From: Chrysophaeum taylorii
Lineage: Eukaryota; Sar; Pelagophyceae; Pelagomonadales; Pelagomonadaceae
Assembly (NCBI GenBank): GCA_029834535.1
Contig: JAQMWT010000140.1
Span: 24,136-88,135 of the forward strand
Length of the DNA: 64,000 nt
Reading direction: 5' to 3'
This document shows positions 1 to 64,000 of the stretch, piece after piece. Both the position numbers and the translations under genes were made by a program. Position 1 is the first letter of the stretch, and each line of letters begins with the position of its first letter. The notes below the pieces were generated by a model. That model worked only from the letters and a program-made list of their open reading frames with translations, searched no databases and was not told where the DNA came from.

Positions 1-354
1 CGAATTTTCGTTCTCGAGCCGTCGGCCGCCGCCTGGGAACCGCTCAACAAAACAAAGCACGCGATCGACGCCGAGATCGCCAAGAGAACCTCGTCTCCTC
101 CCCAGGACACGACGAACCTTCTCGCACAACTCGGGGATCTCGTTTCTCAGAACCCTAACCTCGCTGCTATGATGCAGTCTGTTTCCCAAAATCCAGAGCT
201 CGCGACCGCGATGCAGACCGCGGCCGGCCAACTCATGGCTGCTAACCCCTCCCTGCAGCCCCCTTCCTCCAACCAGAACAACAATTCGGAAGACCAAATG
301 ACGGAGGATGAAGCGCTGATGGAGGCCATCCGCCGCTCGCTCCGGGAGCAGTAG
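1..354 (+). CDS. C-terminal part of a UIM-containing protein (partial)
   Basis: Frame 1 is open from the first base to the TAG at 352-354, giving 117 residues of the C-terminus of a protein that starts outside the window. The last 20 residues contain EDEALMEAIRRSLREQ, a good ubiquitin-interacting motif (acidic patch, A-I, x-x-S-L). Before it lie two NP-plus-Met segments (SQNPNLAAMM, SQNPELATAM) resembling STI1-like repeats of ubiquitin shuttle factors and co-chaperones. A role in binding ubiquitinated clients or in proteostasis is inferred from these two features only. The N-terminal domains that would name the protein are not visible. Confidence 0.7.
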   Translation, partial: RIFVLEPSAAAWEPLNKTKHAIDAEIAKRTSSPPQDTTNLLAQLGDLVSQNPNLAAMMQSVSQNPELATAMQTAAGQLMAANPSLQPPSSNQNNNSEDQMTEDEALMEAIRRSLREQ

Positions 355-726
355 ACGACGACGAGCTTTTAAAACCGCCGGTCGAAGCATTTATCACAAA
401 CCACCAGACTCGGGCGACCCTACCACCACACATTGGCAGCCTGGCGAGGGCAACTCACCTTTCTTTCTCTCTCACTCTGCGCATTTCCAATACTAGACTT
501 TTCATTTATCATCTTAAAAAAATAATATCGCGCTTGTTTTTACCCCCCCCCCCGTACGACCTGGGGGCGGGACGGGATTCTCCCCCGGGCCCCGCCCCTT
601 CCTTTCTTCGCCTGCCTCGCGCCTAGGCGACGACGACCGCGATTAATTATTATTTGGCATTTTCGCCTTCTAGAGTCAGACTAGACCCCCCCCCTTTTTA
701 TACTAATAATAATTTAGGGTCCGAGG
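355..726. other. Intergenic, no gene seen
   Basis: The stretch between the UIM gene and the next start codon holds C-runs (around 542-552 and 688-695) and AT-rich patches but no open frame of note and no recognisable RNA gene. It presumably contains the 3' end of the first transcript and the promoter of the next gene. Confidence 0.5.
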
Positions 727-1845
727 ATGGATGACGTCATTCACACAGTATCCCCTAACACTCCCCCCAAACCTCCGCCTAAACCTCCGCCTAAATCATT
801 AGGGTGTTGTATCTTTTGTGTTATTATGGAGGAAGAAGTAGCTCCACCCGTTATTAACCCATTGGACGAGTTTCTCCGGGACTACTCCGAAGACTCTGAT
901 GAGGATGAAGACGTGCTGAGCTTTGGGACAAATGGAGACGAGGCTTCGCCGGCACCGCGAGGACCCAGGTTCAGCCTTAGAGGGTTCGAGAATGACACCA
1001 CCGAAGATCTCGTAAGTCTCGAGAGCGTGCTGCAGTTTGCCTTTCCGCGCAATTTGCACCATCCAATGTCGACGGGGAGGCTCTTCGCGTTCGGGCTCTA
1101 CGGGCCACTGGTTGGTGGCCAACTGAGATCTGGGGCGCGCGGCAGTCGCGTCGTACGCGGATGGGAGCTAGACGCGATGTGCGACCAATTCGAGCGCGAG
1201 GATATCCTCAGGGTCTACACCAAAGCCGAGAAACTCATGAGCAAACACGAGCAGGACGAGGTCATCGCGCAAGCGAAGAAATCAAAAGGACGAGGCCTGC
1301 TTCCCCAACTCTCCAAGGACCAAATTAGGGAGATCTTCGCGACCCTCCCCCGCAACGTCGACGGCCTCTTCCGGTTCCACGACATGCAACGCGCCATTCT
1401 TGACTTCCGTCAGGACCGCATCCAGCGCCTCAAGCTCATGTATCCTGATGTTTCCGCGCGCGCGGACCGCGTCGTTCCGGTGCCTCGGGCGACGGCGGCG
1501 GCGGCTCAATCTCAGGCGACGTCGATGCGGTCGCGCGCGGCGTCATCAAAAACAGGTCGCCCTCGTGTGAGCGCCGACGTCGCGCCAGCGGCCATGTTCA
1601 TGCGGAAGACGGGACTGACCCCAAACGGAATCGCAATCCAGACCAACAAGCTCCTGAGCGACCGCGCCTTTACCATGTGCCACATCCAGGATGGCAATTC
1701 CCCTGAACTCACGGCCAACGTCCGCCTCATCCGCCACGACCGCCCGGACCGCCACCTTTCCGGCCGCTTCGATTCTGCCTCCAAGCCCATTCCGGACACC
1801 CTCCCCCGCCTCAACTTGATACGCTCCCTGCGCCACGGGGTTTAA
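727..1845 (+). CDS. Conserved-looking hypothetical protein, 372 aa
   Basis: Uninterrupted ORF starting at ATG 727. The N-terminus has three PPKP repeats, and a second in-frame ATG at residue 34 (position 826) begins a more typical acidic N-terminus, so the start is uncertain. The middle (about residues 150-240) is charged and helical, with LSKDQIREIFATLP and a following FRFHDMQRAILDF segment that could be a degenerate EF-hand-like pair, but no canonical calcium loop is present. The C-terminal third carries a Ser/Arg-rich linker and a compact segment KTGLTPNGIAIQTNKLLSDR that looks like a conserved motif. I do not recognise the family. Codon use is GC-rich like the host genes. Confidence 0.6.
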   Translation: MDDVIHTVSPNTPPKPPPKPPPKSLGCCIFCVIMEEEVAPPVINPLDEFLRDYSEDSDEDEDVLSFGTNGDEASPAPRGPRFSLRGFENDTTEDLVSLESVLQFAFPRNLHHPMSTGRLFAFGLYGPLVGGQLRSGARGSRVVRGWELDAMCDQFEREDILRVYTKAEKLMSKHEQDEVIAQAKKSKGRGLLPQLSKDQIREIFATLPRNVDGLFRFHDMQRAILDFRQDRIQRLKLMYPDVSARADRVVPVPRATAAAAQSQATSMRSRAASSKTGRPRVSADVAPAAMFMRKTGLTPNGIAIQTNKLLSDRAFTMCHIQDGNSPELTANVRLIRHDRPDRHLSGRFDSASKPIPDTLPRLNLIRSLRHGV

Positions 1846-1886
1846 TTGTGGTAGAGATGAATATTGCAAAGCTGTGTGTGATTGTT

Positions 1887-1918
1887 AGAAGAAGAAGAAG
1901 AAGAAGAAGAAGAAGAAA
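1887..1918. repeat. (AGA)n microsatellite
   Basis: About ten AGA units in the 3' flank of the 372-aa gene. Similar trinucleotide tracts flank many genes here. Confidence 0.95.
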
Positions 1919-1971
1919 CGAGCTGTAATAGTAGTTGGACGCGGTAATGCCGTCGATGATATTATTCCTGT

Positions 1972-2001
<30 letters not shown>
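1972..2001. repeat. (CGG)n microsatellite
   Basis: Ten CGG units in the gap between two genes (1846-2291). The rest of that gap shows C- and G-runs and no supported gene. Confidence 0.95.
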
Positions 2002-2002
<1 letters not shown>

Positions 2003-2291
2003 ACCTGGAGATTCATGCTCGTCGCCGTTCTTTGGGTACGCACGTACGTACGTGCGTCCTCGCCCCCCCCCCCCTACCTACCTCTCCGGTGCTGCGTCCA
2101 GTCGCCTCGACAGCACATGTGCATAACCATTGACCGGGGGGGGCTTGTGAACGTGTACCTCCTCCTGCGTACCCCGCCGCGCACACCCAACGGCGGCCAC
2201 GTATATTATTAAAACCCCTTGGGAATGATGATGATGTCATAAATCTCCTGCTTGAAGAATGAAAGCACCGCCACGTAGGTAAGTCTAGGGT

Positions 2292-2774
2292 ATGAGTGTG
2301 ATCCGCGACCCCGTTATGGAGGTGTCCGCCGCATGCGCAGCGATGGAATTGGATTTAATCGAGCGACGCGAGCGCGAACGAAGGGAGGCGCGGCTGGCGA
2401 GCGAAGGAAAGCGCGCGGCGCAACGAAACAGAGATCTCCTCAATGCTCTCGACGCCGTCCTGTGCCGGCGTTTAGGGCCCTGCCCGCTCGCGCAGGCGGC
2501 CCTCGACGTCTACGTTGAAGCAGCGCGCCTCGAAGCCCAACCTCCGGCGGAGGAAGCGCTCGAGGCGTGCGACACACCCACACCTTTAGAGGAGAGCCCA
2601 CCGCAAGAAGAGGACGAGGAAACGGACGAGGACGTCGACGTAGCGACCGCAGCGTCCTCCTTCGTTCTTGGGGCCACGAATCGACCACCTAAGAAGAAGC
2701 TCAACCTCGACTACTCCAAAATAGGCGCCTCTCTAAACTGCCAAGATGACGACACCGACGAATTCGATGATTGA
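2292..2774 (+). CDS. Small acidic hypothetical protein, 160 aa
   Basis: ORF from ATG 2292 to TGA 2774. Residues 15-50 form a strongly charged, likely coiled-coil helix rich in E and R. The middle is Ala/Leu-rich with three Cys, followed by a long acidic stretch (about 90-120) and a basic patch PPKKKLNLDYSKI near the C-terminus that ends in an acidic tail. The composition suggests a soluble adaptor or nuclear protein, but nothing specific identifies it. The ORF is kept because its codon bias matches neighbouring host genes and it has no interruption. Confidence 0.5.
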   Translation: MSVIRDPVMEVSAACAAMELDLIERRERERREARLASEGKRAAQRNRDLLNALDAVLCRRLGPCPLAQAALDVYVEAARLEAQPPAEEALEACDTPTPLEESPPQEEDEETDEDVDVATAASSFVLGATNRPPKKKLNLDYSKIGASLNCQDDDTDEFDD

Positions 2775-4454
2775 CACCCGAAGGAGAATTCGCTTCTAGT
2801 AGGAAAATTTGCCCTCTAATAGCGCCCGCATGAAGATGAAGATGAAGGGGGCAACATTGGAGGGTACTCCAGTAGCTGGTTCCTAATTTGTACACAAGGC
2901 GCGCCGTCAGCGAGATGTCGTCGTCTCGTTTTGGACATGGCGTGCGTCTACCGCCTTGTGGACGCCAAGGGCTGGTGGTTGTGTGGTCATCATCCACGCG
3001 CGCTGGCGCTGTAGCATCGTCTTCGCCACCTCGAGGCCCCCAAAGTCACCAAGGTGCCCCAACGAGGAATCCGACGCGAACTTTTGGCAGGATCTCGGCG
3101 CAGTCCGCGACGATGAGGGCACAAAGTGGTCGATGCGGGCTTCACACGCGTTTGACTCCCGTGCCATTCCCCACAAACGCGCCTTCTTCTGGGGCGCCCT
3201 ACGCTCTACAACGCGGTCCCCTGCAAGCGACGTAATGGCCGCGTTGGCCTTTTCTTTCCTTTCTTCGCCGCCGCGCGCCGTGCTAATTTTGAGCTCGGGA
3301 GTCGCTATCTTGGGTGCGTCTGCATCTGGACGTCAACTCCCAGTTGTTGTAATTATTAGACTTATTATTACTGCCTTCAGGCAACATGTCTGGCTGTGTC
3401 GCCACGAACTTCTTAACGCACGTGGTATGGCCAAGAAGACCAGTCTCGCGGCGTACGCGTGGCTGTCTGGGTCAAGCCAGCGGGGGCCTTTGTTGCCACT
3501 CCTACCGCCGCCTCAGGCGTCGCCTGCAAGCATCGTGGTACATGAATGGACAGCCTCTTCGGATCCGGGAAGGAGAAGAAAGAGGCGTCGACGTCGTCGG
3601 AGACCGTCGAACGTGCTGCAGTCGTAAGCCGACTACGCGAACGTCGCAGCTCCTGGGTCTCGAGCCCAAGACGCAGCTCGAACAACTCAAGGATGAGATC
3701 TGCGCATGTTGCCCGACGTTGACATTTCCAGCAGCGTATCGGTGCGCAGCCTCCTTCCAGAGATGGTCTCATCGGGCCGCGGGCGGCTACTCGTCTTAGT
3801 ATTGTTCTGAATGAAGATCAGCGCCGCGCATCGCTGCTCCAAGGAGACCCAGCGCCCTTTGCGAGCACTGGTGAATTTGTTGCGCTGCCCGTACACGCTC
3901 CACAACATTTTTGCACTCATCACTAGTTGGTCGGCCTGCCAACCAGTACAAGAAGAAGTGCGACAAGACGCGCTACGCGAGCAAAGTAGCGACGCTCCTT
4001 TTCGCTTTTTACGAGGACCTTTCGGGGAGAACACGTCATCGCGACCATCTTCCCCCAGTAGTGCGCGCTCCTCTGGTCTACGCTTTCCTACATTCCCTGC
4101 GCGCACGTCGAGTTTTCCTTTCTCCCCGCGGCTGCGAGACTACTTTCCAAAAAAGGAACATCTTTTCCACCTCCTGCGTGGTTGCTTACCGTCGTGGCGT
4201 GTCCGCTCCCGGTCGCTCTGTGGCACCCCCCCCCTTTTTGATGCGTGATATGGCGCGCTACAGTTCGGCATCGCTTCTCGCCGTGGGGGAATTGCGACGC
4301 CTGGGTGCAGACGACTAAGCGGGGAGAGAACGCCGTGTTGGCGAGCACGGGGGGGGGGGTGGGGTTGCTTGTGCTTGGTTGGTGAGGAGAGGAGGCGACT
4401 CGTGCGGAGGGTGACGGCTTGTTCGGCGGGCGGCGGAAAAACATTATTATTATT
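2775..4454. other. Gene-poor region with coding-like shreds
   Basis: No intact gene is supported. Short protein-like segments occur on the + strand in different frames: about 3060-3240 (FWQDLGAVRDDEGTKWSM), 3547-3606 (MDSLFGSGKEKKEAS, with a GTAAGC donor-like site after it), 3797-3920 (NEDQRRASLLQGDPAPF) and 3930-4020 (NQYKKKCDKTRYASK). They are separated by stops and frame changes, so this looks like a decayed gene or transposon. I cannot name it. Confidence 0.35.
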
Positions 4455-5410
4455 AGGGAAAAGTCAAGTTTCCAACCACCATGTATGTTTGGTCACCGTA
4501 AATCCCCAACAAGTTTGGTCACTTAAGTTTAGTCAATCCGTATCTTGGCTGACTAAACTTATGCTTGAGGAAAGCAAGGATAGGGCTCGCTGACAAAACA
4601 AGGCCCGCTGTGATCAAGCATTTGGAGGTTCTGCATGTCGCGTCGTGACTCCGGAGCGTCCTTCGACTTCGACACGGATGACGAGGAAGTCGATATCGAC
4701 GAGGGCTTCGCTCAGGTCGAGCGGGACCGTGCTGGTATCACGCTGACGTCGGGCGACGACGACACCAAGAACGGCAAGCGTGGCCTGACGAAGGTTAACG
4801 ACTGTGACAGATCGCCGCGTACGCTGTCGCAGCTCAGAATGTTCAAGCACCACGTTTCGCTGCTTTCACGCTACCCGACGAAATCCGAATTTAGTATGTG
4901 CGTTCGGGAAGAGGCCGAGTTGCAGCAGAAGATGGTCGACACGGGGGAAGCAACAGCGTGCATAACATGATCAATACCGCGACGGCGTTGTCGTTCAAGT
5001 GTAAAGTAGAGGGCTGCGGCTTCTTTAAGCGCGCTGCTCGTCGTGATGGGCTTATAGACTTCGTCGTCACGCATGATGAACCTCACACAGGAGTTTTTAC
5101 ACCGACGAAAACCCAGCCCAAGTCGAACTACCGCGCAGAGCACTTCTTAGAGGCCGTGACGACCATCATCAAGAAGGGCTCTATGGAGAGCAAGTCAGGA
5201 GGCACTACTCGGAAAGGCGTCTGGTAGATGTCCACAACAACGTCATCAAGGAAAGGCTCAATGAGATGACGAACCGTGAGCATACACTCTCATCCGTCGA
5301 GAACATCTAGCTCAAGTCATCCTAGCGCTCTTGGGAAACGAGGAGAGGAACGCGGTATCAGCGGTGTCTTGCGCAGGTCTTGTTTGTGGCTGTTGTCCTG
5401 CGAGGAGGTG

Positions 5411-5640
5411 CATGTGTGTGATCAAACTTGTAATGTTCTGACCAAACTTTGTGACAAAACTTGTGACTGTATGACCAAACGTGTGACTTTATGACCAAAC
5501 TTTTGACTTGGTGACCAAACTTGTGACTTAATGATCAAACTTATGTTCGTGTGATCAAACTTTGTGATTAAACTTGTAGCTTTCTGATCAAACTCTTTTG
5601 GTTTCGTGACCACACTTGAAAATCGTAGCTTAGTGTGTTA
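5411..5640. repeat. Internal array of GACCAAACTT-type repeats
   Basis: At least ten degenerate copies of the motif TGACCAAACTTG, spaced roughly 15-25 bp, lie inside MULE copy 1. The motif is the same as in the element ends. It may be a large intron, an old nested end, or a set of transposase or host factor binding sites. Confidence 0.75.
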
Positions 5641-7701
5641 GTATACTTCGCCACATCTACATTCACGTGTGTGCATCAAAGTCACACTTGTCATTCTCTT
5701 AGGCGGAGTTGCACGCTTGCCAGCGCGCGTTGCGAGCCCACGGTCATGCGGTTAAGTTGTATGGCGCGAAACAAGGAGATCTCCTGAAGGTATTCATGAA
5801 GAGGCTCAAGTCTGAGCACAAGTCGGAACAAGAGTTCAGGCATGGCTCCGACAGGAGCCGGTACAAGAGCTTAGACCTCAACGACTACAAGATCCCTGAA
5901 ACGCTGCAGTCACCTGCCTTGGCTGATAGGAAGTTCTTCTTAGGTTATGTCGTCGTGTCGAAACCCGCCATACGCATGATGAATGCGGGCCTCCTGCGCC
6001 GGCAGGCGTTTATTGACGGCGTTCACTGCCTCGACAACCAGGTGATGATTTCTGTGACCGGCCGTGATGCCAACAACCACCTCGTGATGATATCCACTTC
6101 GTGGTGGAACATGACCGAGTCTGCGGAATCGATCGGCAAGGTCATTAAACTGACCGTCGAGAACATCCCGCACAGGAACTGTCAGGGATTCGTCATAGTA
6201 CAGGACTTCCAAAAGGGAAGTCTCATAGCGCACGTCACCGTGAGTGACTTCGCTAGCACCATTTGATTCCTCGTCTAATTCCGATTCCTGCGCAGCATAC
6301 GCCCGAGGCCGACGCCTTCTCGTGCAGTAAGTCTTTGATGAACTGTTTACTCTTCGTGAATACGTCCTATTCACAGTGAACCACGGCAGCGAGAACATCG
6401 CAAAGATCGCGGAATCCGGGGATGCCGCTATCTTTCGTCGCTTTGTTGAGGCGCCTACGAAGGCGGCCAGCGACGCTTTTCATGCCGAACTTTCTCCCAA
6501 GGCCCAGCGTTGGGTGAGTCATAATCTCCTCGTGGCATTGAGTTTTCTGGCACTACAGGTTGCCAGTCGGCGCGAATATGCGCGAAAGCATCTGAACGAT
6601 CAGGAAGCAGACACCGTCACAGTGTTAGACGGGCCCAGGGCACTCTTTGGCACGAGTACGAACAACCTGGCGGAGGCTTTCAACAAGAAGCACATCAACG
6701 CGAGGTTATGCAACGGACCCAAGTCCCTCCAGACCTTGTTCGCTGAGCAGGCAACGACCTACGCGGATACGAGCGCAGCGGCCATCCGGTGCGCAAAAAC
6801 CGGCGAGAGGCTCACGTGAGTCTTCCTCGTGTTCGGATGCAAATTGTTGCGTCATTAGTTTCGTCTTGTCTTCGATCAAAATAGCGTGTTTTCGGCCAAT
6901 AATCTCAAGGGTCTCAACCATCTCAAATACGTACGGGCCTACGGGCCTTTGTCTTTTCAGATCAAACTCCCGTTGTTATGTTCACACTTGTCGGGTTGTT
7001 CTATGTGATATCTAAGCGTGAACCGTAGGCCCAACTACAATAATGATGCCCAAGTCAAGGTTGCAAAAAGCAAGACCCGGATAACAAGAGTTCAGCCTTA
7101 CGGCGGCGGCGCCGGGGCCAATAAGGGGACGTTCTTGGTGTATGTCAAAGGTGACAACAATCAGCAACTTACGTCCGTCGTTGTTATCGGGCAGAAGGGA
7201 TACGTGAATTTTGAAGATTCGGAGCAACTCGACGTACTTTCCTGTAGCTGTGGCAACTACGCGTTCTCTCGCTTGCCGTGCGTTTGCATGATTGGAGCTC
7301 AGATAGCTCGCGGTGAGCATGCTGAGGATCTCTATCCACTTTGGACCACGACGCAGCGTTGGGAAAATCAATATCGGGTCGGGGGGGTGTTTCCGATTCT
7401 CAACGCAACGGAAATTGAGTCGGCGCAAGGAGAAATTGAAGCCGAATGCAAAGAAGCTGGTGAGGAGTTTGAGCCTTGGCTGCCATCCGCGATCGGGCCC
7501 CGACGGACAGGCAGGCCAAAGACCGACCAACGCCAAGAATCCTCGCTGCGGAAGAATACGGGGTCGGGGTCAAAGAAGGACCGGAAGCGAGCACGAAAAG
7601 AAATGGCCAAGACGTTCGCCGGGTTGGACCCAGAAGGAACTGCAGCCCGGGTCGCCAGTAAAAAGCGGAGGAAAGGAGGCCGCAAAGCAACCGAGCCTCC
7701 C

Positions 7702-7842
7702 GAGCCTACCGAGCCTCCCGCGTCTACCAAGCCTACCGAGCCTCCCGCGTCTCCCGCGTATACCGAGCCTCCCGCGTCGACCGAGCCTCCCGCGTATACC
7801 GAGCCTCCCGCGTCTACCGAGCCTCCCGCGTCGACCGAGCCC
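7702..7842 (+). repeat. Coding tandem repeat (PPAST/PPAYT)
   Basis: Imperfect 15-nt units encoding EPPAS and EPPAY, in frame within the MULE transposase between the SWIM zinc motif and the Tudor-like segment. A flexible linker is likely. Confidence 0.85.
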
Positions 7843-9055
7843 CCAAACAAGCAGCAGAAAGAGTCGTCTACAAGCTCGTTTCCTCCCTGGTGGCCAACAG
7901 ACAAAGAAGCGTGGGACCGTGCGCGCGCCGAGCTCACCACCACCCTCAATATGCTTACGGCGCGCGGAAGGAGTTTCAAATCAGTCCGGGTGATGGCTTC
8001 GGATGTGCCATATCCCGCTGCGCAGCCTAAACACTACGTTCCTGGAACAGTCACCTACGCCAGAAACAAGTTCGCCGTCACGTACGACAACGGGGACGAT
8101 ACGGAGCGATATGATGCGAACGACGAAGACAAGGGAATCCTTGCCGAGCTGAGTATGGGGTACTTCTTACCTTTCGAGAACGATTCAGTGCGATATTCGA
8201 AGCCGAGTTCAATGATGTGTGTTTTTATGGGAGTGTCCAAGAATGTTTGTAGCAGCGAGCTCGTGTGACCCCACGGTCCTATCGGGCATGTACACCCAAT
8301 GCACTCGACACGGAAACAACAGGCTTCGTGCAGGAATCCAATCAATCAGGACGGCCTACGCGTGCTCCACCGGCCGGAAAGCCTCGCTCCAAGAAAAGGA
8401 CCCAGTGCGCCATGTTCTCCGCTCGTTCAACAAGGCTCACAGGTGACTTGTTTATTTCCAAGCTCCCGCGTCGACTTCAAATCCATGGTTCATTAACGCC
8501 CGGGGGGCACTTCGACCTAGCCGTGTGGTTGCCTCGACAAGACCGCCGACGACAACCTCCACAACACTATCAAGAGGCACCCTCCTTAGAACCTCTGATG
8601 CGCGCTCTCGACCCTGAATCGATTCGCAAAGACGCTCTCCCTCTCGGATTTTGGGATCCAGAATGGGGTGATCCGTGTCACGCTGACCATTTACCTTTGT
8701 CTTTTGGCGTCTGCCTCTTGCCGAAGAATGGCGGACGACCACGGCAACAGCACCATGGTGAGTCGCGGTATTGGATGCTCCTACGATGGAAGGTGCGAGA
8801 ATAGGCCCAGCTTTACCGCGTCAAGCCGTGGGAAACTGCTGGCGAGGCCGCGCGTCGCAGCCCTCAATATGCGAAGCTCCTTGCGTATCGCCGCGCTGCC
8901 TTAGGATCTCCTTCTAAGGCGGTCATGGGGGGGTGTCCATGCCGCGCGTGTAACGCCACGGTAGATTCTGCGTAGCTGCAGCACCTAGCTTTCGTTTTAA
9001 AAGCATTTTCGCACCAAAAGCGCTCACGCGCCCCCTTAAAAAGCCTCCTTAAGTT

Positions 9056-9318
9056 TGATTTAAAAGGCCGAAGTTTGGTCAATACTGTGGAAGTTTGAGG
9101 AGTAGTGACCAAACTTGTTGACCAAACTTACAAGGAAATTAGTCAAACTTGAAGGGTTGATTGATCAAACTTAATGCAACTTCGGAGTGACCAAACTTAA
9201 CTGACCTAACTTCTATGGAAAGTGACCACACATGTGAGTTTTTCCTTAATCATACATCAAAATCGAGCAAACATGAGAGAAATTCACCAAACTTTTTGAC
9301 CAAACTTGACGGATCCCT
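9056..9318. repeat. Right subterminal repeat region of MULE copy 1
   Basis: Around ten copies of AAGTTTGGTC or its complement in 260 bp, ending at the terminal inverted repeat. Almost the same block occurs at 11546-11808 in copy 2. Arrays like this are commonly transposase-binding regions in Mutator-like elements; that function is inferred. Confidence 0.8.
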
Positions 9319-9340
9319 TATTATTATTATTATTATTATT

Positions 9341-11808
9341 AGGGAAAAGTCAAGTTTCCAACCACCATATATGTTTGGTCACCGTAAACCCTCAACAAGT
9401 TTGGTCACTTAAGTTTAGTCAATCCGTATCTTGGCTGACTCAACTTGTACTCTTAGAGAGCAAACATACTGTTCGCTGACAAAACAAGGCCCGCCGTGAT
9501 CAAGCTTTCAGCGGTTCTGCACGTCGCACTGAGACTCCGGAGCGTCCTTCGACTTCGAAACGAACACGGTATCGATGCGGGTTTCGTCGCTCAGGTCGAG
9601 CGGGAGCGTGGTGGTAACACGCCGACGTCGGTTGACCACGACGCCGAGAAAGAAAACAAGAAATCGCGTGCCCAGACGAAGGTAAACGACTATGAGAGAT
9701 CGCCGAGTACGCTGTCGCAGCTCAGAGCGCGCAAATGCGAGGCTCCACTTTACTCGATCTAACCAAGATGCCAAGTTCAGCATGTGTGTTCTCGAGGCCG
9801 ACTTGCAGCAGATGATGTTCGACACGGGCGGCAAGTTGATGGCATGTAAAACATGGTCTACAGCGCGACAGCGCTGTCGTTCAAGTGCTATATGCAAGAT
9901 GCAGCTTTTATGTGCGTGCTGGTCGTTGTGATGTGCAAGTAGACAATACCGTCACGTGTGCTAAAAGGCACACCTGCTCCGAACCTGCTTGCCGACAAAG
10001 ATCCAGCTATCGCGCGAAGCACTTCTGCGAGGCCGTGTCGGTCCTCATCAAGGGCTTTGTGGAGGGCAAGTCAGGCGGCTCGGTGACCGGTTAGCACCCG
10101 GAAAGTCCGCGCTGGGATGGGGTTCGCTCGGTTGGGCAGAGCGCGACGGACAGGTCGATTGTTCGTGGACCAGCACGTCCGCGGCCTGCGACGCTTTTGC
10201 ACGACCTCGCACAAGACCGCGCAGTGGCGGTCCACCATCAACAAGTCCGTCCTCGTCCCTCGCCTCTGCCCCAACTGCGTGATTTTCCTCCGTGATTCCG
10301 TACCGGCTCCTGCCGCTCCGGCCTGGCTCCCATGCTCGGGAGAGGTCTGAAGTTAGTTAGTTAGTTAGTCAGTCAGGCGGCTCTTCTCGGCATATGCGTT
10401 TGATAGACATCTGCAACAATGTCATCCGCTAAAGGCACGAGATGACGAACCGGGATCGTTCGCTGTAGTCTGTCATAAACATCGAACTAATAAGGCGCAT
10501 CCGAATAATCTTGGGCGACGAAACAGCGTGGTATCAGCGTTGTCTTGCGCAGGCCTTGTTTGTATATGTTGTTCTGCGAGTGTTCGCATGTTGATGCGTG
10601 TGTATGGTCAAACTTGGAGGCATTCAATTTGGTGTGATCAAATTTCGAACAATCACATCAAACTTGTCATATTTTAGACTGTCAGTATGACTGGGTTAGA
10701 ATTACAGGGGTGGTGTCGGCGATCTTCCGGAACGAGGCTGTCGACGTCTTGACATCCCTTCGCGCCGCAGCTTGTATTTGCCGACTTTCTCGTACAGTGC
10801 TCGACGGTGCGGCAGCAGCTCCCGGGGAGATCTTGCGGCAGGGCGGGGTTGTCGAGATGCGCGAGGAGGAGGAGGATAAGGAGGTGTTCTCTTACGGTCG
10901 TGCGAGTTGTTTATGCTGGCGTAACGGCACGTGCTCGCGTTGCCGTCCCATGATCAAGCTGGACAGCTAACTCCGGATCGGGTACGCGACGGTGAGGAAC
11001 TCGTGAACGTGGTCCTGTACGGTCCCGCACAAGTTTGGGACTACAATCTTTGGGTTCTCGAGGGGCGTTGCTCGCGCAGTTTCTCGAGGTCGTCGAGTTT
11101 CGCGTTCTCGACCCCGAGTCGATTATCAAAGACGCTCCCTCTCGGATTTTGGGATGCAGAATGCGGTGACCCGTCTCACGCAGTAAGTCTGGTGTCCGAT
11201 GTCCGCTTGTTGCTGAAGAATTACGCACGACCACGGCAACACCACCATGGAGAGTCGCGGTTTGGGTGGCTTCTACGAACGATGGAAGGTACGAGAATGG
11301 GCCCAGCTTAAATACGCCAAGCCGTGGGAATCTGCTCTCGAGGCCGCGCTTCGCTACCCGCTCTCCTTGCGTATCGCCGCGCTGTCTTAGGATGGACCTC
11401 CTTCTAAGGCGGGCATGGGAGGGTGCCCATGCCGCGCGTGTAACGCGACGGTAGATTCTGCGTGGCTGCAGCACCTAGCTCTCGTTTTTAAAGCATTTTC
11501 GCACCAAAAGCGCTCACGCGCCCCCTTGAAAAGCCTTCTTAAGTTTTATTTAAAAAGCCGAAGTTTGGTCAATACTGTGGATGTTTGAGGAGTAGTGATC
11601 AAACTTGTTGACCAAACTTACAAGGAAATTAATCAAACTTGAAGAGTTGATTGATCAAACTTAATGCAACTTCGGAGTGACCAAACTTAACTGACAAAAC
11701 TTCTATGGAAAGTTACCACACTTGTGAGTTTTTCCTTAATCATACATCAAAATCGAGCAAACATGAAAGAAATTCACCAAACTTTTTGACCAAACTTGAC
11801 CGATCCCT
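9341..11808 (+). mobile_element. Non-autonomous MULE derivative, copy 2
   Basis: The first 200 bp match copy 1 from its left terminus at 4455 almost base for base, and the last 700 bp match 8600-9318. The central transposase (5700-8600 of copy 1) is missing, so this is an internally deleted, non-autonomous derivative. It is flanked by TTA repeats (9319-9340 and 11809-11819) and abuts copy 1 with only that microsatellite between. It has itself been hit by a short retroposon at 10082-10370. Remnants of transposase frames (9496-9762, 10931-11311) are broken by stops. Confidence 0.85.
10082..10370 (+). mobile_element. Short (TTAG)n-tailed retroposon, divergent copy
   Basis: The 3' end (GGCCTGGCTCCCATGCTCGG, then GTCTGAAG and a TTAG tail) matches the family seen at 16.2, 42.6 and 50-54 kb. 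The 5' part is a diverged relative. It is bounded by a perfect 13-bp duplication AGTCAGGCGGCTC (10069-10081 and 10371-10383). The homologous site in MULE copy 1 near 5191-5205 lacks the insert and has one copy of the target. Confidence 0.85.
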
Positions 11809-11936
11809 TATTATTATTACGGGAGAGAGAAATAATCAGTCAGCTTTGCAAGGAGAAACAGAGAGGGCGGCCGAAGCCGAAGCTGATGGATCAAGCGAGA
11901 CACTTGGCCAGTTGGACGCTCTTGCGGGGCGGCTTT

Positions 11937-13320
11937 TTAGAGATGTATGATACTTTTCTCGACGACTTCGTTGAGGTCGGCTGCGGGGGTGGTCGTGTTT
12001 AAGTCACCGAGCCAGGTCCTGACGACCTGCCACTTCGCGTGCAGGGCAGCGCGGGTTTTCATGACAAAGATCGCAACGCCGTGTTGTGGAATGTCTTCGT
12101 TCGGGTTGCAGGCTTTGTAGTGGGCACGGACCGTCTGCCAAGCAACGATGACCTCAGCGGCACGCGTGTTGATTTCCGCACTCTGGCCCGCGCGATCAGG
12201 ATGAGCCTCGAGAATTGACATTTTGAACTTGTCATGCGCCTGCGCATAAGTATCGTGTTCGAGATCGATGTTCAGAATGGTGGCATGTTGCTCTAAGATC
12301 TCCTTCCTTGTCCGTTGCTCTGCGTCGCACTTGTGGCTATCCGCCTTTGAATCGACTATCATTTTTGTAAGGATATTAACTCCCTTGCGAGACAGCCAGT
12401 CGGCGATGAAAGCACCGGCGAGCGAAGCAAGCAACATTCCAACAGGACCAGTAAATGTGAAGATCGAGGCGCCAGCCCACGCGCCAAAGATTGCGCACGA
12501 GCAGCCCGCCAAGTGCTCGGAGACATTAACGGCAAATTGGACCCCGTCGATCGCGCCCGAACTCCACCGGGCAAGTTCGTAGCCGAAGAATAGGCAAAAT
12601 ACTGCGAGATTTGTCAAACTGTTGGCGACTGTGATGTGCTGAACGCCATTCAAACCCGATGACATTAGGTCTATTCCTTCGGCCACGACAGATAGAATCC
12701 CACGCGCCGCCAGCGCTTTGTCGGTTTTGTGCTCGAAAGTTCGTGCCACCAGTGCGCGCGCAGAACTATTAAAGACCTCGGGCAATTGGATGCAGATTCG
12801 CGGATTCATCTTGATCAGGACGACGTGAAGGTTCTCATCCTTTATCAACTCGATGTAGATGAACCGTTGTGTGTCCTCGGACTGCGAGCTCAACATCGCC
12901 CTCATCCGCTCGACGTAGTTGGGTCCAGACTCGGCCGCGAGTAACATTGCCGCGTGGATGGCATCTATGTCGACTTCGTTTTTTGCATCATGCAGCGATT
13001 GCTCAACGTTGTCCAACACCACCCGAACGTCTTCTTCTTCAGCTCGACGGATCGTTGTTGGTAACAGTTGCAGTGAGCGCATATTTTTCACTGCAATGGC
13101 GGGTCGCTGGCAGAAGCAAACGAAGGGGCGATGGCGTGTTAGAGCTCGCTTCTTTTGGTCTTCGACGCAGTCAGTCAAGGCACATGTATCGATGCCCGCA
13201 CGGCTCGAACTCGGCCTCCACCAGCTTATCATAGCAGACGATGCACCTTTCGCGGCTCCTCTCTTCGTCATCGGCAGTGATCTCGGGCGCATCTGAATAC
13301 GCGATATCGTACGTCGCCAT
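11937..13320 (-). CDS. RING finger, membrane and J-domain protein; frameshifted near N-terminus
   Basis: The long frame (stop at 11937, open to 13292) encodes a C-terminal J-like domain with AHPDRAG (HPD motif) and the helix after it, ITRAAEVIVAW-like. A hydrophobic, glycine-zipper-like region (ASLAGAFIADWLS) lies in the middle, after an arginine-rich helical part. A better start is ATG at 13320: it gives CIVCYDKLVEAEFEPCGHRYMC, the first half of a RING finger, in a different frame. The two frames meet at 13170-13178, where TGAC is duplicated; removing one TGAC would restore LDCVEDQKK and the RING. The second zinc pair is atypical (VCFCQ). Either a recent disabling mutation or a sequence error. 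A membrane-bound E3 ligase or chaperone adaptor is the natural inference. MULE copy 2 ends 129 bp downstream. Confidence 0.65.
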
Positions 13321-13516
13321 GATCTTCTTTTTCTCGTCCTCTCAATCAGACATGTTTATTAACATGGCCGCACTCACGCTCTCGCCAAAATTGAGTGTGG
13401 CAAGAAGAAAAATATGGACTCAAATTATTAATGACACAGCAGCCACATTTTTTTTCGTTTCGGGCGGTTATTAATAAGTGACAGCTCACGCAAGAAACCC
13501 TCATTCGCTCACGTAT

Positions 13517-14520
13517 CTACCCCTCGCCGACGCCCGCACTCCACCTCGCCTTCAACTTTATGACTTCACTCCCTATCCCGTTCCGAGCCCCGCGGGGCCT
13601 GTTCCGAGACCGCCTCGCAGAGTTTGGGCCCGTGCTGGGGTTTGTTTGTTGTTGCCAATTTCGCGGAGGGTGGTGACAACCTACATGGCCTTCTATTCTG
13701 TGTCGCGGGCGACTTGTAGGTCGCGGCGGCGTAAAGCGGCGAGACACCACCACCGATGGTGGTCTCGTAGTTATCAGCGCCGTTCTCGAGCAACAGGCTT
13801 GCCACGTCGACGTGACTCTCTTAAGAAAAGCGGCGAGTCGGTCGTCACTTGCGCCAGATAAGAAAGCTCGCGGCACGAGGGGGCCCTGTTGTTGGTCAAC
13901 GTTCGCACCGCGCGACGTCGCCCACAAAAACAATTCCGTATTGCGATATACCATCTCGAGTTCATTCATCGAGGAGGTGCCGTCGAGCTATTCTGCATCG
14001 CAAACAATCTCCACGATCGTTTGATTGTCGACGCCTTTGATGTGACAGCAACAAGAATGCGATGAATTTATAGTTCCCGTCGGACCAGACGAATAGCGCC
14101 CTGCGTGCGTCATACATTGATCCCGTACTGGATTGTCGCAAATCCCAAAGTTTCACAGCGAAAAAGATCAAAGTGGCGCCGTCGGCCGCCAATACCTGCT
14201 GCTTAGTTTCAGGTCGCCGCGAGAGTCGCCCCAGCTGTCGCTCACGTCCGGGCCTTTGTTGTTGGTTGTTCAAAGGGATAAAACAACCGGCTGAGCTCTT
14301 CACCCGAGAGAGAGTCGTTGCGCTGCGAAGAAAAAGATCTTTGACGACGTCGCCGCCGCCGCCGAGTTTGATTGATGAGGACGTGTTGTTTTCGTTCTGG
14401 TTGTTGTTGTGCGCGTTCTTGTGTCCGGAGCGAGGAGGTTAATGCTTTTAACAGTGAGTCCATCTGAGTGCGGGCGTTGGTGGTGATTGACGAAGATGCC
14501 TTTTTCGTTTTTTCCACGAG
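13517..14520 (-). pseudogene. Ankyrin-like gene relic
   Basis: On the minus strand, protein-like segments occur in changing frames: 14450-14250 (LSGEELSRLFYPFEQP), 14210-14080 (VLAADGATLIFFAVKLWDLR), 14030-13990 (GVDNQTIVEIVCDAE then a stop), and 13810-13700 (VASLLLENGADNYETT, then VSPLYAAATYKS). The last two have the ankyrin pattern of a helix-ending LLLENGAD followed by a G-x-x-P-L-x-x-A start. Stops and frame changes argue for a pseudogene. The repeat count and original partner domains are unknown. Confidence 0.45.
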
Positions 14521-14562
14521 TATGCTAACCCCGCACGCAGTCCCGTCACAAACAAACCCTCG

Positions 14563-15201
14563 ATGGAGGAAGGGCTCGAGGCGCTCAGAAGCGCTGTTGC
14601 GGAGCTGGAGCGCGAGGGGCGATCATCGCGCGAGGCCTGGCGCAAGGCGGCGCGGGCTAACGCCGTGCGACGGCGCGCCGCGGCGGCCGTTCGGGCCCTC
14701 GAACGGGATGCGCGGACGGAGAGCGCCAAGGTGCGCGCGCGTCGCGGGGCCGTGCGGCTCCAAGCTCTCGGGGCGGCCCTCGGGCGTGCCGCGCGGAAGT
14801 GCGGTGCTGTAGGCGTCGCGCGCGTCGAGGAGCGGGAACGGTTGCTCGAGTCGTCCGACGCGGCCGAGACGACGGCGTCCTTCGCGAGGACCAGAGAGAT
14901 GCTTTCGGCGGGCCTCGAGCAAATCGGCCAGGCTCACGACGCCGTCGACCGCGACGAGCAGGCCCTTCGGGGCGTCGAGACTTATCACAAGCGCATCGAC
15001 GACGCGATGCGGGCCGCGAGACGACTCATTAGGAAACTACGACACAAGGAGCATCGCGAGCGCCTCTCGATGCGCGCCTCGCTCGCCTTTTTTTATCTGG
15101 TGGTCGCCTACATCGTCTACAGGCGACTCCCCTTCAAGTCCGTTTTTATCGCTGTCGTCCGACTCCTCCTCTTCCCCACGCACGCCCCCGACGAGCTCTA
15201 G
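14563..15201 (+). CDS. Sec20/BNIP1-like SNARE
   Basis: 212 aa from ATG 14563. Residues 1-90 are a charged coiled coil. Residues 93-165 match the Sec20 SNARE-type domain: LLESSDAAETTASFARTREM, then QIGQAHDAVDRDEQAL and an RRLIRKLRHKEHRER end. A transmembrane helix at 171-187 (ASLAFFYLVVAYIVYRRL) follows directly, as in the family, where the next part faces the ER lumen; a second hydrophobic stretch is at 192-203. Sec20 acts with Ufe1 and Use1 in Golgi-to-ER retrograde fusion; BNIP1 is the animal form. An ER retrieval signal of HDEL type is absent; the C-terminus is APDEL, which could work as a weak variant (speculative). Length is close to BNIP1. Confidence 0.8.
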   Translation: MEEGLEALRSAVAELEREGRSSREAWRKAARANAVRRRAAAAVRALERDARTESAKVRARRGAVRLQALGAALGRAARKCGAVGVARVEERERLLESSDAAETTASFARTREMLSAGLEQIGQAHDAVDRDEQALRGVETYHKRIDDAMRAARRLIRKLRHKEHRERLSMRASLAFFYLVVAYIVYRRLPFKSVFIAVVRLLLFPTHAPDEL

Positions 15202-15269
15202 TTGTTGTCGGTATGAGTGGGCTGTCGATCGTCTACGTAAATGGTGTATGAAGGATGTGTGTGGTGTGT

Positions 15270-15487
15270 GGGGTAGGAGGGATGTGCGTGACGGGCGTAG
15301 ATAGGTATGCGGGACCTAGTCGGGGTCATCGCCGAGGCACGTAATTGGTGTCTTTAAAGGTCGACTGCTAAGAGGGGTGTGTGCGTGTGGCGCGTGAAGG
15401 ACGTGGGTGGTCTTGTGGGGTAGGAGGGATGTGCCTGACGGGCGTAGATAAATAAGTATGCGGGACCTAGTCGGGGTCATCGCCGAG
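15270..15487 (+). repeat. Pair of direct repeats, 67 and 71 bp
   Basis: Positions 15270-15336 and 15417-15487 are near identical (one AAT-containing insertion and few substitutions) and lie 80 bp apart. Both contain GGGACCTAGTCGGGGTCATC. They sit between the Sec20 gene and the degenerate mobile-element ORF and may mark the end of that element. Confidence 0.85.
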
Positions 15488-15529
15488 TCGTGGGGCAGGC
15501 GAAGGGAGGACCAAGGGCCCCGCCTTGGT

Positions 15530-17165
15530 AGGTCGTACGCATGCTGCCGCCGGACCTATGTGCGACGAGGGGTGACGTCCTGCTGGGTTCGGGCAGCCTC
15601 GGTGGGGCTCTCCGAGGCGGCGACATGGGTGAGGGCGGTGAGGGCACGGCGAGCCCGGCGGCCTAATGCGTTGGCGATCCCCCACTCACGGTAGATGCGG
15701 CGAGTTTTTTTTGGGCCGCCTTTGCCTCTGTGAAGTTGGCGCAGCCGCTTGCCACCCAGGCTCGCGCAGCGACGCGCTCTGCGCGTGTTCGGGCGACGGC
15801 GTGGCACGCCGCGCTGGCCTCACCGAAGGCACCAAAGACGAGGCCGGCGACGGTGTCGTAGCTACGTAACCGCTGTTCGACAGGGCCCAAGAAGCCAGAC
15901 GGTGGTGCTGTACCCGGCTGGGGGATGATGGCGTCGATGCCGCGGGCGTGAGCGAGGTATTCGGAGTGGACTTGCGCTGCGCGCCGATCGACAGGCGACG
16001 GGTGGGAGGGATGTGGAGGGCGTGGGCGGTGTATAACGAACCCCAAGCGAGGGTTTTGAGGTCGTAGAGTTGGTCCTTGTTGTCGAGCGTGGTGAGGATG
16101 TCTGGGACGACTTGGCGTCGGGCGAGATTGCCTCGGTACCGGCCGTAGAGGCGCGTGCGAATGGTAGGGGCGACGACGTCAGCAACTAACTAACTAACTT
16201 CAGACCTCTCCCGAGCATGGGAGCCAGGCCGGACCGACAGGAGCCAGTCCGGGATCACGGGCCTGTAGACGAGGAGCGCCGAAAGGTGGGTAGGAGAGTG
16301 ATCATCAAGCTTGTCGCCATGCGACGAGGAGACCGCGATGTTACTGACAACCAACTCGTCGATAACCTTCCGTCTGCGCCCCCCGGCCATACCCCGTCCC
16401 ACTGCGAACGTTCCGGCTGCCAACCGGCCCGCCCGGGAGGCGAATAGGTGCCAACCTACGCCGGGAGGGCGGATGCCCTCGCAAGGCTCAGAATTCATGA
16501 GGCACCGTCCTCCATCGCAACCACGCGGTCGGCGATCAGGGTAAGCACGTCAGCAAAGATGCCGAAAACCTCGGACAGGGCCGGGATGCCGGCCTCTTTG
16601 ACGATGCAGAGGACGCACTCGAGCAGGCCGTCATGCCAGGTGGCCCGCGCTTCTCCGCGGTTTTTAAGGTTGACCTGCGTGAGAAGCACCTTGACATTGA
16701 GCGTCGAGAACGACGTCAGTGCCCAGAATGCGAGTGCCCACGAGGCCCGAACAAGCTGGAGAGGGGTAGCCAAAATACTGGGCACACATCTCAGCCCAGC
16801 AGCGGTTGGGGATTTGAAGGGAGGAGCTGGGCCACGAGCTGATGAACGTGGTCGAGAAGCGATCCCATGAGGACGCCGCTACTCGAAGAGCATCGGTGAT
16901 GGGAAGGGTGGCCGCAAGGCGCTGGAGTGCAGTGGCCCGAGCTGTCTGTCTCGCGCTGGGAGGTTAGAGCACGCTGCTGGACACTGTGGTATGAGCACGG
17001 GTGTCGAGATGGTGGGGTCGACATGGAGACGAATTCGTGGGAGAGAGGACCGTCGACGAGATGAACGTTGGCGGGGTCGCCGGAACCAGCGCCGCCGTGG
17101 GAAGCCAGCGTGGTACGGAGATCAGCCCGAAGTCCGTCCCACCGTAATTTGTGTGTGGTCAATTT
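15530..17165 (-). pseudogene. Degenerate mobile-element ORF (possible LINE pol C-terminus)
   Basis: Minus-strand coding sequence with several frameshifts. Recognisable segments are DRRAAQVHSEYLAHARGIDA, then GPVEQRLRSYDTVAGLVFGA and FGEASAACHAVART (15770-16000), and YREWGIANALGRRARRALTA (15650-15710). From memory this arrangement (GPVE, FGAFGE, then a W-G-I-A helix) resembles the C-terminal part of predicted reverse-transcriptase-type mobile proteins in algae and dinoflagellates; I cannot confirm it. No RT catalytic motif is present. The ORF is interrupted by a short retroposon at 16186-16546. Confidence 0.4.
16186..16546 (-). mobile_element. Short (TTAG)n-tailed retroposon, full length
   Basis: 361 bp in minus orientation. 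The 5' end (at 16546) begins GCTTACCCTGATCGCC and the 3' end finishes with GTCTGAAG plus TTAG units (16186-16203). It is bounded by a perfect 10-bp duplication ACGTCAGCAA (16176-16185 and 16547-16556). The 5' end coincides with that of the copies at 50068-50431 and 51566-51925, so this is a complete unit. Confidence 0.88.
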
Positions 17166-18200
17166 GATATCCTAGTAGGGTTAAATCTCAAGAAGCCTTA
17201 CCCCCGACACGGAAGACGCGCCGAATGTTCAACATCCGAAGCAAAAGCAGAAGTTACGTAGCTTTGGGAGCACGGCGTTAAACTTGGTGACGGCGAGCGC
17301 CCGGGTGGTGAATAACGTCCCGCGACTTGGCCATTGAAAGCGCTTGTGCCGGGACAATCAATCGGTGTCGATGTGCTGGTCGCGTTCGAGATCGCATCGC
17401 GAAAAGAACGGCCGAAGTCCTGAAGATAGGGGCCACTCCAGAGAGACTCGACAGCGCGCGACCGCGGCGATCGACGCGTGGCTCGATAAAGGCGACGTCC
17501 TACAGCAGCAGCTCTTCGACGAGCGCGGCATCACCAAGCGTACTCGTTTCTCGCCTCGGCTATTTTGGCATTCAGGGGGTCACACGTGGATCGTCGAGTT
17601 CGTGCCCGACTGGCTACGTCGACGCGCTCCTCGTTCCGGGCGACGGCGTTCGGGCGGTATCTCAAGGCCTGGGAACGCCCGAATATCCTGGACTCGCGCG
17701 ACGAATAGCTATACTTCCTCGTCGTCGTCGTCGTCACGGGGCATTCATTCATTCATTCATTCATTCTTTCTTTCTTTCTTGGGGCTCGGGCCTCGCGAGC
17801 GTCTCTCCCCTGGATATCATATCCAGGCCCGCGCAAAAAAATGAGCTGCATCGCGGTCGCGAAGCCGAAAGATGGGGCGCCGCAAGGTCGTCGTCGCCAA
17901 CCTCGACATTTCCCTCGAACTCATCGCCAACCGGATCGGGGGGGGTCGTCCCCACCATTTTCTACCGCCTCCTCTCGACCCCCGCAGCCGTGCCGTGACC
18001 CTCCCCGGCCGTTTTGGTTTGGCGGAAAGCCCCCCGCCGCCGCGACGAGCAGGACGAGGCGGCCTCCACCGTTTTCTGGCACCTCTTTTCGACGCCCCGG
18101 CAGCCGCACGGGCTCCCTCCTAGCTGGCTGGCCGTGAAAAAAATGAAGAAGAAGAAGAAAGACTTCTCGAGGGGAGTCGGCAATTTAAAAATGAAATTAC
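17166..18200. other. No supported gene; coding-like shreds and microsatellite
   Basis: A + strand segment at 17455-17590 (AIDAWLDKGDVLQQQLFDER) and one at 17640-17708 in another frame (FGRYLKAWERPNILDSRDE then stop) look like coding relics. A further ORF starts at ATG 17872 (MGRRKVVVANLDISLELIAN) but shifts frame at the G-run 17938-17944; two segments ending in FYRLLSTP and FWHLFSTP look like an ancient tandem duplication. A CATT/CTTT microsatellite lies at 17742-17778. I cannot assign a family. Confidence 0.35.
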
Positions 18201-19126
18201 TTACTTTTTGAGGCTTTCGAAGCGCTTCGCAAGCGTGTCGTAGTCGGAGCCCGGGGCATCGCCGGTGCCCGGGGCCCCCGGGAGGTCGGGGGGGGAACTG
18301 TCGCCGCCGCCGCCACCACCGTCGTCGTCGTCGTCGCGCTTTGTCTCCGGGAAGGTGGTCGGGGCCGAGGGAATCTCGAGGGGAGCAACGGGAGGCGTGG
18401 GTGGTTGGACACCCACGACCTCGGCCACGGGGGCTTCGTAGGCTTGGGTTAGGTTTGAGCCCGGCGCGACTTGCACGCTAAAGCCCGAAGGGCCCGGCAT
18501 GGACTGCGAGGCCATCGCGTCGTCGTCCAAGCCAAGGTCCGCCGGGGCCCACTCGATATCGTACTCCTTGGCAATAGCGGTAAGATAATTGACGACAATT
18601 TTTGCACTCGGAGGCGCGATAGAAAGTTTGTGCGCGACTCGCGTATTCACGCACTCGTTCTCTCCCGTTCGAGCTTCCTGCGTGAATTCGGGGCCATACT
18701 TGAGCTCGAGTTGCCGCGCGACCTCCCGCAATTCCGGGACTTCGGTTCGCTGCGATGCCCAAATCAACGTGCACATCGCCTCCTTCATATCGGGAGGACA
18801 CTCCTTCTCGAAGATAACCAACTGCGCTCGCTCGTGGACGAGTTCACACAACAAACCCAACAACTCGTAGGCCTCGATCGTAAAGTCGAGTCGGATCAGG
18901 TGCTCGACGCGGATCCGCGCCTTCTCTTCCTTGCCCTGACGCAGCAGCTCGGCTATCTCGCGCTTCTGCACTTTGATCAAATTTACTTTCTTCGCGTTGA
19001 GGATCGCGAACCGCTGCTCGGACATCTTCAGGTGCGGCTTGAGCTTGTTCGCGTTGAACCGCTCCTACGGCCGGAGGTCGCCATCACACCTAAACTATCA
19101 CTCACGAGTCCCAATGCCTTGAGCAT
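18201..19126 (-). CDS. IST1: IST1-like ESCRT-III regulator
   Basis: Two exons: 19126-19106 (MLKALGL) and 19064-18201, with a 41-nt GT-AG intron (19105-19065). Splicing restores the family N-terminus (MLKALGLERFNANKLKPHLK), missing if one starts at the internal ATG 19025. Residues 1-185 form the Ist1 domain: RIRVEHLIRLDFTIEAYELL, ECPPDMKEAMCTLIWASQR and PELREVARQLELKYGPEF are typical. The low-complexity Pro/Gly/Asp linker ends in YDTLAKRFESLKK, a MIT-interacting motif of the kind that binds Vps4. IST1 binds Did2/CHMP1 and tunes Vps4 in multivesicular-body sorting and abscission. The length, 294 aa, is somewhat short but complete. Confidence 0.9.
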
Positions 19127-19163
19127 ATTTTTGAGCTAGCTACTCTATAGTTCTGGCGGGCGC

Positions 19164-19263
19164 GTTCGTTCGTTCGTTCGTCCGTTCGTTCGTCCGTTCG
19201 AGCAACAACAGCCGTTCGTTCGTTCGTTCGTCCGTTCGTTCGTCCGTTCGAGCAACAACAGCC
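19164..19263. repeat. Tandem repeat, 50 bp x 2
   Basis: Two identical 50-bp units built from GTTC repeats and ending in GAGCAACAACAGCC, followed by GCCGT repeats. They lie upstream of IST1 in the gap to the EEP gene, where no other gene is seen. Confidence 0.9.
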
Positions 19264-19551
19264 GTGCCGTGCCGTGCCGTGCCGACAGGGGTAAAAGTGG
19301 GTAAAAGTAAAGTAAGAGACAACAACAGGGGTAACGAATGAATGAATGAATCAATCAAGAAAGACACCTGCGGCGTGGCATGTGATCCCGGTGTAGGGCG
19401 GCAACAAACATTTTTTTTGACAGAGCGATGATACCGCTGGATTTGTGCGGGATCGGAACACACTCTTGGCCCCGGAATGCGGGCGCCGAACAAGTCAAGT
19501 CGCGCGCTCGAAAGTGAAAAAGGGGCCGCCTACCTCTTCTTGGTCGGTCGT

Positions 19552-21672
19552 CTAGGCGGCGGCCGCCGCCGCCGAGGTCGTCGTCGTCGCAGCAGCAGCA
19601 GCAGCAGCAGAATGGGCCGCGGCGGCGTCGACGAGGGTGGTGCGGGTGATCGCGTGGTCCGAGGGGAAGTGGAGGGTGGGGAAGACGATGTCGTCCTTGA
19701 AAGTCCCGTCTCCCGCGTTGTCCTTCGAGGAAGCAGTCGCCTCGAGGTCGGACTGGTAAAAAAGTATGAAGTCCTTCGGATTCTTGTCCACTAGCGAACT
19801 CGTGGTCTTCTCCGACTCCTTGACCGCCTTGTTGAGCTGGGGCTGGAGGTAGGTGCGGGCGTTGAAGGTCGTGTGCTCCATCGTATCCGGGTCGGTGCCG
19901 TAGCACGAATTGATCGCATGAACCTTAAAGTCCGCCACGAAGTCGGCGACGCAGGCCTTGTACTTGACGCCCGCGTCGTTCGCGCATTGGTAGTAGGTGT
20001 TTGCATCGAGGCCAAAGAGGAGCGAAGCCCCGGAGGCGTCGTGCTTGCGGAAGCCGTGGACGGCGTCGACCACGGGCGTCGTCGCCAGGCCGTTCGTGTC
20101 GCCGTGAAACGAGGCGAGCACGTACGTCTTTGCATCCTGAATCCTCGTGGCCGTGTAGACGCAGAGGTCGCCGGGAGCCGCCTTGTTGCCGTCGATGCGT
20201 GCGTAGACCTTTTCTGACACGTCCACGACGTTCGTCCACGCGCCCTTTTTCAACAAAATCAACGAATTTTGGTCGCGAGAAGGGTCGTTGTTCGACGGCG
20301 CGTACGCGTCGAAGTATTTCTGGCCGAGGTCTCGAGTTTCTGCCAAGGCCGCAAAGGCTAGAGAACTCTCTTGAAGAAAGACGGCATCCATGCCGTTGTA
20401 GACGTCCGTCTCCAGAATCTCGGCCGTCCTGTCGTTTTTCCTCTCGTTGAGGGCGCGGCACATCGCCGAGCGGATCGGCTGCCACGCGTCCGCGGCCGCG
20501 CGGTTCACGATGTGGACAAGGACCGCGTCGAAGATCGCCAGAAGGGTCGCAGACAGCGGCACCGACAACCGCTCTTCCTCCGCCAGAATGGCAGGGTACT
20601 TTGCCTTTTTGATCGTCGGGAGCATCTTCGCCGGAACCTCGGGGTCCTCGTCGTCCGACGTCTTGAGGGGCGTCGCGAACATGAACGCCCTCCATTTCGC
20701 CCACCAGTCGTCAGCGAGGGTCTCCGAGTAGCAGTTAATCACCGTCGGCCGCATCGCCTTGGTGCCGTCGGCGAGCTGGATCGTGTTGGTGACGCGGTCG
20801 GGCATCGAGACCAGGCGCTTGGCACCCAGCGTCGGGTCCTTCAATATACCGGCGACGATCTTTCGATTGGCATAATCAGCCCGCCAATAGTCCTCGCCGA
20901 CGGTATTAAGATCCTCCGGAGACGCCAGGTCCGTCTCCACCATCGCGCTGATGAGTTCCTGGAACATTTCTTCCGTAAACACCTCGGACACCTCGACGTC
21001 GCCCGGGTTGTCGTCGTCGCTCAGAAAAGCAGAAATCTTATCCATCAGCTCGTAGTACTCCTTCGCTTGGTCGCCGCCGTCGTCGTACGTCACCCAGTAC
21101 TCGAAGGGGTTGTTGTTTATGGCAGCCATGTTCCACGTCGCAACGCTCAACCGACGTCCATTCTCCGGCGCCGCCACCGGCGAAGATTCTTTTTCGTCGG
21201 CCAGCAAAGCGAGCTTTTCGTTCAGGGAAGCGAGGAGCGTGGCCTCCTCGCTCAAGGTTTCCTTCAACTTTTCGACCAAATCCTCCGCTTCGTGGGCAAC
21301 GTTCGCGAGAGAACCACCTTCTTCTTTGGCGGTGCCGGCCGCGACAGGGTCGGCCGCGTCGACGGGGTCGACGGGGTCGACGGGGTCGACGGGGTCGACG
21401 GGTTTATCCTCCTCGATGACTACCGGCGGGGCCGCCGCGAGCTGCTCCTGGGCCGCCGCCGCCTGCGCCTTTGCCTCCTCGGCCTCCCTGAGCGCCGCAT
21501 CGAGCCGCGCGGCCGCCTCGGCCGCGTCGGCCTTGGCCTTGACGCGCTGCGCCTGCTCGGCCGCCTCCAGCCGTTCGGCTTCCTCCTCGGGCACCATCTG
21601 AACCTCCTGGAGCCCGCGGAGACCCGCCTGGGCGACCACCGCGACAACCATTACACGGAGGAACAACAACAT
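19552..21672 (-). CDS. Secreted or membrane-anchored EEP-fold (endonuclease/exonuclease/phosphatase) protein
   Basis: 706 aa. A hydrophobic start (MLLFLRVMVVAVVAQAGL) suggests a signal peptide. Residues 25-165 are a coiled coil broken by a PVD tandem repeat (about 92-108). The catalytic part begins at about 172 (LSVATWNMAAI, the Asn motif). It continues with DAVFLQES (metal-binding Glu), ASFHGDTNG (replaces the usual H-L motif), LFGLDANTY (D-x-N) and HFPSDHAI (terminal S-D-H). All core EEP catalytic positions are therefore present. The fold covers sphingomyelinase-like, inositol phosphatase and nuclease enzymes; the substrate cannot be told. A long insert (about 190-370) sits between the first two motifs. 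The C-terminus is an Ala/Thr homopolymer tract. Confidence 0.75.
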   Translation of the reverse strand: MLLFLRVMVVAVVAQAGLRGLQEVQMVPEEEAERLEAAEQAQRVKAKADAAEAAARLDAALREAEEAKAQAAAAQEQLAAAPPVVIEEDKPVDPVDPVDPVDPVDAADPVAAGTAKEEGGSLANVAHEAEDLVEKLKETLSEEATLLASLNEKLALLADEKESSPVAAPENGRRLSVATWNMAAINNNPFEYWVTYDDGGDQAKEYYELMDKISAFLSDDDNPGDVEVSEVFTEEMFQELISAMVETDLASPEDLNTVGEDYWRADYANRKIVAGILKDPTLGAKRLVSMPDRVTNTIQLADGTKAMRPTVINCYSETLADDWWAKWRAFMFATPLKTSDDEDPEVPAKMLPTIKKAKYPAILAEEERLSVPLSATLLAIFDAVLVHIVNRAAADAWQPIRSAMCRALNERKNDRTAEILETDVYNGMDAVFLQESSLAFAALAETRDLGQKYFDAYAPSNNDPSRDQNSLILLKKGAWTNVVDVSEKVYARIDGNKAAPGDLCVYTATRIQDAKTYVLASFHGDTNGLATTPVVDAVHGFRKHDASGASLLFGLDANTYYQCANDAGVKYKACVADFVADFKVHAINSCYGTDPDTMEHTTFNARTYLQPQLNKAVKESEKTTSSLVDKNPKDFILFYQSDLEATASSKDNAGDGTFKDDIVFPTLHFPSDHAITRTTLVDAAAAHSAAAAAAATTTTSAAAAAA

Positions 21673-21755
21673 CTTGTGATGATGACTAACAATGTATCAC
21701 TTCCAAAAAAGCCAACGGAATAATAAAAGTAGGTTAGAAAAATGCTCTAATAGTA

Positions 21756-22607
21756 TCAGGAAGAACCGCCAAGCGAGGGGAACTCCTCCTCGTAGGAGCG
21801 GGCGTTGCTGCGGTGCTCCGGACTCTTGCGCGGCTTGCGGCCCCCGTGCGGCGGCGATTTGGTGCGTTGGGGCCCGCCGCCACTGCCTCCTCCTCCTCCT
21901 CCTCCTCCTCCTCCTCGAAGCGTCGGCTGCTGGTGCTGCTGAGGGAGGTGATGTTGGAGCTGCGCTCGCGGGACGAAGGTAGGGGGTCGCGCGTAGTGTC
22001 CGCTGTTGTTGGGGTAGTAGGGATAGGGCTCGCGCGGTGGCGGCGGCTGGAGGGGAGGAGGCGGAGGCCCGGGAGGAGGGGGCGGCGGCCCGTAGTAGCC
22101 GTAATAGGGATAGTCGTAGTAGGGTCGCGCGGGCGGATAATACTGCCTCGGCGCAAACTGGGGCCTGACGAAGTTGTCCCGGTTGAAGTCCGGGTCCGAG
22201 AGCTCGACCGACCGGTTCCGCCAGAGCGATTTATCGTCTTTGCGTCGACTATCGAAACCAATTCCGTCGCCGGGACCTCTCGCGACGACGACCGAGCTCA
22301 ACGCCTGCTGTGCCCAGTTCCGCTTATCAGCCGACTGCGACGTCGGCTTCCCGAAGATCCGTGCCCGCGCCGCGGCGTAGTCCCGTTCGCGATCGACCGA
22401 AGACTTGGGCGCGCTCGACGGCTGCGTCTGCCTCGGCTCCTCAGACTCTGGAGGTGTCGATGACGCTCTTCGCATTAGAACTTTGGGCGTTCCCACCTTC
22501 TCGCGGCTCTCGGCCTTGGCCGTCCCCATCGCCGCGTGCCACCCCTCTTCTTCTTCATCCTCCTCCATCCTCAATGCCGCCAGCCTCTCGTCGACAGGGG
22601 CAGCCAT
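21756..22607 (-). CDS. SUZ-domain RNA-binding protein
   Basis: 283 aa from ATG 22607. Residues 71-90 read SVDRERDYAAARARIFG, the core of a SUZ domain, a basic motif that binds RNA and often accompanies R3H domains; no R3H domain is present. A conserved-looking segment follows (FNRDNFVRPQFAPRQYYPP), then a Tyr/Pro-rich low-complexity region, a poly-Gly tract encoded by a TCC microsatellite (21887-21915) and a C-terminal YEEEFPSLGG, a short acidic-aromatic motif seen in mRNA-regulating proteins. A role in mRNA metabolism is inferred. It lies 83 bp upstream of the EEP gene on the same strand. Confidence 0.7.
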   Translation of the reverse strand: MAAPVDERLAALRMEEDEEEEGWHAAMGTAKAESREKVGTPKVLMRRASSTPPESEEPRQTQPSSAPKSSVDRERDYAAARARIFGKPTSQSADKRNWAQQALSSVVVARGPGDGIGFDSRRKDDKSLWRNRSVELSDPDFNRDNFVRPQFAPRQYYPPARPYYDYPYYGYYGPPPPPPGPPPPPLQPPPPREPYPYYPNNSGHYARPPTFVPRAQLQHHLPQQHQQPTLRGGGGGGGGGGSGGGPQRTKSPPHGGRKPRKSPEHRSNARSYEEEFPSLGGSS

Positions 22608-23193
22608 TGGCGACGGACCCGTTGGAAGACGGTTGGTTAGGACGCGGGTTTAGGGATCATCCGGCTTCGGGAAGGAGGAGAGCAGATACTTTTTTTTTTG
22701 AACAGCTTGCTTGCTTTGTCAGCACCAGGTGGCAAAAAGAGAAACTTTGCGAAAGTGCAATTTAAGGGAGTTAAGGGAGTTGCAGAGACATCTAGGATAA
22801 CGCGTTTTTGATTCACAACTGCGAGATTCATCTAGGATAACGGACTCATAAGTGCCAGAGAAAACTAACTAACTCTCGAGAAATCGCTCTCGCCCAAAAA
22901 GTTTTATAATTTTGTACAGTTTAGGTTTATTAGGCTATTGAACGAACCTGACTACAGCCTTGGGAATTCACTTCAGCAAGTGAACGTTAACCACTTCACC
23001 ACGGTCATCACGCAATAATTATTCTGTCAAGTGATTTGAAGTGAACACGTCGTCCTGCATATATGGCTAAAGTGAACCTTTTGGTGAAGTGACCGTCACT
23101 TTCCTTTTTCTTTGAGCCTACGCCTGCCGCGCCCCGTCCGTTCCGTGCCCCCCCCCCCTGCTAGTGCTTAGGTCTGGTGGTGCTCTTAGTTTC
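22608..23193. other. Intergenic region, no gene seen
   Basis: AT-rich sequence with a 13-bp direct repeat ATCTAGGATAACG (22789 and 22830 areas) and several variants of AAGTGAAC/GTTCACTT between 22970 and 23095, the latter forming imperfect palindromes. It ends at the target-site duplication of the copia element. Confidence 0.5.
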
Positions 23194-23289
23194 TGTGAGG
23201 AAGCTATGACACTTACCCCTGCACCTCGTATCCAGTATTCCTACGTCATTCCCGTATCGCTAGAGTAACGCCCCATTCCAGTTGTCACA
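23194..23289 (+). repeat. Left LTR of copia element 1
   Basis: Matches 28166-28265 along its length with a few small indels (for example CTACGTCATTCCCGTATC against CTACGTGTCATTCGCTTATC). The divergence suggests the insertion is not recent. Confidence 0.85.
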
Positions 23290-23298
23290 TGGTAGCAG
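23290..23298 (+). other. Primer-binding site (initiator tRNA-Met 3' end)
   Basis: TGGTAGCAG directly after the left LTR is complementary to the 3' end of eukaryotic initiator methionine tRNA (…CTGCTACCA). This fixes the element's orientation as +. Confidence 0.75.
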
Positions 23299-23629
23299 GT
23301 GCTCGTCCACGATCGAACCTGTGCTTGACTTCGTGGCGACTCCTTCTTGGCTTCAGTTCATTGCTACGTGTTCGGTTCGTTGTCGTCTATCATGTCCTCG
23401 ATCGAAATTCAAGCTAGCAAGCTTTCGCAAAAAAAACTTGATGCCTTCAGCGGTGAGCGACATTTTTTTTTTCCCACCAATGGAAACGTCGTCTTGAGAA
23501 CATGATCATCTCTACCGGCGATCACATTATCTCGACCAACGATCCTTGGACTAGCATCTCAGCATCTCGCTGCTCTGAAGAAGAATTTCGCGTCCAGCAA
23601 CACCGTTGATATCCGTGAAAACCGCGACA

Positions 23630-23812
23630 TGAACTTCACGCGGCTTTACAAGCGCATTACAGATGTCTACATGGACCACGGGAACCGCGTAGCTCCATCC
23701 GCTATTGCTTCACTACATTCACTGGTGTGCAACCATATTGATGATCTTGCGAACTTCCTCAACACGTTCATCACCGGAGTTCAAGTTGCTCGGCATTGCT
23801 CGGCATTTACCT
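23630..23812 (+). pseudogene. Possible gag fragment of copia element 1
   Basis: The only protein-like frame in the 5' third of the element, starting MNFTRLYKRITDVYMDHGN and ending after about 60 residues. Its place after the primer-binding site suggests gag. The assignment is positional. Confidence 0.4.
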
Positions 23813-24562
23813 GATCCGACGTACCCTCGAGTGTGTCCTCGCATTTGACTACGTGCATCGTGCTTCAAGACTTACTGGCTTTGTTTTATCGTCTCGCGTT
23901 TCGTACCGACGACTGTGGTTGTACCCTTGAGAAGTTCACCACCACACAATTTTGGATGGCATGCACAACCACTACCATCGCGCTATCCGCCGCGTCGTCA
24001 GCCACAACCCCGACTTCAGACTCTTCCAACTGACCTACCCTACACGCTCCCCTTTCCCAACAACCTGGCTCTACTCGATTCCGACGCACTACCTAATGTC
24101 ATTTTGGCGGCTGCAAGGATCACTTTGACGGGGACGGCCGCAAGTTTCAAAGTTCCTAGCTATCCCACGACAAGGCGCCACCCACCATCGCCGTTCTTCT
24201 CAAGAGCGCAACACTTCCAATGACTCCAAAAACACCCAACAACACCAACCCACCAAAACCAACACCAGTAACACTACCTTTTCTGCTCCTATGCCTACTC
24301 CAACCTTGACTGATTCTAGTTCCACTCCGCCGCTTTTCTTCATACCACCATCTATTCCACCCCCCTCACCGCCTTAAACGGCCACACCCACCGTCTCACA
24401 TCCCCCTCCCGATACTCTGTCTCATAATATTTGCACCTTTCTGCCAATCAAGATAATTCCAAGTCAGCGTGTGTACCGCCGAATGTCTGATGCAAGCACA
24501 TCAACAACCCCATCCCACGGAAGCGTTGCGGATTTTTTTTTTAGCTCCCATTGCACAGGCGC

Positions 24563-24900
24563 CCTTCGTTCTGTATTTTCATCTGGTCGTTGCTCCTCTC
24601 CTCGTTCTGTATTTTCACCTCGTCGTTGCTCCCCTCTTCGTTCTGTATTTTCATCTAGTCGTTGCTCCCCTCCTCGTTTTGTATATCACCTATTCGTTGA
24701 TCCACTCCCCGTTGTGCCTTTTCACCTTTTCGTTGATCCACTCCCCGTTGTGCATTTTCAGCTATTCGTTGATCCACTCCCCGTTCTACATTTTCTGCTA
24801 TTCGTTGATCCACTCCCCGTTGTGCATTTTTACCTATTCGTTGATCCACTCCTCGTTGTGCATTTTCACCTATTCGTTGATCCACTCCTCGTTGTGCTTG
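24563..24900 (+). repeat. 36-bp minisatellite inside copia element 1
   Basis: About nine imperfect 36-bp units in two subtypes: one with CTGTATTTTCATCTGGTCGT, the other with CCTATTCGTTGATCCACTCC. Units have no unique spacers, so this is a minisatellite and not a CRISPR array. Confidence 0.9.
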
Positions 24901-26512
24901 TCAGTTTTGGTAAAACCAGCGAATCACGTTCCATCGCGCATTTCACCCGCCACAACTAAGCTGTGCCTGTCAATTTTTCGCGTGCGCAGCTTTCGTGCTT
25001 CCTATGTGGTTGGATCGCTCATCTTCGGGATCCTGGACCGACGATTCTTTGCTGTGTTATTCGGTTTCTTCATCTACGGTATCAACACAATGTTGTGGTT
25101 CTCCTTCGCGCACTGTCGCCTTTTTCGCCGCTTTTCTGACCTTTAAAATTCGGTTTTGCTATCGACGTGAATTCCGTGCTCAGCACCCGCGACGCTATCT
25201 GCAATGTTCTTACGTGTCACTGCGACGCTATCTGCAACGTTCTTACGTGCCACAACTGTTTTGCCACTATCGCCAACTTCTACCGCAGTCTATTCGAGTA
25301 TGACGAGCAAAGCTCGCCGCTTGCTCCTCCAACGTTGGCCCATATGGCAACTTCGTTCTTGCGAATGCGAAAACGGGCCACTTTCTTATCTGCCACAGCA
25401 GGCTGGCATACAGCAGCCTGGTCTACCCGTGTTCGTTCCTCCCAACGCTGGCGCGTCAGAAGTCTTCCATCTTCGCGTACAGGATGCGGTCGTGCCCATG
25501 GCAACTTGCTCGCGCCGCAACAACCAAACACCCAACGTTCGCATCAACCCTGTTTACGCCTGTTTTTGCTTCAGTCGCCTCCGACCATCGTCATAACCTG
25601 GTCACCATACAACATATCTGCCCAAAGGCAACGTTCTCATCAGACGTCTGGTACACTGCCATCATATATACCAGCCTGTGTTCCAGCTATCTTTGCCCCG
25701 CTGCGATTCTCAGTGGCACCAATCGTCTAACGCAAGTCATCCCAGGCACTTTTGTTGCTATTGTTCTTCAGACCTCGATTTTGCTGACAGTTTCGCTTAT
25801 CAGATTTCCTGCAATGTCAACCACCGAAGGAACTTCAACGTTGTTCCGACTTTCTCGAATCACGCTTCAAAGCTATCGTCTACTGTTGCCCGATTGTCAC
25901 CTGTTCTTCCGCTGTTGCCCCCCCCTTGTCCCCTGTGTTTGATGAGAATGCGCCGGCTTCACTGGGACTGATCACCCCATCACGTGAACCGACCATTCTC
26001 CGCGCCCATGACCTCCGCAGAACCAACAACCCCCACAGACAAGCGCACAACAACGTCGAGCCAACCAGAGCCGACAAAACAAAAAGCATGCAAAACAAAG
26101 TCGAGCCAACCAGAGACGACGAAACAACAAGCATGCAAAACAAAGTCGAGGCAAACGGAGCCGACCGCGCAAAGTCGAGAAAAAAAAGCGCACATTATTC
26201 AGAAACAAATGGAGAACCAACTCAAACCTACAATACTGGCGTTTTACCACGCACTGTTGATTCTGTGTCATCTCATGTCAATTTTGTGTCATCTTGTCAT
26301 TCCCTTCGATTCTGTGTCATCTTGTCATTCCCTGTACGTTAATTATTCTAGCTTTCGTTTGTTAGTTCATTATGTCTTCCTTCCCCTCTGTCTCGCCCAC
26401 ACCCTTGTTGATCCCCCATGTGTCGATGCTTACACTGATGACGGCGCTCTCACTTCCCCTCATTTGCGCGAAGCTCTAGCCCATCCAAATCCTGCACGTC
26501 GGTTACAAGCCA

Positions 26513-27955
26513 TTGCCAAAGAACATCATTCCCTCGGTCAGCTCGGTTGCTCGGATGTTGCTCGCGTTCCTTCTACTTGAGAAGTGGGTCCACCGCACGA
26601 AGTATGAATCTGGCCGCTTCAAATCGTACAATGCTCGTCTCGTTGTCCGCGGTTACACCCAGGTTCACGGCATTGCTTACCACGACACGTACAGTCCTGT
26701 AGATGTCATCTCTGCTTTCATGCAAGCCCCTGTCTGGCGTTGCTGTTCACGACTGGGATTTGCATAAGTTGGATGTCAGCTCCGCTTTTATCCAAGCTCC
26801 CATTGACGAAGACATCTATGTCTGGCCACCCGAAGGTTATGCTCCTCGCCAACCCACCGATGGTTTCAAAATCATTTACACGCTCTGTCGCTCTTGGTAC
26901 GGTTGCCCGCAAGCATGTCCCCACTGGTGGCTTTACTTAGAACGCTTCCTTGTCAATGATTGTAGCTTTGTCCGCGATTCTGGTGACACTTGCAGCTACA
27001 AACTCATGCTTAAGTCTACTGTCGTTCGGCGCCTTGTTCTCGTCGTTGATGATCTTCTTGCGGCGCACCCCCGTTCTTGCATTGGCCATTACCAAGCTTT
27101 CTTTTTGCGTTTTTCAAAGCCTTCACACTTCCGTTGGTCTCCGCATTACGCGTGATCGCGCACGTCGCGCGCTCGCTATCGACCAATCCCATGCTATCCG
27201 TGAAATCCTTCCCGAACATCGCTACATCAACAGTAAACCAGAACTGACTCCCGCTCCCAAAGGTCTTCATCTTTCTGCGGCTGATTGTCCTGCTCCTGGC
27301 TCTCCCGATCACGTCTTCATGGCGCGCATCCCTTTTCGTCGTATTGTTGGCTGTGTTTTATTTATTTCCGTCATGACTCGCCCTGATATCACTTGGTCCG
27401 TCAATCAGTGTGCGCGTTTTTCACACAATCCTGGTAAACCCCACTGGCACGCTTTTATCCCACACTCTTCGTTATCTCACTGGTTCTCACGATCTTGCCC
27501 TTGTTCTTGGTCGCGATTCTACCCTTCGTCTCTGTGGTATTCCGACTCCAGCTGGGCCGACGACCCTGATGACCGCCACTCCACTACTGGCTTTTGTTTT
27601 CTCCTTGCTGGCTCAATGATAGCCTACTGCTCACGCTCGCAGTGCCTCCTCGCCCGCTCCTCTTTTGAAGCTGAATTGCTCGCTCTTTACGCCGCTACTG
27701 CTGAGCTCTCTTGGCTTCTCAAACTTTTAGATGACTTTGATCTTCCTCGTCACACGGTACCAATGTATGTGGATAATAGCACCACCGTCACCCAAGTCCG
27801 TCTCCAATGTCTCACGTGGCGCACCCGCCATATTGACATTCGCTTTTACAGCACCGCCGAATATCATCGCAACCACATCATTGATCTCTAACACATTCCC
27901 CCGCCTTGACAACCTTAGCGATATCTTCACCCGCAGTACGGAAGCTCCTTAAGGA
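26513..27955 (+). pseudogene. Copia RT and RNase H remnants (element 1)
   Basis: Fragments in alternating frames: KSYNARLVVRGYTQVHGI (RT fingers), LDVSSAFIQAPIDEDIYVWP (RT active-site region, first Asp), LVLVVDDLLAAH (the V-D-D box), DITWSVNQCARFSHNPGKPH, YSDSSWADDPDDRHSTTGF (RNase H first Asp), ARSSFEAELLALYAATAEL (Glu) and MYVDNSTTVTQV (Asp). This is the copia (RVT_2) domain order. Numerous frameshifts disable it. Confidence 0.85.
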
Positions 27956-28165
27956 TCCTCCGGCTTCGTGCTCGTTACCTCACTTCGCCCAATGATATCT
28001 CCTATCTCTTTCTGCCACAATGCCTCTCTTGACGTCTTCCTTCAAGCTTCTCCTCTGTGAGCGCGTCTCACTTCCCCCTTTTATTTCCTTTTCTTTCTAA
28101 TCTAGCACCTGTGTGAGGACCTCACTTACCCCTTTTTTTTCCTTTTCTTTCTTTTCCAGCACCTG

Positions 28166-28265
28166 TGTGAGGAAGCTATGACAGTTACCCCTGCACCTCG
28201 TATCCAGTATCCCTACGTGTCATTCGCTTATCACTATAGAGTAAGGCCCCATTCCATTCGTAACA
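28166..28265 (+). repeat. Right LTR of copia element 1
   Basis: Ends only 84 bp upstream of the start codon of the EML-like gene, so the LTR lies in or next to that gene's promoter. A partial extra copy of the LTR start (CACCTGTGTGAGGA) lies upstream at about 28107-28120. Confidence 0.85.
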
Positions 28266-28349
28266 GTTTCAGTCGCGTTTCAGGTTGATCAGAACTTTCG
28301 GTTCTTCTTCCGTTGAGTTGTTTCATTGGCGTTGAACTACTTGACGGTT

Positions 28350-31319
28350 ATGATGATGAACTCTGAAGAGAAGCTCGCGAAGGTGGTCGTGGGAAAGCTC
28401 GTGGAGCGTGGGGGCTCGCTGCGGCTCGTGACGAAGCGGTGCTTCCAGCGATTCGACGTTGATGGGTCGGGATCGCTGGCCATCGAGGACGTCGCGCGAT
28501 GCTTGGAGGACTTGCTGCCAGGCGTGGATAAATCGGATGTTCAAAGACTTGCCGAAAGGCTCGGCGGGGACGTGAGCCAGATTGCCGACACCTTGGAGAC
28601 CCTCCACGCGACCGGAGGAGGAGGACTCCCGGCGGCGTCGCGGCCCGATTCGAGCTTCGAGCACAGGCTGGAGGTATTGTTGGCCAAAGTTTCGGCGCGC
28701 GTCGCGACGCTGGCGACCGAGGCCCACGCGCGACTGCCCGCGTCGAGGCGACTCCCCGCGCGCAAGAACCAGCTGATTCGGGAGCTCGGACTCCGCGAAA
28801 TCAGGAACGCGTTTTCGCAGGACCGCCTGACGCCGGCGCAGATGGGTGCCGCGCTCGACCGATTCAGGCCACCCGGCCAACCGGCGCTCCTCGCGACGAG
28901 CGCCGACATCGCGCGGCTGTGGGAGATGTGCGACCACGGCGACCCCGAGGCCTTTGTTCGGCTCTTTCATGACGTGGACTTTGGGGGCCATCACTGCGAC
29001 AAGCCCGGAGAGGTAAGACTGAGGTACAAGCAGTCTCGGACGCTCGCGGCGCCGCCGGCGGGATGGCGGCGGCGGGAGCTCGCGCGGGCCGTCGGGAGGT
29101 CGTTTAGATTGCCGAAAAAGGGCCTCGAAATAGAGCACGTCTTCGGGTACTCGAGCTTGAGCGGCCCAAACTTGATGGCGAGCGGCGAGAGAATCGTGTA
29201 CGCGGCGGCCGGCGTCGCCGTCGTGCAGCAGCGGAGGGGCTGCCAGCAGCAGCAGCACTATTTTCGGGGCCACGACGACGACGTGGCGTGCATCGCCGTC
29301 GACGCGGAAGGCCTCCTCGGCGCCACGGGCCAGGTCCAGTCCGGGGATGCCGCCCCCTACGCGTGCGTCTGGTCGGTGACCGACGGCCTCGAACTGAGGC
29401 GTTTTTCTGGTGATTTCCAGCGCCTCGTGTGTTGTCTCTGCTTCTTTAGGGACGCCTCGCACCTGTGCGCTGTGAGCGGCGACGACCGCCACACGCTCTA
29501 CGTCTACGACCTGCGAAACCTCGAATCTAACAAGCCCGTCATCGCGGCGCCCTGCAAGTCGGGCGTCAAGCCGCCCGCCGTCACCGTCTTGGCGGCCGCG
29601 CCCGAGCGTGTCTGCGCCCGCCTGGGTGTCCAGCACCTGATCGTCTCGGCGGGGATCGGCCACCTCGCTTTTTGGCGAATAGAGGACGAAATGCCCCGCT
29701 TCGTGCGCCGCCTCCCGACCTACGGCGCCCGCCGCGCCCCCGACGCCACGCGATGCGTCGGGTTTTTGGACGACGCCGTCGCGACGGGGGGCTCGGACGG
29801 CCGAGTCTACGTGTGGCGCGACGCGGCGATTTCCCTGACTTTCCAGGCGCACAAGGGCCCGTGCCGCGCGATTGTTTTCAACAACAACAACAACAACAAC
29901 CAAAGAAGGATGTTGTTGTTCACGGGCGGCGCCGACGGCGTCATCAGGTGCTGGGCGCGCGACGGCGCCAACAAGAAGAAGTACGAGCTCGTCGCCGCCC
30001 ACCGGCCCTCCAGCCCCCATGCCCCCACCAAACAAGACCAAGACCAAGACCAAGACCAAGACGACGAGTGGCCGGCCGAGAAGACGCTCGAGCCGCCGCC
30101 GCCGCCGCGACCCCACGTGATGAAGAAACTTCAAGCCTACCAGCGCGCCGCCGTGCTGCAGAAGGTGGCAAAAAAGGAGCAGTGGTCCACGTTCGAGAGC
30201 TTGAGACGCACCGGCGACCGCGGGGTCGTCGACCTCGCGATCTATCCGGACGGAAGAGTTGTCGCGGGATTGGGGTTTGGGACGATCGCGCGCGTCGACG
30301 TCGAGAAGAAACGAGAAACTATTATCCAACGGTCCCACCACGCGACGACATCCGATATCGAGGCCCACCCCGTCGACCCAAACGTGTGCGCGACCGTCGG
30401 TCTCGACTGTCTGCTGTGCGTCTGGAACGTCGAGACCCGCGAATTGGTCGAAAGCGCGTCCCTTCCCGCGCCCGGGTCGAGCGTCGCCATCCGCGCGGGA
30501 ATTCAGACACTCCCGGACCATTACGCCGTCGGCCTGGGCACCGGCGCCATCAACCTCCGAGCAGCCGATGACGTGAAGTGTTCAGTGCTCGAAAGATCTG
30601 TGTCGCGCCAACCAATTCAAAAAGTCCGCTACGACAAGACTGGCCGGTTGCTCGCGGTGGGCTCGCACGACACCACGATCTACCTTCTGGACGCCAGCAC
30701 CCCCGACTATTCGCTTCTCCGGCGATTCAAGGGCCACTCGAGCACCGTGATGCATCTCGATTTTTCCGAAGATTCGAAGGTCCTTCAGAGTTCGTGCGCC
30801 GGCTACGAGATCTTGTACTGGGACCTCGAACGCGGACGGATGCTGACCCACGATAACGTCGACTCGGAGACCCGCTGGCACACCTGGACCCTGACCCTCG
30901 GCTTTCCGGTGATGGGCATCTTCAAGAAGGACTCGGACGGCACCGACGTCAACGTCGCGCACCGGTCGAACGACTTGATCGTGACCGGCGACGACTCGGG
31001 CTACGTCAATCTCTACAACGCACCCGTCGTCTGCCGCCACGCCGCGCACATCCAGTATTCGGGACACTCCTCGCATTGCGTCGGCGCTCGCTTCTTGAAG
31101 GACTCGAGACGTATCGTCACGACGGGCGGCCGCGACGCTTCCGTCTTCGTCTGGAGACTCGTCGACCGTTCGTCCAGCAACGTGTCTCCCCCCGGCGAGA
31201 TGGCCCTGGTCCCCCCCGCGCCGAGACCCGCCTGGATCGCAGGCTGCGATCTCACCTCGGACGACCGCACAATTACATCACCCCAAAAGCACCGCAAAAC
31301 ACCAGAGGCGTGGACCTAG
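28350..31319 (+). CDS. EF-hand plus EML-type WD40 protein
   Basis: 989 aa from ATG 28350. Residues 30-60 hold an EF-hand (FDVDGSGSLAIED). The section around 260-340 matches the HELP/EML start: GLEIEHVFGYSSLSGPNLM, then GERIVYAAAGVAVV, HYFRGHDDDVACIAV and LLGATGQVQSGD. About ten or more WD repeats follow in two propellers, ending near residue 970 (RIVTTGGRDASVFVWRL). EML proteins bind microtubules; forms with N-terminal EF-hands and double propellers are known from protists and flagellates. A role in the cytoskeleton or axoneme is inferred. Low-complexity insertions (poly-Asn at about 29880-29900, DQDQDQ at 30040) interrupt the second half. The copia LTR lies just upstream. Confidence 0.85.
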   Translation: MMMNSEEKLAKVVVGKLVERGGSLRLVTKRCFQRFDVDGSGSLAIEDVARCLEDLLPGVDKSDVQRLAERLGGDVSQIADTLETLHATGGGGLPAASRPDSSFEHRLEVLLAKVSARVATLATEAHARLPASRRLPARKNQLIRELGLREIRNAFSQDRLTPAQMGAALDRFRPPGQPALLATSADIARLWEMCDHGDPEAFVRLFHDVDFGGHHCDKPGEVRLRYKQSRTLAAPPAGWRRRELARAVGRSFRLPKKGLEIEHVFGYSSLSGPNLMASGERIVYAAAGVAVVQQRRGCQQQQHYFRGHDDDVACIAVDAEGLLGATGQVQSGDAAPYACVWSVTDGLELRRFSGDFQRLVCCLCFFRDASHLCAVSGDDRHTLYVYDLRNLESNKPVIAAPCKSGVKPPAVTVLAAAPERVCARLGVQHLIVSAGIGHLAFWRIEDEMPRFVRRLPTYGARRAPDATRCVGFLDDAVATGGSDGRVYVWRDAAISLTFQAHKGPCRAIVFNNNNNNNQRRMLLFTGGADGVIRCWARDGANKKKYELVAAHRPSSPHAPTKQDQDQDQDQDDEWPAEKTLEPPPPPRPHVMKKLQAYQRAAVLQKVAKKEQWSTFESLRRTGDRGVVDLAIYPDGRVVAGLGFGTIARVDVEKKRETIIQRSHHATTSDIEAHPVDPNVCATVGLDCLLCVWNVETRELVESASLPAPGSSVAIRAGIQTLPDHYAVGLGTGAINLRAADDVKCSVLERSVSRQPIQKVRYDKTGRLLAVGSHDTTIYLLDASTPDYSLLRRFKGHSSTVMHLDFSEDSKVLQSSCAGYEILYWDLERGRMLTHDNVDSETRWHTWTLTLGFPVMGIFKKDSDGTDVNVAHRSNDLIVTGDDSGYVNLYNAPVVCRHAAHIQYSGHSSHCVGARFLKDSRRIVTTGGRDASVFVWRLVDRSSSNVSPPGEMALVPPAPRPAWIAGCDLTSDDRTITSPQKHRKTPEAWT

Positions 31320-31436
31320 TAGCTCATTATTATCTTCTTGGGTTTTTGGTCGTCGAGCACGGCGTTCTGGGAGATGACGAGGAGCCTCTCAAGGTCGAGG
31401 GGGGCGGAATCTCAAGAACTTGGTTGTTTCTTCATT

Positions 31437-32261
31437 TCACTTCGCATGCGATGGAAGGCGAGTACGTCTTTTCGTAAAATCGAGGAGGATCACCACGCCA
31501 GCAAGGGCCGCGCAAACAAAGTTCTTCCGACGATTCGGCTCCGCGCCAAAGCGATCGCGCAACCACGCGGAGGAGAGGGAGCACGTTGGATTTGGATTCG
31601 ATTCCAACACGAAAATCGCGAAGAGTGCGGAGAAAAAGGGATCTTCAAACCCGTAGCTCCTCTCGACGAAAATCCCGAGGAATGTTGTTCCCCAGAGAAG
31701 CGAGGCCTCGCCAGGGATATAGCCCGAGAGCCCCTCGACGTAATGGAAGGTAAGGATCGCGACTTCGTGCAAGACGGCCGAAAAGACGAAGACGGACGCG
31801 GCAGCGCGCGTCGCCCCGAACCGCTTCCGCACCGGATCGAAAATCTCGCGTCGGATCGGCTTTTGGAACAGCGGATTCCAGGCTCGCCACCAGTTCTGCA
31901 CGCTTGTCAGATCGAGGCGGAAGCCGTGCCCGCCGGCGCTTACGCGGCCCGTCAGGAGCCAATTCTCCGCGTTGAACGCGGGGTACATTATGAGGTGAAG
32001 CGTGGCATACGACACGAGGACGTGAAACATCGTGTACTGAGCGAGGGTACGGAGGACATCGGAGGGCAGCCAGTGGATCGCGGCGAACCACGCAGCAGAC
32101 ACCAGGTACCGCCGGAAGATGATTGGTTCTCTCGCGAATTTTCCACTAAATATCCTAATCGACCACGACCCCCGAAACCAACGGCCGACGACCATAAGCA
32201 GCAAGACGTACCAACATTGGACACACACCACGTAGCACGGGAGGCTCGTGCGGAGCCTCAT
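31437..32261 (-). CDS. Wax-synthase-like membrane O-acyltransferase
   Basis: 274 aa, mostly hydrophobic with about six to eight membrane segments. The sequence WWRAWNPLFQKPIRREIFDP followed by SAVLHEVAIL matches the plant wax synthase/MBOAT_2 pattern (W-x-x-W-N, P-x-R, then the S-x-x-x-H-E active-site His). These ER enzymes acylate fatty alcohols or sterols to make wax or steryl esters. Length is somewhat below the plant enzymes (about 340 aa), so an upstream exon may be missing or the N-terminus is short. It converges tail-to-tail with the EML gene (117 bp apart). Confidence 0.75.
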   Translation of the reverse strand: MRLRTSLPCYVVCVQCWYVLLLMVVGRWFRGSWSIRIFSGKFAREPIIFRRYLVSAAWFAAIHWLPSDVLRTLAQYTMFHVLVSYATLHLIMYPAFNAENWLLTGRVSAGGHGFRLDLTSVQNWWRAWNPLFQKPIRREIFDPVRKRFGATRAAASVFVFSAVLHEVAILTFHYVEGLSGYIPGEASLLWGTTFLGIFVERSYGFEDPFFSALFAIFVLESNPNPTCSLSSAWLRDRFGAEPNRRKNFVCAALAGVVILLDFTKRRTRLPSHAK

Positions 32262-32592
32262 CTTCCACTATGCAACAAGGAGACCAAGCACCGGTATCCC
32301 TGCTTGCTTTTTTTTTCGAGGTAATTCAAAATGTTCTTCTCTCTCTCGATTTGTAGTAGTACATAATAAGTCTCGTCCTAATGTACAACAACAACCGTCC
32401 GTGGGGGAGTGCATACATTTACCGTCGTCAATAATGTATGTTCACACCGGAATGTAATATAATTTTCATAATAATAATAATAATTAATAACTGCACGCAC
32501 TCTATCATCCGAGATCGTAGTACCCCCATTGAAGTCGCACACCTAGAACACATCGTCATATCCTCGGCGGCGGCGGGATTCATTCGCAAAAA
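32262..32592. other. Intergenic region, no gene seen
   Basis: AT-rich with an ATA/AATA microsatellite at 32467-32488 and an imperfect inverted repeat around ACATTTACCGTCGTCAATAATGT (split: ACATT 32410s, AATGT 32430s). It lies between two minus-strand genes. Confidence 0.4.
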
Positions 32593-33888
32593 TCAGTGGA
32601 CTTCCTTGTGGCGGCGAGAGGTCGAAATATTGGCCCAGCGGGCGAGCATGCGCCAGACAGCTCTCGGACTGCCTCCTCGGTGCTTGGCGTTTGGCGCGGC
32701 AACTCTCGTTGCCGCGGCTGCTGCTAAAACGCCGAAGATAGAGAGGAGGAGCGTCGGCGGCGAAACCCCCCAGAGGATGGTCCACGTGGCCGCGAGGAAG
32801 AGAGGCACGAGCCCAAGGACAGAGAGGGGCACGTTGATGTTTTTTCCGAGCGCGGCGCCGAACAGGATAGACGCGGGAAAGGCCCAAAGTACCAAGAAGA
32901 GTCTCGACCAGGCAACCGTCCAGCGCGCGTGCGTGGCTTCGGTGGCCACCATGACGTCCGGGGCATGGCGGCCAGCGTGGGCGATACCGTCGTCCAGCGG
33001 AAGCGGCCCGAGGACCGAGAGCTCGCCGGGGTCCTGGACTCGGTAGCTTATCCTGATGTCGCCCGCCGCGCAGCTCGGGACGAGGTCCCCGAATTGCCAA
33101 TCGAGGAGAGAGCCCTCGAGATACTGCACGAAGAGGCGCGTCAGCCTCTCTGCGGTGGATTGCTGGTAAGCCTTGAAGAAGTAGCCGTTTCCAGCGTAGA
33201 CGAAGCCCGAACCCCGCCTCTCGACGAGAGCGCCGAGGGGTTCGAATCTGATGCTTCGCGGCCATCGGACGTACCTGGGATCCACGCCCCCGAGGGTCCA
33301 GGAGACGTCGCGCCACTTTGCCCGCAAGTTCGCAAGGACGCGGCCGAGCAAGATTCCGTCGACGCGGACAGTTCCGAGAATTTTCTTCGACGGAAAGGGA
33401 TCGTATTGTGGATTGTGGTGCGACCCCGGCTGGTCGAAGAAGAGCGATGGCACGCGGTACGGGAGCCAGGACTTGAGGTAGGAAATGCGCGTGACGCAGT
33501 TGCAGTCGTAAGGTTTTTGGCCGTCCTTCTCGCATCTGTCGCACGACGTAGTTCTCATCTCCTGCCACTGGCAGTACTCGGTCCGTCGCTCCAAGGTTGC
33601 CGCAGCGACTCGAACCCCGAACGGCTCGTCAAATACCATCGCCTCCGCTTGGCCCTGGACGTGCACGATGTCGCCGTCTTTGGCTTCATAAACCGGGACA
33701 ACAATCTTTCGTGTCAAAAGATTTTCGAGCTCGAGGATGCGGGACCGGTGCGATATTTCCATCGCGACGACCACGATGGGTACTGCGACGAGCACGATCG
33801 CGATGAGGACGGCGGCGCAGACGCCGCCATCGTTGGGGGCGGCGGACCTGTACGCCCGCCCAAGACGAACTGTCGTCGGGAACATCAT
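32593..33888 (-). CDS. TMEM43 (LUMA) family membrane protein
   Basis: 431 aa from ATG 33888. The frame is open to an earlier ATG at 33999, but that would overlap the divergent gene and adds only an Asp homopolymer encoded by an ATC repeat, so the internal start is preferred. There is one N-terminal membrane helix (about 24-44), a large lumenal part with RRTEYCQWQE and GDIRISYRV, both hallmarks of TMEM43 (DUF1625), and three or more C-terminal helices (about 320-400). In animals the protein sits in the ER and inner nuclear membrane and interacts with lamins and emerin; protist roles are unknown. A CxxC-x-C cluster (CDRCEKDG, CNCV) at about 96-110 is unusual. Confidence 0.85.
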   Translation of the reverse strand: MMFPTTVRLGRAYRSAAPNDGGVCAAVLIAIVLVAVPIVVVAMEISHRSRILELENLLTRKIVVPVYEAKDGDIVHVQGQAEAMVFDEPFGVRVAAATLERRTEYCQWQEMRTTSCDRCEKDGQKPYDCNCVTRISYLKSWLPYRVPSLFFDQPGSHHNPQYDPFPSKKILGTVRVDGILLGRVLANLRAKWRDVSWTLGGVDPRYVRWPRSIRFEPLGALVERRGSGFVYAGNGYFFKAYQQSTAERLTRLFVQYLEGSLLDWQFGDLVPSCAAGDIRISYRVQDPGELSVLGPLPLDDGIAHAGRHAPDVMVATEATHARWTVAWSRLFLVLWAFPASILFGAALGKNINVPLSVLGLVPLFLAATWTILWGVSPPTLLLSIFGVLAAAAATRVAAPNAKHRGGSPRAVWRMLARWANISTSRRHKEVH

Positions 33889-33965
33889 CTCGATAGGGTA
33901 AGGATGATAGGAGGAAGATACCGTATCATCATCATCATCATCATCATCATCAGAAAGTCCTAACG

Positions 33966-35135
33966 ATGACGAGTGTTGATCTGCCGCGCGAGGCGACATG
34001 GGGGTCGACGATCCAGAAGTACGATGCCGACCGGCGCACGGCGTGCTGGGGTTCGGGAGCCATGCCCCCGAAGGATCGTCGCGTGAGCCACTTCGAGAAG
34101 CGCACGAGTCTCAATCCATTGCTTGGTTTTCACTTTGACCGAACGAACGAGGAGCGCGCGCGAGACGCCGAGGCGGCCTCCGTGGCGGCTCGAGTCGCGG
34201 CGGCACGGACAAAACAGAGTGCCTTCGACATCGTCACCCACCGGCACCGCCGGCAACTGGCCCCCCCCAAAGCAGCAGCAGCAGCAGCAGCAGGAGGAGC
34301 AGCTCTGGCGTCGGCGAGATGGCGCACCACGGCGTCGCGGAACATCATATCTCACGCTGCCGAGCCCACCAAGCCGTCGGGTCACGCCGCGAGGCTCGGC
34401 GAGGGCATCGCGCCGCACTCGTGGCACCGGCGGGACTACGACATCGTCTCGAACAAGTACGGCGACGAGCGCCGGCGCCGCGAGGACGCGATCAAGGCGC
34501 GCCACGACGCCGAGCGCAAGTTTTGGAAGACCCACGACTACGACCCCCTCGTTGGACGGTACTACGACCCGGCTAAGGAGGCCGAATTTTCGCGGCAGCG
34601 CGACGCGTTCTCCGCGATCGCGGGATCGTCGGCCCTCGCCCGCCTCCCCCCGGCGGTCCAGTATTCCGAGGGCAAGGCCTACGATATCCTGAGCCACGCG
34701 GTCAAGGACCAAGCCAAGGTCGCGATCGCCGCGGGCGTCGGGAACCGCGCTGTTGCTGGGAAGAAAAACCCAACCGTCGAGCGCGCGGTCAAGGCCGAGG
34801 TCGAGGCTAGGGACGCGCGCGACCAAAATCGCGCGCTCGCGCGCCTTGCCAAGACAGTCCACCTCCGCGAGAGGGAGGCGGGCCGCCACCACGGCTATGA
34901 CGTCCTCACCGGCATCTCCCACCACGCGCGTCCCGTCCCGCCCCTCGCCGTGCCGCGACCCAAGTCCAACCTCGACCAGCTCAAGCACAGCGCGGGCTTG
35001 TTGTTGCCCGGTGACCACCACCACCACCACAACAACAACAACAACAACAAGGAGACGGGCGAACCGGCGACTTCTTCGTCTCGGAAGCGTTTTGTCCCGG
35101 CGCTCAACCTCGAGCAGGTTCCTTCCTTCCTCTGA
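33966..35135 (+). CDS. Uncharacterised protein with repeated YDI(L/V)(S/T) motifs
   Basis: 389 aa from ATG 33966, divergent from TMEM43 with a 77-bp shared promoter region. The sequence has a repeated short motif: AFDIVTH, NIISH, YDIVSNKYG, YDPLVGRYYD, YDILSHAVK and YDVLTGISHH, spaced 25-100 residues with charged helical linkers (DERRRREDAIKARHDAERKF). The spacing and tyrosine-aspartate motifs recall filament- or microtubule-associated proteins of cilia, but I do not recognise a named family. Low-complexity tracts (poly-Ala at about 100-110, poly-His and poly-Asn near 345-360) look like host-specific expansions. Confidence 0.6.
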   Translation: MTSVDLPREATWGSTIQKYDADRRTACWGSGAMPPKDRRVSHFEKRTSLNPLLGFHFDRTNEERARDAEAASVAARVAAARTKQSAFDIVTHRHRRQLAPPKAAAAAAAGGAALASARWRTTASRNIISHAAEPTKPSGHAARLGEGIAPHSWHRRDYDIVSNKYGDERRRREDAIKARHDAERKFWKTHDYDPLVGRYYDPAKEAEFSRQRDAFSAIAGSSALARLPPAVQYSEGKAYDILSHAVKDQAKVAIAAGVGNRAVAGKKNPTVERAVKAEVEARDARDQNRALARLAKTVHLREREAGRHHGYDVLTGISHHARPVPPLAVPRPKSNLDQLKHSAGLLLPGDHHHHHNNNNNNKETGEPATSSSRKRFVPALNLEQVPSFL

Positions 35136-35484
35136 CGACTACTAATAGAGGCCCACTGCACGCGCGGGCGCGGAGTCACGGCGCGCTTTTTTTTCAGACG
35201 AGGGGTGTAGAATGGAGAAATATTGAGGGCGAGTCGGTGATAGTCTGCCGCCGCTATTTTGAGCAGTACCCGATCGTCGTGAGGATGTGAAGAGATGAGA
35301 CTCTACGCGAAGGAACCCCGCGGGGGCGGGCGTTTAGCCAAAAGAGCAGGAGAGCACCGCACGACGTTGTTTATAGGTATCGATCTCGAGAGGAGGCCAC
35401 CTAGGAGCTCTCGAGGTAGAAATGCATGGTCCTTCCTGTCGCGCACACACGCCGCGCCTCTTTCTTCCTTCCCTTCCTAAAAAA
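35136..35484. other. Convergent intergenic gap, no gene seen
   Basis: The 349 bp between two convergent genes contain no open frame with support and a T-run at 35187-35194. Presumably 3' UTRs and termination signals of both genes. Confidence 0.45.
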
Positions 35485-36192
35485 CTATTTCTTCCTAACG
35501 CGAAGCAACCGGCGCGTCATAATCGCGCCCGCGAAGGAGATCGCGAACCAGGTCGCGGCGTAGGCTAGGTGGGTCGCGGGGTCCACGGGAAACTGCTGGA
35601 AGTGCGCGAGGGTCCGGGGTCGCGGAAAGTGGTCGTTTGACGGCGAAATTTGAACCAATAAAATTTCCTCGCAACTCAAAACTCGGGCCAAGAAGTCGCG
35701 CTCTAACCACAGAATGTGATCGCGCGTGTTTTGCGGCGAGAATCGGCGCTTTGGTTCGCCGGGGTCCACGAGCGCGACGAGAGAGACGCGGCCTTTCGGG
35801 GGGGTCGTCTCGACGCGATTGGGGGCCCAGCCGCGATTCACCAAAACTTCCCTCCCGTCCTCGAGTCGACACGCCGTCACGTGGTCGTAACCCATCGGAC
35901 TCGTCGCGAGGCCCTGGACGCCGCTCCCGGGTGCCGACCGGGGCCCCACGCGAACTTCTCGATCCGTCTTGAATTCACCGACAACAGTCACGCGCCGGAA
36001 CGGAGCCGCCGTTGCCGCCGTCAAAGGCACCGGCGCCGCCAAAAGCGACTCGCGTCGCTCTTCGATCAGCCTTTTCTTCCACTCGTAGCGCCGCGCCTGC
36101 CACACGCCCAGCCCGAACGTCCCGCACACCAATGACCCGAACATGCCGGCGCCTAAGGCCTCGCGGCGGCTCAAAGCGGCTTTCAGCAGCAT
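35485..36192 (-). CDS. SURF1: SURF1-like cytochrome c oxidase assembly factor
   Basis: 235 aa from ATG 36192; the frame is open further upstream but without an ATG. The N-terminus (MLLKAALSRREALGAGMFGS) looks like a mitochondrial presequence running into the first membrane helix. Family motifs follow in order: GVWQARRYEWKKRLIEER, then FRRVTVVGEF, VLVNRGWAPN and, at the end, HLAYAATWFAISFAGA as the second membrane helix. SURF1 sits in the inner mitochondrial membrane and helps to insert heme a into COX1. Length agrees with other protist forms. Confidence 0.88.
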   Translation of the reverse strand: MLLKAALSRREALGAGMFGSLVCGTFGLGVWQARRYEWKKRLIEERRESLLAAPVPLTAATAAPFRRVTVVGEFKTDREVRVGPRSAPGSGVQGLATSPMGYDHVTACRLEDGREVLVNRGWAPNRVETTPPKGRVSLVALVDPGEPKRRFSPQNTRDHILWLERDFLARVLSCEEILLVQISPSNDHFPRPRTLAHFQQFPVDPATHLAYAATWFAISFAGAIMTRRLLRVRKK

Positions 36193-36391
36193 CGCGAGGG
36201 TTTTATTAAGGTGGTGAGCCCCTCTCTCGCACACACTTCGTCGGATGTTGTTCCTGGTTCCTTCTTCTCCCAGGCGCGACACGAGGGGCGCCGGGATTAA
36301 TGTAGAACAGAAAAACAAACGGCAGTGTTGGCCGACGACGACCACCACACAAATGTATAATTGTTGTTACGTGGCACAAAAGGGCCAGCCC

Positions 36392-36727
36392 CTAGTCCCG
36401 CGAAGCCTCGACGCGTCGGCGCCAGTTGTCCGGGTCGGGGTCGAAAATGAACTGGGACTCGTCCAAGAAAATCAAGTCGAACAACAAAAAGAAAAAGACC
36501 ATGATCGTCGCCTGCGACGGTCGGTCGGTCGGTTTCGGTTTTTTTTCGTTGGTGAAAAAGGATCGCGAACTCTTCGCTGCTGCTTACGGTCGTCCACTGG
36601 ATCCAGAGAATCTTCGAGGCAAAGGCGAAGAAGGCGAAGAGGATGATGAAGAACGTCAAGAAGACGTGGCGGAAGCTGCGATTGTTGTCTTGATTCCTTA
36701 CGCAGGAGGAAAAGAAGCTCACCCCAT
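36392..36727 (-). CDS. Small two-helix membrane protein, three exons, 70 aa
   Basis: Exons 36727-36723 (ATGGG), 36675-36588 and 36511-36392, with GT-AG introns 36722-36676 (47 nt, GTGAGC...GCAG) and 36587-36513 (75 nt, GTAAGC...GCAG). Splicing gives MGFRHVFLTFFIILFAFFAF, a short loop SKILWIQWTTAT, a second helix IMVFFFLLFDLIFL and a polar tail (DESQFIFDPDPDNWRRRVEA). Three independent splice signals agree with one frame, which supports the model in spite of the 5-nt first exon. The start lies 37 bp downstream of the GlcNAc-transferase stop on the same strand. The family is unknown; size and topology recall small subunits of respiratory or ER complexes. Confidence 0.65.
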
Positions 36728-36764
36728 CGCGGGTTTTTTAGTAAAACACTACTACTACAAACCT

Positions 36765-38315
36765 TTACTTACGTAGTATAGGGTAAGTATCAACCAAGCC
36801 GGGGGGCCGGTCGCCGGCCTTGCACCAGGCGACTCGTGCTGGGCGCTTGGCGACGAAGTCGAGGTCGGCGAGGGCGAGGTAGTCCTGGAGGGATCTGCGC
36901 GTGCCGATACCGTAGAGGTCGAGGTGGGCCGCGAGGGTCGGGAGTTTGAGTTGGTCGACGGATAGGGCCTCCGGGTAGCCGACCTTGTGCTTGACGCGAG
37001 GCAAGACAAATTGCTGGAGGGAGTTGTGGGCCCCAGCGCCGATGGAGCGCTGGAGAGCCCCCCAGAATTTGGGTTTTTGGGGGCGGAGGTACGCGTGGGC
37101 GAGGGCGTTTCGCGGGGGACAAAAAATGTCCCAGCCGCTGGTCCAGAGTCGGGTGGAAAAGTCGAGTTCTTCCCCCATAAATATCCAGGGGAGAAAGGGG
37201 TCGAAGGGGACGTCGACGAGAAAGGACGCGTTGGCGAAGACGAAGCCCGCGCCGATAAAGGGGGCGAACCGGGGAACGTGGCGGCAGGTCTCCGACGGTT
37301 GGCCGCAATTTGGCGGCACGGTTTCTTTAATAGGGTACCGGTTCATCGCGCCGACGCGGACGATGGAGTACTCGGCGAAGCCGGCGTCGCACATGCAGGT
37401 CCCGACCTGGCGCTCCCAGGCGTAATTTCCGGGCGCGGGTTTCTGGGGGCCGCTGGGGGGGTAGTGGGAGAAAACGGGTCTCTTCGAGGGCGCGAGGTCG
37501 TAGTCGGATATAAGGATATCGTCCCAGCCCCGCGCAAAGGTCGTGTGGGCGTCGACCTGCATGTAGAACTCCTCGTCGCGCCACAGGAGGCTCCCGAGGT
37601 ACCGTCCGAAGACGGGTCCGAAGGTCTCCGACTCGTTGAACCTCAGGACCCGAAGGAGCGAAGAGCACGCGGGTTCGAACGCCGTCGGTCGCGCGCAGTA
37701 GGTCCTCGCGCAGTCGAGGTCGGGCGGCGCGGGGTGGACCTTCATGTCCGAGGGCATCACGGCGGTAAAACACCCGTAGGCCGCGTGCTGCCGTTCGTCG
37801 CAGTTTTGCTGGACGAGGCCGACGAAAATATTCTCGGGATTCGAGGCTCGGGAATACAAATTATCGAGCGTGTCGGGGCATACCTCGTCGCGGAACGACG
37901 AGATCGACACGAAGATCGTCTTGGGTCTGCGACGGACCTTCTCGAATCGCCGTAGCTTCTCGTACTTTGGCGTCTCGAACAGCAGCCTCGAGACCGCGTC
38001 GTAAAACGTCCGCCAAGCGACCTCGTCGCTCGGCCGTTGCGGCGAATTCCGCAGCCCGAACCCCTTGGGTCGGATCGGCCCGAATGCCGCGTGGATTTCT
38101 CGGACGAAATCCGTCACCAAACCGATGCGCGCCATCACGTCATCACCCTCCTGAAAAAACGGCGGCGGCGGCGGAAGAACGACTGCAGGTGGCTCCTGGA
38201 CGACCACAGCTGGTGCCAGAGGCCGGTTGTTGAGGGTGTGCTCCTGGACGAGCGTGGCGAGGTAGACGAACTGCGCGCAGGCGACAACGACGCCGAGCGC
38301 GATGAGCCATCGCAT
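36765..38315 (-). CDS. Golgi GlcNAc-transferase (PF11397 type)
   Basis: 516 aa from ATG 38315 (the upstream extension has only a GTG). Type II topology: membrane anchor at 3-25, proline-rich stem, catalytic domain from about residue 130. Typical features are KTIFVSISSFRDEVCPDTL (about 132-150), YMQVDAHTTFARGWDDIL (D-x-H metal motif), PFIGAGFVFANASF and FMGEELDFSTRLWTSGWDIF. This is the family of the Dictyostelium Skp1-hydroxyproline GlcNAc-transferase, which in algae has many Golgi-type members with unknown acceptors. The Skp1 enzyme itself is cytosolic; the anchor argues for a secretory role here. Start codons of this gene and the next glycosyltransferase are 80 bp apart and divergent. Confidence 0.85.
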   Translation of the reverse strand: MRWLIALGVVVACAQFVYLATLVQEHTLNNRPLAPAVVVQEPPAVVLPPPPPFFQEGDDVMARIGLVTDFVREIHAAFGPIRPKGFGLRNSPQRPSDEVAWRTFYDAVSRLLFETPKYEKLRRFEKVRRRPKTIFVSISSFRDEVCPDTLDNLYSRASNPENIFVGLVQQNCDERQHAAYGCFTAVMPSDMKVHPAPPDLDCARTYCARPTAFEPACSSLLRVLRFNESETFGPVFGRYLGSLLWRDEEFYMQVDAHTTFARGWDDILISDYDLAPSKRPVFSHYPPSGPQKPAPGNYAWERQVGTCMCDAGFAEYSIVRVGAMNRYPIKETVPPNCGQPSETCRHVPRFAPFIGAGFVFANASFLVDVPFDPFLPWIFMGEELDFSTRLWTSGWDIFCPPRNALAHAYLRPQKPKFWGALQRSIGAGAHNSLQQFVLPRVKHKVGYPEALSVDQLKLPTLAAHLDLYGIGTRRSLQDYLALADLDFVAKRPARVAWCKAGDRPPGLVDTYPILRK

Positions 38316-38395
38316 AACTGAGAGGGTGAGGATTACCACACCGGCACAAAAAAAAACCCCTCTGGTTGCAACGACGATACCCTCGTAGAGTGGTG

Positions 38396-40204
38396 ATGGA
38401 CAGGGGGAAGCCTCGGCGGCGGCGGCGGCGGCGGCGGGGGGAGTTTCGGTGGGTCGTCGCGGCCGCGGCAGCGATTATCAGCCTCGGCTTGTTGTGGACC
38501 AGGAGGGAGCACCCGTCTGTCCTGCCGAGCGCGTTGCCGCGGGAACTCGTGATCGCGCCGCCGAAACCCTTCAAGAACCAGGGGTGCGCGCCGTGCCGGG
38601 GAACCACCGGCCGGGTGACTTTGGTGACGGCGTACGACGCTTCTGCCGATCGCGAGGCGACGATGGAGCGATTGTTGAGACGACAAGTAGAATCGATCAA
38701 AGCGTATCTCGATCCAGAGGGCGTAGCGGCGCACTGGGTCGTCTGCAGCGCGCGGACGAACCTTTCGCGCGCGGCCGCGAAGTTTCCCGCGGTCAGGGTC
38801 GCGAGCGAGCTGGATGTCGAACCGTCGTTGGCGAGGTTCGACGAGCACAGGGGGGACGAGTACTCGGGCGACGGAAAGCTAAGGTCGCGGCGAGGTCGAA
38901 TCGTTCAGATGATCGTCAAGCTCGTCGCGTACCGGCTCGCGCGCACGAATTTCTACGCGGTCCTCGACGCCGACGTCTTCGTTTTGCGACCTACCGCCTT
39001 CTGCGACCTTGTCGCCGCTGGCGTCAGGGGCATCGCTTCTTTCTCGCCGGAGTTTTCTCGTCGCAACGCGACCCTCGTAGACCCTCTCAGGAGTATAGGA
39101 CAGTTCGGGCGCTGGATCCGACGCTCGGGCGACGTTTTGGGGATCGATCGCGTCGCGGCGACTGGATTCTACGGCGTCACGCCGGCCGTGTTGTCTTCTG
39201 ATGTCGTGCGAGCCCTGGTCGAGTTCCTGGAACGACGCCACGGAACGAAGGAGTGGTGGCGCGTCGCCCGCCCGGGCTGGACCGAATACGGGTTGTATTT
39301 TCTCTTCTTGGAGGCGCTGGGCCTCGCGGACCGCGTCCACGAGCGCTGCGACGGTCAGCTCTACAGCGCGAACGCCTGGACGGCGACGCCGAAGGAGCTC
39401 TACGACGCTCACCTGATGGCCGCGCAGCGCTACACGGTCTTCGGCGTCTGGCAGAGCCTGCGACGCGACGAGCCGGCGGTCGCGTCGTCTAGCCTCCGGA
39501 GCCCGACGGTTTCCGAGAGCAAGCGCCGCGTCCTGGCGCATTGGGAGATGCTCGAGAGAGCTACGGACCGAACCCTAGACGACCTACGACCGCCCGACGG
39601 CACGGAAACGATAGATCTCGAAGCGTACGCGACCTACGTTTCGAGCGACGCCGACATCCCCGGCGCCTGCGCGACGGCGCGGGAGCTCGGGCGGCTCCGT
39701 CGACCGCACGTCGCCGTCGTCGACGCTGTCGTGTCTTCGGATGACCAATTGAGATCGTGCTTCGGGGCGGCGGTAATAAACGCCCCCCCGATCTCTGGCC
39801 TCGAGCCCGACGAGAGGCACTACGGGATCATCCATCTCTTTTCCCTCGCTCGCTTCGACAAGATCGTCCACGTAGGCCCCGGCGCCGTCGTGCGGGCGAG
39901 CGACGAGGACGCACTCTTCGACACCCCAGGGCTCGCGGCCGCGCCCGATCGCGACGACCCCAAGGAATTCACCACGGACTTCATGGTCGTCCAGCCGAAT
40001 CGTCGTTTCAGCTACCTTCCCCTGCTCGCGACGCTCCGCGCGATGAAGTACGAGAGTCGAGCTCAATTTTTCAAAAAGGGCGGGGTCTCCTTCCTAAATT
40101 TCGCCTTCCCCAAGTGGCGTCGACGACATCTCCCGCGCGCCTTCTACCTCCCCCCAAGTCGACGGTGCAACGACACCGCACTCCAGTGCTTTGTGGTATT
40201 ATAA
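38396..40204 (+). CDS. Two-domain type II glycosyltransferase, second domain degenerate
   Basis: 602 aa from ATG 38396. An N-terminal Arg-rich tail and membrane anchor (about 17-35) give type II topology. Domain 1 (about 60-400) has VTLVTAYDAS, GRIVQMIVKLVAYRLA, NFYAVLDADVFVLRP (D-A-D metal motif) and WTEYGLYFLFLEALG, a pattern of the DUF6492-like GT-A glycosyltransferases. Domain 2 (about 440-600) follows the glycogenin/GT8 layout: LARFDKIVHVGPGAVVRASD, then LFDTPGLAAAPDRDD and FTTDFMVVQPNRRFSYLPLL. The place of the metal-binding D-x-D is G-P-G, so domain 2 is probably catalytically dead. The acceptor is unknown. It ends 10 bp from the convergent plastid-protein gene. Confidence 0.75.
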   Translation: MDRGKPRRRRRRRRGEFRWVVAAAAAIISLGLLWTRREHPSVLPSALPRELVIAPPKPFKNQGCAPCRGTTGRVTLVTAYDASADREATMERLLRRQVESIKAYLDPEGVAAHWVVCSARTNLSRAAAKFPAVRVASELDVEPSLARFDEHRGDEYSGDGKLRSRRGRIVQMIVKLVAYRLARTNFYAVLDADVFVLRPTAFCDLVAAGVRGIASFSPEFSRRNATLVDPLRSIGQFGRWIRRSGDVLGIDRVAATGFYGVTPAVLSSDVVRALVEFLERRHGTKEWWRVARPGWTEYGLYFLFLEALGLADRVHERCDGQLYSANAWTATPKELYDAHLMAAQRYTVFGVWQSLRRDEPAVASSSLRSPTVSESKRRVLAHWEMLERATDRTLDDLRPPDGTETIDLEAYATYVSSDADIPGACATARELGRLRRPHVAVVDAVVSSDDQLRSCFGAAVINAPPISGLEPDERHYGIIHLFSLARFDKIVHVGPGAVVRASDEDALFDTPGLAAAPDRDDPKEFTTDFMVVQPNRRFSYLPLLATLRAMKYESRAQFFKKGGVSFLNFAFPKWRRRHLPRAFYLPPSRRCNDTALQCFVVL

Positions 40205-40214
40205 TAAACATATC

Positions 40215-40904
40215 TTAAAACAGACCGAAGAAGATCTTCTTCTGATCCCCGCCCGCCGACGACAGCTTGGCCGTCTTGGTCTTTTTCGCCTGGGCAACCG
40301 AAAGGGCCCCGGCGTCGCGCCACATCTGCTGGTCCGCGGAGATCCCATTCTTCCGCGCGCGCTCGGCGACCTTGTCGCCATCCCCGCCCTTCCCGGTCCA
40401 ATCGACCGCGACGTCGGTCCCAAAAATTGAGATCGACGGCCTGGCGTTGTTGAACTTATCGTCCCACACGTTCTTCTTCAGCTTCTTCGCCTTGCCGTCG
40501 TTAAAGGCAGTCATCCCAAAACCCGTCACCATCCACCCCTTCTTCCCCAGCAAATCGCTGTTGTCCCACGACCCGCCGCGCTGCATGTACGGAACGTCCT
40601 TCAAAGCGATCTCGCCGCTCTTCACCTTGGCAGGGTTCACGGGATACAAGTGCTGCGCTTCCCCCTTCTCGTACGCTTCGATGAAACTCCACATCGACCG
40701 ACTCTTGAACCCGCGCGCGCCTCCTGCCCCAAAGTTCTTCTTCTTGCGCTCGTCCGACTCCTTCTTCTTCAACGCTTCCCACTGCTCCTTCGACAGCCCG
40801 TCGGGCACGTACCCCATGCCGACGGCGGTCGACGTCCGCATCGCCGTCATCGGACCAACAACGTACGCGCTCGCGACGGGCACCGCAACACACACCAACA
40901 ACAT
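40215..40904 (-). CDS. Plastid-targeted conserved protein of unknown function
   Basis: 229 aa from ATG 40904. The start MLLVCVAVPVASAYVVGP is a signal peptide with cleavage before an aromatic residue (ASA|Y), the ASAFAP-like bipartite signal of secondary red plastids, followed by a short Ser/Thr/Arg transit region. The mature part is basic and has RGFKSRSMWSFIEAYEKGEA, DVPYMQRGGSWDNSDLLGKK and GWMVTGFGMTAFND. I recall similar uncharacterised proteins in diatoms but cannot name a function. The lack of membrane helices suggests a stromal or peripheral protein. Confidence 0.75.
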   Translation of the reverse strand: MLLVCVAVPVASAYVVGPMTAMRTSTAVGMGYVPDGLSKEQWEALKKKESDERKKKNFGAGGARGFKSRSMWSFIEAYEKGEAQHLYPVNPAKVKSGEIALKDVPYMQRGGSWDNSDLLGKKGWMVTGFGMTAFNDGKAKKLKKNVWDDKFNNARPSISIFGTDVAVDWTGKGGDGDKVAERARKNGISADQQMWRDAGALSVAQAKKTKTAKLSSAGGDQKKIFFGLF

Positions 40905-41514
40905 TATATATGATGCTTGTGTGTTTTTGTTCGGTCAAGCGCGGTGGTGACTCTGTCTCCTATTCTCTGCTGACGTAGCACCAAGTGCTGACGTCTTCTT
41001 TTTGAGTACCGAGAACAGCCGACGTGTTGTTGAACAGCGTCACAACGGACCGTATCTACCGGTCCTATGATTCTTCTTCTGGAAATATTTCCTTTCCTTC
41101 TCCGAAAGATTTTTTTTTTGGGAGGTGGTCGGAACCTACACTACTACTACACGCATATATTTATCGACCATAAATATATAAACCCCGTTTTGTTGAGTCT
41201 GCGGGTTTTTTTGAGCGGGAAAATCATCGAGTTTCGCTCGGGCCTCCGAGGGGGTCCTCTTCTTGGGCTGTGTCCGTCGCGAAGGCCCAAGTGACTCCGG
41301 GCGAGCCCGTACGACTTATATTACACTATTATGCTGCCTGAAGTTGGCGACTGTATGATGACGAGTCCAATTTCGGCGCCCTACGTGCCGCTAGCGGTCG
41401 GAAGCGACTCAAGACGGACCGCAGAGCGGCCCCGATACGCGAGGGGACTAGGGTTTCTAGTCCCCTCGCCACGCTTTTCGTGTGCCGAGTTCATCACCAG
41501 AGTCATGCATATAG
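40905..41514. other. Intergenic region, no gene seen
   Basis: Upstream of the plastid-protein gene. AT-rich patches (41150-41190) and a T-run are visible; no open frame is supported except the hairpin listed separately. Confidence 0.45.
41439..41469. repeat. Perfect 13-bp hairpin
   Basis: GCGAGGGGACTAG at 41439-41451, a 5-nt loop GGTTT, then the exact complement at 41457-41469. It lies at the 3' side of the transposase relic and could be one terminal structure of that element or a transcript-end hairpin. Confidence 0.85.
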
Positions 41515-42489
41515 CTAGTCAGCGACGTTATCCTCCTCTAGAGTCAACGCAGCAGATAGAACTGGCGCGTCGATTTCGCGATGGGAGGAGTGTTTGCGCT
41601 TGCGACGTGCAGTCTCTCTTTGTCGCTCGATTTTGGCGTCTTCGAACTTGGCGGTGCCCACGTCCTCGCAGCAGCGGTAGACGAGTTTGTACTCGCGGGC
41701 AACAAAGCGAGAGAACCGCACGAGCCGGAGAGGCGGAAGGCTTTAGGGGCCAATGCTGTCGAAGACGCGTTCACGTTGTCGGCGCGCCATCTCACTTTCT
41801 GTTCTGGTGTTATGTTGGCGGTAGTACCGCTTTGACTGGCCCCAGCCATCCTCAACGCCATCGCCGGCGAGCTGCTCTGGGTGGCATTTCGGCGACGAGA
41901 GTAGGATGTGGCCACGGTAAAGAACGAGCTGCTGGAGGAGGTTGAGTTCGTTCTTGAAGTCCGGGCAATTGCCGAGGATCTCCTTGCTTGAGGTCCCCGA
42001 AACGATGTCGCCGCACTTGTCGAGCTGGCCGCTGAGCGAGCGATACGTGTCCCAACGAGTGGTCGACCTCAATAATTAGGAACTGGTGACGAAGGTACCA
42101 AATCTCCATGACATCGAGGACGTCCTCGACCTGAAGGAGAAAATTGTCCGAGTCCCAGAAGAAGCCTTGGTGCTGCTTGCCAACCTTGAGCGTCTTGAAG
42201 AGAGCCGCAGACTCCAGAACCACTTGACGGCCGCCCCGCTCAGATAGGATGACCTTTTCAAAGGGGGCTTGATTGTCGGATCGAACGTGAGGTCGACATC
42301 GTTGTCGCCGTCGTCGTCTTCTTCGTCGTAAACGTCGGGATCTGTCACGTTGGTCGCTACTTGACGAAGCTTGTCATGCTTGTCACCTGCGTTGTAAAAC
42401 CAGTGGAGCCGGGTTGGTGTGAAGCGCGTTTCGTCCATGGAGGTCATCAACAGTTGCGGGAGTAGTGTCCAGCACCACTTCCAGTACAT
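41515..42489 (-). pseudogene. DDE-type transposase relic
   Basis: Minus-strand fragments in shifting frames: KLRQVATNVTDPDVYDEED (42380 area), ALFKTLKVGKQHQGFFWDSD and FLLQVEDVLDVMEIWYLRHQ (42100-42200), GNCPDFKNELNLLQQLVLYR, then GHILLSSPKCHPEQLAGDGV and WGQSKRYYRQHNTRTESE (41800-41960), and FSRFVAREYKLVYRCCEDVG (41650). The P-K-C-H-P-E ... G-V-E ... W-G-x-S-K arrangement is the C-terminal Glu region of DDE transposases. Several frameshifts disable it. Its superfamily is not certain. Confidence 0.55.
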
Positions 42490-42579
42490 GCGCTGCCGAC
42501 ATGTTGTCGCGCTCTCGTCGGTCCTCAGCGAGGCGCTACCAGCGCCATGCGAAAATGAAGAGACACAGCAAACTCTAAC

Positions 42580-42653
42580 TAACTAACTAACTAACTTCAG
42601 ACCTCTCCCGAGCATGGGAGCCAGGCCGGACCGACAGGAGCCAGTCCGGAATC
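42580..42653 (-). mobile_element. 5'-truncated (TTAG)n-tailed retroposon
   Basis: Only the last 74 bp of the family, including the CTCCCGAGCATGGGAG hairpin and the TTAG tail. Bounded by an 8-bp duplication ACTCTAAC (42572-42579 and 42654-42661). Truncation at the 5' end with an intact tail is the mark of target-primed reverse transcription. Confidence 0.8.
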
Positions 42654-42837
42654 ACTCTAACCTCTGAAATTTACTCCCTAACCCTTTATTTATCTCCCTT
42701 ACCACCTAATTTTAATCCCTAACCCTTTTGTTTTACTCCTTACCACCCAACTGTTTGTGTGCTCACCAGCTCACCCGTGCAGGAATTTGGGAGGGTTTTG
42801 GGTTAAAATTGATACTAGATATCAAAGGGAGGTCGAG

Positions 42838-42973
42838 GACGCGTCGATCGGCATCCTGGCCCAAGGCAGTGGCGACGCTGTGCAGATTCTACAGACAAAA
42901 GTATTTTTTACTCCTAGACTAGATGTGTGCTATCGACGAATCCAGCTTGGGCCGGGATGCCGATCGACGCGTC
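42838..42973. repeat. Long inverted repeat, 28-bp arms
   Basis: Arms at 42838-42865 and 42946-42973 are complementary with one mismatch (core GACGCGTCGATCGGCATCC) and are separated by 80 bp without coding signal. Possibly a small palindromic element. Confidence 0.85.
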
Positions 42974-43982
42974 TTTGGCCCTCCTGGATGGCCGAACAAC
43001 GAACTTGACACTAAACCCTCACAATATCGTGCACTATGTTGTTGTGGTTCATGGTCGAGTATGCTTGTATAATAATAATAATAATATGGAGTTGTATAAT
43101 AATAATAATAATATGGAGAAAGTCGCCGCCCATTAATTATTATCACTCTTTCAGTGCTTCTTTGCAAACTCCAGTGTCCTCCACTGGCTTGTCTCCCGTC
43201 CACAGCGGACGGACGTGAAAGAAAGCCTGCTGCTGATATCACCTGCCTCATCCTACCGAGGAGGACACCCGCCCTCTCTATCTTCTTGATGGAGACCGCT
43301 ACTTTTGGTCGGTCTGCCGGGCACAACTCCTTACGCCTGTATACACGTTTAGAGATGTCATGCGACGGGCTGGCACAGGAAGGGCTGCCAGAGAAAGGAA
43401 GGCCCCGAAGCCGTCTGAGTCCTCGCCATCTTCTCTGCATGTCTTGCTCCTCTGCGCCCATCAATTCTCCAGGGCTCTTGGAGCCTGGGAGTTAGTTGCT
43501 TACCCTATTATTACTATTCTGTCGCCGCCGCGTCGTGCTGCCGCCGTCTCTTCTTTCTACTGGCGTTGTCTCTCGCTGCTTCTCTTTTTCGTCGGTTTTC
43601 TTCTCATCCTTCGCCCTTCAGTTTCTTTGACCTCCTCTGGTGTCATCCCCTCTGCCCTTCTCCATGTACCTTTCTTCGTATATCTGTAGCGGTATATTTC
43701 TTCACGCTGTCTTCTTTGCGCTGTCTTCACTTCTCTCTGCCCCTCTTCTTCCTCGCTGTTTCCCTTTGTGTGTTTTCTTGTTCTTCTTCGCCCTCCTTTT
43801 TTTCAGGTCTTTTCGTCTTTGTTTTCCTACTGTCCCTCAACACGTCCACGCTGATGACAAAATAAAAGTGACGTCTGCTGCTGCCTTTTAGAAGAGCGTC
43901 GAAAGTACACTCACTGCTGGGGACGCTCTTTCTACGGGCGTCGTTAACACACGTAGCGACAAAACTTTTACTAATCACGAAC
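42974..43982. other. No supported gene; AT-rich microsatellite and pyrimidine-rich DNA
   Basis: GTATAATAATAATAATAATATGGA occurs in split form at 43066-43089 and again at 43094-43117. From 43500 to 43850 the + strand is strongly T/C-rich; the open frames there are hydrophobic artefacts of composition. Codon usage is unlike the host genes. Confidence 0.45.
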
Positions 43983-44035
43983 TTAAGAGCCTACGACCGC
44001 CTCGTTCTCGGGCCTGGAAGATAAGGAGGCATGGG

Positions 44036-47000
44036 TTATTTTCTTGGAGACGCCCTCGCGGAATTCAGCGACCGTCGACTTGAGCAGGAAGATTGCTTTT
44101 GACCTGTGCTCAAATGATGATACGAGAGTAGGAGACGCACGTACTCGCTGCGGAGGTCCCGAAATGCGAGATACAGAGCCCAGAGAATAACGCAGGGAAT
44201 GAGGAGGACCATGAAAATGTCGGCGCCCGCGAGGGACGCGCTCTCCGTCGAAATCCCAAAGAGCATGACGTTGAGAACGAGGGAGAGCCACTGGACGCCT
44301 TGATACAGCAAGTTGTCGCTGTCCTGCAGGAATGGCGTAAACGCGTAGTAAAATCGCGTCGACCCGATCGCGAGGGCAGCCGAAATTAGCATCGTCGTAG
44401 ACGGCGACGCCGTCACGACCATGGGCGTACACGCCACGATCATTCGCCGGAGCGACCTGCGAGAGAGTGTCTCTTCTGTTTGAACGACGACAGAACGGCG
44501 CCGGGAGCTCGCTCGACGACTTCCCACCTACGACGACGATGACGCGGTACGAGTGATAGAAGGTGGGCGCACCAGAAGTATTCCAGGCGATAGACGCACC
44601 ACAGCGGGCGGCTCGCGACGACAGCGGGGTTGAGATTGCGCGCGTCGGCCGTTTGGGAAATGCGCTCTTTGTACTCGTTAATGGACCTGTCTAGATCGAC
44701 GCGGACGCGCTCGCCGTCGACGAGCGGATCGAGGATGTGACGGGACCTCCAGAGAATAAGAAAGTACCAACAAGGGCATCCGACGACGAAAACGGCGATG
44801 CAAAGGCCCGCGTAGATGCTCCACGCGTTCCAAGTGGGACCCTCCGCGCGGAGCACGGGATCGACGCGGAGAAAGGCGACCTTGGCGCCGTCGGGCCGCG
44901 CCGCGTTGGGGTCGTCGAGCTCGTCGTACGCGAAGCACGAGATGATGCTCAGCGTTATCATCGGGTAGCAGACGTAAGTGATAAGGATGCCGCACCGCGT
45001 CGCGACGTCACAAACGTGGCGGGGTTGTCCTTGTTCGGCCGGAGAGAGGCGTCGCTTGGAGATCTGGCGGTGCACCGATTTCCTGGTGTGATTCGACGCG
45101 ACGCTGAGGAGGACGACGATTGCCGTCAGAACGACGGGACCGACCGTCATCGCGGCGAGGCTATGGTAGTACGTGTAGCGTTTGAAAGAGCGGAGGCAGT
45201 TCCCAGGAACCGAGAGGGTGAAGACGCGGAGGAAGCCAAGCGAGCGCGCGAAGTTTTGAGGAAGGACGAGATCCGGCGCCGCGAGCGGCAGCGCGGCGTA
45301 CTGCTGGAGCGCGACGAAGACGGCGCGCCACTTGAGACGCAACTTGTTCAAGAGCCGCACGACGAGGGCGGTGCGGCGGTCGTCCTTGGCGTCATTTTTT
45401 TGATGCTGCATTTTCGAGGTCATGGATGCGCCCGGCCCGGCGAGGAGCGCAACGAGGCCGACGGCCAACGCGACCGTCGCCGTCCTCATAGCAAATCCTT
45501 GGCTTTTGTAGTCGGCGCACGTGTGGCACTTGTAGCTTCCTTTGTCGTAGTAGTAGTCGCGCTTGCACACCTGGCACCGAGGTCCGCGGGCCTTGGCGTC
45601 GCAGTCGACGCGCTCGCCCTCGGTTGCTTTCCCGCAGGCAGCGTTGTCCCTGCCGCCGTCGCACAGCACGGGCCTGTATGCCCACGCGCTCATCCGCATG
45701 TACCCGGCTGACAAAGCGAGCCGCCCTTGGGGGCCGACGATACGGACCGAGAGTGGGAGGTCAGACCGTTCTTCGCAGTAGAGGCCGACGTAGTCTGCGC
45801 AGTCTTTGCACGTGCCGTCGACCCAAAATTCGCTCGATTTACACGGCGAACACTCGACGACGCCAAAGTTGGTCGGGATTTCGACGTACCCCATAGGACA
45901 TGCGGTGATGGAAATTCGGGTGGGCGACGAGACGAGACCGAAATCTTGAACTTCGAACGTGATCTCGACCGTCTCGCCTTGCGGCGCGAAGACGGTCAAT
46001 CCCGCGAACGACGCGACACCTAGGTCTGTCGTCGACTTGACGTTCGCCGCGTACGCGTCCGACGTGCTGTGGAGGAGGTTCGCTATGACGACCGTACTCG
46101 CGGTCTTGACTGTCTCGCCGTTGCGGTCGGCGAGTTGGACGCTCAGGACGGGGGTCACCTGAATCCCACTCGCGGCTCGCACGACATCCGACGTCGACGC
46201 GACGAGCCTGCGAGGCACACAACATGATAGACAAAAAACGAGAGGTTGTTGTTGTTGTTGAGGAACACAAAACTCACGCAACGGGCGGCGTCGCGTCGAA
46301 GGCGCCAAACCCGGCGGTGTTGTTGAAGGCGATGATGTTGTCGAGGCCGGACGGGGGCGTCGCGTCGTTCCAGAATATAGCGCCGCCGCCGCCCGCGGCA
46401 AAATTTCCGGCGAAGACGCACGCGGCCGACGTGCTGGAGCCAGTGTCGAAGGTCGCCATCGAGGTCGTCGTCGATCCCTCATCAAATTGCGGCTCGCGGT
46501 TATCGAGGACGATGCGCGGCTTTCCCGTCGTCGTCGTTGGGGAGAAGACGAGCGCGACAAGCGTGCCGCCGAACCACGTCCGTTGTACCGTCGAGTATGC
46601 CTCGATCTCGTAGCCGCCGTCGTCGTCCAAGCAAATTTCGTAGTCGAGCAGCGTCCCCGTCTGCGGCTGACCGATCAGCGCGGGTGTTCCGTTACTGAGG
46701 AGTGTGAAGTAGTTCTCTGCTCCGAACTCCGTGTTCTCGAAACAGACGCACCCGTCGCACGGGCCACCGTCGCCGTACGACGGAAGTGCCGATTTGCGCA
46801 CCATATTGCAGATGCCCATGGTGCTGTCGCAATCTCGAACAAGCAAGGACCCGATCATCTCGACTTGGCGACAGACGGGCTCGATCTCCGACCAGTCAGC
46901 GACGACAACAATTCGGGAGCACTGCTGTAGGCCGTTCTCGAATCGTACGTCGCCGCCGTGGGCCGCGACACCCCCCCCGCCCGAGCCGAGTGCGACGTTG

Positions 47001-49684
47001 TCTAAAAATCGCGTCGTGCTGCTGACGTCGATAAACGAGTCGACGGCGTACAATCCTCCGCCCGAATCTAGGGCCTTGTTGCCTTGGAACGTGGCGCCGA
47101 CCACCGAGACGCGGCCTTGCTGGCAGTTGGAGAAGCTTGCACCGCCACCCATCTCGTCGGCGACATTTCCGGCTACCACGACAGATTCGAGCGTCGCCTC
47201 GTTGACGGCGTCGAACATTGCGCCGCCGCCGTCGCCATTAGCGGCACCGTTCTCCTCGAGCGTCGAGTTGGAGACGCTCGCGCTCGAGAGCATCGACGAG
47301 TAAATTCCGCCGCCGTCGCCGGCGCGGTTCCGCCGCACGGTGACGCCGTCGAGCTCGCAGGTAGACAAGGCCCCGACGGCAATGCCTCCCCCCCGTCGTG
47401 ATGCCTCGTTGCCTTGGATCACCACGCCGGTGGCGACGAACTTGGCCTCGTCTGCGACGGCAATCGCGCCGCCGTCCTCGAGCGCTGCGTTGCGACTGAA
47501 CGCGAGGTGCTGGCCCGTCGACGCGACTCGAGCGACGTGCACCGAGGCGGCCGTGGCCGCGTGGACGCCGTCCGGGTGGTCGCGGCTTGTTTGATGCACG
47601 TCGAGGACGAGGTCGGCGGGCAAGTCGAGCGCCCACCGCGCCTCCCCCCAGGCCTCCGCATTCTTGGATGCTGTGTGAAGATCGTAGCGAGTTGCCTCGC
47701 GAGAAGCGTCGAGGCAGAACTCGGAGGTTGTGACGTCGCCGCTCCTTGGTCGGACCACCGTCAACTTACCGCGACCGTCGACGAATCGCTCGGAGGATGA
47801 CGACGACGACGACGAGAGGAGCCACGCGTGCGCGAAGGAGGCATCGATGCTGTCGTCCGAGGTCCAATCGAGCCCCAGCACGGCGAAGCGGCACGTGCGA
47901 GCTGCGTAGAGCGCGGCCCCGATGCCGGCGACGTGGACGGCCCCGCCCGAAGCAGACGCCACGTTGTCCTCGAACAACGTCGGACCCGCGAGGTGGACGA
48001 CGCTGTCGCTCGCGGCAATGGCGCCGCCGTCCCCACCCATCGCCACGAGTTTGGTTAGCGCACACCCAACAAAACTCGCGCGCGACCCCTGCTCGACGAC
48101 GATCCCGCCGCCCGCCCCCAATGCTTGGCACCTCGAAAAGCTCGAAGCCCGCGCCGTGATCGTCGACCCGCCCGTCGCGAAGACGCAGCCGCCGGATTGT
48201 TGAGCGTCGCAGTCTTCTACGCGGCTCTTGTTGTCGAGGTGGATGGTCGACCCGCCCGAGGCGAATATACATCCGCCGGCGGCGTTGGCAACAACAGCTG
48301 CGAAGTCCTTGACGAGGCTTGCGTCGACGACGCGAAACGAGCTCTCGCGCTCGGCAGTTACCGCGCGGCCGACGCCGTCCCGTAGTTCCGAGCCGTCGGT
48401 AATCTCAAGCGCGGTGCGCTCAAGGAAAAACATTTCCTTGCTACCGCCGCCGCCTCGGAGCACTTTGGATCTCACGAAGGTGGCGGTGTTACACATCTGA
48501 TGTGCGCAGTCTCCGTCAGGAATGGCATAGAGCACACTGCCCGTCGTGGTCGCAAACGAGTCGGCGATGACCACGTTGGCCGAATCGAGTCGAATTCTCT
48601 GCCCGTACATCATGATACTTCCGCCGATAAGGCTTGCCGTGCACTTTGTCATCGATGAGTCGCTAACGTTGATCCGAATTCCGACTCCCATCGCCAAGAA
48701 GCAGCCGCCGCGAATGCCCGAGCTCCTGGCGACCGACGAGTCGAACATTTCAAATGTAGCACCCGTGTTTATCACTATCGCCCCGCCATAAGACCCCGAC
48801 GAGTCGGTCACATTGGTCCCGTCTTTAAGAGTGACGTTTGTCCACGGTCCGGCGCCTATTCCGCCGCCCATCACTGAAGACCCGAACGCAAACGTCGACG
48901 CTATGGCGTCAAGCACCCCACGCGTGTGCACGTACACCAGACCCCCTACCACGCCGCTCGCAGACAGCGTGATCGTCACGCCAACCAAAGTGAGCCGCGA
49001 CGCGGTCATGCCGAGGATGGCCCCGCCGTAGTAGGACGTCGCGCACTCGGAAAACGCCACGTGCCGTGCCTCCAACGTCCCCGCCGACCCGACGGCGACG
49101 CAGCCCCCGCCGATCCCGGCCGAGGCCGTGCCGCCGCGCACGACGAGGTCTTCTAGCGACAACGACCCGCGCTGTTCGACCGTAAAGAGCCGATGCGGCC
49201 CCTTAGCCTCGACGACTGCTCGCCGCGCCGAACCGCGGATCTTCAGCGGCTGGTGCCCACGTGCGACCAAGACGGCCGACCCTTCGATCGCAATGTCATC
49301 AGTCAGCTCGACCAACTGGCAACTTTGAGCAACGGCAGACTCTGCGATCTCCCGCAGCAGTCCCCCATCGCTGACGCGCGCTTCAGTGCAGTTCGTCGTT
49401 TGCGGCAACGCCGCGGGCACCTCGTACTCTTCGTTGTCGTTTGGGCACGTCGCATTCGGGCACTCGCAGAAACTCCCGTCGGTTACGACTTGGGACGGTA
49501 GGGTTTCGCCGGAAAGATCGTCCGCACAGCTCGTACCCAGCACAACCAGTTCCCAATCGTCGCATGACTCAACCAAGTAGCATCCCTCCGCCCTTGGCGC
49601 TGGTGTTGGTTGCCTAGTCTCGTTTCTCACTGCCGCGGCCATCACGCCGACCTTTATTAACATCATCATCATCATCATCATCAT
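44036..49684 (-). CDS. Large beta-helix repeat and multi-pass membrane protein
   Basis: Three exons: 49684-46278, 46207-44528 and 44456-44036, with GT-AG introns of 70 nt (46277-46208) and 71 nt (44527-44457) that keep the frame, for 1835 aa. The start is one of eight ATGs encoded by a CAT repeat. Residues 80-1100 are beta-helix repeats (GGAI, GGGI/V, F-x-x-C, GGCVFATGGSTI) as in Pmp-like/pectin-lyase folds. After the first intron come a Cys-rich region (CSPC, CKDC, CQVC, CHTC; TNF-receptor or EGF-like), and then seven or more membrane helices (for example VALAVGLVALLAG). Such proteins are expanded in stramenopiles and might act as surface adhesins or receptors; this is inference. The exact C-terminus is uncertain because another small intron near 44100 would change the last 40 residues. 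Confidence 0.75.
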
Positions 49685-50067
49685 CACCGTCAAAGGTTTT
49701 TATTTGCTTCACGGTTTCCTTTCGACCATTAGAGCAAACTGCAATCACTTTATTTTTCTACTAATGAACCGTATCCAAACATATTTCTCTCGCTATATTC
49801 AACTATATTACATTGAAAAACAGTTACCGGTCACATTACCATAACGATTATCCGGGAAACCTCTATGTGGCTGACGGTTTGTGAAAGTCGAAGTTAATAT
49901 TATTATTATTAGTGACATGACCTACTTCACTTCGTCTACAAAGATATTATGATCGTAGCCGTTGGTTGATATGGGGCCCTTGAAAAAAAAAACATATACA
50001 TTGGCAAGCATAACGAAATCAGTGTAATGTACACAAACGTTCGGTATGTCAGATACCTACAACCTTA
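49685..50067. other. Intergenic region, no gene seen
   Basis: AT-rich sequence upstream of the beta-helix gene with a TTA repeat at 49899-49912 and an A-run at 49983-49992. It ends at the target duplication of a short retroposon. Confidence 0.45.
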
Positions 50068-50431
50068 ACTAACTAACTTCAGACCTCTACCGAGCATGGG
50101 AGCCAGGCCGGACCGACAGGAGCCAGTCCGGAATCACGGGCCTGTAGACGAGGAGCGCCGAAAGGTCGGTCGGCGGAGAGTGACCATCAAGCTTGTCGCC
50201 ATGCGACGAGGAGACCGCGATGTGACTGACAACCAACTCGTCGATAACCTTCCGTCTTCGCCCCCCGGCCATACCCCGTCCCACTGCGAACGTTCCGGCT
50301 GCCAACCGGCCCACCCGGGAGGCGAATAGGTGCCAACCTACGCCGGGAGGGCGGATGCCCTCGCAAGGCTCAGGATTCATGAGGCACCGTCCTCCATCGC
50401 AACCGCAGTCGGCGATCAGGGTAAGCGAGGG
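50068..50431 (-). mobile_element. Short (TTAG)n-tailed retroposon, full length
   Basis: 364 bp, minus orientation, with a perfect 10-bp duplication TACAACCTTA (50058-50067 and 50432-50441). The 5' end at 50431 reads CCCTCGCTTACCCTGATCG. Lies in the flank of copia copy A, just outside its LTR. Confidence 0.88.
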
Positions 50432-50638
50432 TACAACCTTATTGGACCATAAACCCACTTTCAGTTTGCACAAAAAAAAAAAAAAAAATCGCGCCGACCG
50501 AAACCCGCGTGTCGCCCGGCCACACACGCCGAAACGTCCCCTGGCGCAGCCCGTGAAGGTAAAAGTGGTCTCGTGCGGCCCGGCAGAGCGACGTGAGCCC
50601 TCTTTTAATCCATTGAGGCTCAAAATCTGTCTTCGGTC

Positions 50639-51039
50639 TGGAGAGATTTGACCCTCTCCGGGTACATGGTAGAGACTGCGTGCAGTCTTAGGCGTGTACA
50701 GACCATTCCGCTTGTCACATACCTCTACACAAGGTAGGGATTTAGGCCCTAACTCCTTAAGGACACTATGTCCCATAGCAGCGTTTACACTGACAACGGG
50801 GAACGAAGCCTCTGTTAATTAAACAGAAAACCCCGTACCTGACGGTACGCACCTGGAGGCCTACTCCATGTTGGTAGAAAGCTTCAGACGATTCTCATTG
50901 TCATGAAATATATAATTGCGGAAGGGTAAGGAAGGAAAGAGGGAAAGCCGTATTACGGAGAGAAAACCCTCTTGTGGAGATAGGTGTGAAATGAGTGAAA
51001 TGTTCCATTGTCGTGCACTTAATAGTGTAGCTCTCTGGA
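50639..51039 (-). repeat. 3' LTR of copia copy A
   Basis: The reverse complement of the LTR at 58085-58483, with scattered substitutions and a small indel. It begins (on the minus strand) TCCAGAGAGCTACACTATTA and ends in CTCTCCA. A purine tract GAGGGGG lies directly before it (51040-51046). Confidence 0.88.
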
Positions 51040-51046
51040 CCCCCTC
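51040..51046 (-). other. Polypurine tract of copy A
   Basis: GAGGGGG on the minus strand, immediately 5' of the LTR, the expected plus-strand primer position. Confidence 0.65.
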
Positions 51047-51565
51047 AACGTATGAAAGAATGGCTTATGCATTTCAGACGTTCTTGAGGCGGAACTTGTG
51101 CAATGTACATGAGAACAACGAACAATGGAACAAACAACAAAACATGACAGATTAATTATGATGTCGAGCGCGTTGTGATACTACGGAAAGAAGCGGTATC
51201 CACAACATCAGATGTGTGGTCCAATTCGTCCTCGCTATTATCGTCCAGTTCCTTTAACTCTGGAGAGGACGAGTTGTGATCATCGGAGGATAGGTCGTTA
51301 GCGGTATTAGGTGTAGTCATAGCATCACTCGGGGTGACCAAGGGCGCCATAACAGACGAGAGGAAGGACATAGCAGCATCTGGTGTTAAAGCGCGCAGAT
51401 CGAAAGCAGGGATAACATGATCGTGAGCATCAGACATAGCGGCATGTAAATTGTGGGCTGCGTCGTCGATTAGAGTTAGCTGTGCCTCATCATACGTATT
51501 TGGAGGGAACTGTCCAATAGACGAAATGAGCGAGCGTGAAATTATGTGGACAAAGACAGCAAAGG

Positions 51566-51925
51566 CCTTACCCTGATTGCCGACTGCGGTTGCGATGGAG
51601 GACGGTGCCTCAAGAATTCTGAGCCTTGCGAGGGCATCCGCCCTCCCGGCGTAGGTTGGCACCTATTCGCCTCCCGGGCGGGCCGGTTGACAGCCGGAAC
51701 GTTCGCAGTGGGACGGGGTATGGCCGGGGGGCGAAGACGGAAGGTTATCGACGAGTTGGTTGTCAGTCACATCGCGGTCTCCTCGTCGCATGGCGACAAG
51801 CTTGATGGTCACTCTCCGCCGACCGACCTTTCGGCGCTCCTCGTCTACAGCCCCGTGATTCCGGACTGGCTCCTGTCGGTCCGGCCTGGCTCCCATGCTC
51901 GGGAGAGGTCTGAAGTTAGTTCGTT
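51566..51925 (+). mobile_element. Short (TTAG)n-tailed retroposon, full length, inside copy A
   Basis: 360 bp in + orientation with a perfect 12-bp duplication AGACAGCAAAGG (51554-51565 and 51926-51937). The 5' end is CCTTACCCTGATTGCCGACT. The tail is short and mutated (TTAGTTCG). Confidence 0.9.
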
Positions 51926-52892
51926 AGACAGCAAAGGTTGGGATTACAGTGTCCTGATGCATCTGAAGACTTGAAAGTATGTTATCTAAAAGGGCCACAT
52001 GTTTAATATTCTCGGTCACTTGAGTATTTAGTGTGTCGTAAGCTTCTTGCATCTGGGTTAGTGTTTTTAGCGCAACAGATAGCTGTTGATCTCGTGCCAT
52101 CAATTGCTGTTCACTGTTAGTGAGACGCGAGGATGAAGACTGAATCTCTTCTTTTAATTGGCGTAAAGATTCAGCCATATTGTCGTTAGCTTTATCTGGC
52201 GTGGGTTCAGCGGATGGATTGTCGATTGGTGCAGGTGTTACATATTCAGATGAGATGTTATCTGAAAAAGCATCAACTATAGCAGAAGGATAGCCAACCT
52301 GGACTAGCACATTTTTAAAGGCTGATTGCTGATCGAGTGAAAGTTGACGAAAATAAGTAAACATTGGCGGTAACCACTCGGAGGATTTAGCGTTAAGTTG
52401 GTGAGAGACATCATTAACGAAGCTTTCAATGAGCACAGTAAGTAGCTCATCAGGATTGGTGACTACACAGGTTTTATCTTCAATGGACTTTTACAAGACC
52501 AAGCTGCTACAAGGAATTCAAGATTTACACTCGAAATATAAGGCAGCTGTAGCAAGAGATGGGCATTAGCGTCAGGGTTGATAATGATTTTAGAAGCATC
52601 GACGTTAAAGCTTGCCATACACTGCATGAGCGCCTCTTTGAGCAGCTTGTTAATAGCAATGGACTTTCCAAGGCGGAGGATGATAGCTCTCATGTGTGCA
52701 GCAGGATCATTATAACATGAAAGGCGAAAAGATTGTTGATTGTTGCAAATTTAAGCTGTCCCGTGGTGGGATAGGTTGCACATGACGCAAATCAACAGAA
52801 AGAAGGGACGTGGTACGTCGAAGCAATGCGATGCGTGTTGTTCAGACGCGAGATGATCTTCGATGATTTTCCTTATCTTGTCCGTTTTAAGC

Positions 52893-53155
52893 GGGCGGGC
52901 CGGTTGGCAGCCGGAACGTTCGCAGTGGGACGGGGTATGGCCGGGGGGCGAAGACGGAAGGTTATCGGCGAGTTGGTTGTCAGTCACATCGCGGTCTCCT
53001 CGTCGGATTGCGACAAGCTTGATGGTCACTCTCCGCCGACCGACCTTTCGGCGCTCCTCGTCTACAGGCCCGTGATTCTGGACTGGCTCCTGTCGGTCCG
53101 GCCTGGCTCCCATGCTCGGGTGAGGTCTGAAGTTAGTTAGTTAGTTAGTTAGTTA
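52893..53155 (+). mobile_element. 5'-truncated (TTAG)n-tailed retroposon inside copy A
   Basis: 263 bp, starting within the family at GGGCGGGCCGGTTGGCAGCC. Bounded by GTCCGTTTTAAGC (52880-52892 and 53156-53168), and with a tail of five TTAG units. Confidence 0.88.
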
Positions 53156-53922
53156 GTCCGTTTTAAGCTCATCTTCAGTGCATATGACGAGTACAAGGGG
53201 TGTACCCGGCGTATTGATTTTATTATAGCACCTGGTAAACGCCACATGTACTTTGACAACCCCTTTAATGGGCGGATAGCGATGATAGCGTGTACCTTCA
53301 TTGGTCGATATATGAGGCGCGTTCCTGATACGCTAAGCCTTCACACATAACAAGGAACTTAAGAACTGGACATTATCCACAAAGAACTGGACATTATCCA
53401 CAAAATGTGTTTGTTGTGCTTCCGTAAGCAATTGCTGGATGGACTTATGCCAACATTGAAGATCTTTAGGTGGTGGCAGAAGAAAGTTTGGTGGCTGGAA
53501 ACCAAGTGCCATGACATTCCCTGACATCATCGCCATTGCATCGAACTTACAGTGCTTGAGCAGGAAGTACTCGGACTTTGCAGCATGCGAATTAGGCTGT
53601 TGTTGGACAGTTGCCTTGGGCGTCACGGGTGTGGACTGGTTTCCTTGAGCAACCGACAGATACGTTTGATGCTTCCGATTAGGAGAACTAGTCGGAGCAA
53701 CGCCTGGATTTAATGCATTAAAAGGGGAGGATAGTGATGACACGCCACCGCGGCCACGGTTCAGTACAGAATAACGCCGGCTTGCAGCATCCTTGTTCTT
53801 TGTAGGGTTCATCTTAGAAAGATCCCCGCATTGCGTATTTCATTGTATTTCACAGCGAACCACTGTTCCGTTGTATATGAGGGTTAGTTTAACGTCATTT
53901 CGGACATAGTGAAGGGTAAGGG

Positions 53923-54928
53923 TCAACCATCTTGTTGAGCTATGGGTTGTTGTAAGCCAAGTAACGTGCGGAATCTGCTGAAGAGCGGAGCTCCGAAGGG
54001 TTTAGTGAATCCGTCAGCAATGTTTTGAGTACCGGAAGAATGATGGAAACATGATGTAGACGTATTCGTTTTAACTGTACGTAGTCGCGAATACGAAACC
54101 AGCGTGTGCTGAGCATTGCGAGGGCATCCGCCCTCCCGGCGTAGGTTGGCACCTATTCGCCTCCCGGGCGGGCCGGTTGGCAGCCGGAACGTTCGCAGTG
54201 GGACGGGATATGGCCGGGGGGCGCAGACGGAAGGTTATCGACGAGTTGGTTGTCAGTCACATCGCGGTCTCCTCGTCGCATGGCGACAAGCTTGATGGTC
54301 ACTCTCCGCCGACCGACCTTTCGGCGCTCCTCGTCTACAGGCCCGTGATTCCGGACTGGCTCCTGTCGGTCCGGCCTGGCTCCCATGCTCGGGAGAGGTC
54401 TGAAGTTAGTTAGTTAGTTAGTGTGCTGATAGCTCTAGCCTTAGTCGCACTGTCGGGATTATTTGATAGATGGATAGCAGAAGCAGAGTCTCCAAGTATA
54501 GGACTGTTACGTATGAACGACATGTCCGATGGGAGAGGGTTGTCGTGAGCATCATAATCTAATAACAAGTCTTTCCCTGGAGGTTGGCGAAGATAGTAGT
54601 GAGGATTTATAGCGAATGCCATTTCCGTTAACAATTTGCGTAACCAGACCACACCATCGGCACACATATTAAGGGCGATAAGTTCACTCTCATGCGTAGA
54701 AGTAGCCGTGATAGGCTGTAATTTAGACTTCCAAGTGATGAGTGAACCGAACAAAAAGATGGCGTAACCGGTTGTAGTCTTGCGGTCTTGTTCATAAGAG
54801 GGTGCGTTATCGGCATCAACGATCGCGACCAATGGATCAAAGTTACCTGAATTAACTTGTTCTTTAGTGTAATCCAACATGGTTGCCGTGTCAGTGCGAT
54901 TGACGATAAGAAGTCTAAGATGGTCCAT
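53923..54928 (-). pseudogene. Copia RNase H, split by a retroposon (copy A)
   Basis: The upstream part (54928-54430) has VAIVDADNAPSYEQDRKTTT (first Asp), ITATSTHESELIALNMCADG (Glu) and SPILGDSASAIHLSNNPDSA (Asp). A 308-bp retroposon then interrupts it. The reading resumes at 54112 with RWFRIRDYVQLKRIRLHHVS, and, after one frameshift, NIADGFTKPFGAPLFSRFRT, the usual copia RNase H terminus. TGA is at 53925-53923. Confidence 0.85.
54113..54420 (+). mobile_element. 5'-truncated (TTAG)n-tailed retroposon inside RNase H of copy A
   Basis: 308 bp starting at GCATTGCGAGGGCATCCGCC, with a perfect 9-bp duplication GTGTGCTGA (54104-54112 and 54421-54429). Removing the insert and one target copy rejoins the RNase H frame. 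Confidence 0.9.
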
Positions 54929-56501
54929 TAGAGCGGAAGAGCCAAGAGTAGTACCAGAGTCGAAGATTGCGATTTTCGGGCTTGCGCAAGTAGCGGAGCG
55001 TTCCTGTTAGTACTCGAACGTGTAGAAATGCTGGATTATGCATTCCTCGGGAACAACGACTAAGGCTTTTGGATAGATCAGGGCGACAGGCCAATTGTAC
55101 AAAAGTGAGCTTGCCGAGTAAGGTGGAGAAGGTATGAAGAATAAACTTGTCCATGTCAGAGGATGGCTCTCCAGTTTTATAAGTGGTTGATGGTGACATC
55201 GGTGTAGAAGTGGGACGTAGCTGCATTAAAAATGGGTACTCTTCGAACAATGCATCAAGTTTAGCTTGACAGTCCAGTGAGATAGAGCCGTCAGTAGTAC
55301 GCGTTATGCGCATGCCTAAGAGAGTATGGACTTCTTCAAAGGTGTCGACTGAGTATTCCTTTTTCAGGGCTTGCTGGAATTCACGACGTAGAGTTTCCGA
55401 AGTGCAAGTGATGACGACGTCATCTACTGAGAGCGTGCAAATTGAAAATGTAGCGTCAGCCTGGACTTTAGCGTAAATGCACGTATCTGTTCGGAAGCGT
55501 GTATAGCCAAAAGAATTAAAGAAGCTATTTATAGTTTGATTCCAAAGGGCAGGACTTTGTCGTAATCCATAAAGAGATTTAAGTAGTTTTGAGAGACGAC
55601 GGCCGTGATATTTGGTATCTTCAGGATCGAGAAGGTAAATGCCTTGTGGCAGTTTGACGTAGACATGAGAGTCGATGGGAGCTTGAGCAAAAGCGTTAGG
55701 TACGTCGACGTGGTAGACAGGAAGTCGCAGATGGGCTGCTAGCGCCAGAACACAACGGATGCCAGAAAGCTGTGCCATAGGGCTGAATGTGTTGAAGAAG
55801 TCGGTGCCCAGAGAGGCTAAAAATCCTCGTAGGACCAGGCGTGCTTTATGTTTAAGATATTGACCGGCAGCATTGGTTTTTCTACGTAGGACGAGGCGGG
55901 TGTCAATAGGCTTTGAGTTGACCATTGGCAACGCGAGTTTAAAGCAGCTAAACTTAACAATGTCAAAAATCTCCTTGGAGATAGCGGAAATATAAGCTTT
56001 ACGATCAGCGTCTGAGAGACCTTTGAGGCAGGTCAACTCATATTCATCAATTTTGATATCTTTGGCTTGAATCTTGTGTTCGTCCGGACAAACAGTGCTG
56101 GGGGAGTGAGCCGTCGTAAGATGGGTGATTGCGTAAGAGGCGACATTATCGTTAGTGTGAGCGTGATCGGGATCTTCGACAAGTTGAACAACTAGTAGAG
56201 GAGCATCACCAAGGTGGGCCTCAATGTAATGCGATTGCACGGTGATATAGTCTTCGATGGCGGAGAGGTGAGGCTCGGAGGCTCCATAAGAAGCGTCGTT
56301 ATGATCCAAACTGGAGTGGGGTGTGAGCAAAGCATAAGCATATTGAGCGGGAGAGACTTGAAAAGCGTGAGCATGTTCGGAAATGAGATGAACGAGAGCT
56401 TGAGGAAGGTGAAAGTCTGCAAGGCTGACGTCGTCGCAGAAATGGACGTGAGTGGCATCAGGCGATGGATGGCTATGGCTCCTATGACACATAACTGACA
56501 T
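54915..56501 (-). pseudogene. Copia reverse transcriptase (copy A)
   Basis: 528 codons without a stop. The RVT_2 domain starts at about residue 170: KHKARLVLRGFLASLGTDFF, then LRLPVYHVDVPNAFAQAPID (first catalytic Asp), LLKSLYGLRQSPALWNQTIN, ICTLSVDDVVITCTSETLRR (S-V-D-D instead of the usual Y-V-D-D) and HTLLGMRITRTTDGSISLDC. The domain itself looks intact, but the element as a whole is broken, so it is given as a pseudogene. Its first 160 residues are the variable linker between integrase and RT. It overlaps the RNase H frame by 14 nt, in a different frame. Confidence 0.85.
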
Positions 56502-57427
56502 TGTACTTCATGATTAAAGACATGTAAGTAAGGGGGAAATGCGGACATATTAATACCATGTTCCACACGAAAGGGAGTTGTAACATGCTGAGATAAATAG
56601 GGTTTAAACGAATTACAATAAATTTGTTTTAGTTGTACATGAGCATAAGTAGAACAACAATTGCGGACAAACTCAAGGGCGTTACAAAATTCGCTAGAAT
56701 TAGTGCTACGACAAAAGTACACTAACAAAAATTTAGAGATGGGACACTTAAAAACAATGATATGTCGAAAGGATCCCCATTCCGAGAGAACAGATACGTA
56801 ACCACCGTCACATGCCCAGGCTTCACCAGGTTGAAAAATTTTTTCGAATGACGGTTGCTTGGTAAGATGGTGTGGATGAGGGAAGCGTTTTTTATGAATC
56901 GTACAATCCACACAGAACTTACGGTAGGGTACATCAGAAGGATGATGTCCCGGACTGGCAATAACCTGAACAGCTTATATAGCTTGAGAATCACTAGAAT
57001 GGTGGATGTTGTGAAAATTGGTAGCACGCTGTTGCGCATCTCGAAATGCGAGGGTGCTGGCATGAACTTTTCTATCAAAGGGTGCATGCTTCTCATGGAG
57101 CTGTCTTGGCGTTATGAGAGGAATTTGTCTTTCTTTAGTAGAGGATGATATATCTGCGGACGAAGTGTTAGAGAGGAAGACATGAGCCACTGAATCCAGA
57201 TGAAAAGGTAGAAGTTCGTGGTTAGAAGCAAGATTGTCACAACATAAAAATTTTGTATTAGAGATATATAACATTGTAATGGAACTCTGGTGTAATATTA
57301 ACGATGTGTCGTTTGGGCATATATTTGTGAAAAAGGTTGACCTATAGTTTTTGGTTAGAGAAGCGTGATCAGGTTCAAAGGATGGTGATAACGTTAATTT
57401 ACGCAAGTCATAGACAATATGACACAA
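56192..57427 (-). pseudogene. Copia integrase region (copy A)
   Basis: Two main frames. The first part (57427-56975) leads into the zinc-binding region at about 56950-56880, SPGHHPSDVPYRKF then CVDCTIHKKRFPHP, that is an H-H ... C-x-x-C-x(n)-K integrase N-terminus. The core follows: AWACDGGYVSVLSEWGSFRH, then IIVFKCPISKFLLVYFCRST (first Asp, beta strands and the usual K). The later D and E are hard to place because of drift. Stops and frameshifts disable it. Confidence 0.7.
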
Positions 57428-57430
57428 GTT

Positions 57431-58084
57431 TTAATAAATGACATGATAGGTTCCGGCCGGAATAGCATTAGCGATTATGTCGCAGCATAGGTCCGGGGAC
57501 AAAGACAACAGGAAGTTGATTTGGTACGCTGTGAAATTATTGGCGCGTGCCAATTCACGAGTTGAGTAATGTCGAATGCGATCGAGTCGTGGATCGTACA
57601 AGATCATGTTAGCAAATCCACGGATTGTAGGAGTGGGGGTATATATAGAATGAACTTTGGCGCCCATCTTCCTATCACTGGATGTGATGAAGCCAAGGTA
57701 TCTGCTTTGAGACAGATGCATGTCACTTAAAGCAAAAATTTTATCGATAAACTCGAGACGATTTTCCTGAGGGTAGAAGACGAAAGAATCGTGAAGCACA
57801 GGTGAAGTATATAGGAAACCAGTGTTTGTACTAGACGACGCGAGTCGTGATTTTCATTATTATTATGGTATGCTTGACAAAGCCAAAGGAAACCGGTAAC
57901 AGGATCGAGAGAGGCAGTCTTATCGATTCCGGTGTCATGTGTTAGGAAGGTATAGGTTTCACCAAATGCATTTATATGTGCCTGGTATTTAGAAGAGGAG
58001 TTAAAAACTGTTATGTCTCCACCTGTGTGTCTTCCACCGGTGATGTAAATGATGGAGGAAGTAGAGGATTTATTTAAGAATAAC
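57431..58084 (-). pseudogene. C-terminal part of retrotransposon cytosine-C5 methyltransferase (copy A)
   Basis: Two frames. The first (58060-57850) has YITGGRHTGGDITVF and LDPVTGFLWLCQAYHNNN, matching copy B at 62800-62980. The second (57799-57431) has PTPTIRGFANMILYDPRLDR, IRHYSTRELARANNF (motif IX, with R-x-x-S/T-x-R-E) and CDIIANAIPAGTYHVIY (motif X, the usual G-N-A-x-P as A-N-A-I-P). The element's left edge at 58084 is the junction with copy B's LTR, so motifs I-VIII of this copy lie elsewhere. Confidence 0.75.
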
Positions 58085-58483
58085 TCCAGAGAGCTACACT
58101 ATTATGTGTGCGACACTGGAACATTTCACACCTATCTCTACACGAGGGTTTTCTCTCCGTAATACGGCTTTCCCGCTTTCTTTCTTCCCTTACCCCTTCC
58201 GCCCCTTTTCTTTCACGACTATGAAGAACCCAGTCTGAAGCTCTTTTCCAACATGGAGTAGGCCTCCAGGTGCGTACCGTCGGGTACGGGGTTTTCTGTT
58301 TAATTAACAGAGACTTCGTTCCCCGTTGTCAGTGTAAACGCTTCTATGGGACCTAATGACCTTAATGAGTTAGGGCCTAAGTCCCTACCTTGTGTAGTAG
58401 CATGTGACAAGCGGAATGGTCTGTACACGCCTAAGACTGCACGCAGTCTCTACCATGTACCCGGAGAGGGTCAAATCCCTCCA
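58085..58483 (+). repeat. 5' LTR of copia copy B
   Basis: 399 bp, inverted relative to 50639-51039. It begins TCCAGAGAGCTACACTATTA and ends CCCTCCA, directly before the primer-binding site. Confidence 0.88.
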
Positions 58484-58502
58484 GGTTATGGGCCCAGATG
58501 CG
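58484..58502 (+). other. Primer-binding site (internal initiator tRNA-Met fragment)
   Basis: GGTTATGGGCCCAGATGCG. The first 14 bases are complementary to the anticodon stem-loop of initiator methionine tRNA (CTGGGCCCATAACC), the half-tRNA priming mode known from Drosophila copia. Confidence 0.8.
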
Positions 58503-58969
58503 TAGGTGTGTCAGCCCAACTGTGTTGTACGTCTAAATCGAATGATCAATTTACGGCTGATCACGAGTACAATACGACAATGTGTTTGGCGGTGGTCTAC
58601 TGTACATATTTGTTGTGTGACGGTATGTGCCAACCAGTTAAATTGGTTTGTGACCGAGTTGGGTCGGTCACTGGTCATATGCACTCGCATAACCAATAAA
58701 ATTAAAGTTTTTCCTATACAAGCCGCGGAAACTTGTATGGGTTTTTCCTTCCACTCCCCAACAAAAGACTGACTGCTCGAGAACTAATCCATTCTTCAGT
58801 CTCAAGTCACCCTGTTTTAAATAACATGTTGATTTGTTTGGTCTTGTCAATAAACCTACGTTTTAAAAATCGCGTACTGTACATAGAACCCGCACTTGAG
58901 AAACCCTTCATTCTTATGTGTTGAATCTGTCTATCAATCCTCTAACCTATCCCTTAATAGGTCACAATC
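58503..58969 (+). other. Leader of copy B
   Basis: 467 bp between the primer-binding site and the first gag ATG. AT-rich and without a supported frame; expected to carry packaging signals. Confidence 0.5.
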
Positions 58970-60310
58970 ATGTCAAAACAAAAAACAATATCTACCACTT
59001 ATATCTACAAACAAGAACAAATCCTCGTTGACAATATTAACGCATGATTGCGTTTCCAAGATAATTCAACTAAGGTGAGCTTGCAAATTGAAACGCTTCG
59101 CAGGCATATGACAAGTCCATATGTGGACGCATTATTCTGCTTTGATTCATATGAAGCTTACACCCGGAATGCTCCGGAATATAATCAAATCCTTGAACAA
59201 GAAGTTGATATCATCTTCTCTCAATGGAAAGCTGAACAAGTTAACGATTTAAACTTACCTGATGAAGATGCCCTGCCCGAACATTTTAAAACTTGGCACG
59301 TCAACTCTTATCACCAACTAACGGTTGATGCCCGTAATAGCCTTAAACGACTTTACTACCAAGAGTCGTACAACCTTGTCCGTCCTGAATTAAATGAGGA
59401 TGTTAGAAATGTCCTTACTTTATTAGATACCCGATTTCCTAAATCAATTGTGTATGATTCATCTTTAACTAACATATCCTTTACAGGTCTCTCTAATGCC
59501 GATTGGATCAAACACTGCGAAACTTATGCTGGTTTTTTGTACATATTCTTTAACCTCGAGTCCCAGGAAAAGCCCGCTCTTGCTATGTGGCCTCAACTAA
59601 AGAAAAATTATGCAATCCCTGCACATCCCAATAAATTACGTGCTGTAATGCTTTTAGCCTATCATTACTATGAGATAGTGTCTAGTAAAGATGTAACTGA
59701 GCTTAAATCTCAGTTTAATCGAATGTCTCTAAATGTTAATTGGTATGCCCATGTATTTGTCGAACAACTCCTTTCCTTTCAATCTCAGGCAAAGCAATTA
59801 AATAATGATGAAGCATCAATCCAATTTAATAACTCCATAATCACTCTTAAAGCTCACGAGGAGATCTACCGTCTATATGCCAATCCATCGGATCACGAGC
59901 GCTATGCTCAATCTTTATTGGAATGGTGTAAACTCTACGAGACACGCTCTAGTAACAACTCAAGTCACGATCCCGAATTGTTAAAGCTAGTTGATCCCAA
60001 CGACGTTCGTCCACTATTGGAATTCTTGTTAAAGATATATAATGAGACAAAGTTTTCTTCTAACCGACGATTGGATAAACCCGCTTCTTGGATCCCTTAC
60101 ATCCCTGGTACTACCGCTACCAAGCCACCTAAAGTATTATTGATGGACACTATTCATCAATCCCACGATTCTCTAAACAACGCTTACTCGTTGTTAGCTA
60201 CTGTAGCTGGACAGTCTGGCTTCAATGCTCGTAAGCTTCGTAATGCTAAAGATAAAGCATCGACAATCTCACCCCGTGACACGTCGTACTATCGTACACC
60301 TTCAAATTAA
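58970..60310 (+). pseudogene. gag-like ORF of copy B, with one nonsense codon
   Basis: ATG at 58970 (MSKQKTISTTYIYKQEQILV) runs in frame into the long ORF but meets TGA at 59045-59047. After it 420 codons are open (RFQDNSTKVSLQIETLRRHM onward). The product is mostly helical and polar, with NADWIKHCETYAGFLYIFFN and LLSFQSQAKQLNNDEASIQF, and a basic C-terminus (FNARKLRNAKDKAS). No zinc knuckle is visible. The position after the primer-binding site supports gag; the sequence itself does not match a family I know. Confidence 0.65.
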
Positions 60311-60379
60311 AACGTCAAAGGTACCAGCTTCGATCGTCCTGTCTACTCATCTTCCTCCAACCGCAATGCACGCTCTAAT

Positions 60380-61633
60380 ATGTCTCTTATGGACCGGGCT
60401 ACTTATCAAGTTGATCGCCTTCGCCACCTGTTTGGTAAATTGCAGGAAGCGAATCCCAATCCTTCCACCGACTCTAAAATGGTACAGGAGGAAATGAAAA
60501 GCTTTTTGAGTACCCTCTGGACAACCGCTTCTCAAGCTTCGACACAGTCCTTAGATCCTGATGAAGCCACCCAAGTTCATCTCTATTTATCTCGAGTTGA
60601 TATTATGTCCAATACCATATCGAACCTCTTGGAAGCCGATAAGGAATCTCTTGTTTCAGAAGAAAAGTATCAAACTGAAACATCTGCTCCTGAAGCGTCC
60701 CCCAGTGATGCGGAGCAGAGGGGGACTGCTGATACAGAGAAAATGTTCCACACTTTTCTGTCAATTAAAGATGATGAAATCGATAACATCCCTCAGCCGC
60801 TACTGCAGCACATAAATGCTAAAGCTCAGAATGCTATTGTTCGTCGTCAAGCTCGGGGAACTTCTTTGCACTCTGAGCTCCCCAGTAATTTAACCAACGA
60901 AGATGGTACAGATCCCCCTGTGTTGCTACCAAAACTAAATACTGGTTTTACACTTGTCGTTGTGCCTTCCGAACAAACGCAAAGTTTCATGACACAGTAC
61001 GTGTTTGGTCAAAGCTCAACACATGCCTGTTATGCAACAATGCTTAAATTGTACAACGAGTACAATTTGCCGCTAATGACTACGCCAGGATATGCTGACA
61101 CATGTGCTTCTCAACATGTAATTAACTTTAAACGTTATGCTGATCCTATCCACATCGTAAAGTTACCCGAGTCTTTATCACCTGCTATCCAGACTGCTAC
61201 GGATACGCAGAGAATCACACATGCTATGATTATAAGGACCGTCATTCCCGCTTTGCCAAAGCATCCAAATGTGGGATATGTAAAGCTAGACGTTGCGCTT
61301 TTCCTACCCAAGCAAAACGACCACAACGATCCCGATCTGCACATCATCAGTATGACTCAATGGGGAGAAGATAAACTTGGTATACACCTTTATGGAGTCG
61401 AATTTAAAGGACAATCATCTATCCAGAGTAAAATTGATGATAATGTCAAGATTGCTTTGTTTAGACTCAGTAACCTGTTGCCAACTCTACCAATTTACTC
61501 GCTACAACAAGCAAAAGCGCGTAAAATGGAACTTCGCTCACTACAGTTCAGACTATGTGCTTTTAATGAACAACGCGAAATGCTCAAACTTTATTCCGCC
61601 CATGGAACGAGTAGTTTATGTCCCATGGCTTAA
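60380..61633 (+). pseudogene. Protease-containing frame of copy B
   Basis: 417 codons from ATG 60380. The first half is acidic and helical. The retroviral-type aspartic protease motif is at about residue 238, GYADTCASQHVINFKRY, where D-T-G-A-S reads D-T-C-A-S; the hydrophobic flank and the H-V after it fit copia protease. The second half (LDVALFLPKQNDHNDPDLHI, then LPIYSLQQAKARKMELRSLQ) links to the methyltransferase in another frame, with a shift near 61595-61620 (VVYVPWLKTILESKHSQLPY). Confidence 0.65.
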
Positions 61634-61639
61634 AACCAT

Positions 61640-63430
61640 TTTGGAGTCAAAGCATTCGCAGCTGCCTTATATACGCAAGCATTTCCCACCTCCTGTATGA
61701 CGCAAGGTTACAGCACGTTTGCTCCACACAGTAACTTCATCTCCTAGCCCAGTAACTTTACTTTGTTCTGGGATGTCCACTCCTGCATTCCTGGCTTGCG
61801 CTTCTAATGACTTGCAAATCAACATCGACGTTAAAGTTCTTGTTGAGAGCGACGACAATATCACGCACATGCTACGAAGACGTTTTGGTAACTCCATCGA
61901 AGTTTTCCCATCCCTACCTAAGTTTCTAACATATCTCCATCGAGCATCGGACGTTGAACGTGCACGGTTTTACACTGACATAGTGGAATTGACATCACCA
62001 TGCACAAATCGCAACATAATCAATGGGAGATCCATTTCCGCCTTCGAACGCGATATGGATGATTCCTTGTTTCCAAGTGCTCTAAGTGTACTTGAGCTTT
62101 TAAAGCCGCTTGTTCTTTTCATGGAAATGACACCACCACACTCCGCATCGTACGAAGATCATATACGAGTTGCTAATCTCATCTTCTCAACGATGCACTA
62201 CACGGTGGACATATGTGACCGATTTCCATGCTATCTATGTGGAGATTATCAAGCTAGAGAAAGATGGATCCTCGTTGCACGCAAATATAACACCGGCCCT
62301 CTCGATCTGCTTTCATGGCCTAATAAACGAGCCACCTTCTTTCTGGATATCGCAGACCATGCTAACTCCATCAGTCGTAAGTTAATAGTCGACGAACCTT
62401 GGACACAAGTCTTTCTTGACTTACCATTTGTGTCCACACCCAAAACCTATAACATATTTAGTCGTACCGGATCCGTGCGCTTAAATGTGACTGAGCTCGA
62501 AACCTTAACTATGCTGTTCCTTCGTCTGCACTCTAATAAGACAGTCGAACATCCCGGTCAAGATGAAATGGAAGGCATTTCTAATTTTCGCCTAGGATTC
62601 TTGACTAATTCAAGAAAACCACTAGTTTGCATGAGATCCCTTATTGAACTCAAAGCTTTTGTGCTCCTCTATAATATCATGGGACGATTTTTCCCTAAAT
62701 CCATCACATTACCTGTGTCCTTTCGTATTACAACTATCGAACCTAACCAACCACCTTATAGGTTACTCCTAAATAAATCCTCTACTTCACCTATCATTTA
62801 CATCACTGGTGGAAGACACACAGGCGGAGACATAACAGTTTTCTAGCTCTTCCTCTAAATACCAGCTACACATAAATGCTTTTGGCGAAACCTAGACCCC
62901 TTTTAACACACGATGCCGGAATCGATAAAACTGCTTCTCTCGAACCAGTTACCGGTTTTCTTTGGCTTTGCCAAGCACACCATCATAATGAAAATCAAGA
63001 CACGCGTCGTCTAGTACAACCACTGGTTTCATATATACCTCTCCTGTATTTCACGATTCTTTTTCTTGTCTTACCCTCAGAAAAATCGTCTGGAATTGAA
63101 TTATCGACAAAATATTTGGTTGAAGTGACATGCATTGTGTCTCCCAAAGAAACTACATATAAATTTGGGCTTTATTAAATAATAAGCGACTGGAAGATGG
63201 GTGCCAAAGTCATCTATATATACTCCACTCCCCCACCATTTCGTGGATTAGCTAATAGCTCGTGTACGAGCCCCGACTCGATCGCATCGACACTACTCAA
63301 CTCGCGAATGGCACGCGCAATAATGACCCACAGACGCCCAAAATCCAATTTTTTCTTTTGTTCTTTGCCCTGACTATGTTGTGATATCGTCGAAAATGCG
63401 AGCCAGATGGAACCTATCATACAATTATAA
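61640..63430 (+). pseudogene. Cytosine-C5 DNA methyltransferase domain of copy B
   Basis: The ORF 61719-62846 has the C5-methyltransferase motifs in order: I, VTLLCSGMSTPAF (61750-61790), the AdoMet-binding loop; II, LVESDDNITHMLRRRFG; IV, TDIVELTSPCTNR with the catalytic P-C at 61998-62003; VI, LVLFMEMTPPHSA with Glu at 62124; VIII, GDYQARERWILVARK with Q-x-R-x-R at 62247-62261. Downstream sequence matches copy A, where motifs IX and X are clear. In copy B the part after 62846 is frameshifted (one extra base near 62838), and TGA at 61698-61700 lies before the domain. Family role: methylation of cytosine in DNA, here presumably of element or host DNA. Which DNMT subfamily it belongs to cannot be decided by eye. 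Confidence 0.8.
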
Positions 63431-63466
63431 ACACTTATGTTTCAGCTGGTGACGACTTGCGTACAT

Positions 63467-64000
63467 TAACGCTATCACCCATTCGTTTTGTACGGGAGTC
63501 ACGTCCTCTAACCAAAAATTAAGGGTCAAACCTTTTCACAAAATAGATTTCCTCACCCTCTTCAAAACAGGATACATATGTAGAACATTAACCAGAGTTG
63601 CCAACTTGGACTATGCTGACAGCTCCAATAAAAAGCTCGTATGTGAGATACTAATTCTAATCCGCCGGTTCAATTTTTCACTAATCACTTCTAACCACGA
63701 ACATACACTTTTATACTGATTCAGGAGCTCATGCTTTCTATAACATTCCGACACGAAGAGAAGAATCGCTCCAGTCTACAATAATGAAAAACAAATACCA
63801 CTCCGTAACGCCAAGACATGCTCCATGAGAAGCAGAGCGCCATCGATAAGAAAGTCCCACCCCCCCCCCATCCCATGCCGGGGCCCACACCCCCCCTTGC
63901 ATTCGAGAGCGAAACAGCTAGCTAATAATTTCACAAATCACCATTCACAGGGATTCTCAAGCCATAAAAAAAAGCTGTTCAGGTATTATGCCAGTCCTCT
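63467..64000 (+). pseudogene. Start of integrase region of copy B (cut by window end)
   Basis: Collinear with copy A 57380-56940: CTAACCAAAAATTAAGGGTC against CTAACCAAAAACTATAGGTC, TTCTAACCACGAAC, CGCCAAGAC then GCTCCATGAGAAGC, and AAGCTGTTCAGGT at the very end. More degenerate than copy A, with C-runs at 63859-63869. Confidence 0.7.

Follow-up and report, generated by a model that had tools for sequence, protein, structure and literature searches.

The right end of the window (the whole stretch of DNA analysed, 64,000 nucleotides, C140:24136-88135 of a genome of 70.8 Mb in 697 contigs) very probably holds an LTR retrotransposon of the Ty1/Copia type, with a divergent C5-cytosine methyltransferase (MTase) at the start of its Pol, a degree of confidence that refers to the identity of the element and not to its role. 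Retrotransposons are normally victims of cytosine methylation; an enzyme on board reverses this usual role.

Two broken copies of the element and the UGA ahead of the MTase frame

Two broken copies of one element lie head to head at the right end of the window, near the end of the contig; copy A reads along the minus strand, copy B along the plus strand. Their features are as follows.

50638..51039, minus strand: copy of the putative LTR, candidate 3' LTR of copy A, with other repeats in between (repeat comparison)
54410..55006, minus strand: RNase H-like region of copy A (read from the sequence)
54918..56507, minus strand: Copia reverse transcriptase (RT) of copy A (RVT_2, PF07727, E 4.5e-42)
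56195..56971, minus strand: integrase (INT) region of copy A, with C-x-x-C and the first of the catalytic Asp residues recognised (rve only at E 0.11)
57431..57850, minus strand: putative C-terminal part of the MTase of copy A, motifs IX (PTIRG) and X (NAIPAG) (collinear with the genomic copy L035; same stretch in other copies)
57730..58084, minus strand: putative middle part of the copy A MTase, truncated at 58084 (reading and comparison with L035)
58085..58484, plus strand: putative 5' LTR of copy B, some 400 bp long (matched in inverted orientation, at 88% identity, by 50638-51039)
58970..60307, plus strand: gag region of copy B, interrupted by two in-frame stops in the count up to 60310 (reading; start and order match the natural frame L032:631-2454)
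60311..61630, plus strand: gag/protease (PR) region of copy B (protease-like D-T-C-A-S by eye)
61698..61700, plus strand: in-frame UGA separating gag-PR from MTase-INT-RT (conserved in 32 of 34 distinct copies)
61701..62846, plus strand: putative C5-cytosine-methyltransferase domain of copy B, motifs I to VIII (open frame, 381 aa)
62876..63373, plus strand: decayed MTase C-terminus of copy B, frameshifted, motif IX region recognisable (frames; alignment to L035 up to 63549)

The comparison with L035, with which window positions 58083-63549 are collinear (94.7%), revealed that the first base of the putative copy B LTR (58085) abuts the cut point of copy A (58084), and therefore copy B probably landed inside the MTase part of copy A in the opposite orientation. 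Copy B is damaged by the two stops in gag, by a frameshift ahead of the MTase and by decay of the C-terminus past 62846, and the stretch 61640-63430 comprises the end of the protease frame, the UGA, the MTase frame and this decayed C-terminus. No meaningful Pfam match was obtained for the gag/protease region of copy B. In the integrase of copy A the second catalytic Asp reads Asn, and its natural relatives matched rve at E 0.0061 to 0.011, below the rve cut-off. A further repeat, at most about 360 bp long and with copies that are 95-98% identical, was also observed at 50066-50425, 51566-51927, 52892-53149, 54109-54422 and 16185-16545, the same repeat being inserted in locus L036, and a C-rich low-complexity stretch (63840-63900) lies near the contig end, beyond the match of copy B to other copies.

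The UGA that precedes the MTase frame is found in the context CCTCC[TCA]GTA-TGA-C[GA]CAAG in the 32 copies that conserve it, L036 included, and in L010 the upstream frame is shifted at the UGA site. L058, a copy of a sister subfamily, contains a UGA in another context (TGA-CTA), 21 codons before motif I, and an additional stop a further 38 codons upstream. In the MTase frame the first Met falls within motif I, which argues against separate AUG initiation of the MTase. Both observations, the conserved UGA and the position of the first Met, point to readthrough as the likeliest route to Pol, and the MTase is probably made in this way as its first domain. Tca2 of Candida albicans is also a Ty1/copia element. 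It resembles the element described here in its reported UGA stop between gag and pol, with no mention of an MTase in the opening of the abstract (PMC2194720); in the present element the UGA follows the protease region.

Motifs, profile matches and selection of the MTase domain

C5-MTases are recognised by motif I, the Pro-Cys of motif IV, the Glu of motif VI, the QxRxR of motif VIII and motifs IX and X. In the frame 61701-62846, motif I was read at 61758-61790 (LLCSGMSTPAF), the Pro-Cys of motif IV at 61998-62003, the Glu of motif VI at 62124-62126 and motif VIII as Q-A-R-E-R starting at 62250, which is the order that the first-pass annotation had proposed for copy B; its assignment of motifs IX and X to copy A was likewise borne out by PTIRG and NAIPAG in the minus-strand frame 57850-57431. 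Copies of the family to which the window element belongs (family 1) contain motifs I, IV, VI, VIII, IX and X in order, and the window splits them between copies B and A. The usual residues at motifs IV and VI are PCQ and ENV, from which family 1 departs with PCT and EMT.

Pfam scans of single genome copies recovered no PF00145 match in six of seven cases (the window frame, L007, L019, L031, L037 and L058), and L036 gave a sub-threshold match (E 0.18, 11.6 bits). The sole match reported for the window frame among 38,880 PHROG families was phrog_116 'DNA methyltransferase' (E 0.11); the same profile matched L031 (E 0.001) and L019 (E 0.0011), spanning the core and the C-terminal part, and L058 (E 0.05). 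The only database relative, found among 5.8 billion proteins, was P0001, a 392-aa protein from an MMETSP transcript that shows 41% identity to the window frame (E 8e-76) and keeps the catalytic Cys, the Glu and QxRxR. P0001 matched PF00145 at E 4.4e-4 with 20.2 bits, just under the curated cut-off of 22 bits, which was reached by no family-1 protein tested, P0001 included. It also matched phrog_116 (E 3e-8) and phrog_363 (E 7.4e-5), both of which are matched as well by the host DNMT2-like and DNMT5-like proteins. The PF00145 match expected by the first-pass annotation thus failed for the window copy and held for relatives only, namely a second Copia family, which passes the cut-off (see below), and P0001, which stays under it.

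Further searches for the MTase domain were negative in an NCBIfam scan of L031, in searches of the whole protein database with L058 and with L059 (a copy of the second Copia family) and in viral-contig scans, and PDB sequence searches returned no convincing relative, P0001 finding the cytosine MTase 3g7u only at E 0.49, ranked below designed ankyrin proteins. AlphaFold, given a two-row alignment of the window frame and P0001, produced no usable model (pLDDT 33 and 36), presumably owing to the lack of homologues. Nevertheless, because of the phrog_116 and P0001 profile matches and the kept motifs, the resemblance to MTases is judged to exceed chance, and 61701-62846 is, on sequence grounds, a divergent C5-cytosine MTase domain.

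The conservation of the domain was analysed in an alignment of 37 rows that represent 34 distinct copies, since L033-L035 repeat L007, L015 and L022. The catalytic Cys is kept in 36 of the 37 rows, the Glu and QxRxR in every row and the NA[IL]P of motif X in 35; a loss of motifs from other copies, which the first-pass annotation had regarded as evidence against its proposal, was therefore not observed, the motifs being kept in nearly all rows. Between L031 and L019 (dS about 1) the dN/dS ratios were 0.03 for the core, 0.09 for the middle insert, 0.04 for the IX-X part, 0.16 for the linker and 0.03 for the integrase. Over six pairs they ranged from 0.02 to 0.16 for the core and from 0.01 to 0.19 for the integrase, the core being looser than the integrase in the pair L036-L019 (0.16 versus 0.05) and tighter in the pair L028-L019 (0.07 versus 0.19). 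Pooled ratios among 33 family-1 copies were 0.08 for the core and 0.30 for the integrase, the core value being biased downward by the choice of copies, since the 30 ranked ones were selected for their identity with the window frame, a procedure that depresses dN; L031, L036 and L037 entered the set because of their long open frames. In the dN/dS comparison with L058 the synonymous sites were saturated. These data indicate that the MTase core and the integrase are under purifying selection.

Association of MTases with Copia and Gypsy elements

The window MTase frame has at least 109 matches in the genome and the MTase of the sister subfamily at least 137, fragments included in both cases, and the two match lists should not overlap because the subfamilies are only 44% identical over 1506 columns (L031 versus L058). 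L058 contains an uninterrupted frame of 1691 aa with MTase, rve (E 0.0076), SH3 (E 5.6e-4) and RVT_2 (E 7.7e-42), and L031 a frame of 1464 aa that reaches the start of the RT. A Copia-type RT with an integrase upstream in one frame is thus present, rve being below its cut-off, and the order of natural copies, gag-PR / MTase-INT-RT, supports the initial proposal of a Copia element with its own C5-MTase. Among the matches listed, an integrase match followed on the same strand, 1-5 kb further downstream, at 70 of 135 MTase places of the sister subfamily; at 51 of these 70 it lay within 150 bp of the median offset of 2160, and at none of the 135 was an integrase found upstream or on the flipped strand. 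Viewed in reverse, and again among the matches listed, an MTase was located upstream of 70 integrase places and 57 RVT_2 places, out of 150 of each. Taken together, the genome-wide matches, the uninterrupted MTase-integrase-RT frames and the purifying selection argue that the MTase domain belongs to the element.

A search of the genome with PF00145 yielded 124 matches; in 55 of them the aligned segment of the profile is the one that a single second Copia family would be expected to hit. FTLPCQHLS was present in all 18 fetched loci of this family (L040-L057) and ENVPP in 15 of them, and a natural frame of 1952 aa (L059:3097-8952) matched PF00145 (E 1.1e-7, 32.1 bits), rve (E 0.0061) and RVT_2 (E 1.6e-38). 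The family clears the PF00145 cut-off with 32-35 bits and finds an MTase chain weakly in PDB (E 0.11). In L059 gag and pol lie in different frames that overlap by about 36 bases, an arrangement distinct from the UGA layout of family 1. Alignment of the family 1 and family 2 profiles with hhalign gave E 1.7e-4 (49%), and E 4e-5 (70%) when the roles were exchanged, over about 475 columns that are collinear from motif I to motif X. The best control against family 1 was a reversed low-complexity piece of DNMT5 (E 0.0022 over 44 columns), and the best of all controls was DNMT5 against its own reverse (E 8.7e-4 over 10 columns). BLASTP between the two families over the MTase C-terminus and the integrase gave E 1.6e-19 with 22.9% identity, a signal much of which may be carried by the integrase. 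The motif I to X alignment and the BLASTP result suggest that a single MTase capture likely preceded the split of the two Copia families.

The genome-wide data bear on two simpler explanations of the window. Its two broken copies at a contig end are what would be expected if one or a few copies had caught a host gene fragment or if the assembly were at fault, an explanation whose probability we consider negligible, since the matches of both subfamilies are spread over many contigs, P0001 provides a relative in another data set and the sister-subfamily MTase sits at a fixed distance to the integrase. It was rejected on the match counts and this spacing, and the absence of the segment from other copies, against which the first-pass annotation had warned, was not encountered. 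A chance resemblance, the domain being an unrelated enlarged spacer between protease and integrase, would account for the missing PF00145 match of the window copy, for the modest profile-profile probabilities (the 49% and 70% given above) and for the lack of a usable AlphaFold fold; it is very improbable, given that the family named in advance is the one that P0001 hits in two independent profile libraries and that motifs I to X are collinear with those of the PF00145-positive second Copia family, and it was rejected on the match counts, the spacing to the integrase and the phrog_116 match of P0001.

About 60 further rows of the 124 PF00145 matches cover only the start of the profile, and one of them, on C235, is a Ty3/Gypsy element. 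In L062 and L063 (C235:16300-23600), gag-like and protease-like parts, which were recognised by eye and have no Pfam match, and an MTase share a frame of 1745 aa, and RVT_1 (E 1.1e-13) follows the MTase in another, overlapping frame. The Gypsy MTase (L062:861-2030) clears the PF00145 cut-off (E 7.1e-6, 26.1 bits) in the motif I region only, and SPPC, R-x-R and a motif-X-like stretch were read by eye. This MTase family has at least 106 genome matches, its longest frames among the matches listed being of 3063 and 3067 aa on contig C5. Its nearest PDB chains are, weakly, those of DNMT2 (E 0.05). No significant alignment with either Copia profile was obtained by hhalign (E 0.1-0.4), and that with the host DNMT2-like protein (E 0.004-0.006) was no better than controls. 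A tblastn search of a phage collection with the Gypsy MTase gave 7 weak matches (best E 0.03), 3 of them under 'DNA methyltransferase' features. Because the element class differs, a separate capture is suggested for the Gypsy MTase.

The host genome itself encodes a DNMT2-like protein (L038) and a DNMT5-type protein (L061, C621:13500-21500) whose single frame joins a C5-MTase domain to a downstream SNF2 helicase domain. The Copia profiles showed no significant alignment with the DNMT2-like or the DNMT5-like protein alone (E 0.03 to 0.61), a comparison low in power, since these two host proteins also miss each other (E 0.31 and 0.39) although both are PF00145 members. The 84 genome matches to the chlorophyll-binding family PF00504 and the DNMT5-type gene mark the source genome as that of an alga. 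The lineages with reported DNMT5 include pelagophytes, diatoms, haptophytes and prasinophytes (PMC3145265, PMC9998398).

Proposed role and relation to known elements

In the model that we propose, gag and protease would form a first reading frame closed by the conserved UGA, and occasional readthrough would yield Gag-PR-MTase-INT-RT, in which the MTase core and motifs IX/X would flank a family-specific insert in place of the target-recognition domain. The MTase would be packaged in the particle and would put 5-methylcytosine on new cDNA or on the chromatin at the insertion site, and the methylated new copy would then be tolerated or protected. The idea of cDNA marking follows de Mendoza et al. 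2018 (PMC5890265). By homology, the MTase is probably active as an enzyme with the C5 of cytosine as its methyl target; a DNA rather than an RNA substrate is the favoured assumption, and a benefit through methylation of the element's own cDNA is put forward by analogy and tentatively. A CpG mutational footprint was not found in 31 copies, transitions amounting to 2.25% at CpG versus 2.00% at other C/G positions, and the CpG observed/expected ratio of the measured Copia stretches lay between 0.88 and 1.03, compared with 1.27 for window positions 1-50000. These figures, which cover the CpG context, give no strong indication of CpG methylation over the long term.

DNMT2 methylates tRNA, and a C5-MTase relative that acts on RNA (the element RNA or the tRNA primer) instead of DNA would be in keeping with the missing CpG footprint and with the weak proximity of the Gypsy MTase to DNMT2 chains. 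RNA methylation has also been raised by de Mendoza et al. for the LINE case (PMC5890265). Nothing positive speaks for such a substrate here, and family 1 has no significant match to the host DNMT2-like protein in the low-power test described above; we therefore regard this possibility as unlikely. The very divergent sequence and the altered residues beside the catalytic ones (PCT, EMT) could instead reflect a dead MTase fold that Pol retains for structure, DNA binding or dimerisation. This is decidedly unlikely in view of the catalytic residues, kept in all or all but one of the 37 rows and throughout in P0001, and of the second Copia family, in which PCQ is found at 18 of 18 loci and ENV at 15 of 18.

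An MTase-bearing Copia element extends a series of DNMT-bearing LINE, DIRS and Gypsy elements that are already in print (PMC5890265). The defining feature used by de Mendoza et al. 2018, a C5-MTase inside a retroelement ORF in many copies, was found here, and the window element, being Copia, falls outside the LINE, DIRS and Gypsy classes of the 2018 cases, to the last of which the third family described above belongs. KnitGypsy-Dnmt3 of Klebsormidium nitens is likewise an LTR retrotransposon with a C5-MTase in Pol under purifying selection, but it is a Ty3/Gypsy element with an enzyme of the Dnmt3 clade, whereas the present one is Ty1/Copia, has its MTase before the integrase and has family-1 copies below the Pfam cut-off (PMC5890265). 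SymbioDIRS-Dnmt3 and SymbioLINE-Dnmt of Symbiodinium share with it the hundreds of retroelement-borne MTases and differ in belonging to the DIRS and LINE classes (PMC5890265). De novo CG methylation was demonstrated in yeast for the Symbiodinium DIRS enzymes and was, inconclusively, not seen for the LINE and Gypsy enzymes, and the Symbiodinium Copia elements are described in the relevant part of that paper as having no DNMT domain (PMC5890265). The difference in element class makes an origin independent of the dinoflagellate and charophyte cases likely.

Among open-licence PMC papers, no described Copia element with an MTase was found, nor any MTase-bearing element in an alga outside dinoflagellates and charophytes. 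One sentence of a 2025 paper in Mol Biol Evol, which covers streptophytes and dinoflagellates only and refers to the 2018 paper, places DNMT3 members in LTR Copia and in DIRS elements; the passage describes no element (PMC12344493). Its 'LTR Copia' may be a slip, because the sections of the cited paper on these elements describe Gypsy and not Copia. The introduction of the 2018 paper also cites earlier links between DNMTs and reverse transcriptases (its refs 3 and 7), among which similar cases are possible (PMC5890265). The new features would accordingly be the Copia class of an MTase-bearing element, the presence of two deep Copia families and a Gypsy family with MTases in one small genome, and an MTase family that lies below the Pfam cut-off and occupies a UGA-gated place at the head of Pol.

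C5-MTases may, as a tentative generalisation, be standard in the LTR retrotransposons of this alga, captured once by a Copia ancestor that has since given rise to two deeply split families and separately by Gypsy, with self-marking of new cDNA. If so, mobile elements would supply hundreds of MTase genes compared with a handful of host ones, and a self-marking layer resembling restriction-modification could influence the epigenome of the host. Compact at 70.8 Mb and home to hundreds of copies with an MTase, from three families and two superfamilies, this genome offers a workable test bed. Surveys that rely on Pfam can overlook domains such as that of family 1.
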